A stretch of DNA of 64,000 nucleotides from Antedon mediterranea (Eukaryota; Echinodermata; Crinoidea; Comatulida; Antedonidae). The translations under genes and the position numbers were made by a program. Under the pieces are notes generated by a model. The model saw only the letters and a list, made by a program, of their open reading frames with translations, was not told the origin of the DNA and searched no databases. Below are positions 1 through 64,000 of this stretch, in pieces (position 1 is the first letter of the stretch; every line of letters starts with the position of its first letter). The stretch is from positions 21,395,001-21,459,000 of the forward strand of contig NC_092673.1 of assembly GCF_964355755.1 (NCBI RefSeq). Reading direction: 5' to 3'.

Positions 1-839
1 GTCAATCGACTCCTTTCTACGTCGACATAATAAACTGCAAGAACCACTTCTTATTTATCAGCATCGACATGTTACGTAACTATTATGATTAAACTGACGA
101 ATTTATATTAGGATTTGTCTAAGTAACAGGCCTTAACTGTTTCTGAAAATAGAAATATAGTATATTCATGGATGTATAAGATCCATTCTAAGTTGTTATT
201 ATTGACCACCGTGTACCCGTATGTAATGACATGGTTCTTGTCCGAATGCCCAATCGCCTATAAGCTTACGGTAGCTTCTTACTGTAATTACTGCCATTAA
301 TATGTAACTTTATTCACAATAGACTACAGTACTTGACTACAACCAATGTTTTTACTTACTAATTAAACGTGTAATTCTTTCTCCTAAAACGGTCAATTAA
401 CTTTTAAGCGACCCAACTACTGCCGTTCTTTTTCGTGGTCGAGTAGATTATTCAAATTTAAACAAATGTGCTTCATTGCAGGAATTACGCATGCATTTGA
501 TCCAGTCGTCAAAACACGATTGTTCGAAACGCGTTTTCATACTATTTATTTTATAGTTTACTTAAATTGCGTTTCATTCATGTTAATTACAATTGTATGG
601 TATATAATATGTCGAATTTTAGTTTTTGCAGTAAAAATTTAGTGGGTCTAAACGCATTCATAAAGATTGAAATGAATTTGTGTGTAATTCTCCGATATTC
701 TTAATTTGTTATAATAATTGATTTAAAACATATTTATACAGTATAACATAATTCAGAAATATTGATCAATCATCGAAATGTATTTCTTTTTTTTACTGTT
801 ATGCAATATGTGCAATTGATTGTTTTGAAAAAAATATAA

Positions 840-1378
840 TTTAACGTCGTCAACATCATCAACGTCTTCAACGTCTTTAACGTCATCAACGTCGTCAACT
901 TCATCAACATCGTCAACGTCTTCGGCATCTTCAACGCCTTTAACGTCATCAACGTCTTCAACATCGTCAACGTCATCAACGTATTCAACGTCATCAACGT
1001 ATTCAACGTCATCAACGTCATCAACATCATCTCCACGTCATCGACGACATCAACGTCTTCAACGTCATCAACGTCTTCAACATTGTCAACGTCTTCGGCG
1101 TCTTCAACGTCTTCAACGTCTTTAACGTCATCAACATCGTCAACGTCTTCAACGTCTTCAACGCCTTTGACGTCATCAACATCGTCTCCACGTCATCGAC
1201 GACATCAACGTCTTCAACATTGTCAACGTCTTCGGCGTCTTCAACGTCTTTAACGTCATCAACGTCTTCAACGTCATCAACGTCTTCAACATCGTCAACG
1301 TCTTCAACGTCATCAACGTCTTCAACATTGTCAACGTCTTCAACGTCTTCAACGTCATCAACGTCTTCACCGTCAACA
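840..1378. repeat. AACGTC trinucleotide-phased minisatellite
   Basis: About 540 bp of short units of the types AACGTCTTC, AACGTCATC and TTCAACGTC, all multiples of three, with occasional AACATC, GGCGTC and TCCACG variants. Because the period is a multiple of three and stops are rare, several frames stay open on both strands and give low-complexity ORFs (poly Ser/Thr on the plus strand, Leu/Thr/Lys on the minus strand). A longer sub-block with CTCCACGTCATCGACGACATC occurs near 1030 and again near 1187, so blocks have been duplicated. The CpG-containing ACGT core is striking in such AT-rich DNA. Confidence 0.9.
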
Positions 1379-1417
1379 ATTATAATTATTATCTTTCTCT
1401 TGACGTATGGAATAGTT

Positions 1418-1598
1418 AAGCGTGGTTCCCACTAGCGACGCAACACAAGGACGTAACGCAACGCAAGTGAATTGACCAATCACAAGCGATGGCTTATTCG
1501 CTTGTCATTGCTAACTGTCTATAACTTCGCTTGTCATTGGTTAAAACGCTTGCGTTGCGTTTACGTCCTTGCGTTACGTTCTAGTGGGAACCAAGCTT
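1418..1598. mobile_element. Palindromic MITE, family B (TGGTTCCCACTAG ends)
   Basis: The two ends are inverted copies: AAGCgTGGTTCCCACTAG on the left and its complement ending in CTAGTGGGAACCAAGCTT on the right. The inverted repeats extend about 70 bp inward through ACGCAACGCAAG and a TTGACCAATCACAAGCG-like block. There is no ORF. Related copies lie at 2333-2499, 6148-6282 and 46191-46275, so this is a dispersed non-autonomous DNA transposon. Confidence 0.85.
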
Positions 1599-1696
1599 TA
1601 CTGGTCAGTTTACTTGAGTTTGTTGCTTTTGAGTATTATATTCGTTGATTTAATTGATTAATTTGAAACGGTTCTAGAAAAAGCAGGCTTACTTAC

Positions 1697-3619
1697 CGGT
1701 CATGCACTTCGTCACCTGTGCCATCTAAATAAATTTCAAGATAATCATGCGGACAATAAAAATCAAAGGAACGAAATTTAACCGAAACACGACTTTCTTC
1801 TGGAACCTGAAAATAAAATTAATATTTATTGGTTGTCGTTTCTTAAGCGTTGTCTACACCTATCAAACTAGTTTGAAGGAAAAAGTGTGATATGCCCAAA
1901 TATGGTAGTGATATGCCAAAATATGGTAGTGATATGACATCATCATGTTCATATGGGCACATCACATTTTTTTGTCACATAAAGCTTGATAGTGTAGACA
2001 GAGCTTTAATAATGAATATTTTTCAACATGAGGACATGAAGCACTATTTGACGTAAGCGTACAAACATTGAATATTATTGTAACTGAACTTTAACTTCAA
2101 AAACACTTACCGTTATTTTCCACATGCATGTAGTATTTCCGGGATAGTTTTCCGGATATAGAGGCGACGATATTTCCCCATACGTTCCTGTATATGTGTC
2201 ACCGCAATTGGTACCTTTAATGACATCAGTATTTGATAAAAAAGAAACTTGTTTAATGTATTAGCAGTTTGAATTAAACGGAGATCTAGCTTCATTAGGC
2301 TAATAATGATAACGAGACTTCCTCTTCATTAATGCTTCCCACTAGAGACGCAACACGGGGACGTAACGCCACGTAAAGCTTGCTTCCCACTAGAACGTAA
2401 CACAAGGACGTAAACGCAACGCAAGCGTTTTAACCAATGACAAGCGATCAGTTATAGACAGTTAGCAATCACAAGCGAATAAGTCATCGCTTGTGATTGT
2501 CGAAAAAGGCTAAAATCACCCGAGGCCTCCTATCGTTGGAGGGCCACTGGGGTTCCTAAGCCAGGGGTCTCAGGCCTCTGGGTTACGCCACTGCTGTCAT
2601 CAATTATAATATAGTTATTATGGCGATATCCTTTTACGAACAATCGCACTTTGTTTAACCTCTACAGCTCACTATGTCGGTCGGTCGGTAAACACTAACC
2701 AGGGAGTTGTAACAACTCCCTGCACTAACTATTGAGCACGCGACTGCAGCCATGTATATGTCCTTGTTTGTAAATCATTATCTAAAAGGTTATGAAATGT
2801 ATTCATTCTTTTTTTTTTTTTCTTTTATTATTAAATTTGAAGCTGTATTTCATTCTTGGTGGACGCACCGTTACACACGAGTAGGCTACTTTACAAAGGT
2901 TCACTTTCAGAATATAAAATACCTTTTTATCACAAGATAATTAATTCATAACAACCAGTTGACGGTAGTTGTTGTTATCGGTTAATGTGTGCTATACTGA
3001 ACGGTACATAATTTAGTACGAATGTGGTGGTAGAGATGTTAGAGTGAACAACATGGGAAACGTATTGCCTATTTGTGTTATCACTTTCAGGAGGTCTATA
3101 CATTTACACCTTAAATTGCAGGGTACCTGCTTATTAATTAAACATGTTCAATAATACAACTGTTATAGTTGTTATAACACCTTATAATACTGTTAGCGAA
3201 TAAATATTCGTATAACAACACAGAGATAACATTTTATTTATTTATTTTAAGAAACGGATGACCGGGCATAACTGCAGAGGAGATTGGTCGAATTAAAGCT
3301 GATGTGCAGGTTGTGATGCAAGTTAAACTTAGGCCTATTAGCATTATTTTGTAGACCTATTGTTTGAGACCAAAAAAAGAGGGGAAAGAAAGAAGGCCAA
3401 TTTTGATTATTTTTCTGACTTATAGGCCTACACAATACTGAACAATGAATATAGTGTTATCTTTATAAATACCCTTAGGTTAAGTCACTTACATTGAATT
3501 GAGTTTGAAATTAAAAACATATTAAGGGGCTTACCTTCTACAGCAATAAAGATAACAAAAATGGAAAAAACTCGAAGAACATACATCCTATAGGTCCCCG
3601 TATATCTGCCAACCACCAT
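1697..3619 (-). CDS. CUB-domain secreted/membrane protein, 5' part only
   Basis: Three spliced coding exons are visible on the minus strand: 3619-3535, 2214-2111 and 1806-1697. Their phases fit (1, 0, then 2 at the last donor) and all junctions are GT-AG. The first exon encodes a 28-residue leader beginning MVVGRYTG, with a hydrophobic stretch around VFSIFVIFIAV, which looks like a signal peptide or signal anchor. Exons 2 and 3 encode most of a CUB domain: first cysteine in NCGDTYTG, the SPLYPENYPGN motif, CMWKIT, the SFDFYCPHDYLEIY core and the start of the acidic loop (DGTGDEVHDR). CUB domains are extracellular binding modules in proteases, receptors and matrix proteins, so the family cannot be named from this part. 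The remaining exons lie left of 1697 or outside the window; none was recognised in 1-1690. The start is the first ATG of the exon; an internal ATG at codon 12 is possible. Confidence 0.8.
1843..2008. mobile_element. MITE, family A (AAGCTCTGTCTACACTATCAAAC ends)
   Basis: Inverted ends AAGC(T/G)(C/T)TGTCTACAC and its complement GTGTAGACAGAGCTT enclose tandem CCCAAATATGGTAGTGATATG blocks. The same structure occurs at 9035, 14824, 29050, 39903 and 62513. The copies often sit at TTAA or TTTAA. This one lies in the intron between CUB exons 2 and 3. It is non-autonomous, with no ORF. Confidence 0.85.
2333..2499. mobile_element. MITE family B, rearranged copy
   Basis: Two CTTCCCACTAG ends occur in direct orientation (near 2334 and 2383), followed by the ACGTAAACGCAACGCAAGCG arm and CAATGACAAGCGA. 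This suggests a broken copy or a nested insertion. It lies in the CUB gene, in the intron between exons 1 and 2. Confidence 0.7.
2500..2602. repeat. Dispersed repeat G (CCCGAGGCCTCC)
   Basis: About 100 bp beginning GTCGAAAAAGGCT and ending GGCCTCTGGGTTACGCCACTG. It is closely matched by 5759-5862. It is GC-rich compared with its surroundings and has no ORF worth calling. It abuts the end of the MITE at 2499. Confidence 0.7.
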
Positions 3620-4029
3620 GAGATACGCATACAACTTAGTGATGTCGATTCAGGCACATTAGTTTATTTATCGTCTACAGATCTCACCAGAGGGCGTAAA
3701 CAGTGGTAGGTACGGTACTCTAGTATTATTACGTAATCAGTTATTACAAATCTCTGATCTCATTCAATCATCACACTGTTAATTAACAATTATCATAAAT
3801 AAAATCATTAATTAAGTCTGGTATGAATAGTGAAAAGAATGCAAATACAATTAAATCGATACACAACGTCGTGCCGTAGTGTTTAAACGTCATTTCTATC
3901 AAAATTCAAATGTTTTGTGGTGGTTGGACGATACGACAAAGTAGTGATGCTAGTTAAATATGACTTGTATAAAGACATTTAATAATACATAATAAAATAT
4001 TAAACACAAAATTAGCTTCGCGTACAAGC

Positions 4030-4098
4030 AGTGGCGTATCCAGGATTTTGAAGTGGGTCCAATTCCCACCCATACCCACTGGATACGCCAATGCGGAC
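4030..4098. repeat. Short inverted repeat (TGGCGTATCC)
   Basis: AGTGGCGTATCCAGGATTTT on the left is mirrored by ACTGGATACGCCAATG on the right, with a GTGGGT/ACCCAC inner pair. The layout is that of a very short fold-back element. No target duplication was established. Confidence 0.5.
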
Positions 4099-4851
4099 AA
4101 GCGTTTAACTACCAAAACTATAATAGACGAGTTTTCTTTGCGGGCTGAGTCCACAGCTTATTTTTGACATTTTGATACTCAATCATAATGTACAATAAAC
4201 TGAAATTTATAGTGTTGACTTTTATCGAACTACCAATATAGATTTTGTCCGAATTCCATCAATTGCAAATACTGGCACCTGTGACAAGGTAATTAGTCAT
4301 CCTATTAGATACTGTATTAGTTACTAAGTAGGCCTAACTAAGCACGAACTAATCAAATGAATTACCATCATAGCCAAAACAACCGATTGATTGTTTAGAA
4401 TACATTATAAATCTAAACTACTTCACTCATAATTAATATATTTACATTTAAATTGAAATTTAAATAGCAAATAAACCCGTTAGTGGTGGTAGGCTTATGG
4501 TAACAATACTTTCGGTTGACAGCAGAAGAAATTAAATAACTTGAATGACAATTTTGGCAGCCAATAAGTTGTTGGAGTCCAATTCAAATTAAATTAGAAT
4601 CCATTGAAAACAATGCATTATGTGTACAGTAAATTCATTATGCGAATACATCACAAAAATCCCACGTTTTCAACCTTGATTTTTTTTTAAACTAACTTAG
4701 GGAGTTATAACAGGTATGGCGACACATGCACACCGAATGCTTGTAACTGCATTCCACCCATGTAAACTGATTCAGCTGAAACTGCCACGGAAATTATGTT
4801 GTTATATTGTTTATAATGGTTTTGAAATGGTTTGGGAACCCCTTATGTGAA

Positions 4852-5165
4852 AGGTAGCCGAACTACTTAGCCTAAATATAACTAAAACTAACCCTTTAAA
4901 TAATCTCTGTCGCACTATAAAGTAAAAAGAATTTGCTCATAGGATTGGAACCCCATACATTGGCATGTAAAGTCCATTGTCTAATCCACTCGACAACATA
5001 CACGACTCGACAACATACACGGCTCAACAGAAAGCGTTTGCATTAGAGAATTGTAGTTAGCCAAATTCTTACGTCACGCCTTATAGATATGATTGAATGA
5101 ATATTCATGTTTATTTGTGACGTTTTATGAGGGGTCCCCAACGTATGTACAAAAAGAAATATCTT
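4852..5165 (-). mobile_element. tRNA-headed SINE, family F
   Basis: Read on the minus strand, a tRNA-like segment has a box-B-type GGTTCCAATCC and an upstream GTCGAGTGGATTAGA. It is followed by the tail also found, in plus orientation, at 51765-52075 (shared AAACGCTTTCTGT, TTCGGCTA, TGACGTAAGAAT). Two copies in opposite orientation support a dispersed retroelement. Confidence 0.65.
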
Positions 5166-5345
5166 GGTCCGGGGTTAACTCACGACTCCTTCAACTCCAC
5201 TCCCTAAGCCTCAAATGAGACTTAGTTTATAAGCACAATAAATTATCAACTAGTTTATCAATCCTGTAATTGGTGAGTTAATGTTGGATGCATATGAAAT
5301 AAAACAAAATATAAACAAATAAATAATTAAAGACATATGTGGGAT
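5165..5345. mobile_element. tRNA-derived SINE family E, body fragment
   Basis: It carries GAGACTTAGTTTATAAGCAC and AGTTTATCAATCCTGTAATTG, the body also present at 39524, 46935 and 11948. The tRNA-like head is missing or degraded in this copy. Confidence 0.55.
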
Positions 5346-5639
5346 AATACCAGGCTACATGCAGCTCAGAAAATATTAAACACTTTTGATTTGTTTCACT
5401 TTAAAATCATTTAATGTTCCAGTTGTTACGATCGAGTACACACTAACATAAAGTACTAGATAACACTACGTCTGCAATTATACAAAGACAGAAAATATGA
5501 AAACAAGGAATACATACAATAAATTCTCTTACTATTGATCGACATGATTTGTTCTATAGACTGTTGCCATTTTGAGATTGTGTCCTTTTAAATAGATACG
5601 CATGATTAATAGAGTGTAACGCTGGTCGATAATGACAAC

Positions 5640-5865
5640 ACGCATGTTGCCTGTGAACCAGTGACGTAACGGCTATGAGCGCTTACTGCCTAAACCCAGG
5701 GGCCCCAGAGCTTATAGGGGGCCCTGAGCAGTGCCATGAGGAAAACAGGCATTAAAATATGTCGAAAAAGGCTCAAACGCCCGAGGCCTCCAGCGTTTGA
5801 GGGCCACTTAAAGTTCCTACACCAGGGGCCTCAGGCCTCTGCGTTATGCCACTGCTGTGAACACG
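5640..5865. repeat. Dispersed repeat G, longer copy
   Basis: A GC-rich block contains AGGGGCCCCAGAGC and AGGGGGCCCTGAGC, followed by the part that matches 2500-2602. An 89-codon ORF runs through it, but its sequence is only the translation of the repeat, so it is not called as a gene. Confidence 0.6.
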
Positions 5866-6147
5866 TATTAATAGAGTTAATATTGAGCTTTCGTTTTCAC
5901 AACGTACCACGCAACTATACAGCTATTGAGTCTAACAGTCATTCTGAACATATGCAGAATTACTTTTTGACTCGCCAGCTACGTACGCAGTCGACCATGA
6001 AATAGAAAGTTCGCTAACAATAAAAAGAACTAAAAATATAGAACCCTTACTTTGTAGCTATAAAAAAAACTTATTGTACAGTGGCAATATTCACCCTTAA
6101 AATCATAAAATCTAAGTAAACACCTTAAATAGTTTATTTATTTACTA

Positions 6148-6282
6148 AAGGACATAAGCACAATGTACGCAACTTGACCAATCACAAGCAACAGTTTGGA
6201 TGATTCAGCGCTTGTGATTGGTCAAATTACTTGCGTTGCACTTACGTTTTTGCGTTGCGCCCTTGTTTGAAGCAAGCTTTAG
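6148..6282. mobile_element. MITE family B, short copy
   Basis: TACGCAACTTGACCAATCACAAGC is mirrored by GCTTGTGATTGGTCAAATTACTTGCG, followed by CTTACGTTTTTGCGTTGCG. The left outer end is missing. The structure is a hairpin of about 130 bp. Confidence 0.7.
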
Positions 6283-7922
6283 TAATTAATAAGAGAAATA
6301 TCTTAATAAGAGAAAAATCGCATTTAAAAGTGTGATTTGTAAATATAACCACTAGTATCAAGGTAGTGTTCTTTATATTCAACAAAATAATGTTATTTAT
6401 GGTTTTTGCTTACTCTCAGTACAGCAGGTAAAAAACTATTTACAATATATACTGTTCCAATACCAATTTGTATTTTTTACAAACGTCACCATAAAAGTGA
6501 AGGAAAAAACATTATCAAACTTAAGAGATGAATAAAAAAAAATGTCAATTAACATTAAATAGAAATAAGTTTACAATAACAATAACGATATATTATATAA
6601 AATAAGTTGATTCATATAAAATTTCGTAAAACTTAAATTATATTAAATCCGAAAAACTAATCAAAATGGGAATGCATAACCAACCATGCATATAATTAGC
6701 ATATAATTAGCATTATTTGTATTAGCATATTATTATGTACAAAACATACAACAATTAAATTCAGTTTAAACAAATATTACACACTTTTCTGAATCATATT
6801 CTACTGCAATTACTGCAGTACATTTTACTTTTTTTAGTTATTTAATTGGAGTATTATATGTAATTCTAAGTCAGGTTTCTCCCCTATCCAATACAGTGCT
6901 TCCCATCAATGGGATAACCACAATATATCAATATCTATAAAAAGAAAACTTGTTTTAAAGGTAAGTCATTTAATTTTTAGTGGAATTTAAGGTTTAAGAT
7001 GAACCCGATTCATATAAGTTGCTACTGTGATTGTAATTTCCTGCAGTAACTGCAGAAAAGATTACCCTTAAAAAATCTAAGAATCTATAATCCATCCACT
7101 TTTTTTTTTTATTTCTGTCGGTAAATTATTAGCAAACAGGAATTCTGGGTAACATATTATTACCCATAAATCATCATTACAAAATATCACACATGTACAA
7201 ACATTTACATTGTAGAAATATATTGTGAAAATTGATGTAATTTCTCAATATTGTTGATCTAAAAATCGCATAATATCCACCTGACTCTGATCAAACCAGT
7301 TTTACCCACCAATGTTTTGATGGCCAGATAAGGCTATAAATGCTTTTATTTTACTATATATTAAACCATCATTTTCCATTTTGAAAAATAGATATGTTTT
7401 TTGTTTTCATTGAACAATCTTCAGTTTCTTGATAATATGCTATAAACTGTTTTTAATTATATACATCAATTTTGAGATTATTAATATTACTTTGAGTGAA
7501 CATAAACAATGTATTGACATACATAATTATTATTTCATTTTACACTACTTCTTGTTTTTGGATTGCAAACAATTTTTTTTTCCTATTTCAAATAAAAATA
7601 TTAATACTTGTATTACGATTTTAAGCAATTATTAAAATGTCCTTCCTACACATGGTAAATCAAAGTACTAGCCATAACATACCTACTGAAATAAGAGGCT
7701 TTAATCGACGTTTTTTATACAAATAATTTAGCTAATATGGCAAGGAATTCAATGGTGAAACATGACTCCAGTCATTTCATACATAAAATTCTTTAACATA
7801 AATTCAGAAGCATTGTCAACTTAACAAATACTTCCTAAATACATTGATCGCAAATCAAAATCTGATAATCTTGGCAATTTGCGAGTTCAAGCAGAAATGA
7901 CCCAAAATATTACACTATTCAT

Positions 7923-10900
7923 TCAAGTAGCATTTGTAGAAACCTTTTCTTCTTGTGTTTGATTGGATGGAGGTGCTGGCGTTGACCTTTCACCTGGATT
8001 CCAAGGACTTTGATTGGATGAATTAGTATTGGCTCCATTTTCAAAATCTTCTTCGGTGTCCATCCCATTGCTAACGTCAAACTGTGTATTCTCAAGACGA
8101 GAAATTAATCGCTCGTCTTCATCTCCAAAATCACCGCCCATTAACGAAGGTTCTCCGACTACCATAACGTCCTACAGGACAAAAACAAATATAGATCATT
8201 TTATAAATTTTAAAAAATATATGGTTTTATTATTTTTTTTTTTATTTTCTTGTTTTAAAGGTAAGTATAGGTAAGGTATAAAGATATTTTATATTGTGTC
8301 CTCAAGCTTAACTACAGACAGCAGACAGCAGTGCAGCGCCTACCAGATCAGCACACCGGGAGACGATACCCTACTCTTTGTGAATAGTGTACGAAGTTCT
8401 TTAATGTGCACTATGTAAACAGGGCCAACGGCTTCACATCTCATCCGAAGGACAAGGCAATGAGAGTAAAGCATCTTGCCTAAAGATACAGTTAGTATGG
8501 TACAGATAGGCTAAAAAATGACATCATCATTACACCATCACTCTCCGGTATATACAGCACCCGCCATGTATGACCATATATATATTATTTTTTTCAACAA
8601 TTTTTTTTTAACTCTCTCAAAACTCCTACTATATGGTCCTTATGAAAAGCAGTCTGAAAATAAAGCCATTTTATTGCAATGGTATTTAATAATAATAATT
8701 TAAAATTAGTCTTTACCGTTGGAATTGGTTCTGATGCAGTCATAGTGTATCCAGCTGGGGACTTCTTTTTACTTGATCCGGTCACAGATCCAGTGAAACC
8801 TGTTGCGTTTGACGTTGTAGTTGTTGTTGACATCTTTCTTCTCCTTTTCTTTGTACTTCTTGTTGGTTCTGAAAAAATTACATTACAAATTCCCTGTAAA
8901 TATTTGACGATTATCAAGTTTACTGTTGCCATGACAATTTCTGTTCTGTTCTCATGGTCTATCAGAGTTTTATTCTACATTGTTTTAAAAAATATATATA
9001 TATTAGGCAAATGGTAGAAGAAGCTGGATCAGTGTAAAGCTCTGTCTACACTATCAAACTAATTTGACCAAAAAGGTGTGATATGCCCAAATATGGTAAT
9101 GATTAGTTTAAATATGGCCATATTTGGGCACATCACATTTTTTTGACTCATAAAGTTTGATAGTGTAGACAAAGCTTAAGAAGCAAGTATGTTTGAGGGG
9201 TTCAGTCAGTATTATCTCTTTATTTACTATAGTAAAATGATCTGAATCTGAAATTATAATTGTATTTAATGCAATAATTTAATATACATCAAGACATTAC
9301 TGCAGTAATTAGTGTACTGTGGTAATGTATGTAGCTGCAGTATGATAATGTTGACAATGAATGGTGGAAATGTGTTTACCTTTTTTGAATGAATTCTCCT
9401 TGACAGGCGGTTTGATATCTGTAAATGAAAGGCAAAGTGCAAGCTACTGACGTGATATAATAAAGCAATCATGGTATGGGGATGGCTTGGTCTAAAAGCG
9501 CAAATCTGTGTTCACACATTGAGCCCTCACAACTCCAGGCTATATCATGTTTTTCAATCACTCACATACGCTCTATACGAAATCCGGAATTAATTAATTT
9601 AAACAGTTTAACAACCACTTTTCACAATGTTTTATTCAACCACCACAGGACCGGACTTTGTATGAACGTAGTTTAAATACATACTGACAGATATAAGCAA
9701 AATTGAATGTGAAAGCAGATTATACCAAGTGGTAATATTTACAAGGTTAGATTAGCAAAACCGCTGGGAAAAGTGCCAAAGTGTATGATTGTAATTGATA
9801 TAGCCAACCAGAAGTGATATCAATTATATATAGTAGTAAAGATTTTAAATTTCATTTAAATCAAACATGTTTTAAATGATTTAGAAACCAAAATATGTTT
9901 ACTGCATTTAACTATCAATTAAACTAGTTTAAATAACTGATTAAAGTTTAATTAATGGCCTTGAACTAAATTTATAATTTCAAAAGTTCTAGTTCCGATA
10001 TATTTTCTCTCATCAAATTAGTTACCGGATAGAAATAATCTAACAATTTGATTTATAATATTAAAAGTAATTTTTAGTACGCTTTTTAATTATTTTATAA
10101 CATTTTCCTTAAGTTAAATTATGTTGTTGGTAAATTGAACATTTTTCTATAGAAAGATAGAGTCACTGGGGTTTAGGGAATTCTTGCAACTTAGACCAGG
10201 TATGTGTTATCTGCAATACAGAATCTGCACCCAGTCTAGACACAATAGCTTAAATAGATTAAACAGTGAATGGTATCAGGGCCGTACAGGAACAATCTAA
10301 ATATTCTACGAAATACCAAATGTAGTGGAAAAGTTAGATGGGTTTAGAGTGAGTGCTGGGTTGAAATTAAGCTGAATGGAGAGCTATGAAATAGTTATAG
10401 AACAGCAGAGATTTGGATGCCTGTTTATCACCTACAAGTATTTATTTGATGAGTATGAACTTACCTGGTGGCGCTACCATTCGTTGCCATTTCTGGAAAA
10501 GTGTTGCTTTGAGACAATCTCTTGGACTAAGGTTATATGCTTTGTGCCGTGACATCAGCTCCTGCATTGGTTCAAGAATTACACATAACTGCAAGAATAA
10601 ATCATACATATTCACACATTAACAAATTGATATAATAATAGCAGTAGAAATACTAATAAGGGGACAACTTCATAACCCAACCAAGTTTCTACTGCAATAG
10701 GGTTTCCCAAGGATAGAAGTCCTGGTAAGATTCAACAATGTAAATTCAAAGTGCGTCTTCTTACTCTGAGATAGTTAAGAGTGAAGTGAGTAAGTCCTTG
10801 TCTTGTTACGTTCTTTGAGAGTTGCTCCAACATGGCTGGGTCCTGTAAGAATAAAAAAAGAAATCAATGATAACATCACCTAGCAGATAAACATGATTTT

Positions 10901-13900
10901 ACTACCCCTTATGGTTACCTGAGACCATTACACCCATCTCAGCCCTTTAGGTCTACCTGAGACCATTACACACATCTCAGCCCTTTAGGTCTACCTCAGA
11001 CCATTACACACATCTCAGCCCTTTAGGTCTACCTCAGACTCTCACACCCATCTCAGCCCTTTAGGTCTACCTGAGACCATTACACACATCTCAGCCCTTT
11101 AGGTCTACCTCAGACTCTCACACCCATCTCAGCCCTTTAGGTCTACCTCAGACCATTACACCCATCTCAGCCCTTTAGGTCTACCTCAGACCATTACACA
11201 CATCTCAGCCCTATAGGTCTACCTCAGACCATTACACCCATCTCAGCCCTTTAGGTCTACCTCAGACCATTACACCCATCTCAGCCCTTTAGGTCTACCT
11301 CAGACCATTACACCCATCTCAGCCCTTTAGGTCTACCTCAGACCATTACACCCATCTCAGCCCTTTAGGTCTACCTCAGACTCTTACATCCATCTCAACC
11401 CTTTGAGGCTACCTCACACCCTTACATCCATCTCAGCCCTTTAGGGCCACCTCACACCCTTACATGCATCTCAGCCCCTTAAGGCTACCCAAGAGACCCT
11501 TACATCCATCTCAGCCCTTTAGGGCTACCTCACACCCTTACATGCATCTCAGCTCCTTAAGGCTACCCAAGAGACCCTTACATGCATCTCAGCTCCTTAA
11601 AGCTACCCAAGAGACCCTTACATCCATCTCAGCCCCTTAAGACTACCTCAGAGACCCTTACATCCATGCCATCCTCTTACCCCTACTGTAAACTACATGT
11701 GAATCAACCTTAATGTAGCCTACCTGTACAGATATGACGTTCCGTGCAATCATCTCTGAATGATTCCTTATTTGGAAATGCCATGACCGAATTCGCATCA
11801 AATCATCAAAAGTAAACTCTAATATTAACCTGCCTTCAGTACATATCTGTAAGACAAATAAATTAAAATTGAATTTCAAGAAAGATGTGTGTGAACAGCA
11901 TTAAACCCATTTGTCCATGTTTTTATCCATGTTTTTTATCTGCCCACCAGGATCTGGGTTCAAAGTTTCTAATCCACTAGCTAAGTCTAAAATTAGACTT
12001 GGTTTATAAGTATGATTGGTGGTGAGTTACTTGCTGTTGGATAAGAAAGGAGGGGGGGGGGGGTGGTGAGAAAGAAAAACCCAGCAGCTTAAAAAGAGAA
12101 TAAAAATAGTACAAAAGACTTCAATTCAATCAAAGTAAAACCCATTCTTTCTCTAAACAAAAAATCATAGTATTATGTAAAGTCATTGCACTCGAAAGAA
12201 AAAAACAATTAAAATTCATTAAGTCTATTAATATTTGTTGACACTGAAAATAAAAAATAGTGACTGCACTTGTGATGTTGAAACTGATGTCTATTAAGAC
12301 AAGCAAGACGTTAATTTAGCTAATTAATTCTGGAAGTTAGTTTGCAATCTAACGTTGCATACCCCGTACCAGACTTGTTCCTAAGATAAATTTAAGCTAA
12401 TGAACTTTCTATTTTATGGGGGTAAAGTGTGAAATATTAATAGGTGCAAAAAAGTTCCTTGTTGCGCTCAAATAACAACTTGATAGACTTCTTAATTTGT
12501 CTGGTGGCACCCTGTCAACACTATATTGTCATTTAATGTTGATCAGCGGATGTGGCCCATGTACTTGTCAGCTACCGTTCAAAATTCAATAAATATTAAT
12601 TATATTTTTAATTTAGCTCTCAATCAATGAATTAACCTCTTTTTTTTATTTGACTAAAACTTAATTGACTTGTGGTAAGTACTAAAACAATTAAAATTTA
12701 TTAGGTATAATCTACCTTTGCAGACCAATTCTTTTATGGATCAAAGCTACTGTAATTACTTTCAATTTTACACAGATAATTGTGTAATATTATTAATAGG
12801 TCATAAAAGTCTAGTTTCTTTGTTTTTTTTGCCTAATTAAGGTAAAATATAAATTTTATGTTCTAAAAACAAAATTACACACGATAAAGTATATAATTCT
12901 ATTTTACCAAACAAGCCATCCTTCAAATTAGTTTAAAGATTACTGTATAATATTGTAAAATAAAAATTTAAAAAAATAATAATTTGAACAAAGTGGACTA
13001 TAGATTGAATACAAACATTACAATATAAATGCTGTATTATTTATACAACATTGTCTAAGCAGAGATGTAGGAAGGCCTAGTGTTAAACTACAACAACCAC
13101 AGCGAACAAACAAAAATACAGAATCTTTATTCTCACACAGTCTAACATCGTCAAATCGTTGTTGAAAAGAAAGGTAGATACACTAGCCCTGAGTAGCTAC
13201 TGTACCCAATGGGCTAGTATATTAAATTGAGCCTGGTAAAAAGTAAGTAAAAAAATAGAATCTTACTAAATATTGATAAACTTAGTAAAACCTTTAAGGT
13301 GACAGGAAGTGTGTCAATTTCATTGCTGAGCCAATTTTATACAGCAAAAATAGCGTTTACAAGACAGCTAACAAAATAATTAAATTAATAATTCTCACTT
13401 CAATCTATCAATCTTTATTGAGCCGATTGCCGCCTTTATGCTGTTCCATGCTATGTATTTTCCCCCTCTGTTTAGTTCCTGTTATTGTAAAAACCTTTTA
13501 TGAATGGAATTCTCTAAAGGTTTTTAATAACTTGGATAAACTTTTTAAAGTTTGTTTTTAATTCTAAGAAAATGCTTTAAAATAAACAAAACCTTCTATA
13601 ATGTGTGCAGTATTAAAAGTATTTTTTCAAATAAACAATTTTCGAAAATCTATGCCATGCATTAAACTAAAATTAAAATTTAAACAGTTTTTCTGCTTTT
13701 TTTCCACAAATAAAGATATGAAACTACTATACAACAATTGTCATTGTGTTTAAGATTGTTGGATACTTTTACTGTAATAATTCTTAATGTGTTTCATATA
13801 CAGTTACTGAACAATCAAGTTAACTCAAAAATGTATTTTACAGAATCAACTTTTAACAATTGTTTCAAAAGACTAGCTGTATGCTAATAGCATGATACTA

Positions 13901-16900
13901 ACACTTAGTAAGACAACTCAATATAACCTGACTATTTGATATAAAACACAATCCTAAACCACTGTTAACAATTAACTACATAATACCCTACGGCGGAAAT
14001 AATTGCATGTTGGAATTTCTCTTAAACATATTTCTGATTAAAGTCAAAAACGATAAATACTGTTGCAGTGTAAGTGTCTGCATAGTTCAACACATCTTTT
14101 GACACGCATAACAAACAGCCCACAAGACAATTTAACAACAAAATCAATGGTTCCTGTTTTCGGTCAAGTAGTGATCAAATTAGTAAAGCTTAGAGAATCG
14201 TAGATACAAATTTGGAATGAAATGCATGGGTGGGTGGATGATGGGAGAAACAAATATCAGTAAGTATCATGGGGTTAAGAATATCGGACCAAAACAAAAG
14301 ATTACTAAAATTGCTAAGAGGTGCAACTTATTACATTTAATTGAGTAGTCAAATTCTTGTAATTGATAATAAGGATACTGCCACTGTAATGAACTTGCTT
14401 CCACCCTCTTTGCTTAACATTTTATGCAATGTCATTTCATACAAAACATCTCTTTATTAAGTTATTTCATTATTAATTAAGAAACACTCTCACAAAACAA
14501 ATATGAATGTTAAAATGTACTTGGTCGTATAGTTGTTTAATACAACTACTAAATTATTCTTTTTCTCTGAATCATATTACTTGCAAATTTGTTAACATAG
14601 CATGGAGTAATTTAGTTTTTCTAAAACTCATACGAAAAAAAAAATAAATTGTAAGAAATGAGATTGACTTTATATTATTCAAATAAGTTAACTTAATTGG
14701 TTGCCATTTTAATAACAAAAAGTACTTTATTTTCGTAAGTTTGATTAGATCAACTTTTGGTGTTCCTTTTCTCAATATCGAGTGTTGTATTTAAAATACA
14801 CTGAAATATCATTACACTCTCCTTTAAGCTCTGTCTACACTATCAAACTAGTTTGACAAAAAAAGTGTTATGTGCCCAAATATGGTGGTGATATGCTCAA
14901 ATATGGTAGTGATGCGCCCAATTAGTAGTGAGATGACATCATCATGTCCATATATGGGTACATCACATTTTTTTGTCACATAAAGTTTAATAGTATAGAC
15001 AGAGCTTTAATTAAATATAATAATTGTTATGGGTAGATATCTTTCTTGTTGGATAATTAGTGCCAAATTCAAAGCATTTTCATGAAAAATCAAATAGTTT
15101 CATTTTTGCTGGAAGCTTCTAATGAGCGATACTTGAAACGTTTCTGAAACATTAATTAAAAGCTGTAAATAAACAGAAAAGTGTACAAATAAAGTATGTC
15201 TGGATAAAATATTAACAACTTTCCATTCTAAATAGAATGACATTGCACAAAAAATAATATTTCTATATTAAATTCTTTTAATAAAATTATTAACAAAATT
15301 GCTTTAAAAGATATTCTAAAGTTGCACTTGCTTTGTTGGTATTTTTTAAACTATCATTTATTTTAAAAGGTCAATATTTTTGAATAAATAGGGATGGGTT
15401 GAAAAAAAAATAAATGTATATTTGTTTTTATCTAACTATGACAACCACTTCTAATTATTAGGTTAACCTAAATTTACTATCAATTTTAATTTAATTTGAA
15501 AGAATAAATATGTTTTTATATACAGTATTTAAAAGTGCATGGCTAATGAATTTAAAATTATTTCTGCGGTTATTTTGTCTGTCTGCACTAAACAGTTCAA
15601 CAGAATTGAATATGTTTAATCTAATTTATTTAATATCCAAAAAATAACGTGGTTTTTCAAAAGTGCATGTGTGAAAAACTAAATACGGCAATTGCAAACG
15701 GGATGCAACGACAGTTGAAAAGAACGCAGATATTCGGTGATTTTATTTCGGCATGATTTCTTCACAATGCCCGAGTAAATTCATGCTGATAGCTAGCACT
15801 TGAAATACTTCCGAAAGGATATTATGAGAACCTCACGACAAACTTGCCAGCTAGTAGATAACTCTCAGGGGAAGTCAGACTACCGAGTTACTCAAAAATA
15901 ATTAAGCCGGTTTTTTTCACACAAGAAGGGCAATTTGTGATGCTCGGCGTTGATGGCTAACTGAGTGAAGAGATTGAAATACACAAATAGCAATCATACC
16001 TCAACACATTGTAAGAATCAAAATACACTGGATAATTTAACCTACGATGCCCTATCACCAATGTCATTTAGGGAGAAGGACTAACCTTTTAACCCTTTTC
16101 TTAAATTTCTTTGCATATTGTTAAATTCATTATTAGGCTTTAAGCATAATTATATATTCAACATTTATTAATTTGCATATTAAGTTCATTATTAGGGTTT
16201 AAGCAAAATTATATATTCAACATTTATTAATTTGCATATTAAGTTCATTATTAGGCTTTAAGCAAAATTATATATTCAACATTTATTAATTTGCATATTA
16301 AGTTCATTATTAGGCTTTAAGCAAAATTATATATTCAACAATTCACTATACAGTAAGCCTAAATTATTATTATCATTATTTAAATAAAGCCTAAATTATT
16401 ATTATTCTTATCATTTATTTTTTAAATATATTATTATTATTTGTATCCTAACATCCTAAATTATGGGTAAAAGCAAAATTGAATGTACAGTGAACACATT
16501 TCATACATTTTAAGATTTAAATATCGTAAAATTGAAACATTCCTAATAAAGGAAAATAACAGAACTAGATTTTGATTGCAATTGAAGTGTTGTTTACTAA
16601 AAAACGTTTGATAAACTTAGTAGTTAATCTGGAATTTTGCCAGAGCTTTAATAACAAGTTATTATTTCAAATAATAATGTCTTAATTGTACTGTAAAAGT
16701 AAAACATTAAAACAATTTACCACCAAAATGAATAAACAAAATATCAGTAAGATTTCATATCAACTGAACAATATAAACATAACATTATGTATGCAAACAT
16801 ATAGAGTAAAAAAAACTAGTAAACTGAACACTCTTTCATCGCCAATTTATCAATAATGTACAAGAATTCTTTCTTGGCAAAAATAAATCAGCTTGCCCTT

Positions 16901-19900
16901 AAAAAACTATAAAACCATGAATTTTGGGAGTGGCTTTTCCTTCTTAATTAAACTAGGAAGCGAAACAGTTATATTATTGTTGCCTATAACTTATCAACTC
17001 TAAACATTAGCAATGTAGGAAAAGCCACAAGAAGAACAATTAGTATCTTAAGTGGTCTAAATTAGACCTCATCTTGTTGGGTTGCAGTGCCTATAATTTG
17101 TGGTTTTCCTGTTATGTAGTATGGTCTCCCCAATAACTTCAAGGCTATATTAATATTCATTCGTAACATGCTTTGATGATCATGTGCTGCAGAGACCCTA
17201 TAAAGTACCTCATGCATTTTTCAATTATTCTGGCGCTTTAGATTTAATCTTTTCTGACGCTAGTGCAAAGCCTGATATTCTCCATTTCTGCTTGTAAGCC
17301 AAAATTCATGGTTTTGTACTTTTTTAATATTTGCAACATATTCATTCCTAATATTTGTGCTCACAGTTCAGTATTCTCAAACAGTTTAAATCTTGCGTTT
17401 CATTTTCGACTGTTTACAAACTCCCAGTAGGTTATTCAACTTGTGAAAATTAGCTGTTTAACAATTTCAAACAAGTTGTACGATGATGGAGAAATGGCAT
17501 TTAATGGAAAAGCTGAAGGGAGGATGACAGTTAATTTGAATGGCAAAAATACATTGAAATTGAAGTACTGTACTTCAATTACCTACCATGCATATTAAGT
17601 CAACAAGTGGTATTTTAGATGAGAGTGCCATTTTTATATTAGGCCTATTTATATTTGAGTCATGCAAATTATATGTTGGTAATTCTTATAGCAATTTTTT
17701 TTGCAATTCAATTAAAAATCAATATTTTGTTTTCTTATGATGATTGTTCAAAAGGACATAGTGAGACACCGAGAAAAACCTAAAGTGAGATGGCACAATG
17801 AAATTTCAAAGTCAACTTTGAGAGAGCTTCACACTGTAGAGGGTTGAAAATGGCAGATTTTTGTTGTATAAAAGCATTTCCATGAAATTCGGTTAAATAT
17901 CTAATATTATTAATAGTTTTGTTTTTCTAAAACCTTAACATTAATTTCTACAACAAAAGGGGTTGAGAGATGTCGTAACTAAATTCTGCAGTCGCCATGG
18001 GAAAATCTATCAAAGTATAGTTAGAAAAACAAGCCGATCTTACAAAAACAGGCTGTCTAGACTGTGTGTACCCCTATTGTTACACTCAGTCCCCTTTTCA
18101 TTAAGTTTTACCTGTTCAAAGTGCAAAGGCAATGCTCACTTACCATCCGCACGCAGGTGATAGTATTCCAAATCTATGGGGACATATTTTGTAATGTTTA
18201 CTTTTCCTCATCAGGTAAATTTTATATTAGTTGAGAAGGCCATTATGATGAAAACATTGACTCTTGTCTATTGCTGCATCAGTTTAAAGCCTTCTACTTT
18301 ATTTATGCAAATAAACATAATTCTTGAATTCTGTCCACATCATGAAGCTCATATTTCTCACATTTTCCTCCTTTTCTTCCCTTTCTTTCTCCATCTTTTT
18401 CTCACATTTTCCTCCTTTTCTTCCCTTTCTTTCTCCGTCTTTTTCTCACATCTTCCTCCTTTCTTTTCCATCTTTTTCTCACATCTTCCTCCTTTCTTTT
18501 CCATCTTTTTCTCACATCTTCCTCCTTTTCTTTCTTTCTTTTCCATCTTTTTCTCACATCTTTCTCCTTTTCTTTCTTTCTTTCTCTATCTTTTTCTCAC
18601 ATCTTCCTCCTTTTTTCCCTTTCTTTCTCAATCTTTTTCTCACACCTTCCTCCTTTTCTTTCTCTATCTTTTTCTCACACCTTCCCCCTTTTCTTTCTTT
18701 CTTTTCCATCTTTTTCTCACATCTTCCTCCTTTTCTTCCCTTTCTTTCTCCGTCTTTTTCTCACATCTTCCTCCTTTCTTTTCCATCTTTTTCTCACATC
18801 TTCCTCCTTTCTTTTCCATCTTTTTCTCACATCTTCCTCCTTTTCTTTCTTTCTTTTCCATCTTTTTCTCACATCTTTCTCCTTTTCTTTCTTTCTTTCT
18901 CAATCTTTTTCTCACACCTTCCTCCTTTTCTTTCTCTATCTTTTTCTCACATCTTCCTCCTTTTCTTTCTCTATCCTTTTCTCACATCTTTCTCCTTTTT
19001 TCTCTTTCTTTCTCAATCTTTTTCTCACATCTTCCTCCTTTTTTCCCTTTCTTTCTCTATCTTTTTCTCACATCTTCCTCCTTTTTTCCCTTTCTTTCTC
19101 AATCTTTTTCTCACACCTTCTTCCTTTTCTTTCTCAATCTTTTTCTCACACCTTCCTCCTTTTCTTTCTCTATCCTTTTCTCACATCTTCCTTCTTTTTT
19201 CCTTTCTTTTTCTCACATCTGCCTCATTTTCTTTCTTTATCTTTTTCGCACACCTTTCTACTTTTCTTTCTTCATCTTTTTCTCACATCTCCATCTTTTC
19301 TTTTCTTCTCCATCTTTCTTTAATGTACGTAATTTTCCTCCATATTTCTCTATTATCTCCAATTCACACACAATTAAACACAATATCTTTGTAATCCTTT
19401 TACTTCCTGCAAATTTGAGCAAATTGTTTGAAAAATTGTCAAAGTTTATCAGTTGCGTTGTTGCACATTATGCAATTAATATAAATTCAAAATGGAAATC
19501 CCTCAATTTACTTTCGATAAAAATCGCTGGAAGACGCAGTCTTACTTTATTAAACGCACCATGTGTAACAATTATCAAACGCCTGTGTACCCTGTACCAA
19601 TGATAGCTATGGTGACAAGCTTTGCAAAAAAAATATTAAAATAATGACATTATTCGGACAAATTGTAATTAACTTTTAAAACAAACAGTCTACCTGCTTC
19701 ATGAAATGAAACCTGAACAATTCAATTAAAAAATTTACCTGTTTTCGTGTTATACATCCGTAGTCCGCAGCCTTTGGGGAATACGTACAACATGTTTCTA
19801 TTTAGATTCTCCTTTACAAGATTAACTAAGGTCTTATCTAAGTGTGAACAAGCTAACTTAGTCAACACAGTTCCCGCCCTGTGAGACACCTACCGAGCTA

Positions 19901-22900
19901 AGGTTAATGTATATGAACACACCTTTGCTGTTTAATGGCTCTAGATTTCCTAAAAGTTCATAATTAGAGCCTTGTCAATCAGCAATTTTTTTACCTTTTT
20001 TTAAAATTTGCTTTTTCAACTGATTTATCAACAAGATGAAATTTCAATTTAGTTACCAAAAGTTTTCAAGAAACTTTATAATTTTAAATAGTATTTGTTT
20101 TTTTTTCAAAACGTAACTACTAAACGTGATCGCCACCTAGGCCTAGTATATTAGGATCATACAAATAAAATTTTTCTACTGTAGTTATTACATTTTTTAC
20201 TGCAACGCATATGATGCAATAAATAATGTGTACAGTATGAAAACTAGAAAAAGCTTGCAACAAAATTGGAAAACTGTTAATAATTTACAGAGTAAATAAA
20301 ATTTAGTTTATACTGCAGTAACTGCAGTAGAATAATTTCCTGTGGTCCTTCCTTCTTTAAATAAACTGTTTGATTAAAGATTAAAACATAATTGTGTCTA
20401 GGATACAAGGTAAATATTGCTTGTTCATTTTGAGAGTGGAAAAGACGTTAATAAGAGGAAACGAAAGAACTGCCCTACCCATGCCTGTTCTTACCATTTA
20501 ACAGAGATAATGTGCGTTGGTTTTCCTCCTAGTAGGCGCCCTCGTTAGAGGCATCTACCCCACATTGGAATAGCTGTCAGCATAATGTCGAAATTATCAA
20601 GATATGGGATGTCTGTGTCAGCTACCGTTTACTGTAGGTTAAGCGACACTGCTTAATTGCAAATTTTGTTTAACTTAATTAAGAAATTACACTTTGATAG
20701 TAAACAGTGATTGGGTTTTACATTTTAACCTAGTTTATTATTTGTTTAAATTAAATTTATTACAAGTTTAAATAACATTAGTTATAACCTTAATAACTTT
20801 AAATTTAGTAGAAATATTACTATAATTTATAATATATTAGGAAAAAAAATCTACAATTAATTTTCAAATGTCAGGTAAAGGCAAATTTTCTTACATAAAG
20901 ATTATGTTTTAGTAGTTCAGTAATATTTTCTACATTGCATGTAAATTAATAATTAAAATATATTTTATCTATCAATATAAAAAAAAATGTCTTGTTCATT
21001 TTAGTATCCATCGTAATAAGTTGGCATGGTAATATTACACAATACAGCTGTTTATTTTATCAGTAGTAAATAACTATCGCTTAGTCAACTATGTATCATA
21101 GCTTTACATCACTCAGTATTACACAGTGAATAATAATTTAATATTAGAATTATTATATTATGATGAATAGCAACATATAAGCAGCCTACACATTACTACT
21201 CACTAATCTGGAATGCACTAAGCCTGTCAAATCAATCAGACAACGTTAGCGACGCTGAAAATAAAACAAGTATTTTCTGCCTAGTCACACATGGTGTTTA
21301 GCCGGATTTCGACAGCAGCCAATCTGGGACTTGTTTCTTAATGGAACGTTTCCACATCCGACAGTGTCACATGTAGAGGGCAATGCGCAAGAGGACGCAA
21401 ACTATAGCCTGTGATAACCTAACTGTAAAACCTTCCCTAAAAACTTCCGTAAGAGATTGAGTTTTAATTTTAAATTTGTCGAATCAATTTGCATACTTGG
21501 GGTATTACATGCAGTTCAACAGCAATAACTAATGAGTTGCTGCTGTGGCAAACAAAATAGTCACATGATTAAATCACATGATTTAGTTTTTAGTATTACA
21601 AATCGCATTCTGATTAAGCGGCCAATTCAAATTTAACATAAATATACTACCAAATAATAACGTCAAACTCTAACAAAGTAATGCATAAAGTGATTAACCA
21701 ATGGTTCTTCAATTTTAGATTATTTTTACTTTTTTATTTATATTACCATTTTTTAGGAGTCACTGCTCTGTTGGCAATACTTTTATTAATTCAACATCGA
21801 GTTCTTACAATATGATTAATGAATTTTGTTTTATCGTACATACTGCATTTTGCGAAAAAAAAATGATGAATAAATTAATATAATTAATTTATGGAAAATA
21901 CTTCTTGACCTTCAAAGAGTTGGATATTAATTTACATTTAATTAATCTTTTTTTCTTCATTTATTTAATTTCTTATTGACCTTGTTAAGTTTCTGTTTTA
22001 ACGACAAAAATATAAACGTATTACGGTAATTATTTATCTATAAATGATTGTGACCTTGTGGCTACAATATAATAGTTTTTTTTTAATTAGTTAACAATTT
22101 TAGAGCTTCAAAATCGCACTGCTTGTATAGAAACAGCGAGGAGTCGGAATAACCCTTTAAATAAAGTGATATAAGGTACACTACTTCTTAAGAACTACTT
22201 ATTTTCAATAAATGATAATCAGGTGCGGATTTTAAACAGGCTTTAGCCCCCCTAAAATTTAACAGCCATGTCTTTTAAAAATAAAATAATATAAACTATT
22301 TTTATTTTTCTGCCACCCGACGGATGGTTTTTATCATTTATAAAATATTTATCCACCTAATCTATAATTCTGGATCCGCGCCTGATAATATTCAATAAAT
22401 ATTTGTTGATTAGTTTTGAAAAAGTTCATTAAAATCTGGGCGTAGCAGGATACTACATTCTGCTAGGAAGTTTACAAACTTTAGAGCAACATTAAGTTAA
22501 AAAGTTAAAAAACAAAACGTGCCACATCTCAATACTTTCACTTTTGATTTCCCACATCAAACCCCCCATTACATTTAGCGTAAACAAGTTTATACGTCAA
22601 AAAACACCCTTCCATCTCATAATGAAGTAATTTAAATGTTAAAACGACAACAAATTTGGTTAAGTGAGCCGGATGAGGAGACACAGCAAAGATAAACCAA
22701 GCCCACCCTCCTATCATCCTAGAGGATTGTCATGTGGGAACAGCTCTCAAGTACATTTCAGACTGGAAAGTAACTGATCCTCCTAATTCCCTTAGGCATT
22801 GAAAAAACAAACATGTTTAATATTTATTAAATGTTTGAAAATTAACGACGACACTTTAGGTGTGTACACGCCCAACAGGCGCGATAGGCGCTGCATCCAA

Positions 22901-25900
22901 TAAGTGCAAGACACTATGTAAACAACTTGCTTCATGCAGCTTCAATAAGTTTTAAATACATTATTTTTCATAATGCATTACAAATCTTTTGCAAATTCAA
23001 TAAACATATTTCTGTTTACTCTTGTATTATGAACATTCTTTATAATGAAGTAATTATTATTATTATATTTTATTAATTTGATCTGTAAAAACAGAATATA
23101 GATATGAGTGGTATGCACATGAGGTAGAAAAGGTTTTAAAACATGATTAGGACAAGTGGACAAAAATGCAGACTATAGGATTTAGAAAATGATGATGAGG
23201 GAGGGAAGGGAACAAAATTATACATTTAACAAGTATTTTCAACAAGCCCTACTGGGCATGCTCAATCCAACTTCCTCGCCAATTAATCTCAAGGATATTA
23301 ATCGTGTAAGATGTCTGGTTAGCAAAGCAGTTGGATTACCGTAAATAAAGATATATAAACACCATGTGTATGTTGAAATCACGTGTACATGGTTTACGGA
23401 CAGACCTAGATAGGATGACCCAATTATATGAGGACTCCAAATTGTTGCTCATTTTGTATTTTAACCCCAATTATAACTAGATATTTAAATTGGTTTTGTC
23501 ATGAGGATTTATCGCTATCATTTCAGAATTTTTCTTTCTCCTTTAATGCAGTCGCCGCATATCAGAAGTTACTAGCGTAAAATATTTTTATGTGTTCGTG
23601 CATTTAACATGCTTACTATAATTAAATTCATCATTAGCCATAATTTATAAAAATTAAATTAATGAATTATGGCATCTTATTTTGTCAAATATTTTTCAAA
23701 TAATTGTCATATTCCAAATGCATACAGTGAGTATAGCGTTCGCCTTATAAATGGGTTTATGGCATGGGTTGTTAGATTAGAAGACAGCAGAAATTAATTT
23801 ATGAATAATTAATAATTAAGCATTAGCACTATTTCAGCGGAATTAGAACAGGTTTTATTTCATCTAGACTCAACCCTGAAAGAAAAGCAATGACCCGTAC
23901 TGTTTCTACAATTTAAAGACACAATGCTTGTCTACTACTACTGCAAATGTGATAATGGCATCTATGTCTACCAACCACCTAGTCTACAGGTTTAACAACA
24001 CTTTTGGCTCATTAGAATAAGCTGGGGGTGATATTATAAAACATAGCTGATAGATGACGTACTGAGTTACATACTCATAAACATGTCTGTGAAAATGCAT
24101 ACTAATGAGGGTGATTAGCATAATATCAATATTCATGATAACCATTACTTATCCTGATGCATGCATTGCTGCTTACCTTAGTGCTCATTGGTTTTGCGTG
24201 GTACGTCACCATCGTAGTCTGTTCACAATCTAATGTGATACTTGTGTTGTGAAAAGATTCTTTAGAGTGTTTTAAAACATAGTATGCGTCAGTTACACCG
24301 CCCTCAAAAATGCTACGAAAATACCGAGGAATCAGTGTTCTTCCAATTGCTGAAAAAGTCATTCAGATTTTTACATTAACATGAAAATTAACAGTAACAA
24401 CTGAATTACCATCCTAAATTTATACTACAGTATATCTTGTTTTAATGCTGAGGAACCCTAAGCTTAAAGGATCATCCTATGCTATGCCATATATTGTTAT
24501 TTTTACCGTAGTTTTATTGGTGTACACGGCTGTCTACTTTACATATGGATAGCATTAAAAATTACATAACTGTATCAATTCACAGTTATATAATTTTTAG
24601 TAGATTGTAGATTAATTTGTATATTTACTGTTGACCAACTGGCACTGCACCTCTTTGGTATTCGCATTCCTTTTACATCTGTATTGTACTTGGTAGAAAT
24701 TTAAATAAACAAATAAAATGATCAAGTTTGAAAATTGCATTGATTAGTCTTACTGTATCGCTTGGGTCCATCTTCAAGACAGAACGATAACGTCAACGTC
24801 GCATCATCTTCAAAAAACTCTGTTGCAAACGCATCCCACCATAAGTTGTCACTATCCTGAAATTGATATAGACCACAAATTATTTTATATAATTTTCTAA
24901 ATTGAAAAAGATTTTTATAGATTTATTTAATTATAAAGTTAGATAATGCTTTAAAAATAATTAATTTTTATCTAATAAAACGTTTAAAAAAACATCCAAT
25001 TAATACAAACTGGCCTTCACGATATTAAAATAAATTTGCAAGGAGATACGCCTCCAGGTATGACAACGGATAATGCAGATAATATTAGCGAAACTTCATT
25101 TTTAATTAAATTGTAAGTTAAAAATAAGTTGAAAAGGTCAGGTAAGAATTTGATAGGTACTGTACAGAGTGCCAAATATATTTAGGGTATATAATACTCT
25201 TACTGTAGACCTTATATTTTTACGAATAAATCTAAAATATATTCTTGGAGGCTGTTTCTTAGCGAATTTTGGTTGATTCAAGTAAAAGTTATCGGACATT
25301 CTGTATCATTAGAATTTGTGTCATTAAATAATTTGCATTATTTAAAGGACACAGGTATATAGATATTTTTCCATCAAAATATAATTTCCCACCAAAAGGT
25401 ACTTAATGGGGCCAAAATAAAACGTTATCTTCATTCAAATATACCAACTGGCAATTGGTTTTAAAAACAAGGTGTAAAGTATTCGATAAACTACCAGACT
25501 GCAATAAATATATACAGGTATATACACATTAATTTCCCACATATAAAAAAAAAAGAAGGTACTTAATGGGGCCAAAATAAAACATTATCTTTATCCAAAT
25601 ATACCAACTGGCAATTGGTTTTAAAAACAGGGTGTAAAGTATCTGATAAACTACCAGACTGCAATTAATATATAGGTATATAAACATTTTTCTATCAAAA
25701 TATAATTTCCCACTTATCAAAAAAAAAATAGGTACTTAATGGGGCCAAAAATAAAAGTTATCTTCATCCAAAAATACGAATTGGCAATTGGTTTTAAAAA
25801 CAGGGTGTAAAGTATCCGATAAACTACCGGGCTGCAATTAAGAGGCGTATAACGACGGGAAGTGTTGTGAATATTTGTGGCATTCTAGGTAACCTTGCTA

Positions 25901-28900
25901 ATGATCACTTAAAGAAAAGGGATATGTGTTTGGTATAGATAGTCAAAAGAGATGAGCATTCAGGCTATTAATACTTCCTATCACTGGTATTATAACATGC
26001 CAGCTAAAGAAGTGAACATAAGGGTACAAAATAAACAAATGTAAATTTTCTGTCAGTCTTAAACTAAAAACTTCTACGAAATGTGATTTACTGTAATATA
26101 ATTTCTGAATTCTATACATGGACGAAACAAATAATTTACATGCTTGATATATACAGTAGTATGATCTAAATGTATATTTTATATTTGACAGAATACTAGA
26201 ATCTGGGGAGGTACGAAATTTGGGGAAAATTAGGAGGTGGATTATGTTATCATAGTTACCGTATGGCTATTGCATTATCAATATTATCAAATATGTAATA
26301 AATGTCAATAAAATAAATGAAAAACAAACAATTTTAAAGGCATATTGAAAAAATGTCCCGAAAAGTGCATATTGTGCATTTTTCAGAGACGTATACTCTA
26401 ATTAGTCTCATGGGTGGATCCAAGGCCCCCCCTCTACCCGCTCCCCCTGGGCCCCTTCTAAATTTCTAAATGAAATGCAAAAGATGGGACATAAAGTTAA
26501 GCTCAGCCCTTTATTTTACCATTTTTAGGCCCTGGGTCTCCCTATTTCAAAATCAAGTCAATTCTTGAGAACATGAATTTGATGGCTTCATTTTCAATGC
26601 AGGTAAATCCAAATCATTGTTTAAAAATAAAATATACATTATACAGTATACTATATATATCACATTATTTACAGCCGCCAACGAAATCGGTTGTCAACTA
26701 TCTACATAACCCCTAAATAATACACCTAACCCTCTAAATTAACTGAAGTTAACCCCTAAAGAATCTCACCCCCTCAACAAAAATTGTATGCTGATTTCGT
26801 TGGTTATCTGTAAATGCTCAAAACCATAGATTGTAGTATTATAACATTTACAGTAGCAAACATTGAAAATTACATTACTATGAATATTATAATTTTTAGT
26901 ATGCTCACAATTTTAAATTCAGACCTTATTGTACTTAAATATTTCATACATTATTCAGTAAGATGATATAAAACGTGTAACAATATAAATATATAACACA
27001 TCACAAAATAGAACAATAATAAAAACACAAACAATAGACTAGTACTAGTAGAATATTAAAACAACAAAATGTTAAAACATACCTCATTCCTATGCTGTAA
27101 ACGTTTATTGAGTTCAAACATTCTGAAGTCAGGCTGGCTCATAAACGGCATGTGTCGTCTGTAAAACGGAGGAGGAGGGGGAGGACATTGTTGGTTATTA
27201 GTATACATTTCAGGTATAGTAGCCATAGTGCTTTTCAATACTTAACTTCTACTACTACGGTTCTATTCTCTGTCATTGACCAGGCTTGCATGTGAGTGTA
27301 ATACACAGTACATGTAATCAATCACGACTAATGAAGCATAATTTATGTAGCTTATGGCTATGTAAGCTCATCTCTGATTGGTTGATTACTACAGTCAGCT
27401 GGGTATTGATTGGATGGTGTGTGCTAGCAAAGAATATGGCCAAGTACACAGATATATTTATTCTGGGCAGAGAGACAATAATGACCCAAGAAGCTCTGTA
27501 CAGGGTCAACTTATTATTAACCCGGCACATACCAACAACTAAAATAGGGAGATATTTTGTATCAATAATCATACCAAAAAGAAATCAACATGAATAGATA
27601 ATCATATTCTAACACTGAAACTGTATCAAATACCTTGGCTTTTACCATTACCAATGTTAATACAAATTTTAAAATATAACACTGTAAAATGCAATACAGT
27701 ATGTAAAAATTATCCAGTATTCAATGTCTATTCTATTAACTTATTTACCTAGTTTAAGAATTCCAATTTAACCATTTTAGTTTTAATAGGCATAGAAAAA
27801 TCACAAAAATATCAAATTAACTGGTATTTTACATCAATAAAATTGTTTTGCTCAAATTTTAAAATGATGCAGTGTTTAGAAAAAAAACTTCAGATTCATC
27901 AAACCGGCTATTTTTATCAGAAGCAATATTATAGTGTTTTAAAACGTAATACAATATTTTTGTTTTTAAATACATAAAAATATATTTTCTTTGGCTGGCT
28001 GACTTAATCATAGGGCCTGTTTCTGCTGCAACTGCTCAAAATACGGTATAAAAATACGGTATAAAATACGGTATTTTTTATACCGTATTTTTTAGTACCC
28101 CGTTTCTGCTAACAATACTTCTTGGGTGGTCGTGTTAAATTTCATCTTTTTTACCCAAATTGCCATTCATTTATTTGATCGATAATTAAAAGTCGCAATA
28201 AAGGAAGTTTTACGTCTCACTTTCAACAGCCTAGCCCTAGTGATAGAGATGTTGTGAGAGCACAGAAAACATCGTAATGGGGACAATTAATTCGTTCCCT
28301 CCCCGAGTTATTGTATTTTGCAATGTTGTACTGCTTTCGCAGGCTCTTCAGCTTTGAGTTTACTTGCTTTGGAGACAAGTCTATTCCATACTCCTGCTTT
28401 ATTTTTTTAGAAATGTCTTTATAAATGTGGTTGTCCCTTTTATTACCTTTTAGTTGGCTAGACATTTTAGCTTCCCCACACAAATTTATTTAGTAAAACT
28501 GTGACGTCTTCGCTCCACATTTTCGCCGAATATACACGTGTGTAAAACAGCTGACAGCGACAGAAAATAAAAATACGAATGTTGACCTTTTAGTCATGTA
28601 AAAAAAAAATACGGTATTTTTTATTGGCAGCAGAAACGGGTACAAAAAATACGGTATAAATTTGTAAATACCGTATTTTATCCACAAATTTTGTGGAGAA
28701 AATACGGTATACAAAATACGGTATATTTTTTATGAGCGCAGTTTCTGCTGCCAAAAATATACCGTATATATACGGTATTCAAAAAATACCGTATATTTTT
28801 TATGAGCGCAGTTTCTGCTGCCAAAAATATACCGTATATATACGGTATTCAAAAAATACCGTATAATATACGGTATTTAGTTGGCAGCAGAAACAGGGCC

Positions 28901-31900
28901 ATAGTGATTGACTTAATCACTGCAATCTGAATATAAATACGCAATTCTTTCTTTGATAAGTTGGATGCTTTGGATAATTTTGCCTAAAGGTATAACTAAT
29001 GTATGAAGTATGATGAATGTCATTATGATAATAAGGTAACATACAGTATGTATGATACTATCAAAACATAAGAACATTCAAAACACTTGACAAACAATGT
29101 GATGTGCCCAAATATGGTAGTGATATGCCCAAATATGGTACTCTATGACATCATCATGTCTATATATGGGCACATTACATTTTTTTGTAATTATAAAGTA
29201 TGATAGTGTCGACAGAGCTTAACCAGTATAGTATAGTTCTGTATTTACCATGAATACTATTAATATCCAGTCGGTTTTAAAAAAATAACCTCAGAAAAAT
29301 TAAAACAGTAACGCTCCAAAAATAAAGCTTTTAAACTTTTCCCGATTTATACCAATTACCATCAAAATATATTCAGATGTAAAGTCTGATTTGGGTCCAG
29401 TCGAAGAGTGTCGGATTCTGGGATTGTATACTTTAATATCATCACAGTTTTGCGTATTTTATTTATTTAATGTTTTTAAAATGATGATGTAATTGGTAAT
29501 AAAAAATATTAAGAGCAAGAATAATACATTGAACTAGTTTTTCTTATAACATCTTCCTACAACAAGACAACAACAATAACACATGTGTAATATTGTATGA
29601 TTAAAGTTTTCTTGAGAGGCCCTGCCAACTGTAAAAATAGAAAATACAGTCATATACTGTATTCAATATATTAGTCATAAAGTAGTCAATGAATAACAGG
29701 TTACAACAGAACATAGCAGAACCTGTAGTAATATAACTACAAAATGATTCACTCGTACTCAACGCAGTTTATCATCACAAAAATTGCGTACAACCGATAC
29801 TAGAGAAAAAAAAACCGGAGAAAATGGAACAGTCCAAAAAATAATCTCAAGGCAATTGGTAAAGTAATGGTTAACATAGGAACATTCTGAAGAAAACAAA
29901 TTAAGACGAAAGCGTCGCGGAGTTGTTAAACCTAGAAATCAGCAGGCCCATACTTCCTCCGCATCATCAAGTTTTCATTGGTTAGCGTCAGAGTCTCTGT
30001 TTGTTCCTTCCTTCTAGATCAACTTGGAAGTAAAACATACTAATTTCGAGTCAACTATGAGCATGTCAAATAAACGCAACTACGGTTATTACTCAAATAA
30101 GGTGACAAACAGTGATAAATACTATCATTCGACTCCACTCCTTGTCGGGCGTACGCCTAAAGTTTCATCGCAGACCTGCCACAAATTTAGAACGGGTTAA
30201 TTAGTCGTTAAGTGTCTACAGGAATATCGAGGGATTATATTGATTAGCAGGAAGTTCTTTAAACCGTAATCAGCTAAAACCACAACGACATAACACAAAT
30301 CACAATTTCTTACTATACATAATATAATGTACATTCATGCGCTTTCATCAATGAAATAGTTGAAATATTCCGATTATAATAATATGTTGATTTTGAGGGT
30401 ATGATTGATGTAGCGCCCTCGTCGTCATTTGTCATGATCTGAATTGAATATTAAGCATGTCCACTTGAACATGATGGTACATACTTACTGTATTTTGTCA
30501 CAATTTTGTTCAGAAATTTATTTGATAATTTTTAATTGGTGAGTTATGTCTAACTGTAGTGTACAGTAAAAATGTAGGGAAGGGGATTGGATATTGATTC
30601 AATTCAATTTATCTATTATTGGTCCAATTCAAATAGTAATATATTACTGTAAACTTTAATAAGTCATTAAATTATAATAATTATAAAAAATATAAAAGAT
30701 CAACATTTTGAAAATTTATAAAATAATTAATAGAATCACAAAATTAAATAATTAATATCTAAATATTTAATATTTAAAACATTTCACACACAGTAGTAAT
30801 TGTGTACTATATTTTAATGTTGTTTATTGACAATATGAACAGTGATTACAGTTTTTCTGCTGTAACCTGCTTTCACTTAAAAACATCAAAGCAATTTTTT
30901 TACCCTTTAATTAACTGATGAATTAAAACAAATTTAAGCTGCACGCAAAGACTCTGGATGGCAGCCAAGTGAGAATTTACAAAGTAAATAATAACTAATT
31001 AATAAGTTTATAAGTATTTTCAGGGATGTCTAACATGCTAATACCTTAACTTTCGGTTACAGTTTTATATACTGTACTTAACTAAGCTCTCAATGACAAA
31101 GTTGTAAAAATACAGAATACAAAATGAACAGGGAAACGTTTATAATTAATAAACTATTATGCCCTTACAAAATTACACTAAAATTAATATTATAATTTAA
31201 AAATATTATAAAAATTATTTTAAATATCAATTTAAATATTCATGATTTTGTTAATAAATACTGTCTTAATGACTTGTATTGTAAACAAAGTTGTAAAAAT
31301 AAATGTAAAAATACAAAATACATAATGGATAGGGACAAATTATTTTAAATATCAATTTAATTATTCATGATTTTGTTAATTAATACGGCATCCTAATAAC
31401 AATTAATTGATACCAAATAGTGTGACGTTCTAATCATGTTAGCACACATTGCAGGAAATTTTAATTTTTAATAATTCTTCCTTTCTTTATTTTTATCAAA
31501 CTTCCTAATTTTGTTATAGTAATTCTTATCTTTATTAACAATAGGCCAGCTATTGTAAGTCTCCTGTGAGTTTAATAACCTAAAGAAAAGTAACCAGTTC
31601 TAATAAATAAAGACAATGCAGTTCTGCTGATTAGTTAGCTCCTTTTTATTACCAGTAATTACTTCATTTACCAGTAATTACTTCATTTACCAAGTCATAT
31701 TTAGGGAGGTCGGCTAAAATACATTTTAGGATTTAAATAAAAATTAAACCGGTCAACCTTACTAATATTAGAAAGAAAGGCACTCCAAGAGTGCATACCT
31801 CCGTCTACTGTAAAATTCCGCTACATAAGATTTCTCCCGAAAACATATATTTTTTCATTTTTGTGTATAATGCTATGTGTAAACTGTGATTTCACTAATT

Positions 31901-32982
31901 TCACTACAATAGTACAACTTTGTGAATGTGAGTTTGGTGTAATGGTTATATACTGTACAGCCTTACACAGTTGAGGTCCCTGGTTCAATTCCTACTAAGG
32001 ATCTTTTTTTTTCATCATCCTTATTTTTTTTTTTTTTTTTTTCCTATCTTTTAACCCTAACAGGTCTGAAAATAGTAATAATAATAAGTGGTCCAGGATC
32101 CCAATTCTGGACCACTTATTTGGATTTCCTCCAAAATGTAATGAAGTGGTTCTTGTCCACATATCTATCTTTGGTTTCAATTTGGTAAATATCTAGCAAT
32201 ATAACTTTTTGAGTAATCCTGCAAACAAACACACACGCGATCGACTACATCTTGCTTTTTTAACAAGGAAGGCAGAAGAAATGTTGTTTTATACAGTAGT
32301 AAAATAAATATAACATTTACTGATTTCAATTCAACATAAACAGTGTAATAAATGTTTCTAATACTGTATTAAAATGACTGTAATAATTTCTTGGTAAAAT
32401 ACATAAAGCTACAGAGACAGAAAAAGAAAATACAAACAATTGTTTTTACTATAAATAAAAACATTAAAGTTTGCCATCAATGTACAGTATGTTTAAAGAT
32501 GTATTTTCCCCCTGAAAAAATAATTCTTAAACAAATTTTTGTTGAATTTAACCTAAAAGAACTGTATTGAAAGCAAAAAATAGTCAAATTGGCAGCCAGC
32601 CGATGGGTTTTTGGTTGAATTTATCTATTTATTTTTTTAATTTTAAGTGCAAACATTAATTTTTTTCTTCTTTTTTTTTCTACGGAAGTGATTAACTTTA
32701 TTTTCATGTTTTTGGGGAACAATACATCTTTATTAATAACTATGTTTTCATTATTCTTACGATATTGTTTTTCTTTTGGTACAGTACTGTTATTTTTACT
32801 ATTACTACTGTAGCCCTCTCAGTAATGGCATGGGTCATATCACACTATTACACCTATATAGTATCTTGATACTCTGATTTCATGGCAATAAGTAATAACT
32901 GGTAAAATGATTGTACTTACGGTGGGAAGCCAGGATGGTGGTCACGGGCATCTATGGGCCCTGGTATACCTGGAGCAGGCAT
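7923..32982 (-). CDS. LDB1: LIM-domain-binding cofactor (LDB1/Chip), nine coding exons, complete
   Basis: Nuclear adaptor that dimerises and bridges LIM-homeodomain and LMO proteins to enhancer complexes. Coding exons: 32982-32921, 27158-27083, 24856-24754, 24349-24177, 11846-11724, 10842-10765, 10588-10465, 8868-8717 and 8171-7923. All junctions are GT-AG with compatible phases, 1140 nt including stop (379 aa; human LDB1 is 375 or 411). Residues 36-205 form the dimerisation region (FELNKRLQ, DNLWWDAF, IGRTLIPRYFRSIFEGG, LEFTFDDLMRI, LSKNVTRQGLTHFTLNYLR). Next come LCVILEPMQELMSRHK and QKWQRMVAPP, then a basic nuclear signal KKRRRK near residue 255. The last exon holds the LIM-interaction domain (VMVVGEPSLMGG, DEDERLISRLENTQFD). 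The single-stranded-DNA-binding-protein contact region of the family is retained. Intron 4 is 12.3 kb. The start is the ATG at 32982; an upstream in-frame extension is possible. Assignment to the LDB family is certain. Confidence 0.96.
8330..8512. mobile_element. SINE-like fragment in LDB1 intron 8
   Basis: GTTCTTTAATGTGCACTATG and CATCTCATCCGAAGGACAAGG resemble the body shared by the SINE copies at 33476 and 44349 (GTTCTTTAAAGTGCAC, TTATCCGAGAAGAC). A tail like GTAAAGCATCTTGCCTAAAG follows. The tRNA head was not seen, so the call rests on these body words only. Confidence 0.5.
9035..9179. mobile_element. MITE family A in LDB1 intron 7
   Basis: Begins TAAAGCTCTGTCTACACTATC and ends GATAGTGTAGACAAAGCTTAA. 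The inside is shorter than in other copies, with a single TATGGCCATATTTGGGCACATCAC core. Confidence 0.85.
10910..11660. repeat. 38-bp minisatellite filling LDB1 intron 5
   Basis: The unit is GACCATTACACCCATCTCAG plus CCCTTTAGGTCTACCTCA, 38 bp. About thirteen nearly identical copies run from 10921, then degenerate copies of about 38-46 bp continue to about 11660. The host intron is only 881 nt, so the array makes up most of it. The array ends within 70 nt of both flanking exons. In the direction of LDB1 transcription each regular unit reads ...GTCTGAG|GTAGACC..., a weak donor-like word. Confidence 0.9.
11948..12070. mobile_element. SINE family E fragment plus G-run
   Basis: The words GGATCTGGGTTCAA, TTAGACTTGGTTTATAAG and TTGCTGTTGGATAA match the family E body. 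The copy ends in a run of about 13 G (12049-12061). It lies in LDB1 intron 4. Confidence 0.5.
14824..15010. mobile_element. MITE family A, near-complete copy
   Basis: Starts TTAAGCTCTGTCTACACTAT and ends ATAGTATAGACAGAGCTTTAA. Between them are three TATGGTAGTGATATGC-type blocks, ATGACATCATCATGTCCATA and GGGTACATCACATTTTTTTG. This is the best copy in the window for defining the family ends; both flanks are TTAA-like. Confidence 0.9.
16125..16345. repeat. 59-bp tandem repeat, about 3.7 copies
   Basis: The unit includes TTCATTATTAGGCTTTAAGC, AAAATTATATATTCAACATT and TATTAATTTGCATAT. Successive AAGTTC words at 16182, 16241 and 16300 give a period of 59. It is very AT-rich and non-coding, within LDB1 intron 4. 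Confidence 0.9.
18355..19325. repeat. Polypyrimidine minisatellite (CTTTTTCTCACATCTTCCTC)
   Basis: Nearly 1 kb is almost pure C/T on the plus strand, broken mainly by the recurring CACAT/CACAC. Units of roughly 28-45 bp combine CTTTTTCTCACATCTTCCTC with variable runs of TTTCTTTC. A block starting CTTTTCTTCCCTTTCTTTCTCCG occurs near 18415 and again near 18729, a higher-order repeat of about 315 bp. In LDB1 pre-mRNA, read from the other strand, this is GA-rich. Long ORFs across it (475 and 356 codons on the plus strand) are low-complexity by-products. Confidence 0.9.
22217..22388. mobile_element. Small inverted-repeat element (GGTGCGGAT ends)
   Basis: ATAATCAGGTGCGGATTTTA on the left pairs with TGGATCCGCGCCTGATAAT on the right. 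The inside is AT-rich and there is no ORF. It is a probable MITE in LDB1 intron 4. A GGTGGATCCAAGG fragment at about 26415 may be a relative. Confidence 0.6.
25370..25850. repeat. Tandem repeat of about 160-173 bp, three copies
   Basis: GGTACTTAATGGGGCCAAAA occurs at about 25398, 25558 and 25731. Each is followed by CAACTGGCAATTGG-type, GGTGTAAAGTAT and GATAAACTACC words. The copies differ by small indels. They lie in LDB1 intron 2. Confidence 0.85.
28013..28900. mobile_element. Harbinger-like DNA transposon, internally deleted
   Basis: The ends are inverted repeats: GGGCCTGTTTCTGCTGC on the left and, on the complementary strand of the right end, GGCCCTGTTTCTGCTGC. ATA flanks both sides (28010-28012 and 28901-28903), consistent with a 3-bp target duplication as in PIF/Harbinger elements. 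Inside, the outer 80-150 bp are packed with the word AATACGGTAT in both orientations, and a block of about 68 bp (TTTTTTATGAGCGCAGTTTC...) is tandemly duplicated near 28726 and 28794. The centre holds a Myb/SANT-like ORF. No transposase is present. It sits in LDB1 intron 1. Confidence 0.8.
28223..28483 (-). CDS. Myb/SANT-like DNA-binding ORF of the Harbinger-like element
   Basis: The ORF has 86 codons. Its middle reads KDISKKIKQEYGIDLSPKQV, NSKLKSLRKQYNIAKYNN and then CPHYDVF, the layout of the second and third helices of the Myb/SANT-like (trihelix) domain encoded by the accessory ORF of PIF/Harbinger transposons. The first helix with its usual tryptophan is absent from this frame, so the domain is truncated at its N-terminus and the ORF is likely a remnant of the accessory DNA-binding protein. 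The element's own TIRs enclose it, which explains why it lies inside an LDB1 intron on the same strand. A domesticated function is not supported by anything seen here. Confidence 0.55.
   Translation of the reverse strand: MCGEAKMSSQLKGNKRDNHIYKDISKKIKQEYGIDLSPKQVNSKLKSLRKQYNIAKYNNSGRERINCPHYDVFCALTTSLSLGLGC
29050..29222. mobile_element. MITE family A, left end truncated
   Basis: The left end keeps only ATACTATCAAAAC. The CCCAAATATGGTAGTGATATG blocks, ATGACATCATCATG and the right end GTCGACAGAGCTTAA are clear. It is in LDB1 intron 1. Confidence 0.75.
31770..32240. mobile_element. Dispersed tRNA-like repeat H, copy 1
   Basis: AGAGTGCATACCTCCGTCTACTG begins a block that contains a tRNA-like stretch (TTGGTGTAATGG then GGTTCAATTCC). 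The same order recurs at 34800-35245 with CCTCCGCCTACTG and GGTTCAAGTCC. It is a probable SINE with internal pol III boxes. A poly-T run (32026-32042) follows the box B. Confidence 0.6.
32493..32735. mobile_element. MITE family C (TTAAAGATGTATTGTCCCCC), degenerate copy
   Basis: Left end TTTAAAGATGTATTTTCCCCC, right end GGGGAACAATACATCTTTATT. Inside are AGTCAAATTGGCAGCCAGC and GGGTTTTTGGTTGAATTTA, as in the fuller copy at 42480-42832. It lies just downstream of LDB1 exon 1, in intron 1. Confidence 0.8.
32921..32982 (-). CDS. LDB1: LDB1 coding exon 1
   Basis: Sixty-two nt encode a short Gly/Pro-rich N-terminus ending ARDHHPGFPP, with a consensus donor CC|GTAAGT in phase 2. It joins in frame to the acceptor at 27159, whose exon opens RHMPFMSQPDFRMFELNKR. 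This matches the human order, Pro/Gly-rich then RHTPYGNQTDYRIFELNKR. The frame is open a further 23 codons upstream of the ATG before a TGA, so either this ATG is the start or the exon has an upstream partner. Confidence 0.75.
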
Positions 32983-34459
32983 ACCAACAAACGGGAACCT
33001 CTGCCTATTCAGGGTGGGAAGTAATGATTCGTCCAGGGTTTCAAATTGGTTTCAATTCTAACAATTTGACGATAAAGTTCTCAAGTCTGTTTCTTTGTTT
33101 TCTTGAGATCGGAATACAGTACTCGTCAACAACTTGGGATGTAAATAAAGTTGGAATGTTAAATGCAAAGTCTGAAATGTCTGAAAAGAAAGTTACCTTG
33201 AGTGAAAATATTATATTTCTATTTATTATTAGGACAATAAAATGGCATGAACACTACAGTACATCAAAATAAAAACTATACATATTAATTCTCTCAACAA
33301 AACCCATAAGATACAACAATTCTCGTACATTCAGTGCCCTAAAAGCAGCTGCATAGCTTTGTGGAAGCTACAAACACTTGAACGGATTTAGATAATAAAT
33401 GTACACTTTTTCTTTATTTTTGTTTTCTTTCTTATTAAGTTTACAACATTAATTGTTTGTTTGTTTTATCTTTATACTGGGTGACCTCTTCAGTCAAAGA
33501 CTGATCTCCCAGAGGGCCCAGTTGGTGATCAGTGGCTGTGATGTACTAATACACCGGGGTAACCCCCTACTCGTCTCGAAAGATGTACTAGGTTCTTTAA
33601 AGTGCACACGAGCAAGTTGTGTACACTGGACCTACGGTTTATAGTCCTTATCCGAGAAGACTCGTTCTACCACCAGAACCATGGAGTGAGTGAGCCTCGA
33701 ACCCCTGCCGATGTTATGGCTACGTGATTACGGTTCCACTGTCTTAACCGCTCGGCCACTCACTCACCTAATTAATTAATGCAAACTATACTACTGTACT
33801 GATGGACTACCTTTCATTTTAGGGGAAACAATGACTTTTGCAAACAAAACACATACACAAATATTTTTATCTACTGCACTATTTTACATTATAAACATTT
33901 ATATTATTCTATTCATACTGGTACAAGAAATACCTATTACAGGATTATATGTACACACAACACTGCAAACGATAGAAGACTATTTTAATGTACAGGTTCA
34001 CAATACTGTACACTGACATAACACCATCCATTCCATCCACCTCCTCCTATTATTCAGTGCAGTACAGGATCCGTGCAGTAACTAGACCACCAGATACTTA
34101 TCTTTACAAGCCTAAAGCCTTAAGATATCATCATATGCGTACGCTAAAAACATACTTCATGATATATAATGTATAAATTATCAAAATATTTAGTTTTATA
34201 CCTATTTTAATTGTGTTTTCAATGCAAATTTGGAACAAAAGCAAATCCTCTTCGTGAAAATTAAAAGCTTCGGAAAGTGCGCCCCCATGAGACAACATTA
34301 ATTAATTAAAAAGGTCAAAGTTGATTGTGATGATTCGCTTGATCGATTCCAGTGCCGCATTGTGTTCTTGGATTTTAAAAAACAAATCTGAGTTAACTTT
34401 AGTTATTTTCGTAATGGACGTATAATTGTTTGTATTTAGGGACATATCTATTTTATTTG
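32983..34459. promoter_or_regulatory. Divergent LDB1/IDE intergenic region
   Basis: The LDB1 start codon (minus) and the IDE start codon (plus) are only 1477 bp apart. Both promoters must lie here unless LDB1 has a further upstream exon. The right part near 34250-34460 is free of recognised repeats, while the middle is taken by a SINE (33476-33768). No TATA box or other specific site could be assigned with confidence. Confidence 0.5.
33476..33768 (-). mobile_element. tRNA-Ser/Leu-headed SINE, family D
   Basis: On the minus strand it begins GTGAGTGAGTGGCCGAGCGG (box A) and continues to AGGGGTTCGAGGCTCAC (box B), a clear class-II tRNA-like head. The body follows with CTTCTCGGATAAGGACTA, GTGCACTTTAAAGAACCTAG and CATCTTTCGAGACGAGTAGG. 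A second copy in plus orientation is at 44349. Box A and box B mark an internal pol III promoter. Confidence 0.85.
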
Positions 34460-34563
34460 ATGCATAGACTCACTGTTCTTTATCGCCATTTGTCATCGAG
34501 CTTGGTTGTTAAACCAGGTTTCCTTAGAATAAATCAGCAGTTTGGTGGAGGCCTAAAACAAAT
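34460..34563 (+). CDS. IDE: IDE coding exon 1: mitochondrial presequence-like
   Basis: Encodes [20 protein letters not shown] and then [14 protein letters not shown]: basic, Ser-rich and without acidic residues, as expected for a mitochondrial presequence. The donor AT|GTGAGT is in phase 2 and fits the phase of the exon at 35856. Human IDE likewise carries its presequence on a separate first exon, and Met45 here aligns with human Met42, the alternative cytosolic start. Too short and too divergent for homology to prove it; position, composition and phase support it. Confidence 0.8.
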
Positions 34564-37500
34564 GTGAGTGCCAGGCCCAGTAGCTGTGGCGCCCGCGAAG
34601 TTGTTTAGGCGAGGTAGTACTAGTAGATTAGGCCTAACTAAGCCAGGCTTATAATTAGGTCCGATTTAAGCGAAAATAAAATCACATTGAAAGGAAGACT
34701 TTATTTTTTAAGTAGACGAGGGATCTTGCTCAATCCAATAATTTTTAATATAATAAATATGAATAATGTTAAATTAATAATAATAAAAACAACTCCCTGA
34801 TAATACTAGAGGGTACTCCGAGAGTACAAACCTCCGCCTACTGTAAAATTCCCCTACATAAAATGCCCCCTGAATATTTTTTGTTTACATTTTTTTTTAT
34901 TAGTGTAAATATGTTAACTGCACACTACAAAGTTGTGGATGACAGTGTGGTGTATGGTTATGTATCCAGCCTCTCACAGTTGAGATCGCTGGTTCAAGTC
35001 CCACTGAGGGTTTTTTTTTTTTTATTATTTTTTTATTTATTTTTTTTTTTTGTGGACCTTGATCTTTGATCCTGACCCTTCAAAATTTAACCACAATTAT
35101 ATGATGTGTCATTGATCATTGTGTCCTAATTTGGTTAGAATCGGATAAAAACTGTGGCCTCCAGGCTGTTCACAGACACACACACAAACACACACACACA
35201 AACATACAGGGGTGAAAACATAACCTCCTTGGCGGAGGTAATAATATTGTTTTGTAGGATGAAAAAGAAAGAGTGCAATTTCAACTGTTGTTGCACATAC
35301 GGGAGTATAATAACAACATCATCATCATAAACTACAAAACTGACAATAGAATAGGAATTCCCACACTGTAGGCCCTAGTTATATAGTACGTGTGGTAGCT
35401 AAACCAAAATTATAATATAGTACCTCATATTTGGGGTTTAATTTACGGCATATATAGTGCATATGTATATCATTATAATAACATGATTCCATCGTCGTCC
35501 AACCATAATTGTCGATGTCCAACCAGAATACATAATTTATCAATAACACCAAATCATATGGACAAACACCGTCTTTTATGTTCTCTGATGCTTCTCTTTG
35601 GAATTCTCTCCCTCAACATATTACTAAATCAACATCTTTTGCTATTTTTAAAAAAGAATTTAAAATGCATCTTTTTAACATCTAATACAAGCGACTTTGA
35701 TTTTTACTTTGGTTTAGTTGATCGCGCTATAAAAAATACCTAAATTATTATTATTATTATATTAATACTGTAAAAAAAAACTGGATACTCCTAACATAGA
35801 TATAATATATGATTATTAATTCACAGATATAAAGCATAGATGGTTTTTTTTATAGAAAACTTGAAAAGGCAAGCTCTGTGGCCATGGATTCAAAAGTCAA
35901 GTGTAGGTATGACAACATCATCAAGTCGGCAGAGGATAAACGTCTTTACCGAGGTTTGTTGCTTAAAAATGGTATGAAAATACTGTTAATAAGTGACTCA
36001 ACTACAGAAAAGGCGGCTGCAGCAATGGATGTGCACATAGGTAGGTTTGTTCTTCTAATAGTCTTTATATTTATTGGAATCATGTCAGTTTGAACATTTC
36101 TGTTTTAATGTAGGGATAATACAATTGTAAATAATTGTATATTTATTGTAAACACTTGTTTTTTTCTTTTTTTCAGGTTCTCTGTCAGATCCATGGAATC
36201 TTCCTGGCCTTGCTCATTTTCTTGAACATATGCTGTTTTTAGGAACAGAGAAAGTAAGAATAATTTGTTATCATATACAAAATGCAATCATTGTGTATTG
36301 AGTGTAAAAACACGAGTTTTATATAAAATATTCTTTTTTCTTTTTACAGTATCCCTCTGAAAATGCTTATATGCAGGTGGGTCCATTTTTGTTTGTTTAA
36401 TCACATACAAGACATAATGTTGGATCTTTCAATTGATGCTAAAATTGATAGTAGTGTGTGGGTGGTTTTATACATTTTAGTCTATTTTGTGCCTAGCTTA
36501 CCTGGATAAACCAACATTAGCCTCTCTTGCTGAAGAGAAGAATACATTACGAAAAGAAGAACATTAATATACATTAAAATATCACACCCCGTGGGATAAT
36601 GGTATAGACCTTACCAGTTATAGAGTATCACTGTCTGAAGTCAAAACGATAGAGGGCGCTGCATGGTTGCTAGCCAACTAAAAAATGCGTTCAACGCTAC
36701 TATGTTGATAAACTATAAAGATCTGTATTTCTATCAAATTATGTATCTTAGCTTGATCTTTTTTAACTTAAACTGTAGTTGAAGAAGAAAAAGATTATTA
36801 AAAACAAATATTTAGTGATCTTTTGAAATTTTAGTTTGTTTTTATTGAAAATTATTAAGTTTTAAAATGACTACTTCAATAAGCCTAGTCCAAACCATTG
36901 GTGACCTTGGAGTCACTCAGGCAGGTATTTTAAACGTATTTTTGGTTGCGCTAGCAACCACGCAGCGCCACCCACCGTCGTGACGTCAACACCTGATACT
37001 CTATACACAGAAAGGGATGCTGCATAGGTAGGATCATATGTATAACATAAAACAGGCAAAGTTCTTGTTTCTGCCACAAAATAAATTATCGTCATCATTT
37101 TTTTTCGTATCGCCGGGTAAGTGGCACTCATAGACTACCAACACCACTGTTGGTTTGTGTAATTTTCTAAAATTCAATTTTAAAATACTCAGAAAACAAT
37201 AGCAGTGCTGTTTTTATTGTTTTTACCAATGTTTTGTTATTAGTATTTATCAGAACACGGAGGATCATCAAATGCTTTCACGTCTGGCCAGCACACTAAC
37301 TATTACTTTGATGTTGGCTGTGAACACTTTGCAGGAGCTCTTGATAGGTATGGCCAACTGTTTATCTTTGTTTTGGATATCATTCTAAAATTGAGAATAT
37401 TATTTGTTTTATAATGTAAAGATTGGCAACCAGAATCTTGCAGTCTATTTTGTGCCTAGCTTACCTGAATAAACAAACATTAGCCATTCTCTTTGAAGTG

Positions 37501-40500
37501 AGAGTACAGTTTTTTAGTTGAACGACTTTTCCTAAAAATGGGACAGTCCACAACTGTAGGATCATTCCATCCACCACCTTATATATATATCTATCTTCTG
37601 TTAAAACCTGTCACATTTTTTCACTGAATTTTTATCTGGTTTTAAATAAATGTGTTCAGATTTGCCCAGTTCTTTCTCTGCCCATTGCTGAATGAGGAAG
37701 TATCGGAGCGGGAAGTTAATGCCGTTGATCAGGAGAACACACGGAATGTGAAGCAGGACAACTGGAGATTGTTCCAACTTGAAAAATCTACCTCAAAAAA
37801 GAATCATGTATATACAAAATTCAACGCAGGTAGACACAACACTTATTTGTTATCTAAATATTTTGTTTCTCCAGTCAACAGTAACCTCAAGGTTGACCAA
37901 TTACAGGAGAGAACACAAACAACTCGCATAAAATATGTGAACGAAACTTCTATAATAATACATACATTTTATAAAAATTGGAAATATAATACATACAAAT
38001 TCTGCAAATTATCAACAGAATCAAAAATATAATACATGGATATATTTCTTTTATTACTTTTTTTTCTAGGCAATAAGAATACACTGCAGACTATTCCATT
38101 ACAAGAAGGGGTAAATGTACGTGAAGAGCTGTTGAATTTTCATTCTAAATACTACTCATCTAACATAATGGCTTTAGCAATACTTGGCAAAGGTAAGAAT
38201 AGTTATTACACATTACACGTAATTTCTACAGTCAATCACTCAACATAAATATACATATACACATATTTAACTTCCATGAACTTTTACATTCTCACATTTC
38301 ATGTCAATTTTCAACAAATTTGGCCAAACAAATGTGTTTTTTTTCCTGTTTTGATTTGTGTTCTTTTGATTTTAGATATTCTTGTTTGCTTCTTATAGAT
38401 TCTTTAGATACAATGGAATCAATGATTGTTGATCTTTTTGGAAGTGTCGAAAATAAATCAGTTGAGATTCCAGAATGGTTAGAGCATCCATATGGAGAGG
38501 AACAAGTGCAGGTATGTACAAATATTTTAATCAAAATTATTATAAGGGCCAATCAAATCATTAAAAATTGTTCGAAGTACACCTATTATATTTATTATTT
38601 TTATATAACACCTAAATAAATTCATTTGATTGGACTATTGTAGGTTATGGCAGGCAATAGTCTGCACTATTGAATGGCTGTAGGCCTACCTTTTACTCAA
38701 TCTGATTCAAATGACAGGAATCTATTTAGATGTTATATAAAACAAATAATGAATGTTTTATTCATGTAATGGTACAAATAATGGCATTCGGTGAATGATG
38801 ATAGGTTATATTTCATCATTCACTGAATGCCATTATTTGTACCATTACACTCATAAACATTCTTTATGTATAATATTATTATGTTTTAAAAGTCTTCTCT
38901 CAGTCTATAATCACTATTTTAGATAACAAACTAGAAATAAGGTAATAATATAACACAATTTATGTATGTAGGTTGAATACAATGTTGTTCCAGTCAAGGA
39001 TTTAAGACAGTTAAATATTTCATTTGCTATACCAGATATGAGCGAGCATTACAAATCAAAAGTAAGTATATCAATTTCTGATATTTTTTTCTAGAATCAA
39101 AACTAAACTGTCTAAATTTGTAAACACAATGACACAAATTAAAAATATTGTTTTTATGGAAAAATTACATTTGCTAAATTGAATTGTTGAATTTTGTGAA
39201 TAATTTAAAGCCTTTTTCTTTCCACAGCCTTCTCATTATTTAGGCCACCTTGTTGGACATGAAGGTATTGGTAGCTTGCTGTCAGAGCTCAAATCTCAGG
39301 GATGGGTGAACATGCTATATGGTGGTGAAAAGGCTGGAGCAAAGGGCTTTTCATTTTTTACTGTAACTGTAGACTTGAGTGAAGAAGGCTTAAGTATGTT
39401 TTATAGTTATACTAGTGCCCTTTTGTTTTCATGATGAGCCACATAATTACTAAGCTTTTGAGTCTAACAGTCATTCTGTACCGCCTCATATGTTTCTAAG
39501 AGTATGCAGAACAGCAGTAGTGTAGTAGAGCTGTAGCTTGGTGGTTAACATGCTTGCCTTCCAATCCAAAGGTCCAGGTTTAATCCTGACCTAGTGCCAG
39601 GGTTGAGACTTAGTTTATAAGCACCATACATTATATTATAAAATAGTTTATCCGTCCTTTAATCGACGAGCTGCTCTTTTTTGCTAATTAGTATATCACC
39701 ATTACTATTTTAATTGCTTTCAGACCATGTTGAAGACATTATCACGCACATTTTCCAGTATTTAAACATGCTCCGTAAGGAATGTCCTCAGGAATGGATC
39801 CATAAGGAATGCCAGGATTTGGATAACATGAGATTTCAGTTTAAGGATAAAGAAAGACCCTCATCATATGTCATGATGACAGTTTCCAACCTTCATGTGA
39901 GTCTTAAGCTCTGTCTACACTATCAAACTTTATGTGACAAAAAAATGTGATGTACCCATATATGGACATGATAATGTCATATGGCTACCATATTTGGGAA
40001 TATCACTTTTTTTGTCAAACTAGTTTGATAGTGTAGACAGAACTTTATGTTGTGGCATATGAAAATATTGTAACTTTATCAGAATTATCTCAAGAAATAA
40101 TCACCTAGCAATTTGTTACATTCTGTTTAATTAATTTATTGTTTTTACAAAATTATTAGTCAAATTAATTTTATTTAATCCATTTCAGAAATGAAATATT
40201 TATTGCACTAGTACTTTTGACTATCCATTATTACACTTTCATCATTTCATTTCATGGTATAACATGACATGGTATGACATGACATGGTATAACATGACAT
40301 GGTACAGTATGTCATCACATGGTACAGTATGTCATCACATGGTACAGTATGGCATGGTACAGTATGTCATCACATGGTATGACATGACATGGTACCGTAT
40401 GTCATGACATAGTATGACATGACATGGTATATCATGACATGGTATGACATGACATGGTACCGTATGTCATGACATAGTATGACATGACATGGTATATCAT

Positions 40501-43500
40501 GACATGGTATGACATGACATGGTACCGTATGTCATGACATAGTATGACATGACATGGTATGACATGACATAATATATCATGACATGGTATGACATTACAT
40601 GTTATAACATGACATGGTATAACATGCTATAGTATAACATGACATGGCATATCTGTACTTTGATGTTTACATCTTCACAGGAATATTCCTTCACCGAAGT
40701 ACTTTCAGCTGACTACACCATGTCAGAATACAGACCTGATCTTATAACAATGATTCTAGGACTACTTACCCCGGATAAGGCAAGGTAATATTCTTCTATT
40801 TTACCTTTATAATCTAAACATAGTACATCTTCACGTCATACAGTTTGTATGCTATGTGGTAAAAAGAGACTCTCTTACTAATGGGTTTTTTTCCTTCATT
40901 CAGGATTTCTGTGGTTTCAAAAAGTTTTGAAGGAAAAACAGAAAACGTAGAGAAATGGTATGGCACAGAGTATAATGTTAAAAAGGTACCAGCTGATGTT
41001 ATTCAGGTAAATAAAAAGAAAAACAATTGTAAGAAAGTAATTTAAAACTTTATATAATATACCAATACTATACAAAAATGAAATCAGAAACCAAGATCAA
41101 AAACGTGTCACTCCCATTAAGTTGTCATTTTCCTGTGAAATGAATGAGGGTTAGGCAATATATGTTTTGACACTACACCCCTAAAGAGCTCCTTTAATAC
41201 GATTTCTACGCTGTATATTGTATTAGAAAATGGCATTGTATTTGATATATAGAGCAATATCAATAATATCAAAGAGCTGCATAGCCAGAGTAGATAGAAA
41301 AAAATTAAAATCAAACAAGTTAAAACTGCCTCAATATAAATGCGTTAACACATAACAAGAATACATATTTTCCCATGTATAAATGTTACTTATTTCACCA
41401 TCGTTTTTTAATTTTAATGAATGAATCTTTAACAGAAATGGCAGAATGCTGGTTTCAACCCAAAGTTTTCTCTTCCTGCACGGAATGACTTCATCCCTAC
41501 GGATTTCAGTATAGTTCCCAATGAGGAAGGGTCACCTGCCTTTCCCACGCTGATCAAGGACACGCCCATGTCTAAGGTGTGGCACAAACAAGATGATACG
41601 TTCTTACTGCCAAAGGCTTGTTATTTCATTGATATTACAAGGTATAGTGATTTCGTTGGTTGTTTTTTATTACCTTCAAATAATGATAAGAAAACACAGA
41701 ATGTTAAAAGAATGTTGAATTTTGCCTCTGAATGTCCTCACATGAATTATATTTTCTTGTGACCTATCATTGACCTCACTTCTGGGACATGACACAGTTT
41801 TGCATACTTTGTTTTAATATTCATTCATTGTTTTTGCATAATGTTCTTAGTCCACTGAGTTACCTTGACCCTCTACATACCAACCTGACAAGATTGTTCA
41901 CTGTACTAGTGAAGGATGCCCTCAACGAATATGCGTATTCTGCCGAGATCGCTGGTATAGGTTACTCACTGGATAGTACTTTCTATGGATTATATGTAAG
42001 TAATGTAAATTTGTTATTTATATATTGATCAAATTTGACTATTCTATGAGTGAGACCATTTGATTTGATTTATTTAGCCGATTCTCGGTACTGTATCTAT
42101 TCCTATTCAGTATCAGGAATATTTGGTAATACAACATCACATGTGTTTCACATGTATCTAGTAGTAAACTAACCCTTAACCTAATCTTACATGATACAGG
42201 CACCACATGTGATATAAATGAGATGCTGTATTACCAAATATTCCTATAATACTTACGTAAATAGATAATACTGTATGTGGAGATACAGCACTGGGAATCA
42301 AGTGACTTATACATACATTATACCACACAAGTACAAGTACAAATACAGATAAAAATGACCAAAAAACATTCATTTTGTATTGTACAATCAAACCAATCCC
42401 ATGATTAACTCTGTAAAAGGATCAATTACGTGGAGCATTTATAGTATCTACCTACGTGGATCTACCTGGATTTTGAGACTTAAAGATGTATTGTCCCCCC
42501 TTAAAAAAATTTTTTTTTTTTACAATTTTTTTTTCAATATGCCATTTTAATCACCTAATAGTTATTTATTTTGACCCAAAATTGGATGGGGAAAAAAATA
42601 ATTTACCTGTAAAAACTGTAATTTAAAGCAAAAAATAGTCAAATTGGCTGCCAGCTAATGGGTTTTTGGTTGAATTTAACCGTTTATTTTGTCATATTAA
42701 AAAACATAATTTTTTGGGGGGTTTTTTTCTACAGAAGTGATTAACTTTGTTAAAACTATAAAATGGCATATTCAAAGTCTGATTTTATTAATCTTTATTT
42801 TTCAAGTTTTTTGGGAACAATACATCTTTAAAGCATTAATGCTTCTGTGCCTCTCGTGACTAGAACATATTCTTCTTACCGTATATGGGTATATTGGTGT
42901 TTATTTTATTGTTATATGTTTTAATTATTTGTTTTTTGGCAGTTAAATATTTCAGGTTATAATGATAAGCAAGACATACTTCTGAAAAAAGTTTTAGAAA
43001 AACTAACAAACCTTCAAATTGACGTGAATAGATTTGAAGTATTAAAAGAAATGGTAAGAAAATCGTTATTTTTTTTTTTTTTTTTATGTTTTTTTTATTT
43101 TTTCTTGTTTTAAATTTTTTTTTTATTATTTGTCAAGGCATTCCCTCAACAAGAGTTTCATCTTTTTGGCATTCTGCCTCCGTCCATTCAATAATCTCAA
43201 TCTGTCATTACTGTTTTTCTTTACTTATATCATTGTCTTTTTGACGGAAATAAATGTCTTTTGAATGAATAAAACGGTACCATGTCAAGAGTGTTAAAGA
43301 ATGACAGTCAAAGTGGTCTAGCTGGATTCTGGTTTTAATTTCTGCACAGGACATGTTGCATACAAAATCTTATTCTAAGTCTTATTAAAAAGGATTGAAG
43401 AAACCTAAACACCCTTTGCTTAGATAGGATTTGAACCCAGTACTACCCTTCTTACTTTGTTGCTAATATTAATTTCATTAGTGTAATACCATCATTTGTT

Positions 43501-46500
43501 TAACATAATGATATTTTAGTACAGTAGAATGCTAAAGAACTTCAGTGCGGAGCAGCCACATCAACATGCAGTGTACTATACCACTGTTTTGATGTCAGAA
43601 TTGGCCTGGACAAAGGATGAACTCTCAAACAGTATGGAAGGTAAGTAAATGTTCAATTTATAGTCACATATGATTACATAGTACTTTAATTGTCCATACA
43701 AATGTCTGTCTTCACATCTTATTGTAATTTAATCTGTATAGAGGTCACAGTTGAAAGGTTGAAAGCATTTATACCTCAGTTACTGTCAAGACTCCATGTA
43801 GAAGCTCTGTTCTATGGCAACTTGTCAAAACAGGTAAATATCATTCTGCATTCCTAGGGTTAGTAGGGACTTTACGGAACAGGACGGGAAGCTACAGTAC
43901 GGTGCTTATGAAAATAGAATGACCTTTTAACAAAGTGGGTTGAGCTTAGGTTGAAATTCTGTCGTTATTTTGGGGATGATAAAGTTGCCATTTTCCCATT
44001 AACGACTCGAAATAATGTATACATAACCTTAATACAGTTCAAATTACACTTAAAGTGTGGAATTTTCAAAATTCTAAATAATATTTGAACTTCTAATTTA
44101 ATTGTTTAACGAAATCACATTTTTATTGGGTTAAAAAGGCTGTGTTAAAGCAATACATTTTTGCGCTGCGTTTGACTGCGAGGCCCCTAGCTAGGATGTC
44201 TAGGCCTATGCTGTATCATCAGAGCCAAGCGATTCAGAAGGGCCCCGCGCTGCGAGACAGGGGAAGGAGAAAGATAGTACCGGTCTTCGTGCAAGGGTGT
44301 GTGACTAATAAAACGGATATGTCGACTATATATGTCCCTATTATGAGCAAGTGAGTGGCCAAGCGGTTTAGACAGTGGGACCGTAATTACGTATCCATAA
44401 CATCGGCAAGGGTTCATGGCTCACCAGCTCCATGGTTCTGGTGGTATGACAAGTCTTCTCGGATAAGGACTATAAAGTGTAAATGAACACATCTAGCTCA
44501 TGTGCACTTTAAAGAACCTAGTAGTACATCTTTCGAGATGAGTAGGGGTTACACCGGTGTTCTAGTACATCAAAGCCACTAATCATAACTGGGCCTTCTG
44601 GGGGACCAGTCTTTTACTGAATAGGTCGCCCAGAATTAATAAAATAAATTCAAGGGGTGCATTAAAGCGTGGCCACAAAATAGGCAAAACAGTGAGATAT
44701 AATTGAAATGTGTCTTTATTCCATTTTTAGAGAGCATTGGAAGTGGTGGACATGATTGAGAATGAACTCAAGAATACTTGTTCTACCAAACCTCTACTGG
44801 CAAGTCAACTTGTGAAACACAGAGAGATACAGCTACCAGATGGTGGGTTTTGATCAATTAGCAATAGGCACACACCTATCAAATGCATGGTATCCATGTC
44901 AATAAGATTAAAATTCCCATAGCAAAGAAAATTAGTAGATAGATAGATTTAAGTAGATATAGCTCTATGTTGAGTAGCCTTAATAGCTTTTTAGTAGGCC
45001 TTTTCAGCTCACCTACTAAAGGATTTTAACTCAAATACTATGACTATTTCCCAGTATGTATAAAACAGAGAGTATATTAAAAAATACGGACTATCATCAT
45101 TTTGTTAATAGTCTATTAAAACTTATTGGTAGCCCTAGGAAAGCTAAAAGTTAATAGATAATACAACTGTGTTATTCTATAGATTTTTAATTGCTACAGT
45201 ATCTGGTAGTCTATTGTATAAAATAGATAGCTTATTAATATTAACAGTAACTGGCTATTATCAGTTTGTTTATGTCTAATAATAGGTTGCTGGTAGCCCA
45301 TTGTATAGCTATTGTAAGTAGACAATAGATAGATGTATACAACTGTGTTACTCATAGATTTAAAATAGTAAAAAATCTATTTAATACTGTTAGTAGGGTT
45401 TTCGTAAAAAAATCTTCCTGAAATCTACGTATTAGTACTGTAGGTGCTTAGTAGGTAATAGAGCTGTATCCATTAAGACGATAGCTTATAAAGGCTAATA
45501 AATATAGCTATATCTACTAAGACTTTTGTTATGAAACTCTCTTAAATGGCAGCTTTGAATAATCGATATCCGTCACTCTAAAAATGTTTTAGATGCTCAT
45601 GCCAGGGGTAGAAAGTGATGATAAATAGACTTAACTAGCTAGCTGAGCTGGTAAAAATCCTGGCTGCATGCTTGGTATGTATGCACTAACAAACATAATT
45701 ATGATGTATTTTTAAGGCTGTTATTTTCAATATCATAAGTGTAATGATGTACATGACAGCAGTGGTATTGAGATGTACTACCAAGTGGGGCTGCAAGAGA
45801 CTGAGAAGAACATGCTGTTGGAACTACTTTGTCAAATAATCAGCGAACCTTGCTTTGATACACTTAGAACTCAAGAACAACTTGGTAAGTAGTCCTAATT
45901 TGATATCTCACAATTAAAACCGTCTATTTTAACCATTTATGGTAACAATGATTCTAAAATCTGTTCTAAGTTCTTTGAATACCTCAATAGATTTTGTTCA
46001 CACAATATTTATATGTTTCCCAATACATTGTTCCCGCTCATTATTATTATAGCTTTTATTTAAAAAAATTTGAATTGCGAGTTGATTACAAATATATAAA
46101 CATTAATATAAAATTTCAAGGAGAAAAACATTGATATATAAAATTTAGGAATATTATTATATACAGACTAAACAACATTATAATGCAAAACTACAAACGT
46201 TGCGTCATGATTGGTCAAATTACCTACAATGCGGTTACGTCCTTGTGTTGCATCCTAGTGTGAACCAACCTTAAGGGTGTTTGTCTATGTGATCAAGAAG
46301 AGCTCCAAAATGAATTAACAAATTATAACTATGTAATTAAAATGACAGGTTATATAGTGTTTAGTGGAGTTAGAAGGTCAAATGGTGTTCAAGGTTTTCG
46401 TGTTATCATACAGTCTAATAAGCCACCCAGCTATCTTGATTGCAGAGTTGAGGCATTTTTAGCTCAAATGAAGGTAAGTATAGTGACATATCCAAACTGT

Positions 46501-49500
46501 ACTTATAAGAACACAAATGATTTATTTATGTAGATGTAATTTAAACAACCCATGGACAAATCATGCAGTGAAAGAAGCAAATTTTAAGGTCTGTTCTAGG
46601 TAGAGCACAAATCTTTAGACTAATATGCAAAAGAGTTAAGCAAATTATATAAAATATAATACATGAAAGAAACTTTTATTCAATAAACAAAACAAGAAAT
46701 AAAAAAGACATTGAAAAAAGAGTTTTTCTCACCATTATGCTAAGTGTGTTCTGAAAACCGATGATGTTAAATTCTTTTTTTAAGGAACTTATTATAAATA
46801 TGAAAGCTGAGGAGTTTGAACGACAAGTGTCTGCATTAGTTGTTAAACTGTCTGTCAAACCAAAAAAACTAATAACTCAATGTCGCAAATACTGGAGCGA
46901 AATCATTTCAGGACAGTACCACTTTGATAGAGGTTGGTAAAAGTGTTATGCTTGCTTTCCAATCTTAAGGTCCATGGTTCAATCCTGATCTTGTGTCAGG
47001 GTTGTAACTCACGACTCTGTCTACTTCACTCTCTATGCTTCAAATGAGACTTCGTTTATAAACACACTAATTATATAGTTTATCCATCCTGTAATTGCTA
47101 AGTTTCTCGCTGTTAGATAACTATAAAAAAAAAAAAAAAAACTTTTGATGTTTATTTTCAGATTCTGTTGAGATTGCTTGTCTGAAAACCATAACGAAGG
47201 ATAATTTGATAGACTTCTTTAACAAGTATATTGATGCAAACGCTTCACAACGACATAAAATATCAGTTCACATCAAACCAACTGTCACAGCTGATGAACC
47301 GGATTCGTCTGAGAATATGACAGACAAACCTGTAGATGGAATTGTATTGACTGAAGTAAGTACCCCCAATGTCAATAGGACAGACAAACCTGTAGATGGA
47401 ATTGTATTGACTGAAGTAAGTACCCCCAATGTCAATAGGACAGACAAACCTGTAGATGGAATTGTATTGACTGAAGTAAGTACCCCCAATGTCAATAGGA
47501 CAGACAAACCTGTAGATGGAATTGTATTGACTGATGTAAGTACCCCCAATGTCAATAGGACAGACAAACCTGTAGATGGAATTGTATTGACTGAAGTAAG
47601 TACCCCCAATGTCAATAGGACAGACAAACCTGTAGATGGAATTGTATTGACTGATGTAAGTACCCCCAATGTCAATAGGACAGACAAACCTGTAGATGGA
47701 ATTGTATTGACTGAAGTAAGTACCCCCAATGTCAATAGGACAGACAAACCTGTAGATGGAATTGTATTGACTGAAGTAAGTACCCCCAATGTCAATAGGA
47801 CAGACAAACCTGTAGATGGAATTGTATTGACTGAAGTAAGTACCCCCAATGTCAATAGGATAGACAAACCTGTAGATGGAATTGTATTGACTGAAGTAAG
47901 TACCCCCAATGTCAATAGGACAGACAAACCTGTAGATGGAATTGTATTGACTGAAGTAAGTACCCACAATGTCAATAGGACAGACAAACCTGTAGATGGA
48001 ATTGTATTGACTGATGTAAGTACCCCCAATGTCAATAGGATAGACAAACCTGTAGATGGAATTGTTTTGACTGAAGTAAGTACCCCCAATGTCAATAGGA
48101 CAGACAAACCTGTAGATGGAATTGTATTGACTGAAGTAAGTACCCACAATGTCAATAGGACAGACAAACCTGTAGATGGAATTGTATTGACTGATGTAAG
48201 TACCCCCAATGTCAATAGGACAGACAAACCTGTAGATGGAATTGTATTGACTGAAGTAAGTACCCACAATGTCAATAGGACAGACAAACCTGTAGATGGA
48301 ATTGTATTGACTGATGTAAGTACCCCCAATGTCAATAGGATAGACAAACCTGTAGATGGAATTGTTTTGACTGAAGTAAGTACCCCCAATGTCAATAGGA
48401 CAGACAAACCTGTAGATGGAATTGTATTGACTGAAGTAAGTACCCACAATGTCAATAGGACAGACAAACCTGTAGATGGAATTGTATTGACTGATGTAAG
48501 TACCCCCAATGTCAATAGGATAGACAAACCTGTAGATGGAATTGTATTGACTGAAGTAAGTACCCCCAATGTCAATAGGACAGACAAACCTGTAGATGGA
48601 ATTGTATTGACTGAAGTAAGTACCCCCAATGTCACTAGGACAGACAAACCTGTAGATGGAATTGTATTGACTGAAGTAAGTACCCCCAATGTCAATAGGA
48701 CAGACAAACCTGTAGATGGAATTGTATTGACTGAAGTAAGTACCCCCAATGTCAATAGGATAGACAAACCTGTAGATGGAATTGTATTGACTGAAGTAAG
48801 TACCCCCAATGTCAATAGGATAGACAAACCTGTAGATGGAATTGTATTGACTGAAGTAAGTACCCCCAATGTCAATAGGACAGACAAACCTGTAGATGGA
48901 ATTGTATAGACTGATGTAAGTACCCCCAATGTCAATAGGACAGACAAACCTGTAGATGGAATTGTATTGACGGATGTAAGTACCCCCAATGTCAATAGGA
49001 CAGACAAACCTGTAGATGGAATTGTATTGACTGATGTAAGTACCCCCAATGTCAATAGGATAGACAAACCTGTAGATGGAATTGTATTGACTGATGTAAG
49101 TACCCCCAATGTCAATAGGACAGACAAACCTGTAGATGGAATTGTATTGACTGATGTAAGTACCCCCAATGTCAATAGGATAGACAAACCTGTAGATGGA
49201 ATTGTATTGACTGAAGTAAGTACCCCCAATGTCAATAGGATAGACAAACCTGTAGATGGAATTGTATTGACGGAAGTAAGTACCCCCAATGTCAATAGGA
49301 CAGACAAACCTGTAGATGGAATTGTATTGACTGATGTAAGTACCCCCAATGTCAATAGGACAGACAAACCTGTAGATGGAATTGTATTGACTGAAGTAAG
49401 TACCCCCAATGTCAATAGGATAGACAAACCTGTAGATGGAATTGTATTGAATGAAGTAAGTACCCCCAATGTCAATAGGATAGACAAACCTGTAGATGGA

Positions 49501-51081
49501 ATTGTATTGACTGAAGTAAGTACCCCCAATGTCAATAGGACAGACAAACCTGTAGATGGAATTGTATTGACTGAAGTAAGTACCCCCAATGTCAATAGGA
49601 TAGACAAACCTGTAGATGGAATTGTATTGACTGAAGTAAGTACCCCCAATGTCAATAGGACAGACAAACCTGTAGATGGAATTGTATAGACTGATGTAAG
49701 TACCCCCAATGTCAATAGGACAGACAAACCTGTAGATGGAATTGTATTGACGGATGTAAGTACCCCCAATGTCAATAGGACAGACAAACCTGTAGATGGA
49801 ATTGTATTGACTGATGTAAGTACCCCCAATGTCAATAGGATAGACAAACCTGTAGATGGAATTGTATTGACTGATGTAAGTACCCCCAATGTCAATAGGA
49901 CAGACAAACCTGTAGATGGAATTGTATTGACTGATGTAAGTACCCCCAATGTCAATAGGATAGACAAACCTGTAGATGGAATTGTATTGACTGAAGTAAG
50001 TACCCCCAATGTCAATAGGACAGACAAACCTGTAGATGGAATTGTATTGACTGAAGTAAGTACCCCCAATGTCAATAGGATAGACAAACCTGTATTTGGA
50101 ATTGTATTGAATGAAGTAAGTACCCCCAATGTCAATAGGATAGACAAACCTGTAGATGGAATTGTATTGACTGAAGTAAGTACCCCCAATGTCAATAGGA
50201 CAGACAAACCTGTAGATGGAATTGTTTTGACTGAAGTAAGTACCCCCAATGTCAATAGGATAGACAAACCTGTAGATGGAATTGTATTGACTGAAGTAAG
50301 TACCCCCAATGTCAATAGGACAGAAAAACCTGTAGATGGAATTGTATTGACTGATGTAAGTACCCCCAATGTCAATAGGATAGACAAACCTGTAGATGGA
50401 ATTGTTTTGACTGAAGTAAGTACCCCCAATGTCAATAGGACAGACAAACCTGTAGATGGAATTGTATTGACTGAAGTAAGTACCCCCAATGTCAATAGGA
50501 CAGACAAACCTGTAGATGGAATTGTATTGACTGATGTAAGTACCCCCAATGTCAATAGGACAGACAAACCTGTAGATGGAATTGTATTGACTGAAGTAAG
50601 TACCCCCAATGTCAATAGGATAGACAAACCTGTAGATGGAATTGTATTGACTGATGTAAGTATCCCCAATGTCAATAGGACAGACAAACCTGTAGATGGA
50701 ATTGTATTGACTACCCCCAATGTCAATAGGATAGATTGAACTCTTTTTTTTAAAGTCTAAAACCTATATCATCAGCTCAGCTTAATTATATATACAGTAT
50801 TAAGAAATTACACACTTTCCTGGAAATCTTGACTTTTTACATGATTTTTTTCTTTTATTGCATTGTTGTGTCATGGTGCCTTGAGCATCTCATGTTTGAT
50901 GTAAAGCGACGCAATATAATATTTTCTTAGATGATTAGTACTGTACTCAATTAAATCATGTTTTTATCTTTCACAGCCTGTTGTAGTAACAGATGTCACA
51001 TACTTTAAAAGTGGTTTATCACTGTTTCCACGACCCGCCTCTTATATTGATAGTTTAGCACCAGCCAAGTCAAAACTTTAG
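34460..51081 (+). CDS. IDE: Insulin-degrading enzyme (insulysin, M16A zinc peptidase), 24 coding exons
   Basis: Cleaves insulin, amyloid-beta and other small peptides inside a two-half chamber; found in cytosol, mitochondria and peroxisomes. Exons: 34460-34563, 35856-36040, 36177-36253, 36350-36376, 37244-37347, 37660-37829, 38070-38192, 38399-38511, 38972-39061, 39228-39393, 39724-39896, 40681-40784, 40904-41006, 41436-41641, 41851-41995, 42943-43053, 43520-43640, 43742-43833, 44731-44842, 45717-45884, 46349-46473, 46785-46932, 47162-47355, 50977-51081. All phases agree; 3066 nt, 1021 aa (human 1019). Zinc site HFLEH is residues 110-114, and the third ligand Glu lies in NAVDQEN near 191. [13 protein letters not shown], the hinge SKSFEGKT and the substrate-binding [14 protein letters not shown] are conserved. 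The tail ends in SKL, a peroxisomal signal. Leu replaces human Cys110 in the zinc motif. The donor at 47356 is the first of 56 tandem copies, so longer isoforms are possible. Confidence 0.96.
34800..35245. mobile_element. Dispersed tRNA-like repeat H, copy 2
   Basis: Contains CCTCCGCCTACTGTAAAATT, TGTGGTGTATGGTTATG and GGTTCAAGTCCCACTGAGGG in the same order as 31770-32240. It ends at ACCTCCTTGGCGGAGGTA. It sits in IDE intron 1. A 68-codon ORF inside is not called. Confidence 0.6.
35480..35760 (+). mobile_element. 3' end of a non-LTR retrotransposon (LINE), remnant
   Basis: In the frame ending with TAA at 35683-35685, a short stretch reads [16 protein letters not shown] followed by [17 protein letters not shown]. 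The LWNSLP...FK..LK.HLF arrangement is typical of the C-terminal end of ORF2 in CR1/L2/Jockey-type LINEs. A TTATTATTATTATTATATTA microsatellite follows about 55 bp later, as in the short tandem tails of such elements. Strongly 5'-truncated; no reverse transcriptase core is present. Confidence 0.7.
36177..36253 (+). CDS. IDE: IDE exon 3, zinc-binding motif
   Basis: Encodes [20 protein letters not shown] and LGTEK. The inverted zinc motif HxxEH is HFLEH at 36215-36229. The two histidines bind zinc and the glutamate activates water, as known for M16 peptidases. The acceptor follows a strong T-rich tract. The next exon (36350-36376) is only 27 nt (YPSENAYMQ). Confidence 0.95.
36610..37015. mobile_element. 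Inverted-repeat element in IDE intron 4
   Basis: ATAGAGTATCACTG...GGGCGCTGCATGGTTGCTAGC on the left is mirrored by GCTAGCAACCACGCAGCGCC...GATACTCTATAC on the right. Arms of about 90 bp enclose about 200 bp of AT-rich DNA. Non-coding; the 72-codon minus-strand ORF across the right arm is not a gene. Confidence 0.7.
38767..38847. repeat. Near-perfect hairpin in IDE intron 8
   Basis: Two 34-nt arms (38767-38800 and 38814-38847) are complementary with one mismatch and a 13-nt loop. The left arm begins TAATGGTACAAATAATGGCA. The flanks show weaker continued pairing. It could be a fold-back transposon or a structured RNA; no family match is visible in the window. Confidence 0.85.
39524..39665 (+). 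mobile_element. tRNA-derived SINE, family E
   Basis: The head is AGCTGTAGCTTGGTGGTTAA (box A) and AGGTCCAGGTTTAATCCTGA (box B). The body has GAGACTTAGTTTATAAGCAC and AGTTTATCCGTCCTTTAAT. It inserts in the intron between IDE exons 10 and 11. Confidence 0.75.
39903..40046. mobile_element. MITE family A abutting the IDE exon 11 donor
   Basis: Exon 11 ends at 39896 and its donor reads GTGAGTC. The MITE begins at CTTAAGCTCTGTCTACACTA from 39903, so its terminal repeat starts at about intron position +7. The right end is GATAGTGTAGACAGAACTTTA. This is a complete copy. Confidence 0.85.
40250..40655. repeat. ACATGACATGGTA minisatellite in IDE intron 11
   Basis: About 400 bp are built from ATGACATGACATGGTA-type words with GTACCGTATGTC and GTACAGTATGTC variants. 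A block of about 67 bp (GGTACCGTATGTCATGACATAG...) is repeated at 40391, 40458 and 40519. The CATG/ATGTCATG words make it locally self-complementary. It ends about 25 nt before the exon 12 acceptor region. Confidence 0.85.
42115..42250. mobile_element. Fold-back MITE in IDE intron 15
   Basis: AGGAATATTTGGTAATACAACATC and GATGCTGTATTACCAAATATTCCT are inverted copies, with inner CACATGTG words also mirrored. About 135 bp with no ORF. Confidence 0.75.
42480..42832. mobile_element. MITE family C, longest regular copy
   Basis: Starts TTAAAGATGTATTGTCCCCCC and ends TGGGAACAATACATCTTTAA. Inner inverted pieces include ATGCCATTTTAAT and AAAATGGCATATT. It lies in IDE intron 15. Confidence 0.85.
44349..44651 (+). 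mobile_element. tRNA-Ser/Leu-headed SINE, family D, copy 2
   Basis: GTGAGTGGCCAAGCGGTTTAGAC (box A) and CAAGGGTTCATGGCTCAC (box B) start the element. The body matches the reverse of 33476-33768 (TCTTCTCGGATAAGGACTAT, GTGCACTTTAAAGAACCTAG). It ends ATTAATAAAATAAATT. It is in the intron before IDE exon 19. Confidence 0.8.
46191..46275. mobile_element. MITE family B, half copy
   Basis: ACGTTGCGTCATGATTGGTC leads into GCGGTTACGTCCTTGTGTTGC and CCTAGTGTGAACCAACCTTAA. Only the right arm of the family is present. Confidence 0.6.
46935..47141 (+). mobile_element. SINE family E with A-tail, next to IDE exon 23
   Basis: Box-B-like GGTCCATGGTTCAATCCTGA and body GAGACTTCGTTTATAAACAC end in a run of 18 A. 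The head is truncated. The A-run stops 20 bp before the exon 23 acceptor at 47160-47161, so the polypyrimidine tract is squeezed to ACTTTTGATGTTTATTTTCAG. The element begins 3 nt after the exon 22 end. Confidence 0.7.
47162..47355 (+). CDS. IDE: IDE exon 23, its end lies in the 60-bp array
   Basis: Encodes residues 923-987 ([20 protein letters not shown] ... [10 protein letters not shown]), the end of the M16 C-terminal domain, then a variable linker [18 protein letters not shown]. The first donor is at 47356 (GAA|GTAAGT, phase 0). If it is used, IDE is 1021 aa, matching the family. The same frame stays open past the donor through 26 units to a TAG at 48907-48909, so the exon could end at any of 26 donors and still keep the last exon in frame. 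Confidence 0.85.
47319..50737 (+). repeat. 60-bp splice-donor minisatellite, about 57 units, in IDE
   Basis: Each unit is about 36 nt of exon end (ACAGACAAACCTGTAGATGG, AATTGTATTGACTGAA) plus 24 nt of intron start (GTAAGTACCCCCAATGTCAATAGG). The period is exactly 60 with no indel until the last unit, which lacks the nine bases GAAGTAAGT. Fifty-six units keep GTAAGT. Variants are limited to a few sites: ACA/ATA, GAA/GAT, CCC/CAC, GTA/GTT, and two units with TTG changed to TAG (48907, 49687). In frame the unit is 20 residues, [10 protein letters not shown] then [11 protein letters not shown] 780-bp block (13 units from 48901) is partly repeated from 49681. Antisense is also open for 1152 codons, a by-product of the period. 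Confidence 0.98.
50977..51081 (+). CDS. IDE: IDE last coding exon, with peroxisomal SKL end
   Basis: The acceptor is TTTTTATCTTTCACAG, phase 0. Thirty-four residues, [20 protein letters not shown] ... LAPAKSKL, then TAG. The F/L-K-x-G-L-x-LFP motif aligns with FKRGLPLFP of human IDE. The terminal SKL is a canonical type 1 peroxisome signal (human IDE ends AKL). A possible polyadenylation signal AATAAA is at 51207-51212. Confidence 0.93.
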   Translation, partial: PVVVTDVTYFKSGLSLFPRPASYIDSLAPAKSKL

Positions 51082-53262
51082 ACCATTGAGATAAACAGCT
51101 TAAATCGATCTGTCACACAGGGCTACCAAGAACAAATATTGTTGGTAAATTACAAGTGAGAGTCTTGTACACTTTGCATAAAATATATTTTGCAATTGGT
51201 CTCTCGAATAAAATATATTTTACGATTGATATGAACCAAGCAGTTTGCATTATAAAAATCCTTATTCTGTTGAGGTGGAAAACTTTGGAAGCACATTGAC
51301 TGCATAATTTTCTAGCGCATTGTTTTTAAGAAAAGGTCACCGCTAAAAAAAAAAAAACTTTTCTTTAATTTTCAACAAAATCAAAGAAAAAAAATGAAAG
51401 GCTGTCACAGATTTATTATCTTTTTAATTTCTCAAACATGACAATTACAAGCTTCTTAAACATAAAAAATATTTCCCTTTAGAGATATAAACAACAGAGT
51501 CTATACTTACCTTTTAAATTACTTTAAATACAATCTTTAATACAACACTAATAAAGAGAATGCTATAGCAATTATTGGATGTTAAAGAAACCCACAGTTA
51601 TTATAAAATTGTAGTCACAAAACCAACATTAATCAACAGTAAGCTTTTTAAATCAAGAAGGGTAGTACACTTATTATATAAATATTATAAAGTAATACAT
51701 TGACATCTGAATAATGACCTTCAGGTTCAGTTGGCGGGGTGCGATTTTTATTTTCGTACATATATTGGGAAACATCACAAAATAAACATGAATATTCATT
51801 AGTCATATCCATAAGGTGTGACGTAAGAATAGATCTAACAACAATCCACTAATGCAAACGCTTTCTGTCGAGCATCTGTGTAGTCAAATGGATTAGACTA
51901 TGGACTTCACATGTCGATGTATCTGGTTCGAATCCCATGAGCAACATCTTTTTACTTTATAGTGAGATTATTTACAGGGTTAGATTTAGTTATATTTAGG
52001 AAGTAGTTCGGCTATCTTTCACATAAGAGGTCCCTTAAACTTATGTACGAAAAGAAAAATCGCTGGGTGGGTTACCCTATTTAAATAAAGTTGAAATAAA
52101 TAAATTATATATAGTTGGATAGTCAGTGGTAGATAACAATTTTAAAACATTTTTAAACCTAGGATTTAATAATTTCACCAAGTTTATATAAATTAAATGT
52201 GAATGTCAATAAAGTGGTATAAATTATGAAATGTGTATTTTCAATTTTTACTTCTAACAACCGAACAGTATAAATATAGTAGGCAACCTATCTTTAAAAA
52301 AAGCTACAAAATTCTATAACCATAACATTTATTTGCAAACTATAAATCATTGAAAAAAAAAATACCCAAAAATCCAATAAACTCTAAATAGATAGATGTT
52401 GTTAACAGAAAGATTTTGCAATGTATTCATTTGTTATGGTAGCAAGACGATTCGGCACACTTACATTTATCAGCTTTGATATGCATTTTATAAGCATAAA
52501 ATAAGCATTTTTACCCAAACTTTATTTTCAGTAAAACTATGGGATAGGGCCTAGTACTACAGATGCAATAAAGCAAACATTTTGAAAACATTGTCGAAAA
52601 TGATCATTTTCGAAGTAATAAATTGAATATAAAATTACGTAAAAAAAACCAATTTCAGTAATTTATTTTATATATTATATCAACATTGTCAATATCAAAT
52701 AAAATACGGATTGTTAAACACCTTTAAAAACGTGATAAATACCAACAAAAATGAATATGAATTTGGTCTAAAGTGAGACCAAAAGTGGGCCGAATCGTCC
52801 TGGATTCTTTGCTATATATTGGACTTCTCTACTAGTTTAAAATACCACTCATCATTTTAAGGGTCATTCAAATATCAAATTCTTTATACCAAGGTAACAT
52901 TTTTATTTTGGTTTATAACTCTGGTAGGTTAGCCTAGCAAGATGTGACCAAGATGCATGGTCAGAACAATGTATTCCTTTTCCCAAATTTCATTCAAACA
53001 AGGACTTATACTATACATATACTGTATGTATTTACATATTTCTTTGATTGTATATACCGGACCTATTACTATGTACTGTATCATTCTCATCCAAACATGT
53101 TATCTATATCCCAGCTAAAAACGAATCATTCTTTTATTTCCCTACAACATAAGCACATACTAAACATTATAATTTCATGTGTTCTTCCTCACTATGCTTG
53201 TATATATGGTGTATCCAACATAAGCAAATACTAAACAGTATAACTTCATGTCTTCTTTCTCA
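51082..53262. other. Convergent IDE/MARCHF5 3' region
   Basis: The 3' UTRs of IDE (plus) and MARCHF5 (minus) share this 2.2 kb. It contains a SINE (51765-52075) and otherwise AT-rich sequence with no coding exon. A candidate minus-strand AATAAA for MARCHF5 is at 53138-53133. Confidence 0.6.
51765..52075 (+). mobile_element. tRNA-headed SINE, family F, copy 2
   Basis: Contains GTGTAGTCAAATGGATTAGA (box A-like) and ATCTGGTTCGAATCCCATGA (box B). The surrounding words AAACGCTTTCTGTCGAG, GTGACGTAAGAAT and TTCGGCTATCTTTCACATAA match 4852-5165 in reverse. The tRNA-like part does not close an acceptor stem, so it is not called a tRNA gene. Confidence 0.65.
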
Positions 53263-53290
53263 CTATTCTTCTGCATTGGGTGTTTCCAAT
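53159..53290. repeat. 71-bp tandem duplication across the MARCHF5 stop
   Basis: AACATAAGCA(C/A)ATACTAAACA occurs at about 53147 and 53218, and the match continues through CTTTCTCACTAT to GG(T/G)GT(A/T)TCCAA. The right copy contains the end of the MARCHF5 coding region and its stop (53265-53263); the left copy is a diverged duplicate in the 3' UTR. Confidence 0.7.
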
Positions 53291-55487
53291 GGTTTTTCTA
53301 CCGGTACACTAGCATCACCATCAAAATCCTTTATCTCGCGATGTGCCTGTCTCAAATATTGTTGTTGTTTATAGAATAGTTTCAAAGCTCCTTTAATAGT
53401 CACAAATGCAATACCACCCTAAAAAATAAAACAAGTTTTAGTAAATTTGCTAATGCAATATAGTACTATATATCACCAGATCAAATACATAAGTAAATTG
53501 TGGTAGGTCATGACCTTTCTGTACATTTACAGTCAACATACTGTATAAAAGAAAACCAACTTACCAAAATAGTTCTTTGTAAATTTGACTTTAATGAGCC
53601 AAAGAGAAGTTTTCCGGTGACTGTTGAAACAGTCGGGAAAATGAGGGCGCCACAAAGAACTCTCGTTGCTGACAGTGGATCAGACATTGGTTGTGTATCT
53701 GCTGGTATCCTAGGCAACATGTCGGACATTTGATTCCATCCGCAAACATATTTCCAGATTGGGAGTTTAGGTGAATATTTGCGCCAAAGTTTCAAGACAT
53801 AATCTTCCCATCTGAGCATTTTACTGAGTATCAGCATAACAGGGATTGTTGGGAGTCCAATAAGTAGGAATAAGGGGTCAGCTCGTTCCATCACATCAAG
53901 CCCTTCCTTGTGCCCCAAAACCTGCATTATTGTCACTGCACCATATGTTACAGCAGACCAGTACACTGAGCCAACTACCACACCCGCAGCAGCAAACGGA
54001 CATACTTTGTAAATCAGTTTATCAACAAGATCTAAAAAGCTAACAAAGGAACCTGTGAAATAAATAAAATACAAATTATGACATCAAATCCAGGCATTTT
54101 CTTTTGGAAATTGTAGGTGTGCTACAAATTGCACTCCTCAACACATTCAGGGGTGCTGTAGGTGTGCCGTTTGTATTTTGGTGTGTTCAAGTTTTTTAAG
54201 TGTGTTGTAAATTGCACTCCTCAAGGGCAGTTTAGGTGTGTGTTAAGTCACACTCGCTCGCCTAAAAAATAAGGCATTCGAATAATTTTGAATTTTGGCA
54301 GTAAGGTGTTTACAGTTAGGGGAAAAATGACTATAGTCATGTTAGAAAGTGTAGTTAAGAGTTGTTAAGCAACATAACTTTACCACATAAAACTCCTAGA
54401 AAGAAAAAGCCTTTTACCATTTTCACGACTGTTTAGGGCAGTCAATGATTATTGGTGAATTATCGGTCAGGGTACAAAAATAAAGAATGACCCGCCTGTA
54501 ATGTTATACCAATAAGATAAGATGCGGTTAAAACATATAAGAGGTTTTTCAAGTTCAGTTATTCATGTGTCAGACATTGTTATATTTTTACCTATTCCTG
54601 GATATACAATGATGTATTCTGTACTACATTGTGGGCAAGAAACCTTTGCTGTGCTGTTTCCTTTCTGTTTCTCATCAATCCATCGCTGTAAACAAACTTG
54701 ATGAACCCATTTGGTTGTTCCTTTACATCTACAAGGTCTTGTCCATTTTGCTGTCATATCATCTTCATCGGTGGCAAAACACACCCAACAACTTCTCCTA
54801 TAATCATAATTATGCAATGTATATTAATTATCAACCGAAACTCCATGTTTGAGTATTTGAAAGATGTATTGTCTACCAAAAACATAAAAAATAGAAAAAT
54901 TAATAAAGTAAGATTTTTGCAATTTTAATCAAGTTTGTTTGTTTGTTTGTTTTTTTATTTCCATTCACAACAAAATAAAACCATTAACATACATAAATAT
55001 TCATTACAAAAATGAAAGAATGGAAAGGGGGAATCTCTGAAGCACAGCAGCTTATAAGTAGAAACCCCCTGTTACAAAACAGTTTATAAATAGTAATATG
55101 AAATAAAGTTATTCACTTCTGTAGAAAAAATCCACAAAAATAATGATTTCACATTAAAAAAACGGTTAATTTTAACCAAAAATCATTGTCTGACAGACAA
55201 TTTAGGTATTTTTTACTTTAAATTACATTTTTATCAGGAGAATAATTTTTTTTTTTCGTCCAGTTTTTGGTCAAAGATAACCATTATGTGACATTAAAAT
55301 GGCATATTAAAAAATTATTTTTTTAGGGGGACAATATCTTTGATACTGTGCGTTTAAATGTGTGTACAGTAGATTAAAAGGAGTCTGAATAGTACATGTG
55401 ATCTTACCTATCATCCCTGCTCAATCTCTTAGCAACAGGTGAATGACTTACTTCTCCCGTACTTGTTGCAATAGGAGCATTTTCCAT
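53263..55487 (-). CDS. MARCHF5: MARCHF5, mitochondrial RING-CH E3 ubiquitin ligase
   Basis: E3 ligase of the mitochondrial outer membrane that in vertebrates controls fission factors (DRP1, MiD49) and MCL1 turnover. Exons: 55487-55408, 54797-54592, 54052-53565, 53418-53263; 930 nt including stop, 309 aa (human 278). The RING-CH finger is complete: C30, C33, C49, C51, H59, C62, C81 and C84 (CWVCFATDEDD, RPCRCKGTTKWVHQVCLQRW, CPQC). Four hydrophobic segments follow, starting FAAAGVVVGSVYWSAVTYGA and LFLLIGLPTIPVMLILSKM. The motifs GHKEGLDVMERADPL and RTIL|GGIAFVTIKG are strongly conserved. The N-terminal 27 residues are unlike human. The start is the first ATG after an in-frame TGA about 36 nt upstream. 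It is convergent with IDE and divergent from BTRC. Confidence 0.97.
54110..54262. repeat. GTAGGTGTGC internal repeat in MARCHF5 intron 2
   Basis: ATTGCACTCCTCAA occurs twice (54127 and 54209), and TGTAGGTGTGC-type words also recur, giving an imperfect repeat of about 80 bp. Non-coding. Confidence 0.5.
54858..55343. mobile_element. MITE family C, enlarged copy in MARCHF5 intron 1
   Basis: Left end TGAAAGATGTATTGTC, right end AGGGGGACAATATCTTTGA. Inner CACTTCTGTAGAAAAAATCC and CAGTTTTTGGTCAAAG match other copies. It is about 130 bp longer than the copy at 42480. The extra segment, about 54930-55085, starts with a GTTT run and contains AGCACAGCAGCTTATAAG, so a nested insertion is likely. Confidence 0.65.
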
Positions 55488-57409
55488 TTCAAAATCCTCT
55501 GATCCCCTGTTTCCAACTTGTCACTACAAACAAGGAAGTCCAAATAAGTGAATGCATTTTTAAAATAATATCATCAATCAGGCCTAGAAAGTGTAACTAT
55601 TAGTATTATTAATAATATGCAAGCCATGATTACTTTTATATTTCTATAAATAATTAATTAGGCCTAGGCTTGAACCGAATAAGGTTCAGTTGGTAAGTAT
55701 GACTAGCTAGGCTACTCTATCTAAGCCTAGGCCTAGGTCCTCTAGCTTACGTAGCCAAAGCCTCTTTTTGATGCCTACCTAGGCCTAGCCGTATGAAGAG
55801 AGAAGAGGCTTGGCCTAGAAATGAATAAAGGCCTATATGCAACACTTCTAGAAGCTTAAATACAACGGACCTAGGCAACTATTAACTAATATTATTAATA
55901 TATTAGTAAAAATACAAATGAAATCTGCTTACTACTTAAAATTAAAGGAGTTTTTTGGTAAACCGCAGCTCTTTACTACAACTTCAGCAGTTGATTCTTG
56001 ACCCTACTTTTTTACGTCTTCTGATCACATGCTGCCTACGTCATTATAAATACGATTTTAAAATTTCAATACTAATTAGTATTCCCCTTCAAAAAAAACT
56101 TTAAATCAGCACGAAACACATAAAAACGAGTCTAGTCAAGAATAATTTTTTTTTAAATACAACAAGAAAATGATTAAAAATATAAAACAATTTTAAGTAT
56201 TACAGTCAATAATCGAAAAGCAAATTGTTTTTCAAACTAAAATTATTACTGTAGTGTAGGTATTTTGTTTGTTCGTATGTTGATGGTCTAAATGATTTTA
56301 TTTATTTATTATTATTATTTGTGTATTTTTTTTATTATTTTTCTTTTCTTTTTTGACAAAAATTACCAAGCATGGAGGTATTATACCTCCACATATACCA
56401 AGTAACTTGAACTTCTTCTAGATTTAATTTCATCTGTTGCATCGATTTTAACATTTTAAAATAGGTACAGCTGATCGCAAAGCGGAGAAAACGTTTTATG
56501 GCAGATTTCTAATTGTCTCATGACATAAAAAAGCAAGCAAACATATATCGGAATTTGTATTTATAATAAGATTATATATTTTATTTTATTTTAATTTTTT
56601 CATCAAAAACCAACAGCAACGACAGTTGCCACTTAAAGGTGGTATGAAAATACAGAAAACCGATACAATAAATACTCAAAATCAAATAAGTTAAAACTGC
56701 CTCAATATAAGTTTATTTTTACGACATGTTTCTGGCATAGCCCATCATCAGGGGAAGAGAATTGTAACAAAGGATAACATGTCGTAAAAATAAACTAATA
56801 TTGAGGCAGTTTTACCTCATTTGATTTTGATTTTTTTCTATATCCTGCCTATGCAGCTCTTTGATTTATACAATAAATACTCTATGTATGAAGCAAACTT
56901 AACACACATATGTTAAAATAGTAAATAAGATTATTGCTTAGTAAAAAATTGTTTGATGAATTGTATGATGATTCGAGAAGGAAAATATCCAAATTTCAAT
57001 CTATACTGTATATGATATCCAAAAGCACATCCTACAATACAACGTAGCATTCTTTTTCGATTTTCCGGGGGTGGTTTTATTAAAATACTAGCTTTTTTGT
57101 ATTGTTAAAAAATTGGGTGGTGGGAGATCCGGTCGAAAGAATTGAAAGAGTCATAACTTAATTGGTGGCGCACTTCATTTAGTCACGGCAAAAAACCAAC
57201 AGCAGCAATCAATTTACTTTGTCATCTTTTTGCCGACATTTCTGTGTGTGAATGTCTCGACGAAGAAGTGTTTACCCCTAAATAGAAGCCGTAGATCTAG
57301 AGGAAATACCAGTTTATTATTCTCGATAAAAGTGTCATCCAAAACGTATACTTATCTAGGAGTGTAACAATTTGAATTTATAGACTATTGTACAATATTT
57401 TATATTAAA
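55488..57409. promoter_or_regulatory. Divergent MARCHF5/BTRC promoter region
   Basis: The two start codons are 1.9 kb apart, head to head. MARCHF5 5' UTR sequence must lie just right of 55487; a TGA directly upstream shows that no longer protein is read. The segment 55640-55860 is rich in TAGGCCTAGG words. A hairpin element occupies 56679-56830. BTRC transcription probably begins between about 57150 and 57400. No specific factor sites can be assigned. Confidence 0.5.
56679..56830. mobile_element. Hairpin element with about 50-bp arms
   Basis: Left arm AAATCAAATAAGTTAAAACT...TTTATTTTTACGACATGTT, right arm AACATGTCGTAAAAATAAAC...AGTTTTACCTCATTTGATTTT. The loop (about 45 nt) contains TCTGGCATAGCCCATCATCA. 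A fragment of one arm (CAAGTTAAAACTGCCTCAAT) also occurs at about 41317 in IDE intron 13, so it is dispersed. Confidence 0.8.
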
Positions 57410-60400
57410 ATGATTAGTTTAGCGGACATTGAAGATGAGAGTATGCAAGAACTTCCTGATGGAATGGTGAGTATTGGCATGGTACGAGTTGTCCATTATT
57501 TTTGCTAGGACAGGATCGGTTGTTGTTTTTTTAAGTGTTATAAGATGGATGTTGTTGACAAAACATAGGCCTAGCCCAATTTTATCATTTATTATATAAA
57601 TCCTAGGCCTAGTGTTCTTTACAAAATAGACAGGCTTACATAAATAACTTGTAGGTTTTGATTCATATTCATTATTTGATATTTATACAACCAATCCAAC
57701 AAAAAAGTAGCCAAGCAAAACATCATCATGAATGGAGAAGAGAAGGAATGAATGGATGCCAATGAATGTAATGCCTACACAGTACATAGTGCTATTAGGC
57801 CTACTCTACTATAGCCTATTGATAACCATTTATGCTGCCTTTGATGAAAATAAATAATATTTTGACACGTCTAATCAAATGACATGATTTTGTGAAGACC
57901 AGTATATGGTGACAATATATTAAATACAATACAATGATTTTATTGTTCTTATTGATCATGACGTTATTTGATTGAATTAAAAAATATAATATTTTTATCA
58001 AAAAGGGAGGAAAAACAGTTATCATTATTCTAGAATGAATGTATTTCAAAAAAATGTATGTTTTTCTTTTACTGTTGATCGTTATTGTCCTAGTGTGTAG
58101 CAGACTTTAAGCCTACAGTATGGACGTTTTGTTTTCAGTTTTTTGTTGAAGGATTTGTGACCTGATGAGAAATTCCCTTCATTAAATAATCGTAGGCCAG
58201 GGTGGAGGAATTACGCATTTGTTCTCATACAGCACCTCTCCAAGTTTTGGTGCGGGCTGGGACTTTAGATAACCTTTAAATATTTTACATTATGCAAACT
58301 CTCGGCACATCGCTTCAACTAGCTACTCATGGTTGACATACCATAATCTTTCTTGTTTACAGATATATTTACATTTAAACAAGTACAGTATGCTAATATT
58401 GATGACATACAAAAATATGTTTTTATGTTGTATTATCGTTTAAAAAACAAACAAAATATGAACGTAGATACTCTAGAGGCTAGACACATAGTGTATACAG
58501 GTACAGTAGTACATTTATACACATTACTCTATAGGCTGGAAATGAACTACATTCATCAAACATGACCTTTAAAAAGCCATATTTATACTCTGTCAGGTCA
58601 ATGACCAACTGTACTAGGTTGTGTAGGAAATCTGATAAGGTTTAGTAGTTGAAATAAAATGCAATTTTTACTGTGATTTTGACTACATAAAATGCCAAAT
58701 ATATTCATAAATCTGGTAAACAGCTGTTTCCTACAGTATACAGTAACAATAGTTATCAACACCAACTTGTTTTCCTCTTGATAATAATCTGTACTAACAG
58801 CCAGCCCTCCCAGTATCCGCAGCCTTCAAATGATATTATAGAAATTTACATAATCAAATTTACTATTTGTTTATTTTAGACAAGTATAAGGCCTCAACAT
58901 TATAATAAAGTAATAATAGTTATCAACACCAACCTGTTTTCTTCACGATTAAAAATCTGTACAGCTAGCTCTCCAAGTATCTGCATCCTTCAAAATACCT
59001 GTATATAGATTGACATAATAAAATGAACTATTTATTTGTTATTTTAGACAAGTATAAGGCCCGTTTCAAAACTAAAGGAAAACACACCGGAATTTAATGA
59101 AGAAAAAGACAAGTGCCTAAAATATTTTGAACAATGGAACGAAACAGAACAATTAGAATTTGTAGAACATCTAATCACACGCATGTGTCACCATCAACAT
59201 GGACAAATTAATTCCTATTTAAAGCCTATGTTACAAAGAGATTTCATCACCGCATTACCAAGTAAGTATTTCTTATTAATATTTCCTCAACCAAATTGTG
59301 TGTTAAATATTTTATTGTGGACAGACGAACGGGTGCCGTTTTGTGGCAGCACTCGACACGAAAGGACCCTTAGAGGAGTAGAAGGGTGTGGATGTATCCA
59401 CACCTGTGCGCAATTCAGCCCAGTGGGCTGCAAGTCACAAGTTATTCTCCCATTTACATTGATTAATTATTTGTACAGTACAATGCTTCAGGTAATAGAG
59501 TGGCATACACATCAACTTTCCATGCTCATATTTTAACATACACAATACTGTTGTATTTGTGCTGATAACATACTGTTACAGTAAGATTTTTCTGTACTGA
59601 TTATCTCTTTTATTTTAATTAAATCAGATAAGATCTTCTATAATTTGTCATTTTGACGAATCAAATTCTACATCTACAGTAGTTAATTATTACCAATACC
59701 ATCCATAAGTTCTGAGAAAAAAGTTTAATAATTGGTCATGGCCGTATATTTTGTGAACTTATCAAAAGTGCACAAGGTGGTAGGTAAATGTGTGTAACAT
59801 TCTTAACTGAGAGATTTCCTAGAAAATTATTATAATTTGATGCTTTCTATTAGTAATTGTATGCAATATACAGTAGGCACACATCATAGTGATAACTTGA
59901 ATGATATTCAAGGTTACTGTATCCATAATGTTTTTAATTAAATAATTTTTTTTTTATGGTTTATGTTTAATTCGGCAGATATGAGATAGATGTAGTTTGT
60001 TGTGAAGAAAAGAATTTAGCAATTTCATTATCTAATTCATATTTGTTGGTATACTTACACAATGAGACCCATTTTGATGGGAATCTTGGGGCAGCGAATG
60101 CAGGTTTGGCGGTAGAGAGAGTCCCTATGAATAAAGTTCAATATGATTCTATCCACTGGCTGTACAATATATTGTGTTCATGACAATTTTTTTTTTTACA
60201 TTTTTATAAATTTACACCAAATTTAACTAAAGCCAAGAATTGTATATTTTTAAAATGGGATTTTATTAAAGATGTATAAAATAAATCAGATTTTGAATAG
60301 GCCATTTTGCAGTTTTAATAGCTATTCACTTCTGTAGAAAAAAAAATCAACAAAAATAAATATTTTACTTATTTAAAAAAAACAAACAAAAGAAATGATT

Positions 60401-62374
60401 AATATTAAATATATCATATATTAAATATTTTTGGCTTTAAGTTTTTTAAAGAAAATAGTTTCTTTTTGATCCAGTTTTTGGTCAAAGTGAATAATAAAAA
60501 GGCAATATATCTTTAAATGTTTTTATGCAAGATAAATGTATCCTGTCACATTGCATTTTGTATTATGACTATTGATAATACAAACATTAGGTTATTGTTA
60601 CAGATATACAGTAAGACTATTACAAACAGATCTTAATGTATCATGTTTGCTGAACTATTGCATTGTATTACAGAGAAAGGCTTAGATCATATAGCAGAAA
60701 GCATCTTATCGTACCTTGACGCCAAGTCATTATGCGCCGCAGAATTAGTTTGCAAGGAATGGTACCGTGTAATCTCAGATGGCATGCTATGGAAAAAATT
60801 AATAGAACGAATGGTGCGGACAGATACCCTGTGGAGGGGTTTGTCGGAAAGAAAAGGATGGTAAGATTATAATATACAAAAATTTTTATTTTATTTTTAT
60901 TTAATTCAATCGAAACCAAAAGTGATCATTACTGTACCGCCACTACCGGTTTGATACAAACGAAGCCAGGACTGTTTAAAGCACATTGATCAAGGGCTTC
61001 TCTCGTTCAGTGCCCACCTTCAATCAACAGAGGAAAGGCAGATACTAGATTGATATTATCCTGTTTTGACGCAATCAATTTTGCTATCAACATCTGAACC
61101 AAGCTTACAGTAATTTCAAGTGTTAATATTAGCCATGATTTGTTGCTTTTAAGTCTACTGTACCAGTCAATTTATGGATAAAATGAAATTCTGAACCCCA
61201 TGAACTTTCAAACAATGTATTCATTCATTCAACATTTACATGAAACCTGAATGAGGATATAGATTGTACAATAAAAATTTGAGAATTTGATGTGATTTCC
61301 ATGGTCTACTAAGTTTCTTTTTTTCTTAGCAACAGTTGCTACCATACAGCTATATGTTTACCTTTAGATTTTCAATGCTGGTTTTTGCAAATGTAATTAA
61401 CAATTTTACTGGCCAGCTGATCCATCTCGTTAAGTTGTGCTGTGATTTGGTCGTTAGTTTATCTTTATTCAGCATCATGAGTTGTCTTCTAATTACCTCC
61501 AATTACAAACTGACGGCCATCTTAAGTTCCATATAATTAAATAGAGTAGGCATACAGTACCTATCCCAAGAAATCCCTGGTAGAAGCTTACTGTTAATTT
61601 TAAAATGGCTGGATTTATGTAATATAGCCCCCACAAGAGTTATTTTTGCTCCTATGGTACCATAGAAGGAAAAAAGGTATAGTCATGCAGTACAGTAGTA
61701 CAGACAACTACTCTCAATACACGTGGCCTATATCCCATACGTGGGTAATTTACTGTCCCAAGACGACGTATATGGGTTGACTTTTGGGGATCACTGAATA
61801 GCACTTTGTAAATTTTTTGGAAGGCCAAAACATTTCTTGTAACAATAAAACCAACAATTGCTTAAAGTTACAGTTAAAAAAATGTATTTTGCATTTTTCC
61901 TAAACCTATTAAGAATACCTTATTTAGCCTAAGTCGCTTTGGGTAGAAACCTTGCGTCTTTAAAGTGAGTTTGGGACGTTTTGGTCCTTACGATAAATGT
62001 CTGCTTTTAGGAGAGTATACTTTCACATTTAGATTTAGGATATGAATCAGGATCATGCTGTGGGCATGACATGTTGATTCCATTTACAGTACGTAGTTTA
62101 ATCAGGATTTGTACAGTATTTTCATATAACAGAAATGGAAAAATGTGTTTTCATTTAAATGGAAACACACACACTTTAGGAAATTCATGCAACATTAAAA
62201 TAATTATTTACTGTATTGTAAATATAAAATTCATTACATTTCAATGTACTGTAAGTAATCAATAATGGTTTTTTTTTCAGGTGTGCATATTTGTTCAAAG
62301 GAAAGCATGGAGAAACTCCAAAACCGAATTCATTCTTTCGTACACTTTATCCCAAAATTATAGGCAATATTGAG
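57410..62374 (+). CDS. BTRC: Beta-TrCP F-box protein, first four coding exons
   Basis: Substrate receptor of SCF ubiquitin ligases that recognises DSGxxS phosphodegrons (beta-catenin, IkB). Exons: 57410-57466, 59048-59261, 60674-60860 and 62281-62374, phases 0/1/2/0, 184 codons. Exon 1 gives a short N-terminus, [19 protein letters not shown], much shorter than in human. Exon 2 carries the dimerisation (D) domain: [50 protein letters not shown]. Exon 3 carries the F-box that binds SKP1: [40 protein letters not shown]. Exon 4 is the linker with [16 protein letters not shown]. The seven WD40 repeats are not in the window; the last donor at 62375 leads out to the right. Vertebrates have two copies (BTRC, FBXW11); this is probably the single invertebrate pro-orthologue. 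Confidence 0.95.
60266..60515. mobile_element. MITE family C in BTRC intron 2
   Basis: Left end TTAAAGATGTATAAAATAAA, right end GGCAATATATCTTTAAA. It has CACTTCTGTAGAAAAAAAAATC and CAGTTTTTGGTCAAAG inside. The ends have diverged. Confidence 0.7.
60861..62280 (+). other. BTRC intron 3, nothing recognised
   Basis: AT-rich intron sequence between the F-box exon and the linker exon. No repeat family defined elsewhere in the window and no coding exon was seen in it. Confidence 0.6.
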
Positions 62375-62512
62375 GTAAGTCACCACCTTTTCCCACTTTC
62401 GTTTTAGAATGTAAGGTGGTCTAGGCTTATTATTATATTATATTATTATTATTATATATTATACGTATTATACACCTTTTTGCTTGTGTGATCAATGCAC
62501 ATTCATCTACTG

Positions 62513-62683
62513 TAAAGCCTTGTCTATAGTATCAAACTTTATGCCGACCAAAAAATGTGATGTGCCCACATATGAACATGATGATGTCATATCACTACCA
62601 AATTTAGGAATATCACTACCATATTTAGGCATATCACTACCATATTTAGGCATAACTAGTTTGATACTGTAGACAGAGCTTTA
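62513..62683. mobile_element. MITE family A in BTRC intron 4
   Basis: TAAAGCCTTGTCTATAGTATC at the left and GATACTGTAGACAGAGCTTTA at the right. The ATATCACTACCATATTTAGGC block is tandemly repeated inside, in reverse orientation to most other copies. Confidence 0.85.
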
Positions 62684-63039
62684 CACTCCTGAACCGAAAT
62701 GTGGCTTTTGTATAAGGAATAATCTTTATAATTTCTCTGTTAGTGCAGTTCACGTTTTATAAATTGATTTATAAATTGGGGATAATTAGAAATGGCTTGT
62801 CAGGATGCCACGCCTTTGTCAAAATTGATTAAATAACAGAATATTTATTCATGATTCTTGTTCATTTAGTAAATTACAAAATGATTATTCATGTTATACA
62901 ATTTCCTTTTTATCCCCAATGTTAATAAATACGATTACCTGTCCCAATCAAGTCATTAATTTAAATACTCTTGTATATCATTTTTTAAATTGGAGTAAAA
63001 TGGTGAACTACAGTACAGAAAGAAATTACTGCTTCGTAT

Positions 63040-63245
63040 CTACGCGTAGGCTTTCGTAGGTAGATCGTAGGTAGAACGTAGGTCATTGTTCTCTCCTACG
63101 ATGTATTGTTTGTAGCCTACGATGTATTGTTTGTAGCCTACGATGTATTGTTCTCTCCTACGATGTATTGTTCGTAGCCTACGATGTATTGTTCTCTCCT
63201 ACCTACGATGTATTGTTCGTAGCCTACGATGTATTGTTATGAAAT
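63040..63245. repeat. CCTACGATGTATTGTT tandem repeat
   Basis: CCTACGATGTATTGTT recurs six times from 63103 to 63238, joined by TGTAG, CTCT or CGTAG spacers. It is preceded by the complementary words CGTAGGTAGATCGTAGG. Located in BTRC intron 4. Confidence 0.85.
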
Positions 63246-63654
63246 CTAGGCTACGCCTCGATCGTAGGGTGGTTCGTAGAAGCATGGACAATGCAAACAA
63301 ACAATGTATTGTTTGCTAATTAAAATCCTACAAAGATTAGTAGGTCAATTTTTGTAGCCGCCCTACGCATCGGTTATCCTAATTTGGACGGAAATCCGCC
63401 GACGAAACGACATCGGGCCGGTGGACTTCAGCTCACGTAGAGAGAGTCGAGGCTAGGCCTAGCCTGTTTCGGCGGCCTACACTATAAATTATTTAATTTA
63501 TTTCTACCTTGTTGGGTTCGCGAATTATAAAAACAACGACACCTAGGCTAGGACACCAACAAAATATATGCAAAATAAATATATATCCCATATTAAGATT
63601 TAACATACATAAATAGGCCTTTTAAAATGATTACAACATGTATAAAGAAAAAGG

Positions 63655-63905
63655 CCCAACCAGAATTTGGAGGGGAAAAACATGTGAGCTGAGCAGTTTA
63701 GAGAGAGTATTATGTTTCATGTCATGTGACACAAAATCCAGGTACACGATCTTAATTACTGTTTTATCGTCGTTAGACGGTAGCCACCCTCTCGTAGAGC
63801 TCGTACTGAGTAAAAAAAACATGTGAGAGATTGCGGTAAGCAGAGAGTATCGCGTTTCATGCCATGTGACCAAAAAAAAACTAGGTCTGTATTAATTACG
63901 GTCTT
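63655..63905. repeat. Two diverged direct copies of about 100 bp
   Basis: AAACATGTGAG...AGAGAGTAT...GTTTCATG(T/C)CATGTGAC...TTAATTAC occurs from about 63667 and again from about 63808. The copies are clearly related but diverged. Short ORFs here are shadows of the repeat. Confidence 0.6.
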
Positions 63906-64000
63906 CTGTCGGCAGTCTTTTTGAGCGACCGATTGAACGTCCTGATGCTATATTTAGAATGAATTGTTTACGATCTTTTTTTCTCTGCATCGTTTCTGGA

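Follow-up and report, generated by a model that had tools for sequence, protein, structure and literature searches.

A minisatellite of splice donors at an exon-intron junction of the insulin-degrading enzyme gene in the crinoid Antedon mediterranea

How is a splice donor chosen when the end of an exon and the start of its intron are repeated together, so that 56 nearly identical donors stand in front of the last coding exon? This question is raised by the gene for insulin-degrading enzyme (IDE) of the crinoid Antedon mediterranea, located in a stretch of genomic DNA of 64,000 nucleotides, here called the window. The gene and the parts of it that matter here are as follows.

34460-51081, forward strand: IDE gene, 24 coding exons, 1021 amino acids, with C-terminal SKL and the zinc-site motif HFLEH
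36350-36376, forward strand: IDE microexon, 27 nt
47162-47355, forward strand: exon 23 when spliced at donor 1, 194 nt, ending in phase 0
50977-51081, forward strand: exon 24, starting in phase 0, coding for the last 34 residues and the stop; acceptor score 12.8

Our own model of the gene is complete, with 24 coding exons of 27-206 nt, and agrees with the preliminary description of this DNA in the identity of the gene, the number of exons, the phase 0 junction, the length of 1021 residues and the start of exon 24 at 50977. The intron before exon 23 ends at 47161. Codons for SKL lie at 51070-51078, and SKL was found in exon 24 only. Full-length homology, domain content and the HxxEH zinc site (HFLEH) place the product among IDE proteins of the M16 family; 563 of 957 aligned residues (59%) are identical to human IDE. 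A deposited insulin-degrading enzyme-like protein of A. mediterranea, P0001, is 100% identical over residues 560-968 of the prediction, the part that was searched. It carries the Pfam domains PF00675, PF05193, PF16187 and PF22456, is the sole member of its protein cluster and lacks the N-terminal part of IDE, HFLEH motif included. Its structure model (built from an alignment of 18 sequences; mean pLDDT 77.6) has 50 solved matches listed, all of them insulin-degrading enzyme structures. Exon 23 is joined to exon 24 at the same place in P0001 as in our gene model, following residue 873 (the protein has 907 residues, and exon 24 codes for 34 of them).

The repeats begin at the end of exon 23 and extend into intron 23 (slash, exon-intron junction).

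47320-50679, forward strand: 56 tandem units of 60 bp, each composed of 36 nt of exon end and 24 nt of intron start, with GA(A/T)/GTAAGT
47356-47361, forward strand: GTAAGT of donor 1, at which exon 23 of P0001 is spliced
50680-50737, forward strand: terminal unit 57, running into unique intron sequence

Units 1-56 follow each other from 47320 in steps of exactly 60 bp, with zero indels, and GTAAGT is present in all 56, after GAA in 36 and after GAT in 20. Unit 57 has no donor because nine nucleotides (GAAGTAAGT) are deleted from it. The tandem unit thus spans an exon-intron junction and carries a donor in 56 of 57 copies. Tandem Repeats Finder reports period 60, 56.7 copies, 97% matches and a score of 6378, the highest among 51 rows in the window; the array is not a product of chance. 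The preliminary description had given the make-up of the unit and the number of donors correctly, and its limits of the array needed correction: the array starts at 47320, with homology from 47314, and holds 57 units in all.

Translation of the array depends on two stop codons.

48907-48909, forward strand: first in-frame TAG, in unit 27; donor 27 follows after 6 nt and donor 28 after 66 nt
49687-49689, forward strand: second in-frame TAG, in unit 40, a unit of the same type as unit 27

Read from exon 23, the frame has no stop between 47149 and the first TAG and passes 26 donors on the way, as had been described before and as our frame scan confirmed. Because units 27 and 40 are of the same type, the second TAG was probably copied together with its block. 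The unit is 60 nt long, its frame stays open past 26 donors and the acceptor of exon 24 is in phase 0, so each of donors 1 to 26 joins exon 24 in frame, giving a protein of 1021 + 20(n-1) residues for donor n. The openness of the unit and its length in threes are unremarkable: a length divisible by three together with an open 24-nt intron part (GTAAGT plus 18 random bases) has a chance of ~0.2. In the model of P0001, pLDDT is under 50 at residues 852-866, before the junction, and a short strand follows at 875-877; as modelled, extra 20-mers would therefore sit in a loop. The length of this linker differs among 18 aligned IDE proteins. A separate model of exon 23 with repeats (184 residues, no alignment) gave two short strands per 20 residues at a mean pLDDT of 58.0, which was too weak to use; structure prediction can produce spurious solenoids from perfect repeats. 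Two reading frames of 1166 and 1162 amino acids also stay open across the array in antisense (47263-50763, reverse strand); a tandem unit that has no stops in these frames would give them anyway, and they are not evidence of a gene.

The donors of the array differ little from each other. Pairing with U1 is -7.0 for GAA units and -6.8 for GAT units, and positions -3 to +6 of donor 1 are those of all 36 GAA units; the idea that donor 1 was picked for a stronger sequence thus found no support. GAA donors of the array are weaker than most other donors in the gene, 15 of 22 of which pair better with U1, with one tie; 17 of the 22 score above them with a matrix built from the same 22. Hiding of donors by RNA structure found no support either, since upon folding the first 12 array donors are unpaired to 0.39-0.57, within the range of the gene's 22 other donors (0.01-0.69). 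Seven of these first twelve (donors 1, 2, 3, 5, 7, 8 and 9) are flanked by identical sequence over 37 nt or more on the upstream side and 25 nt or more on the downstream side. The footprint of U1, according to a portion of PMC6002489, covers 23 nt upstream and 12 nt downstream of a donor; the spacing of 60 nt exceeds these ~35 nt, so U1 snRNP could in principle occupy all donors together. Recurrent AG sites inside the units score -7.5 to 4.1, with an array maximum of 5.0 in one unit, against 12.8 for the acceptor of exon 24; the acceptors of IDE range from 0.9 to 18.9, however, and two of 23 lie below 4.1. Cassette exons arising from within the array look unlikely.

Variation among the units speaks to their history and constraint. 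Twelve of 60 columns are variable, defining 15 unit types, and the GTAAGT hexamer is invariant. Seven of units 1-9 share one sequence and the other two each carry one changed base; the 3' part of the array is more varied. Runs of unit types recur 5 and 13 units further on: types of units 11-15 return as 16-20, and those of units 27-32, TAG included, at 40-45. The order of unit types shows block copying, and the repeated runs, seen in one assembly, suggest that the array is unstable; copy number that varies among individuals is typical of minisatellites. Coding constraint on the units was not detected (2 of 12 variants synonymous against an expected fraction of 0.27, P=0.34), one variant among the 12 is a nonsense change, and exon and intron columns did not differ in variability (P=0.33). 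Zero variable columns within GTAAGT has a chance of 0.25 and lends no support to purifying selection on the donors; with 12 variable columns all these comparisons have low power. The best reading is a near-neutral minisatellite with no sign of function so far. Dispersal of the unit through the genome was considered and found no support: 50 of 50 exact copies of its 24-nt intron part (exact matches only were counted) fall in the array. No match to any Rfam family reached the gathering score.

To place the array in time, we aligned 18 IDE proteins, drawn from 120 listed of 969 homologues: P0001, a second crinoid protein, from Anneissia japonica, and 16 more. No tandem copy stands at the junction in any of them, the two crinoid proteins included. 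Since the 17 proteins other than P0001 lack it, the array is derived and donor 1 the ancestral junction at the protein level, in line with the earlier proposal that the expansion is secondary. A trace of its beginning may be preserved at the edges.

47314-47324, forward strand: 5' partner of an 11-bp near-repeat (AATATGACAGA) at the left edge of the array, probable duplication seed
50725-50735, forward strand: 3' partner of the near-repeat (AATAGGATAGA) at the right edge, matching at 9 of 11 positions

Unit junctions read AATAGGACAGA or AATAGGATAGA, with a sole exception after unit 22. Two 11-mers with 9 of 11 matches fit a first duplication brought about by their pairing. We infer that 60 bp across the junction of exon 23 and intron 23 were duplicated in tandem, with slippage or unequal exchange at the imperfect 11-bp repeats as the probable mechanism, and that the minisatellite was then enlarged by block duplication in the crinoid lineage of Antedon.

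The surrounding chromosome is rich in tandem arrays, and large ones are common nearby. With a filter of at least 300 bp, period 9-500 and at least 3 copies, 19 array rows were found in 20 sampled 10-kb loci (200 kb) of the same chromosome, some of which may belong to a single array, and the same filter gave 5 rows in the 64-kb window. None of the 19 sampled rows has GTRAGT in its consensus unit on either strand. With arrays and introns both numerous, inclusion of a junction in some arrays is to be expected if selection does not act against it. Another intron of IDE holds a 65-bp minisatellite of 5.8 copies (40263-40647), which ends ~30 nt before the acceptor at 40680 and so reaches the likely branch-point region. 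A tandem motif of 21 bp recurs in slightly differing form, as GTGATATGCCCAAATATGGTA or its complement, at 1887, 14873, 29099 and 62588 and is perhaps part of a dispersed element. Beyond IDE, a reverse-strand frame at 53508-54083 has a weak Pfam match to DUF2517, below the cut-off; it presumably resembles MARCHF5, a gene that neighbours IDE in human too. A beta-TrCP D domain (PF12125, E 1.4e-24) is encoded at 59048-59536 on the forward strand.

Which donor, then, is used? P0001, the one deposited protein found from this locus, is spliced from donor 1 to exon 24; when 1000 residues of the translated repeat served as query, one protein of 49 candidates (~550-1750 residues long) was returned, again this donor-1 form. 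The graded series of isoforms envisaged in the preliminary description thus has no counterpart among the deposited proteins found. A lone deposited product is weak evidence against such a series, because short reads from within the repeats cannot be traced to a particular donor; the gene model behind P0001 may also be based on protein homology rather than RNA. We think it rather probable that the array is a near-neutral minisatellite in which donor 1 is dominant, donors 2 and 3 perhaps minor and the distal donors silent. Near equality of the donors in sequence and their similar accessibility suggest that position probably decides among them. Long internal exons are disfavoured under exon definition. 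Donor sequence cannot tell the array donors apart. We infer that donor 1 and the 194-nt exon would be favoured, because a donor is paired across a short exon with the acceptor upstream of it, here at 47161. At most a short tail of use would reach donors 2 and 3, adding 20 or 40 residues to a flexible linker, and the rest of the array would be spliced out as intron. As the unit is open and a multiple of three, occasional use of donors up to 26 would keep the frame, which may be a reason why the array was tolerated.

A true ladder, in which many of donors 1-26 are used and 0 to 500 extra residues are added in 20-residue steps tuned by repeat number, is possible and in our judgement doubtful, as are the corresponding isoforms with insertions in the linker ahead of the C-terminal segment. 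Donors essentially equal in pairing, accessibility and surroundings, a frame open past 26 of them and an insertion point that follows a linker modelled with low confidence are all consistent with it; the single deposited product without repeats, the short coding exons of IDE set beside the long internal exons that a ladder needs, and the undetected coding constraint argue against it. It is unlikely that the array acts as a splicing ruler, with donor use falling with distance from the upstream acceptor and the repeat number of each animal setting its series of isoforms; IDE isoforms of graded linker length would then be made, with SKL lost beyond unit 26. An array that is wrong, or wrong in copy number, in the assembly is very hard to credit: there is a single assembly, and near-identical units are difficult to assemble, but 15 unit types stand in an ordered pattern, both flanks are unique, the gene is intact and 3.4 kb is short enough for one long read.

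Opposite to the choice of donor 1 would be the use of a distal donor, or of none, in a fraction of transcripts, whose mRNA would then meet the TAG of unit 27; this we regard as improbable. According to a portion of PMC6002489, preference between two comparable donors goes to the intron-proximal one, by a mechanism described there as not known, and applied to this gene such a preference would lead to distal donors, an exon over 3 kb long and stop codons. The position of the first TAG directly before donor 27 and the confinement of SKL to exon 24 give this outcome a consequence: a protein without its last 34 residues and SKL signal if donor 27 or retention is used, and decay, expected for donors 28 and beyond because the stop lies more than 50 nt before the junction. 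ATTAAA at 50950 in intron 23 could serve intronic polyadenylation. A conserved enzyme would be damaged in this way, however, exon 24 is present in P0001, and AATAAA, the other of two hexamers searched, is absent from the intron. The array thus sets exon definition against intron-proximal preference and brings its own natural control, in that the seven like donors among the first twelve lie at multiples of 60 nt, with position as their main difference; the first donor would be joined to 50977 under exon definition, and the last under intron-proximal choice.

Two further IDE proteins contain repeats elsewhere in their sequence. In P0004, an IDE-like isoform X2 of Mizuhopecten yessoensis, residues 761-1056 consist of ten tandem 30-residue copies, the last without FVVT, and start at the point that matches the start of the Antedon exon at 45717. 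The FVVT that separates the copies is possibly the translated 3' end of an intron, and the scallop gene, judged from its protein, may hold the mirror image of the Antedon array, a minisatellite of splice acceptors. The repeat region of P0004, when searched, matched itself alone at E up to 1e-30. IDE of Ridgeia piscesae (P0007) has a long block present twice, either an exon duplication or a gene-model error. Both proteins, with repeats elsewhere than at the junction, were left out of the alignment.

The human gene 6-16 (IFI6, G1P3) has a repeat unit of 12 bp, five times shorter than that of Antedon, and its alternative donors keep the reading frame. It supplies a precedent where the preliminary description knew of none: like the Antedon array, it is a minisatellite that provides several splice donors (Turri, Cuin and Porter 1995, a paper cited by PMC2572611 and PMC4526556). 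Two downstream repeat units act as donors there and three mRNA species result, as stated in a passage of PMC4526556; in Antedon the deposited protein uses donor 1. By analogy, the reported use of only two downstream donors in IFI6 supports silence of the donors beyond the first few in Antedon. The Antedon array differs in having 56 donors, spaced more widely than the reported U1 footprint, and in its gene, a conserved protease of a crinoid. Other loci with tens of donors were not found in the literature searched, most subscription journals being outside it. Human genes of segmental duplications have internal tandem repeats at exon-intron boundaries (units of 30 bp on average, four copies; excerpts of PMC2812944), likewise minisatellite expansions at an exon edge that alter gene structure, and those described there are novel introns or elongated exons and introns rather than tens of donors. 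Splice signals are also copied when introns arise by tandem genomic duplication (PMC4974935); there a new intron is gained and an acceptor is needed in the copy. AG sites of the Antedon units reach 4.1 (5.0 once) against 12.8 for the acceptor of exon 24, although two of the 23 acceptors of IDE itself score below 4.1. The IDE array is therefore a striking new example of a kind of repeat already known from a human gene.
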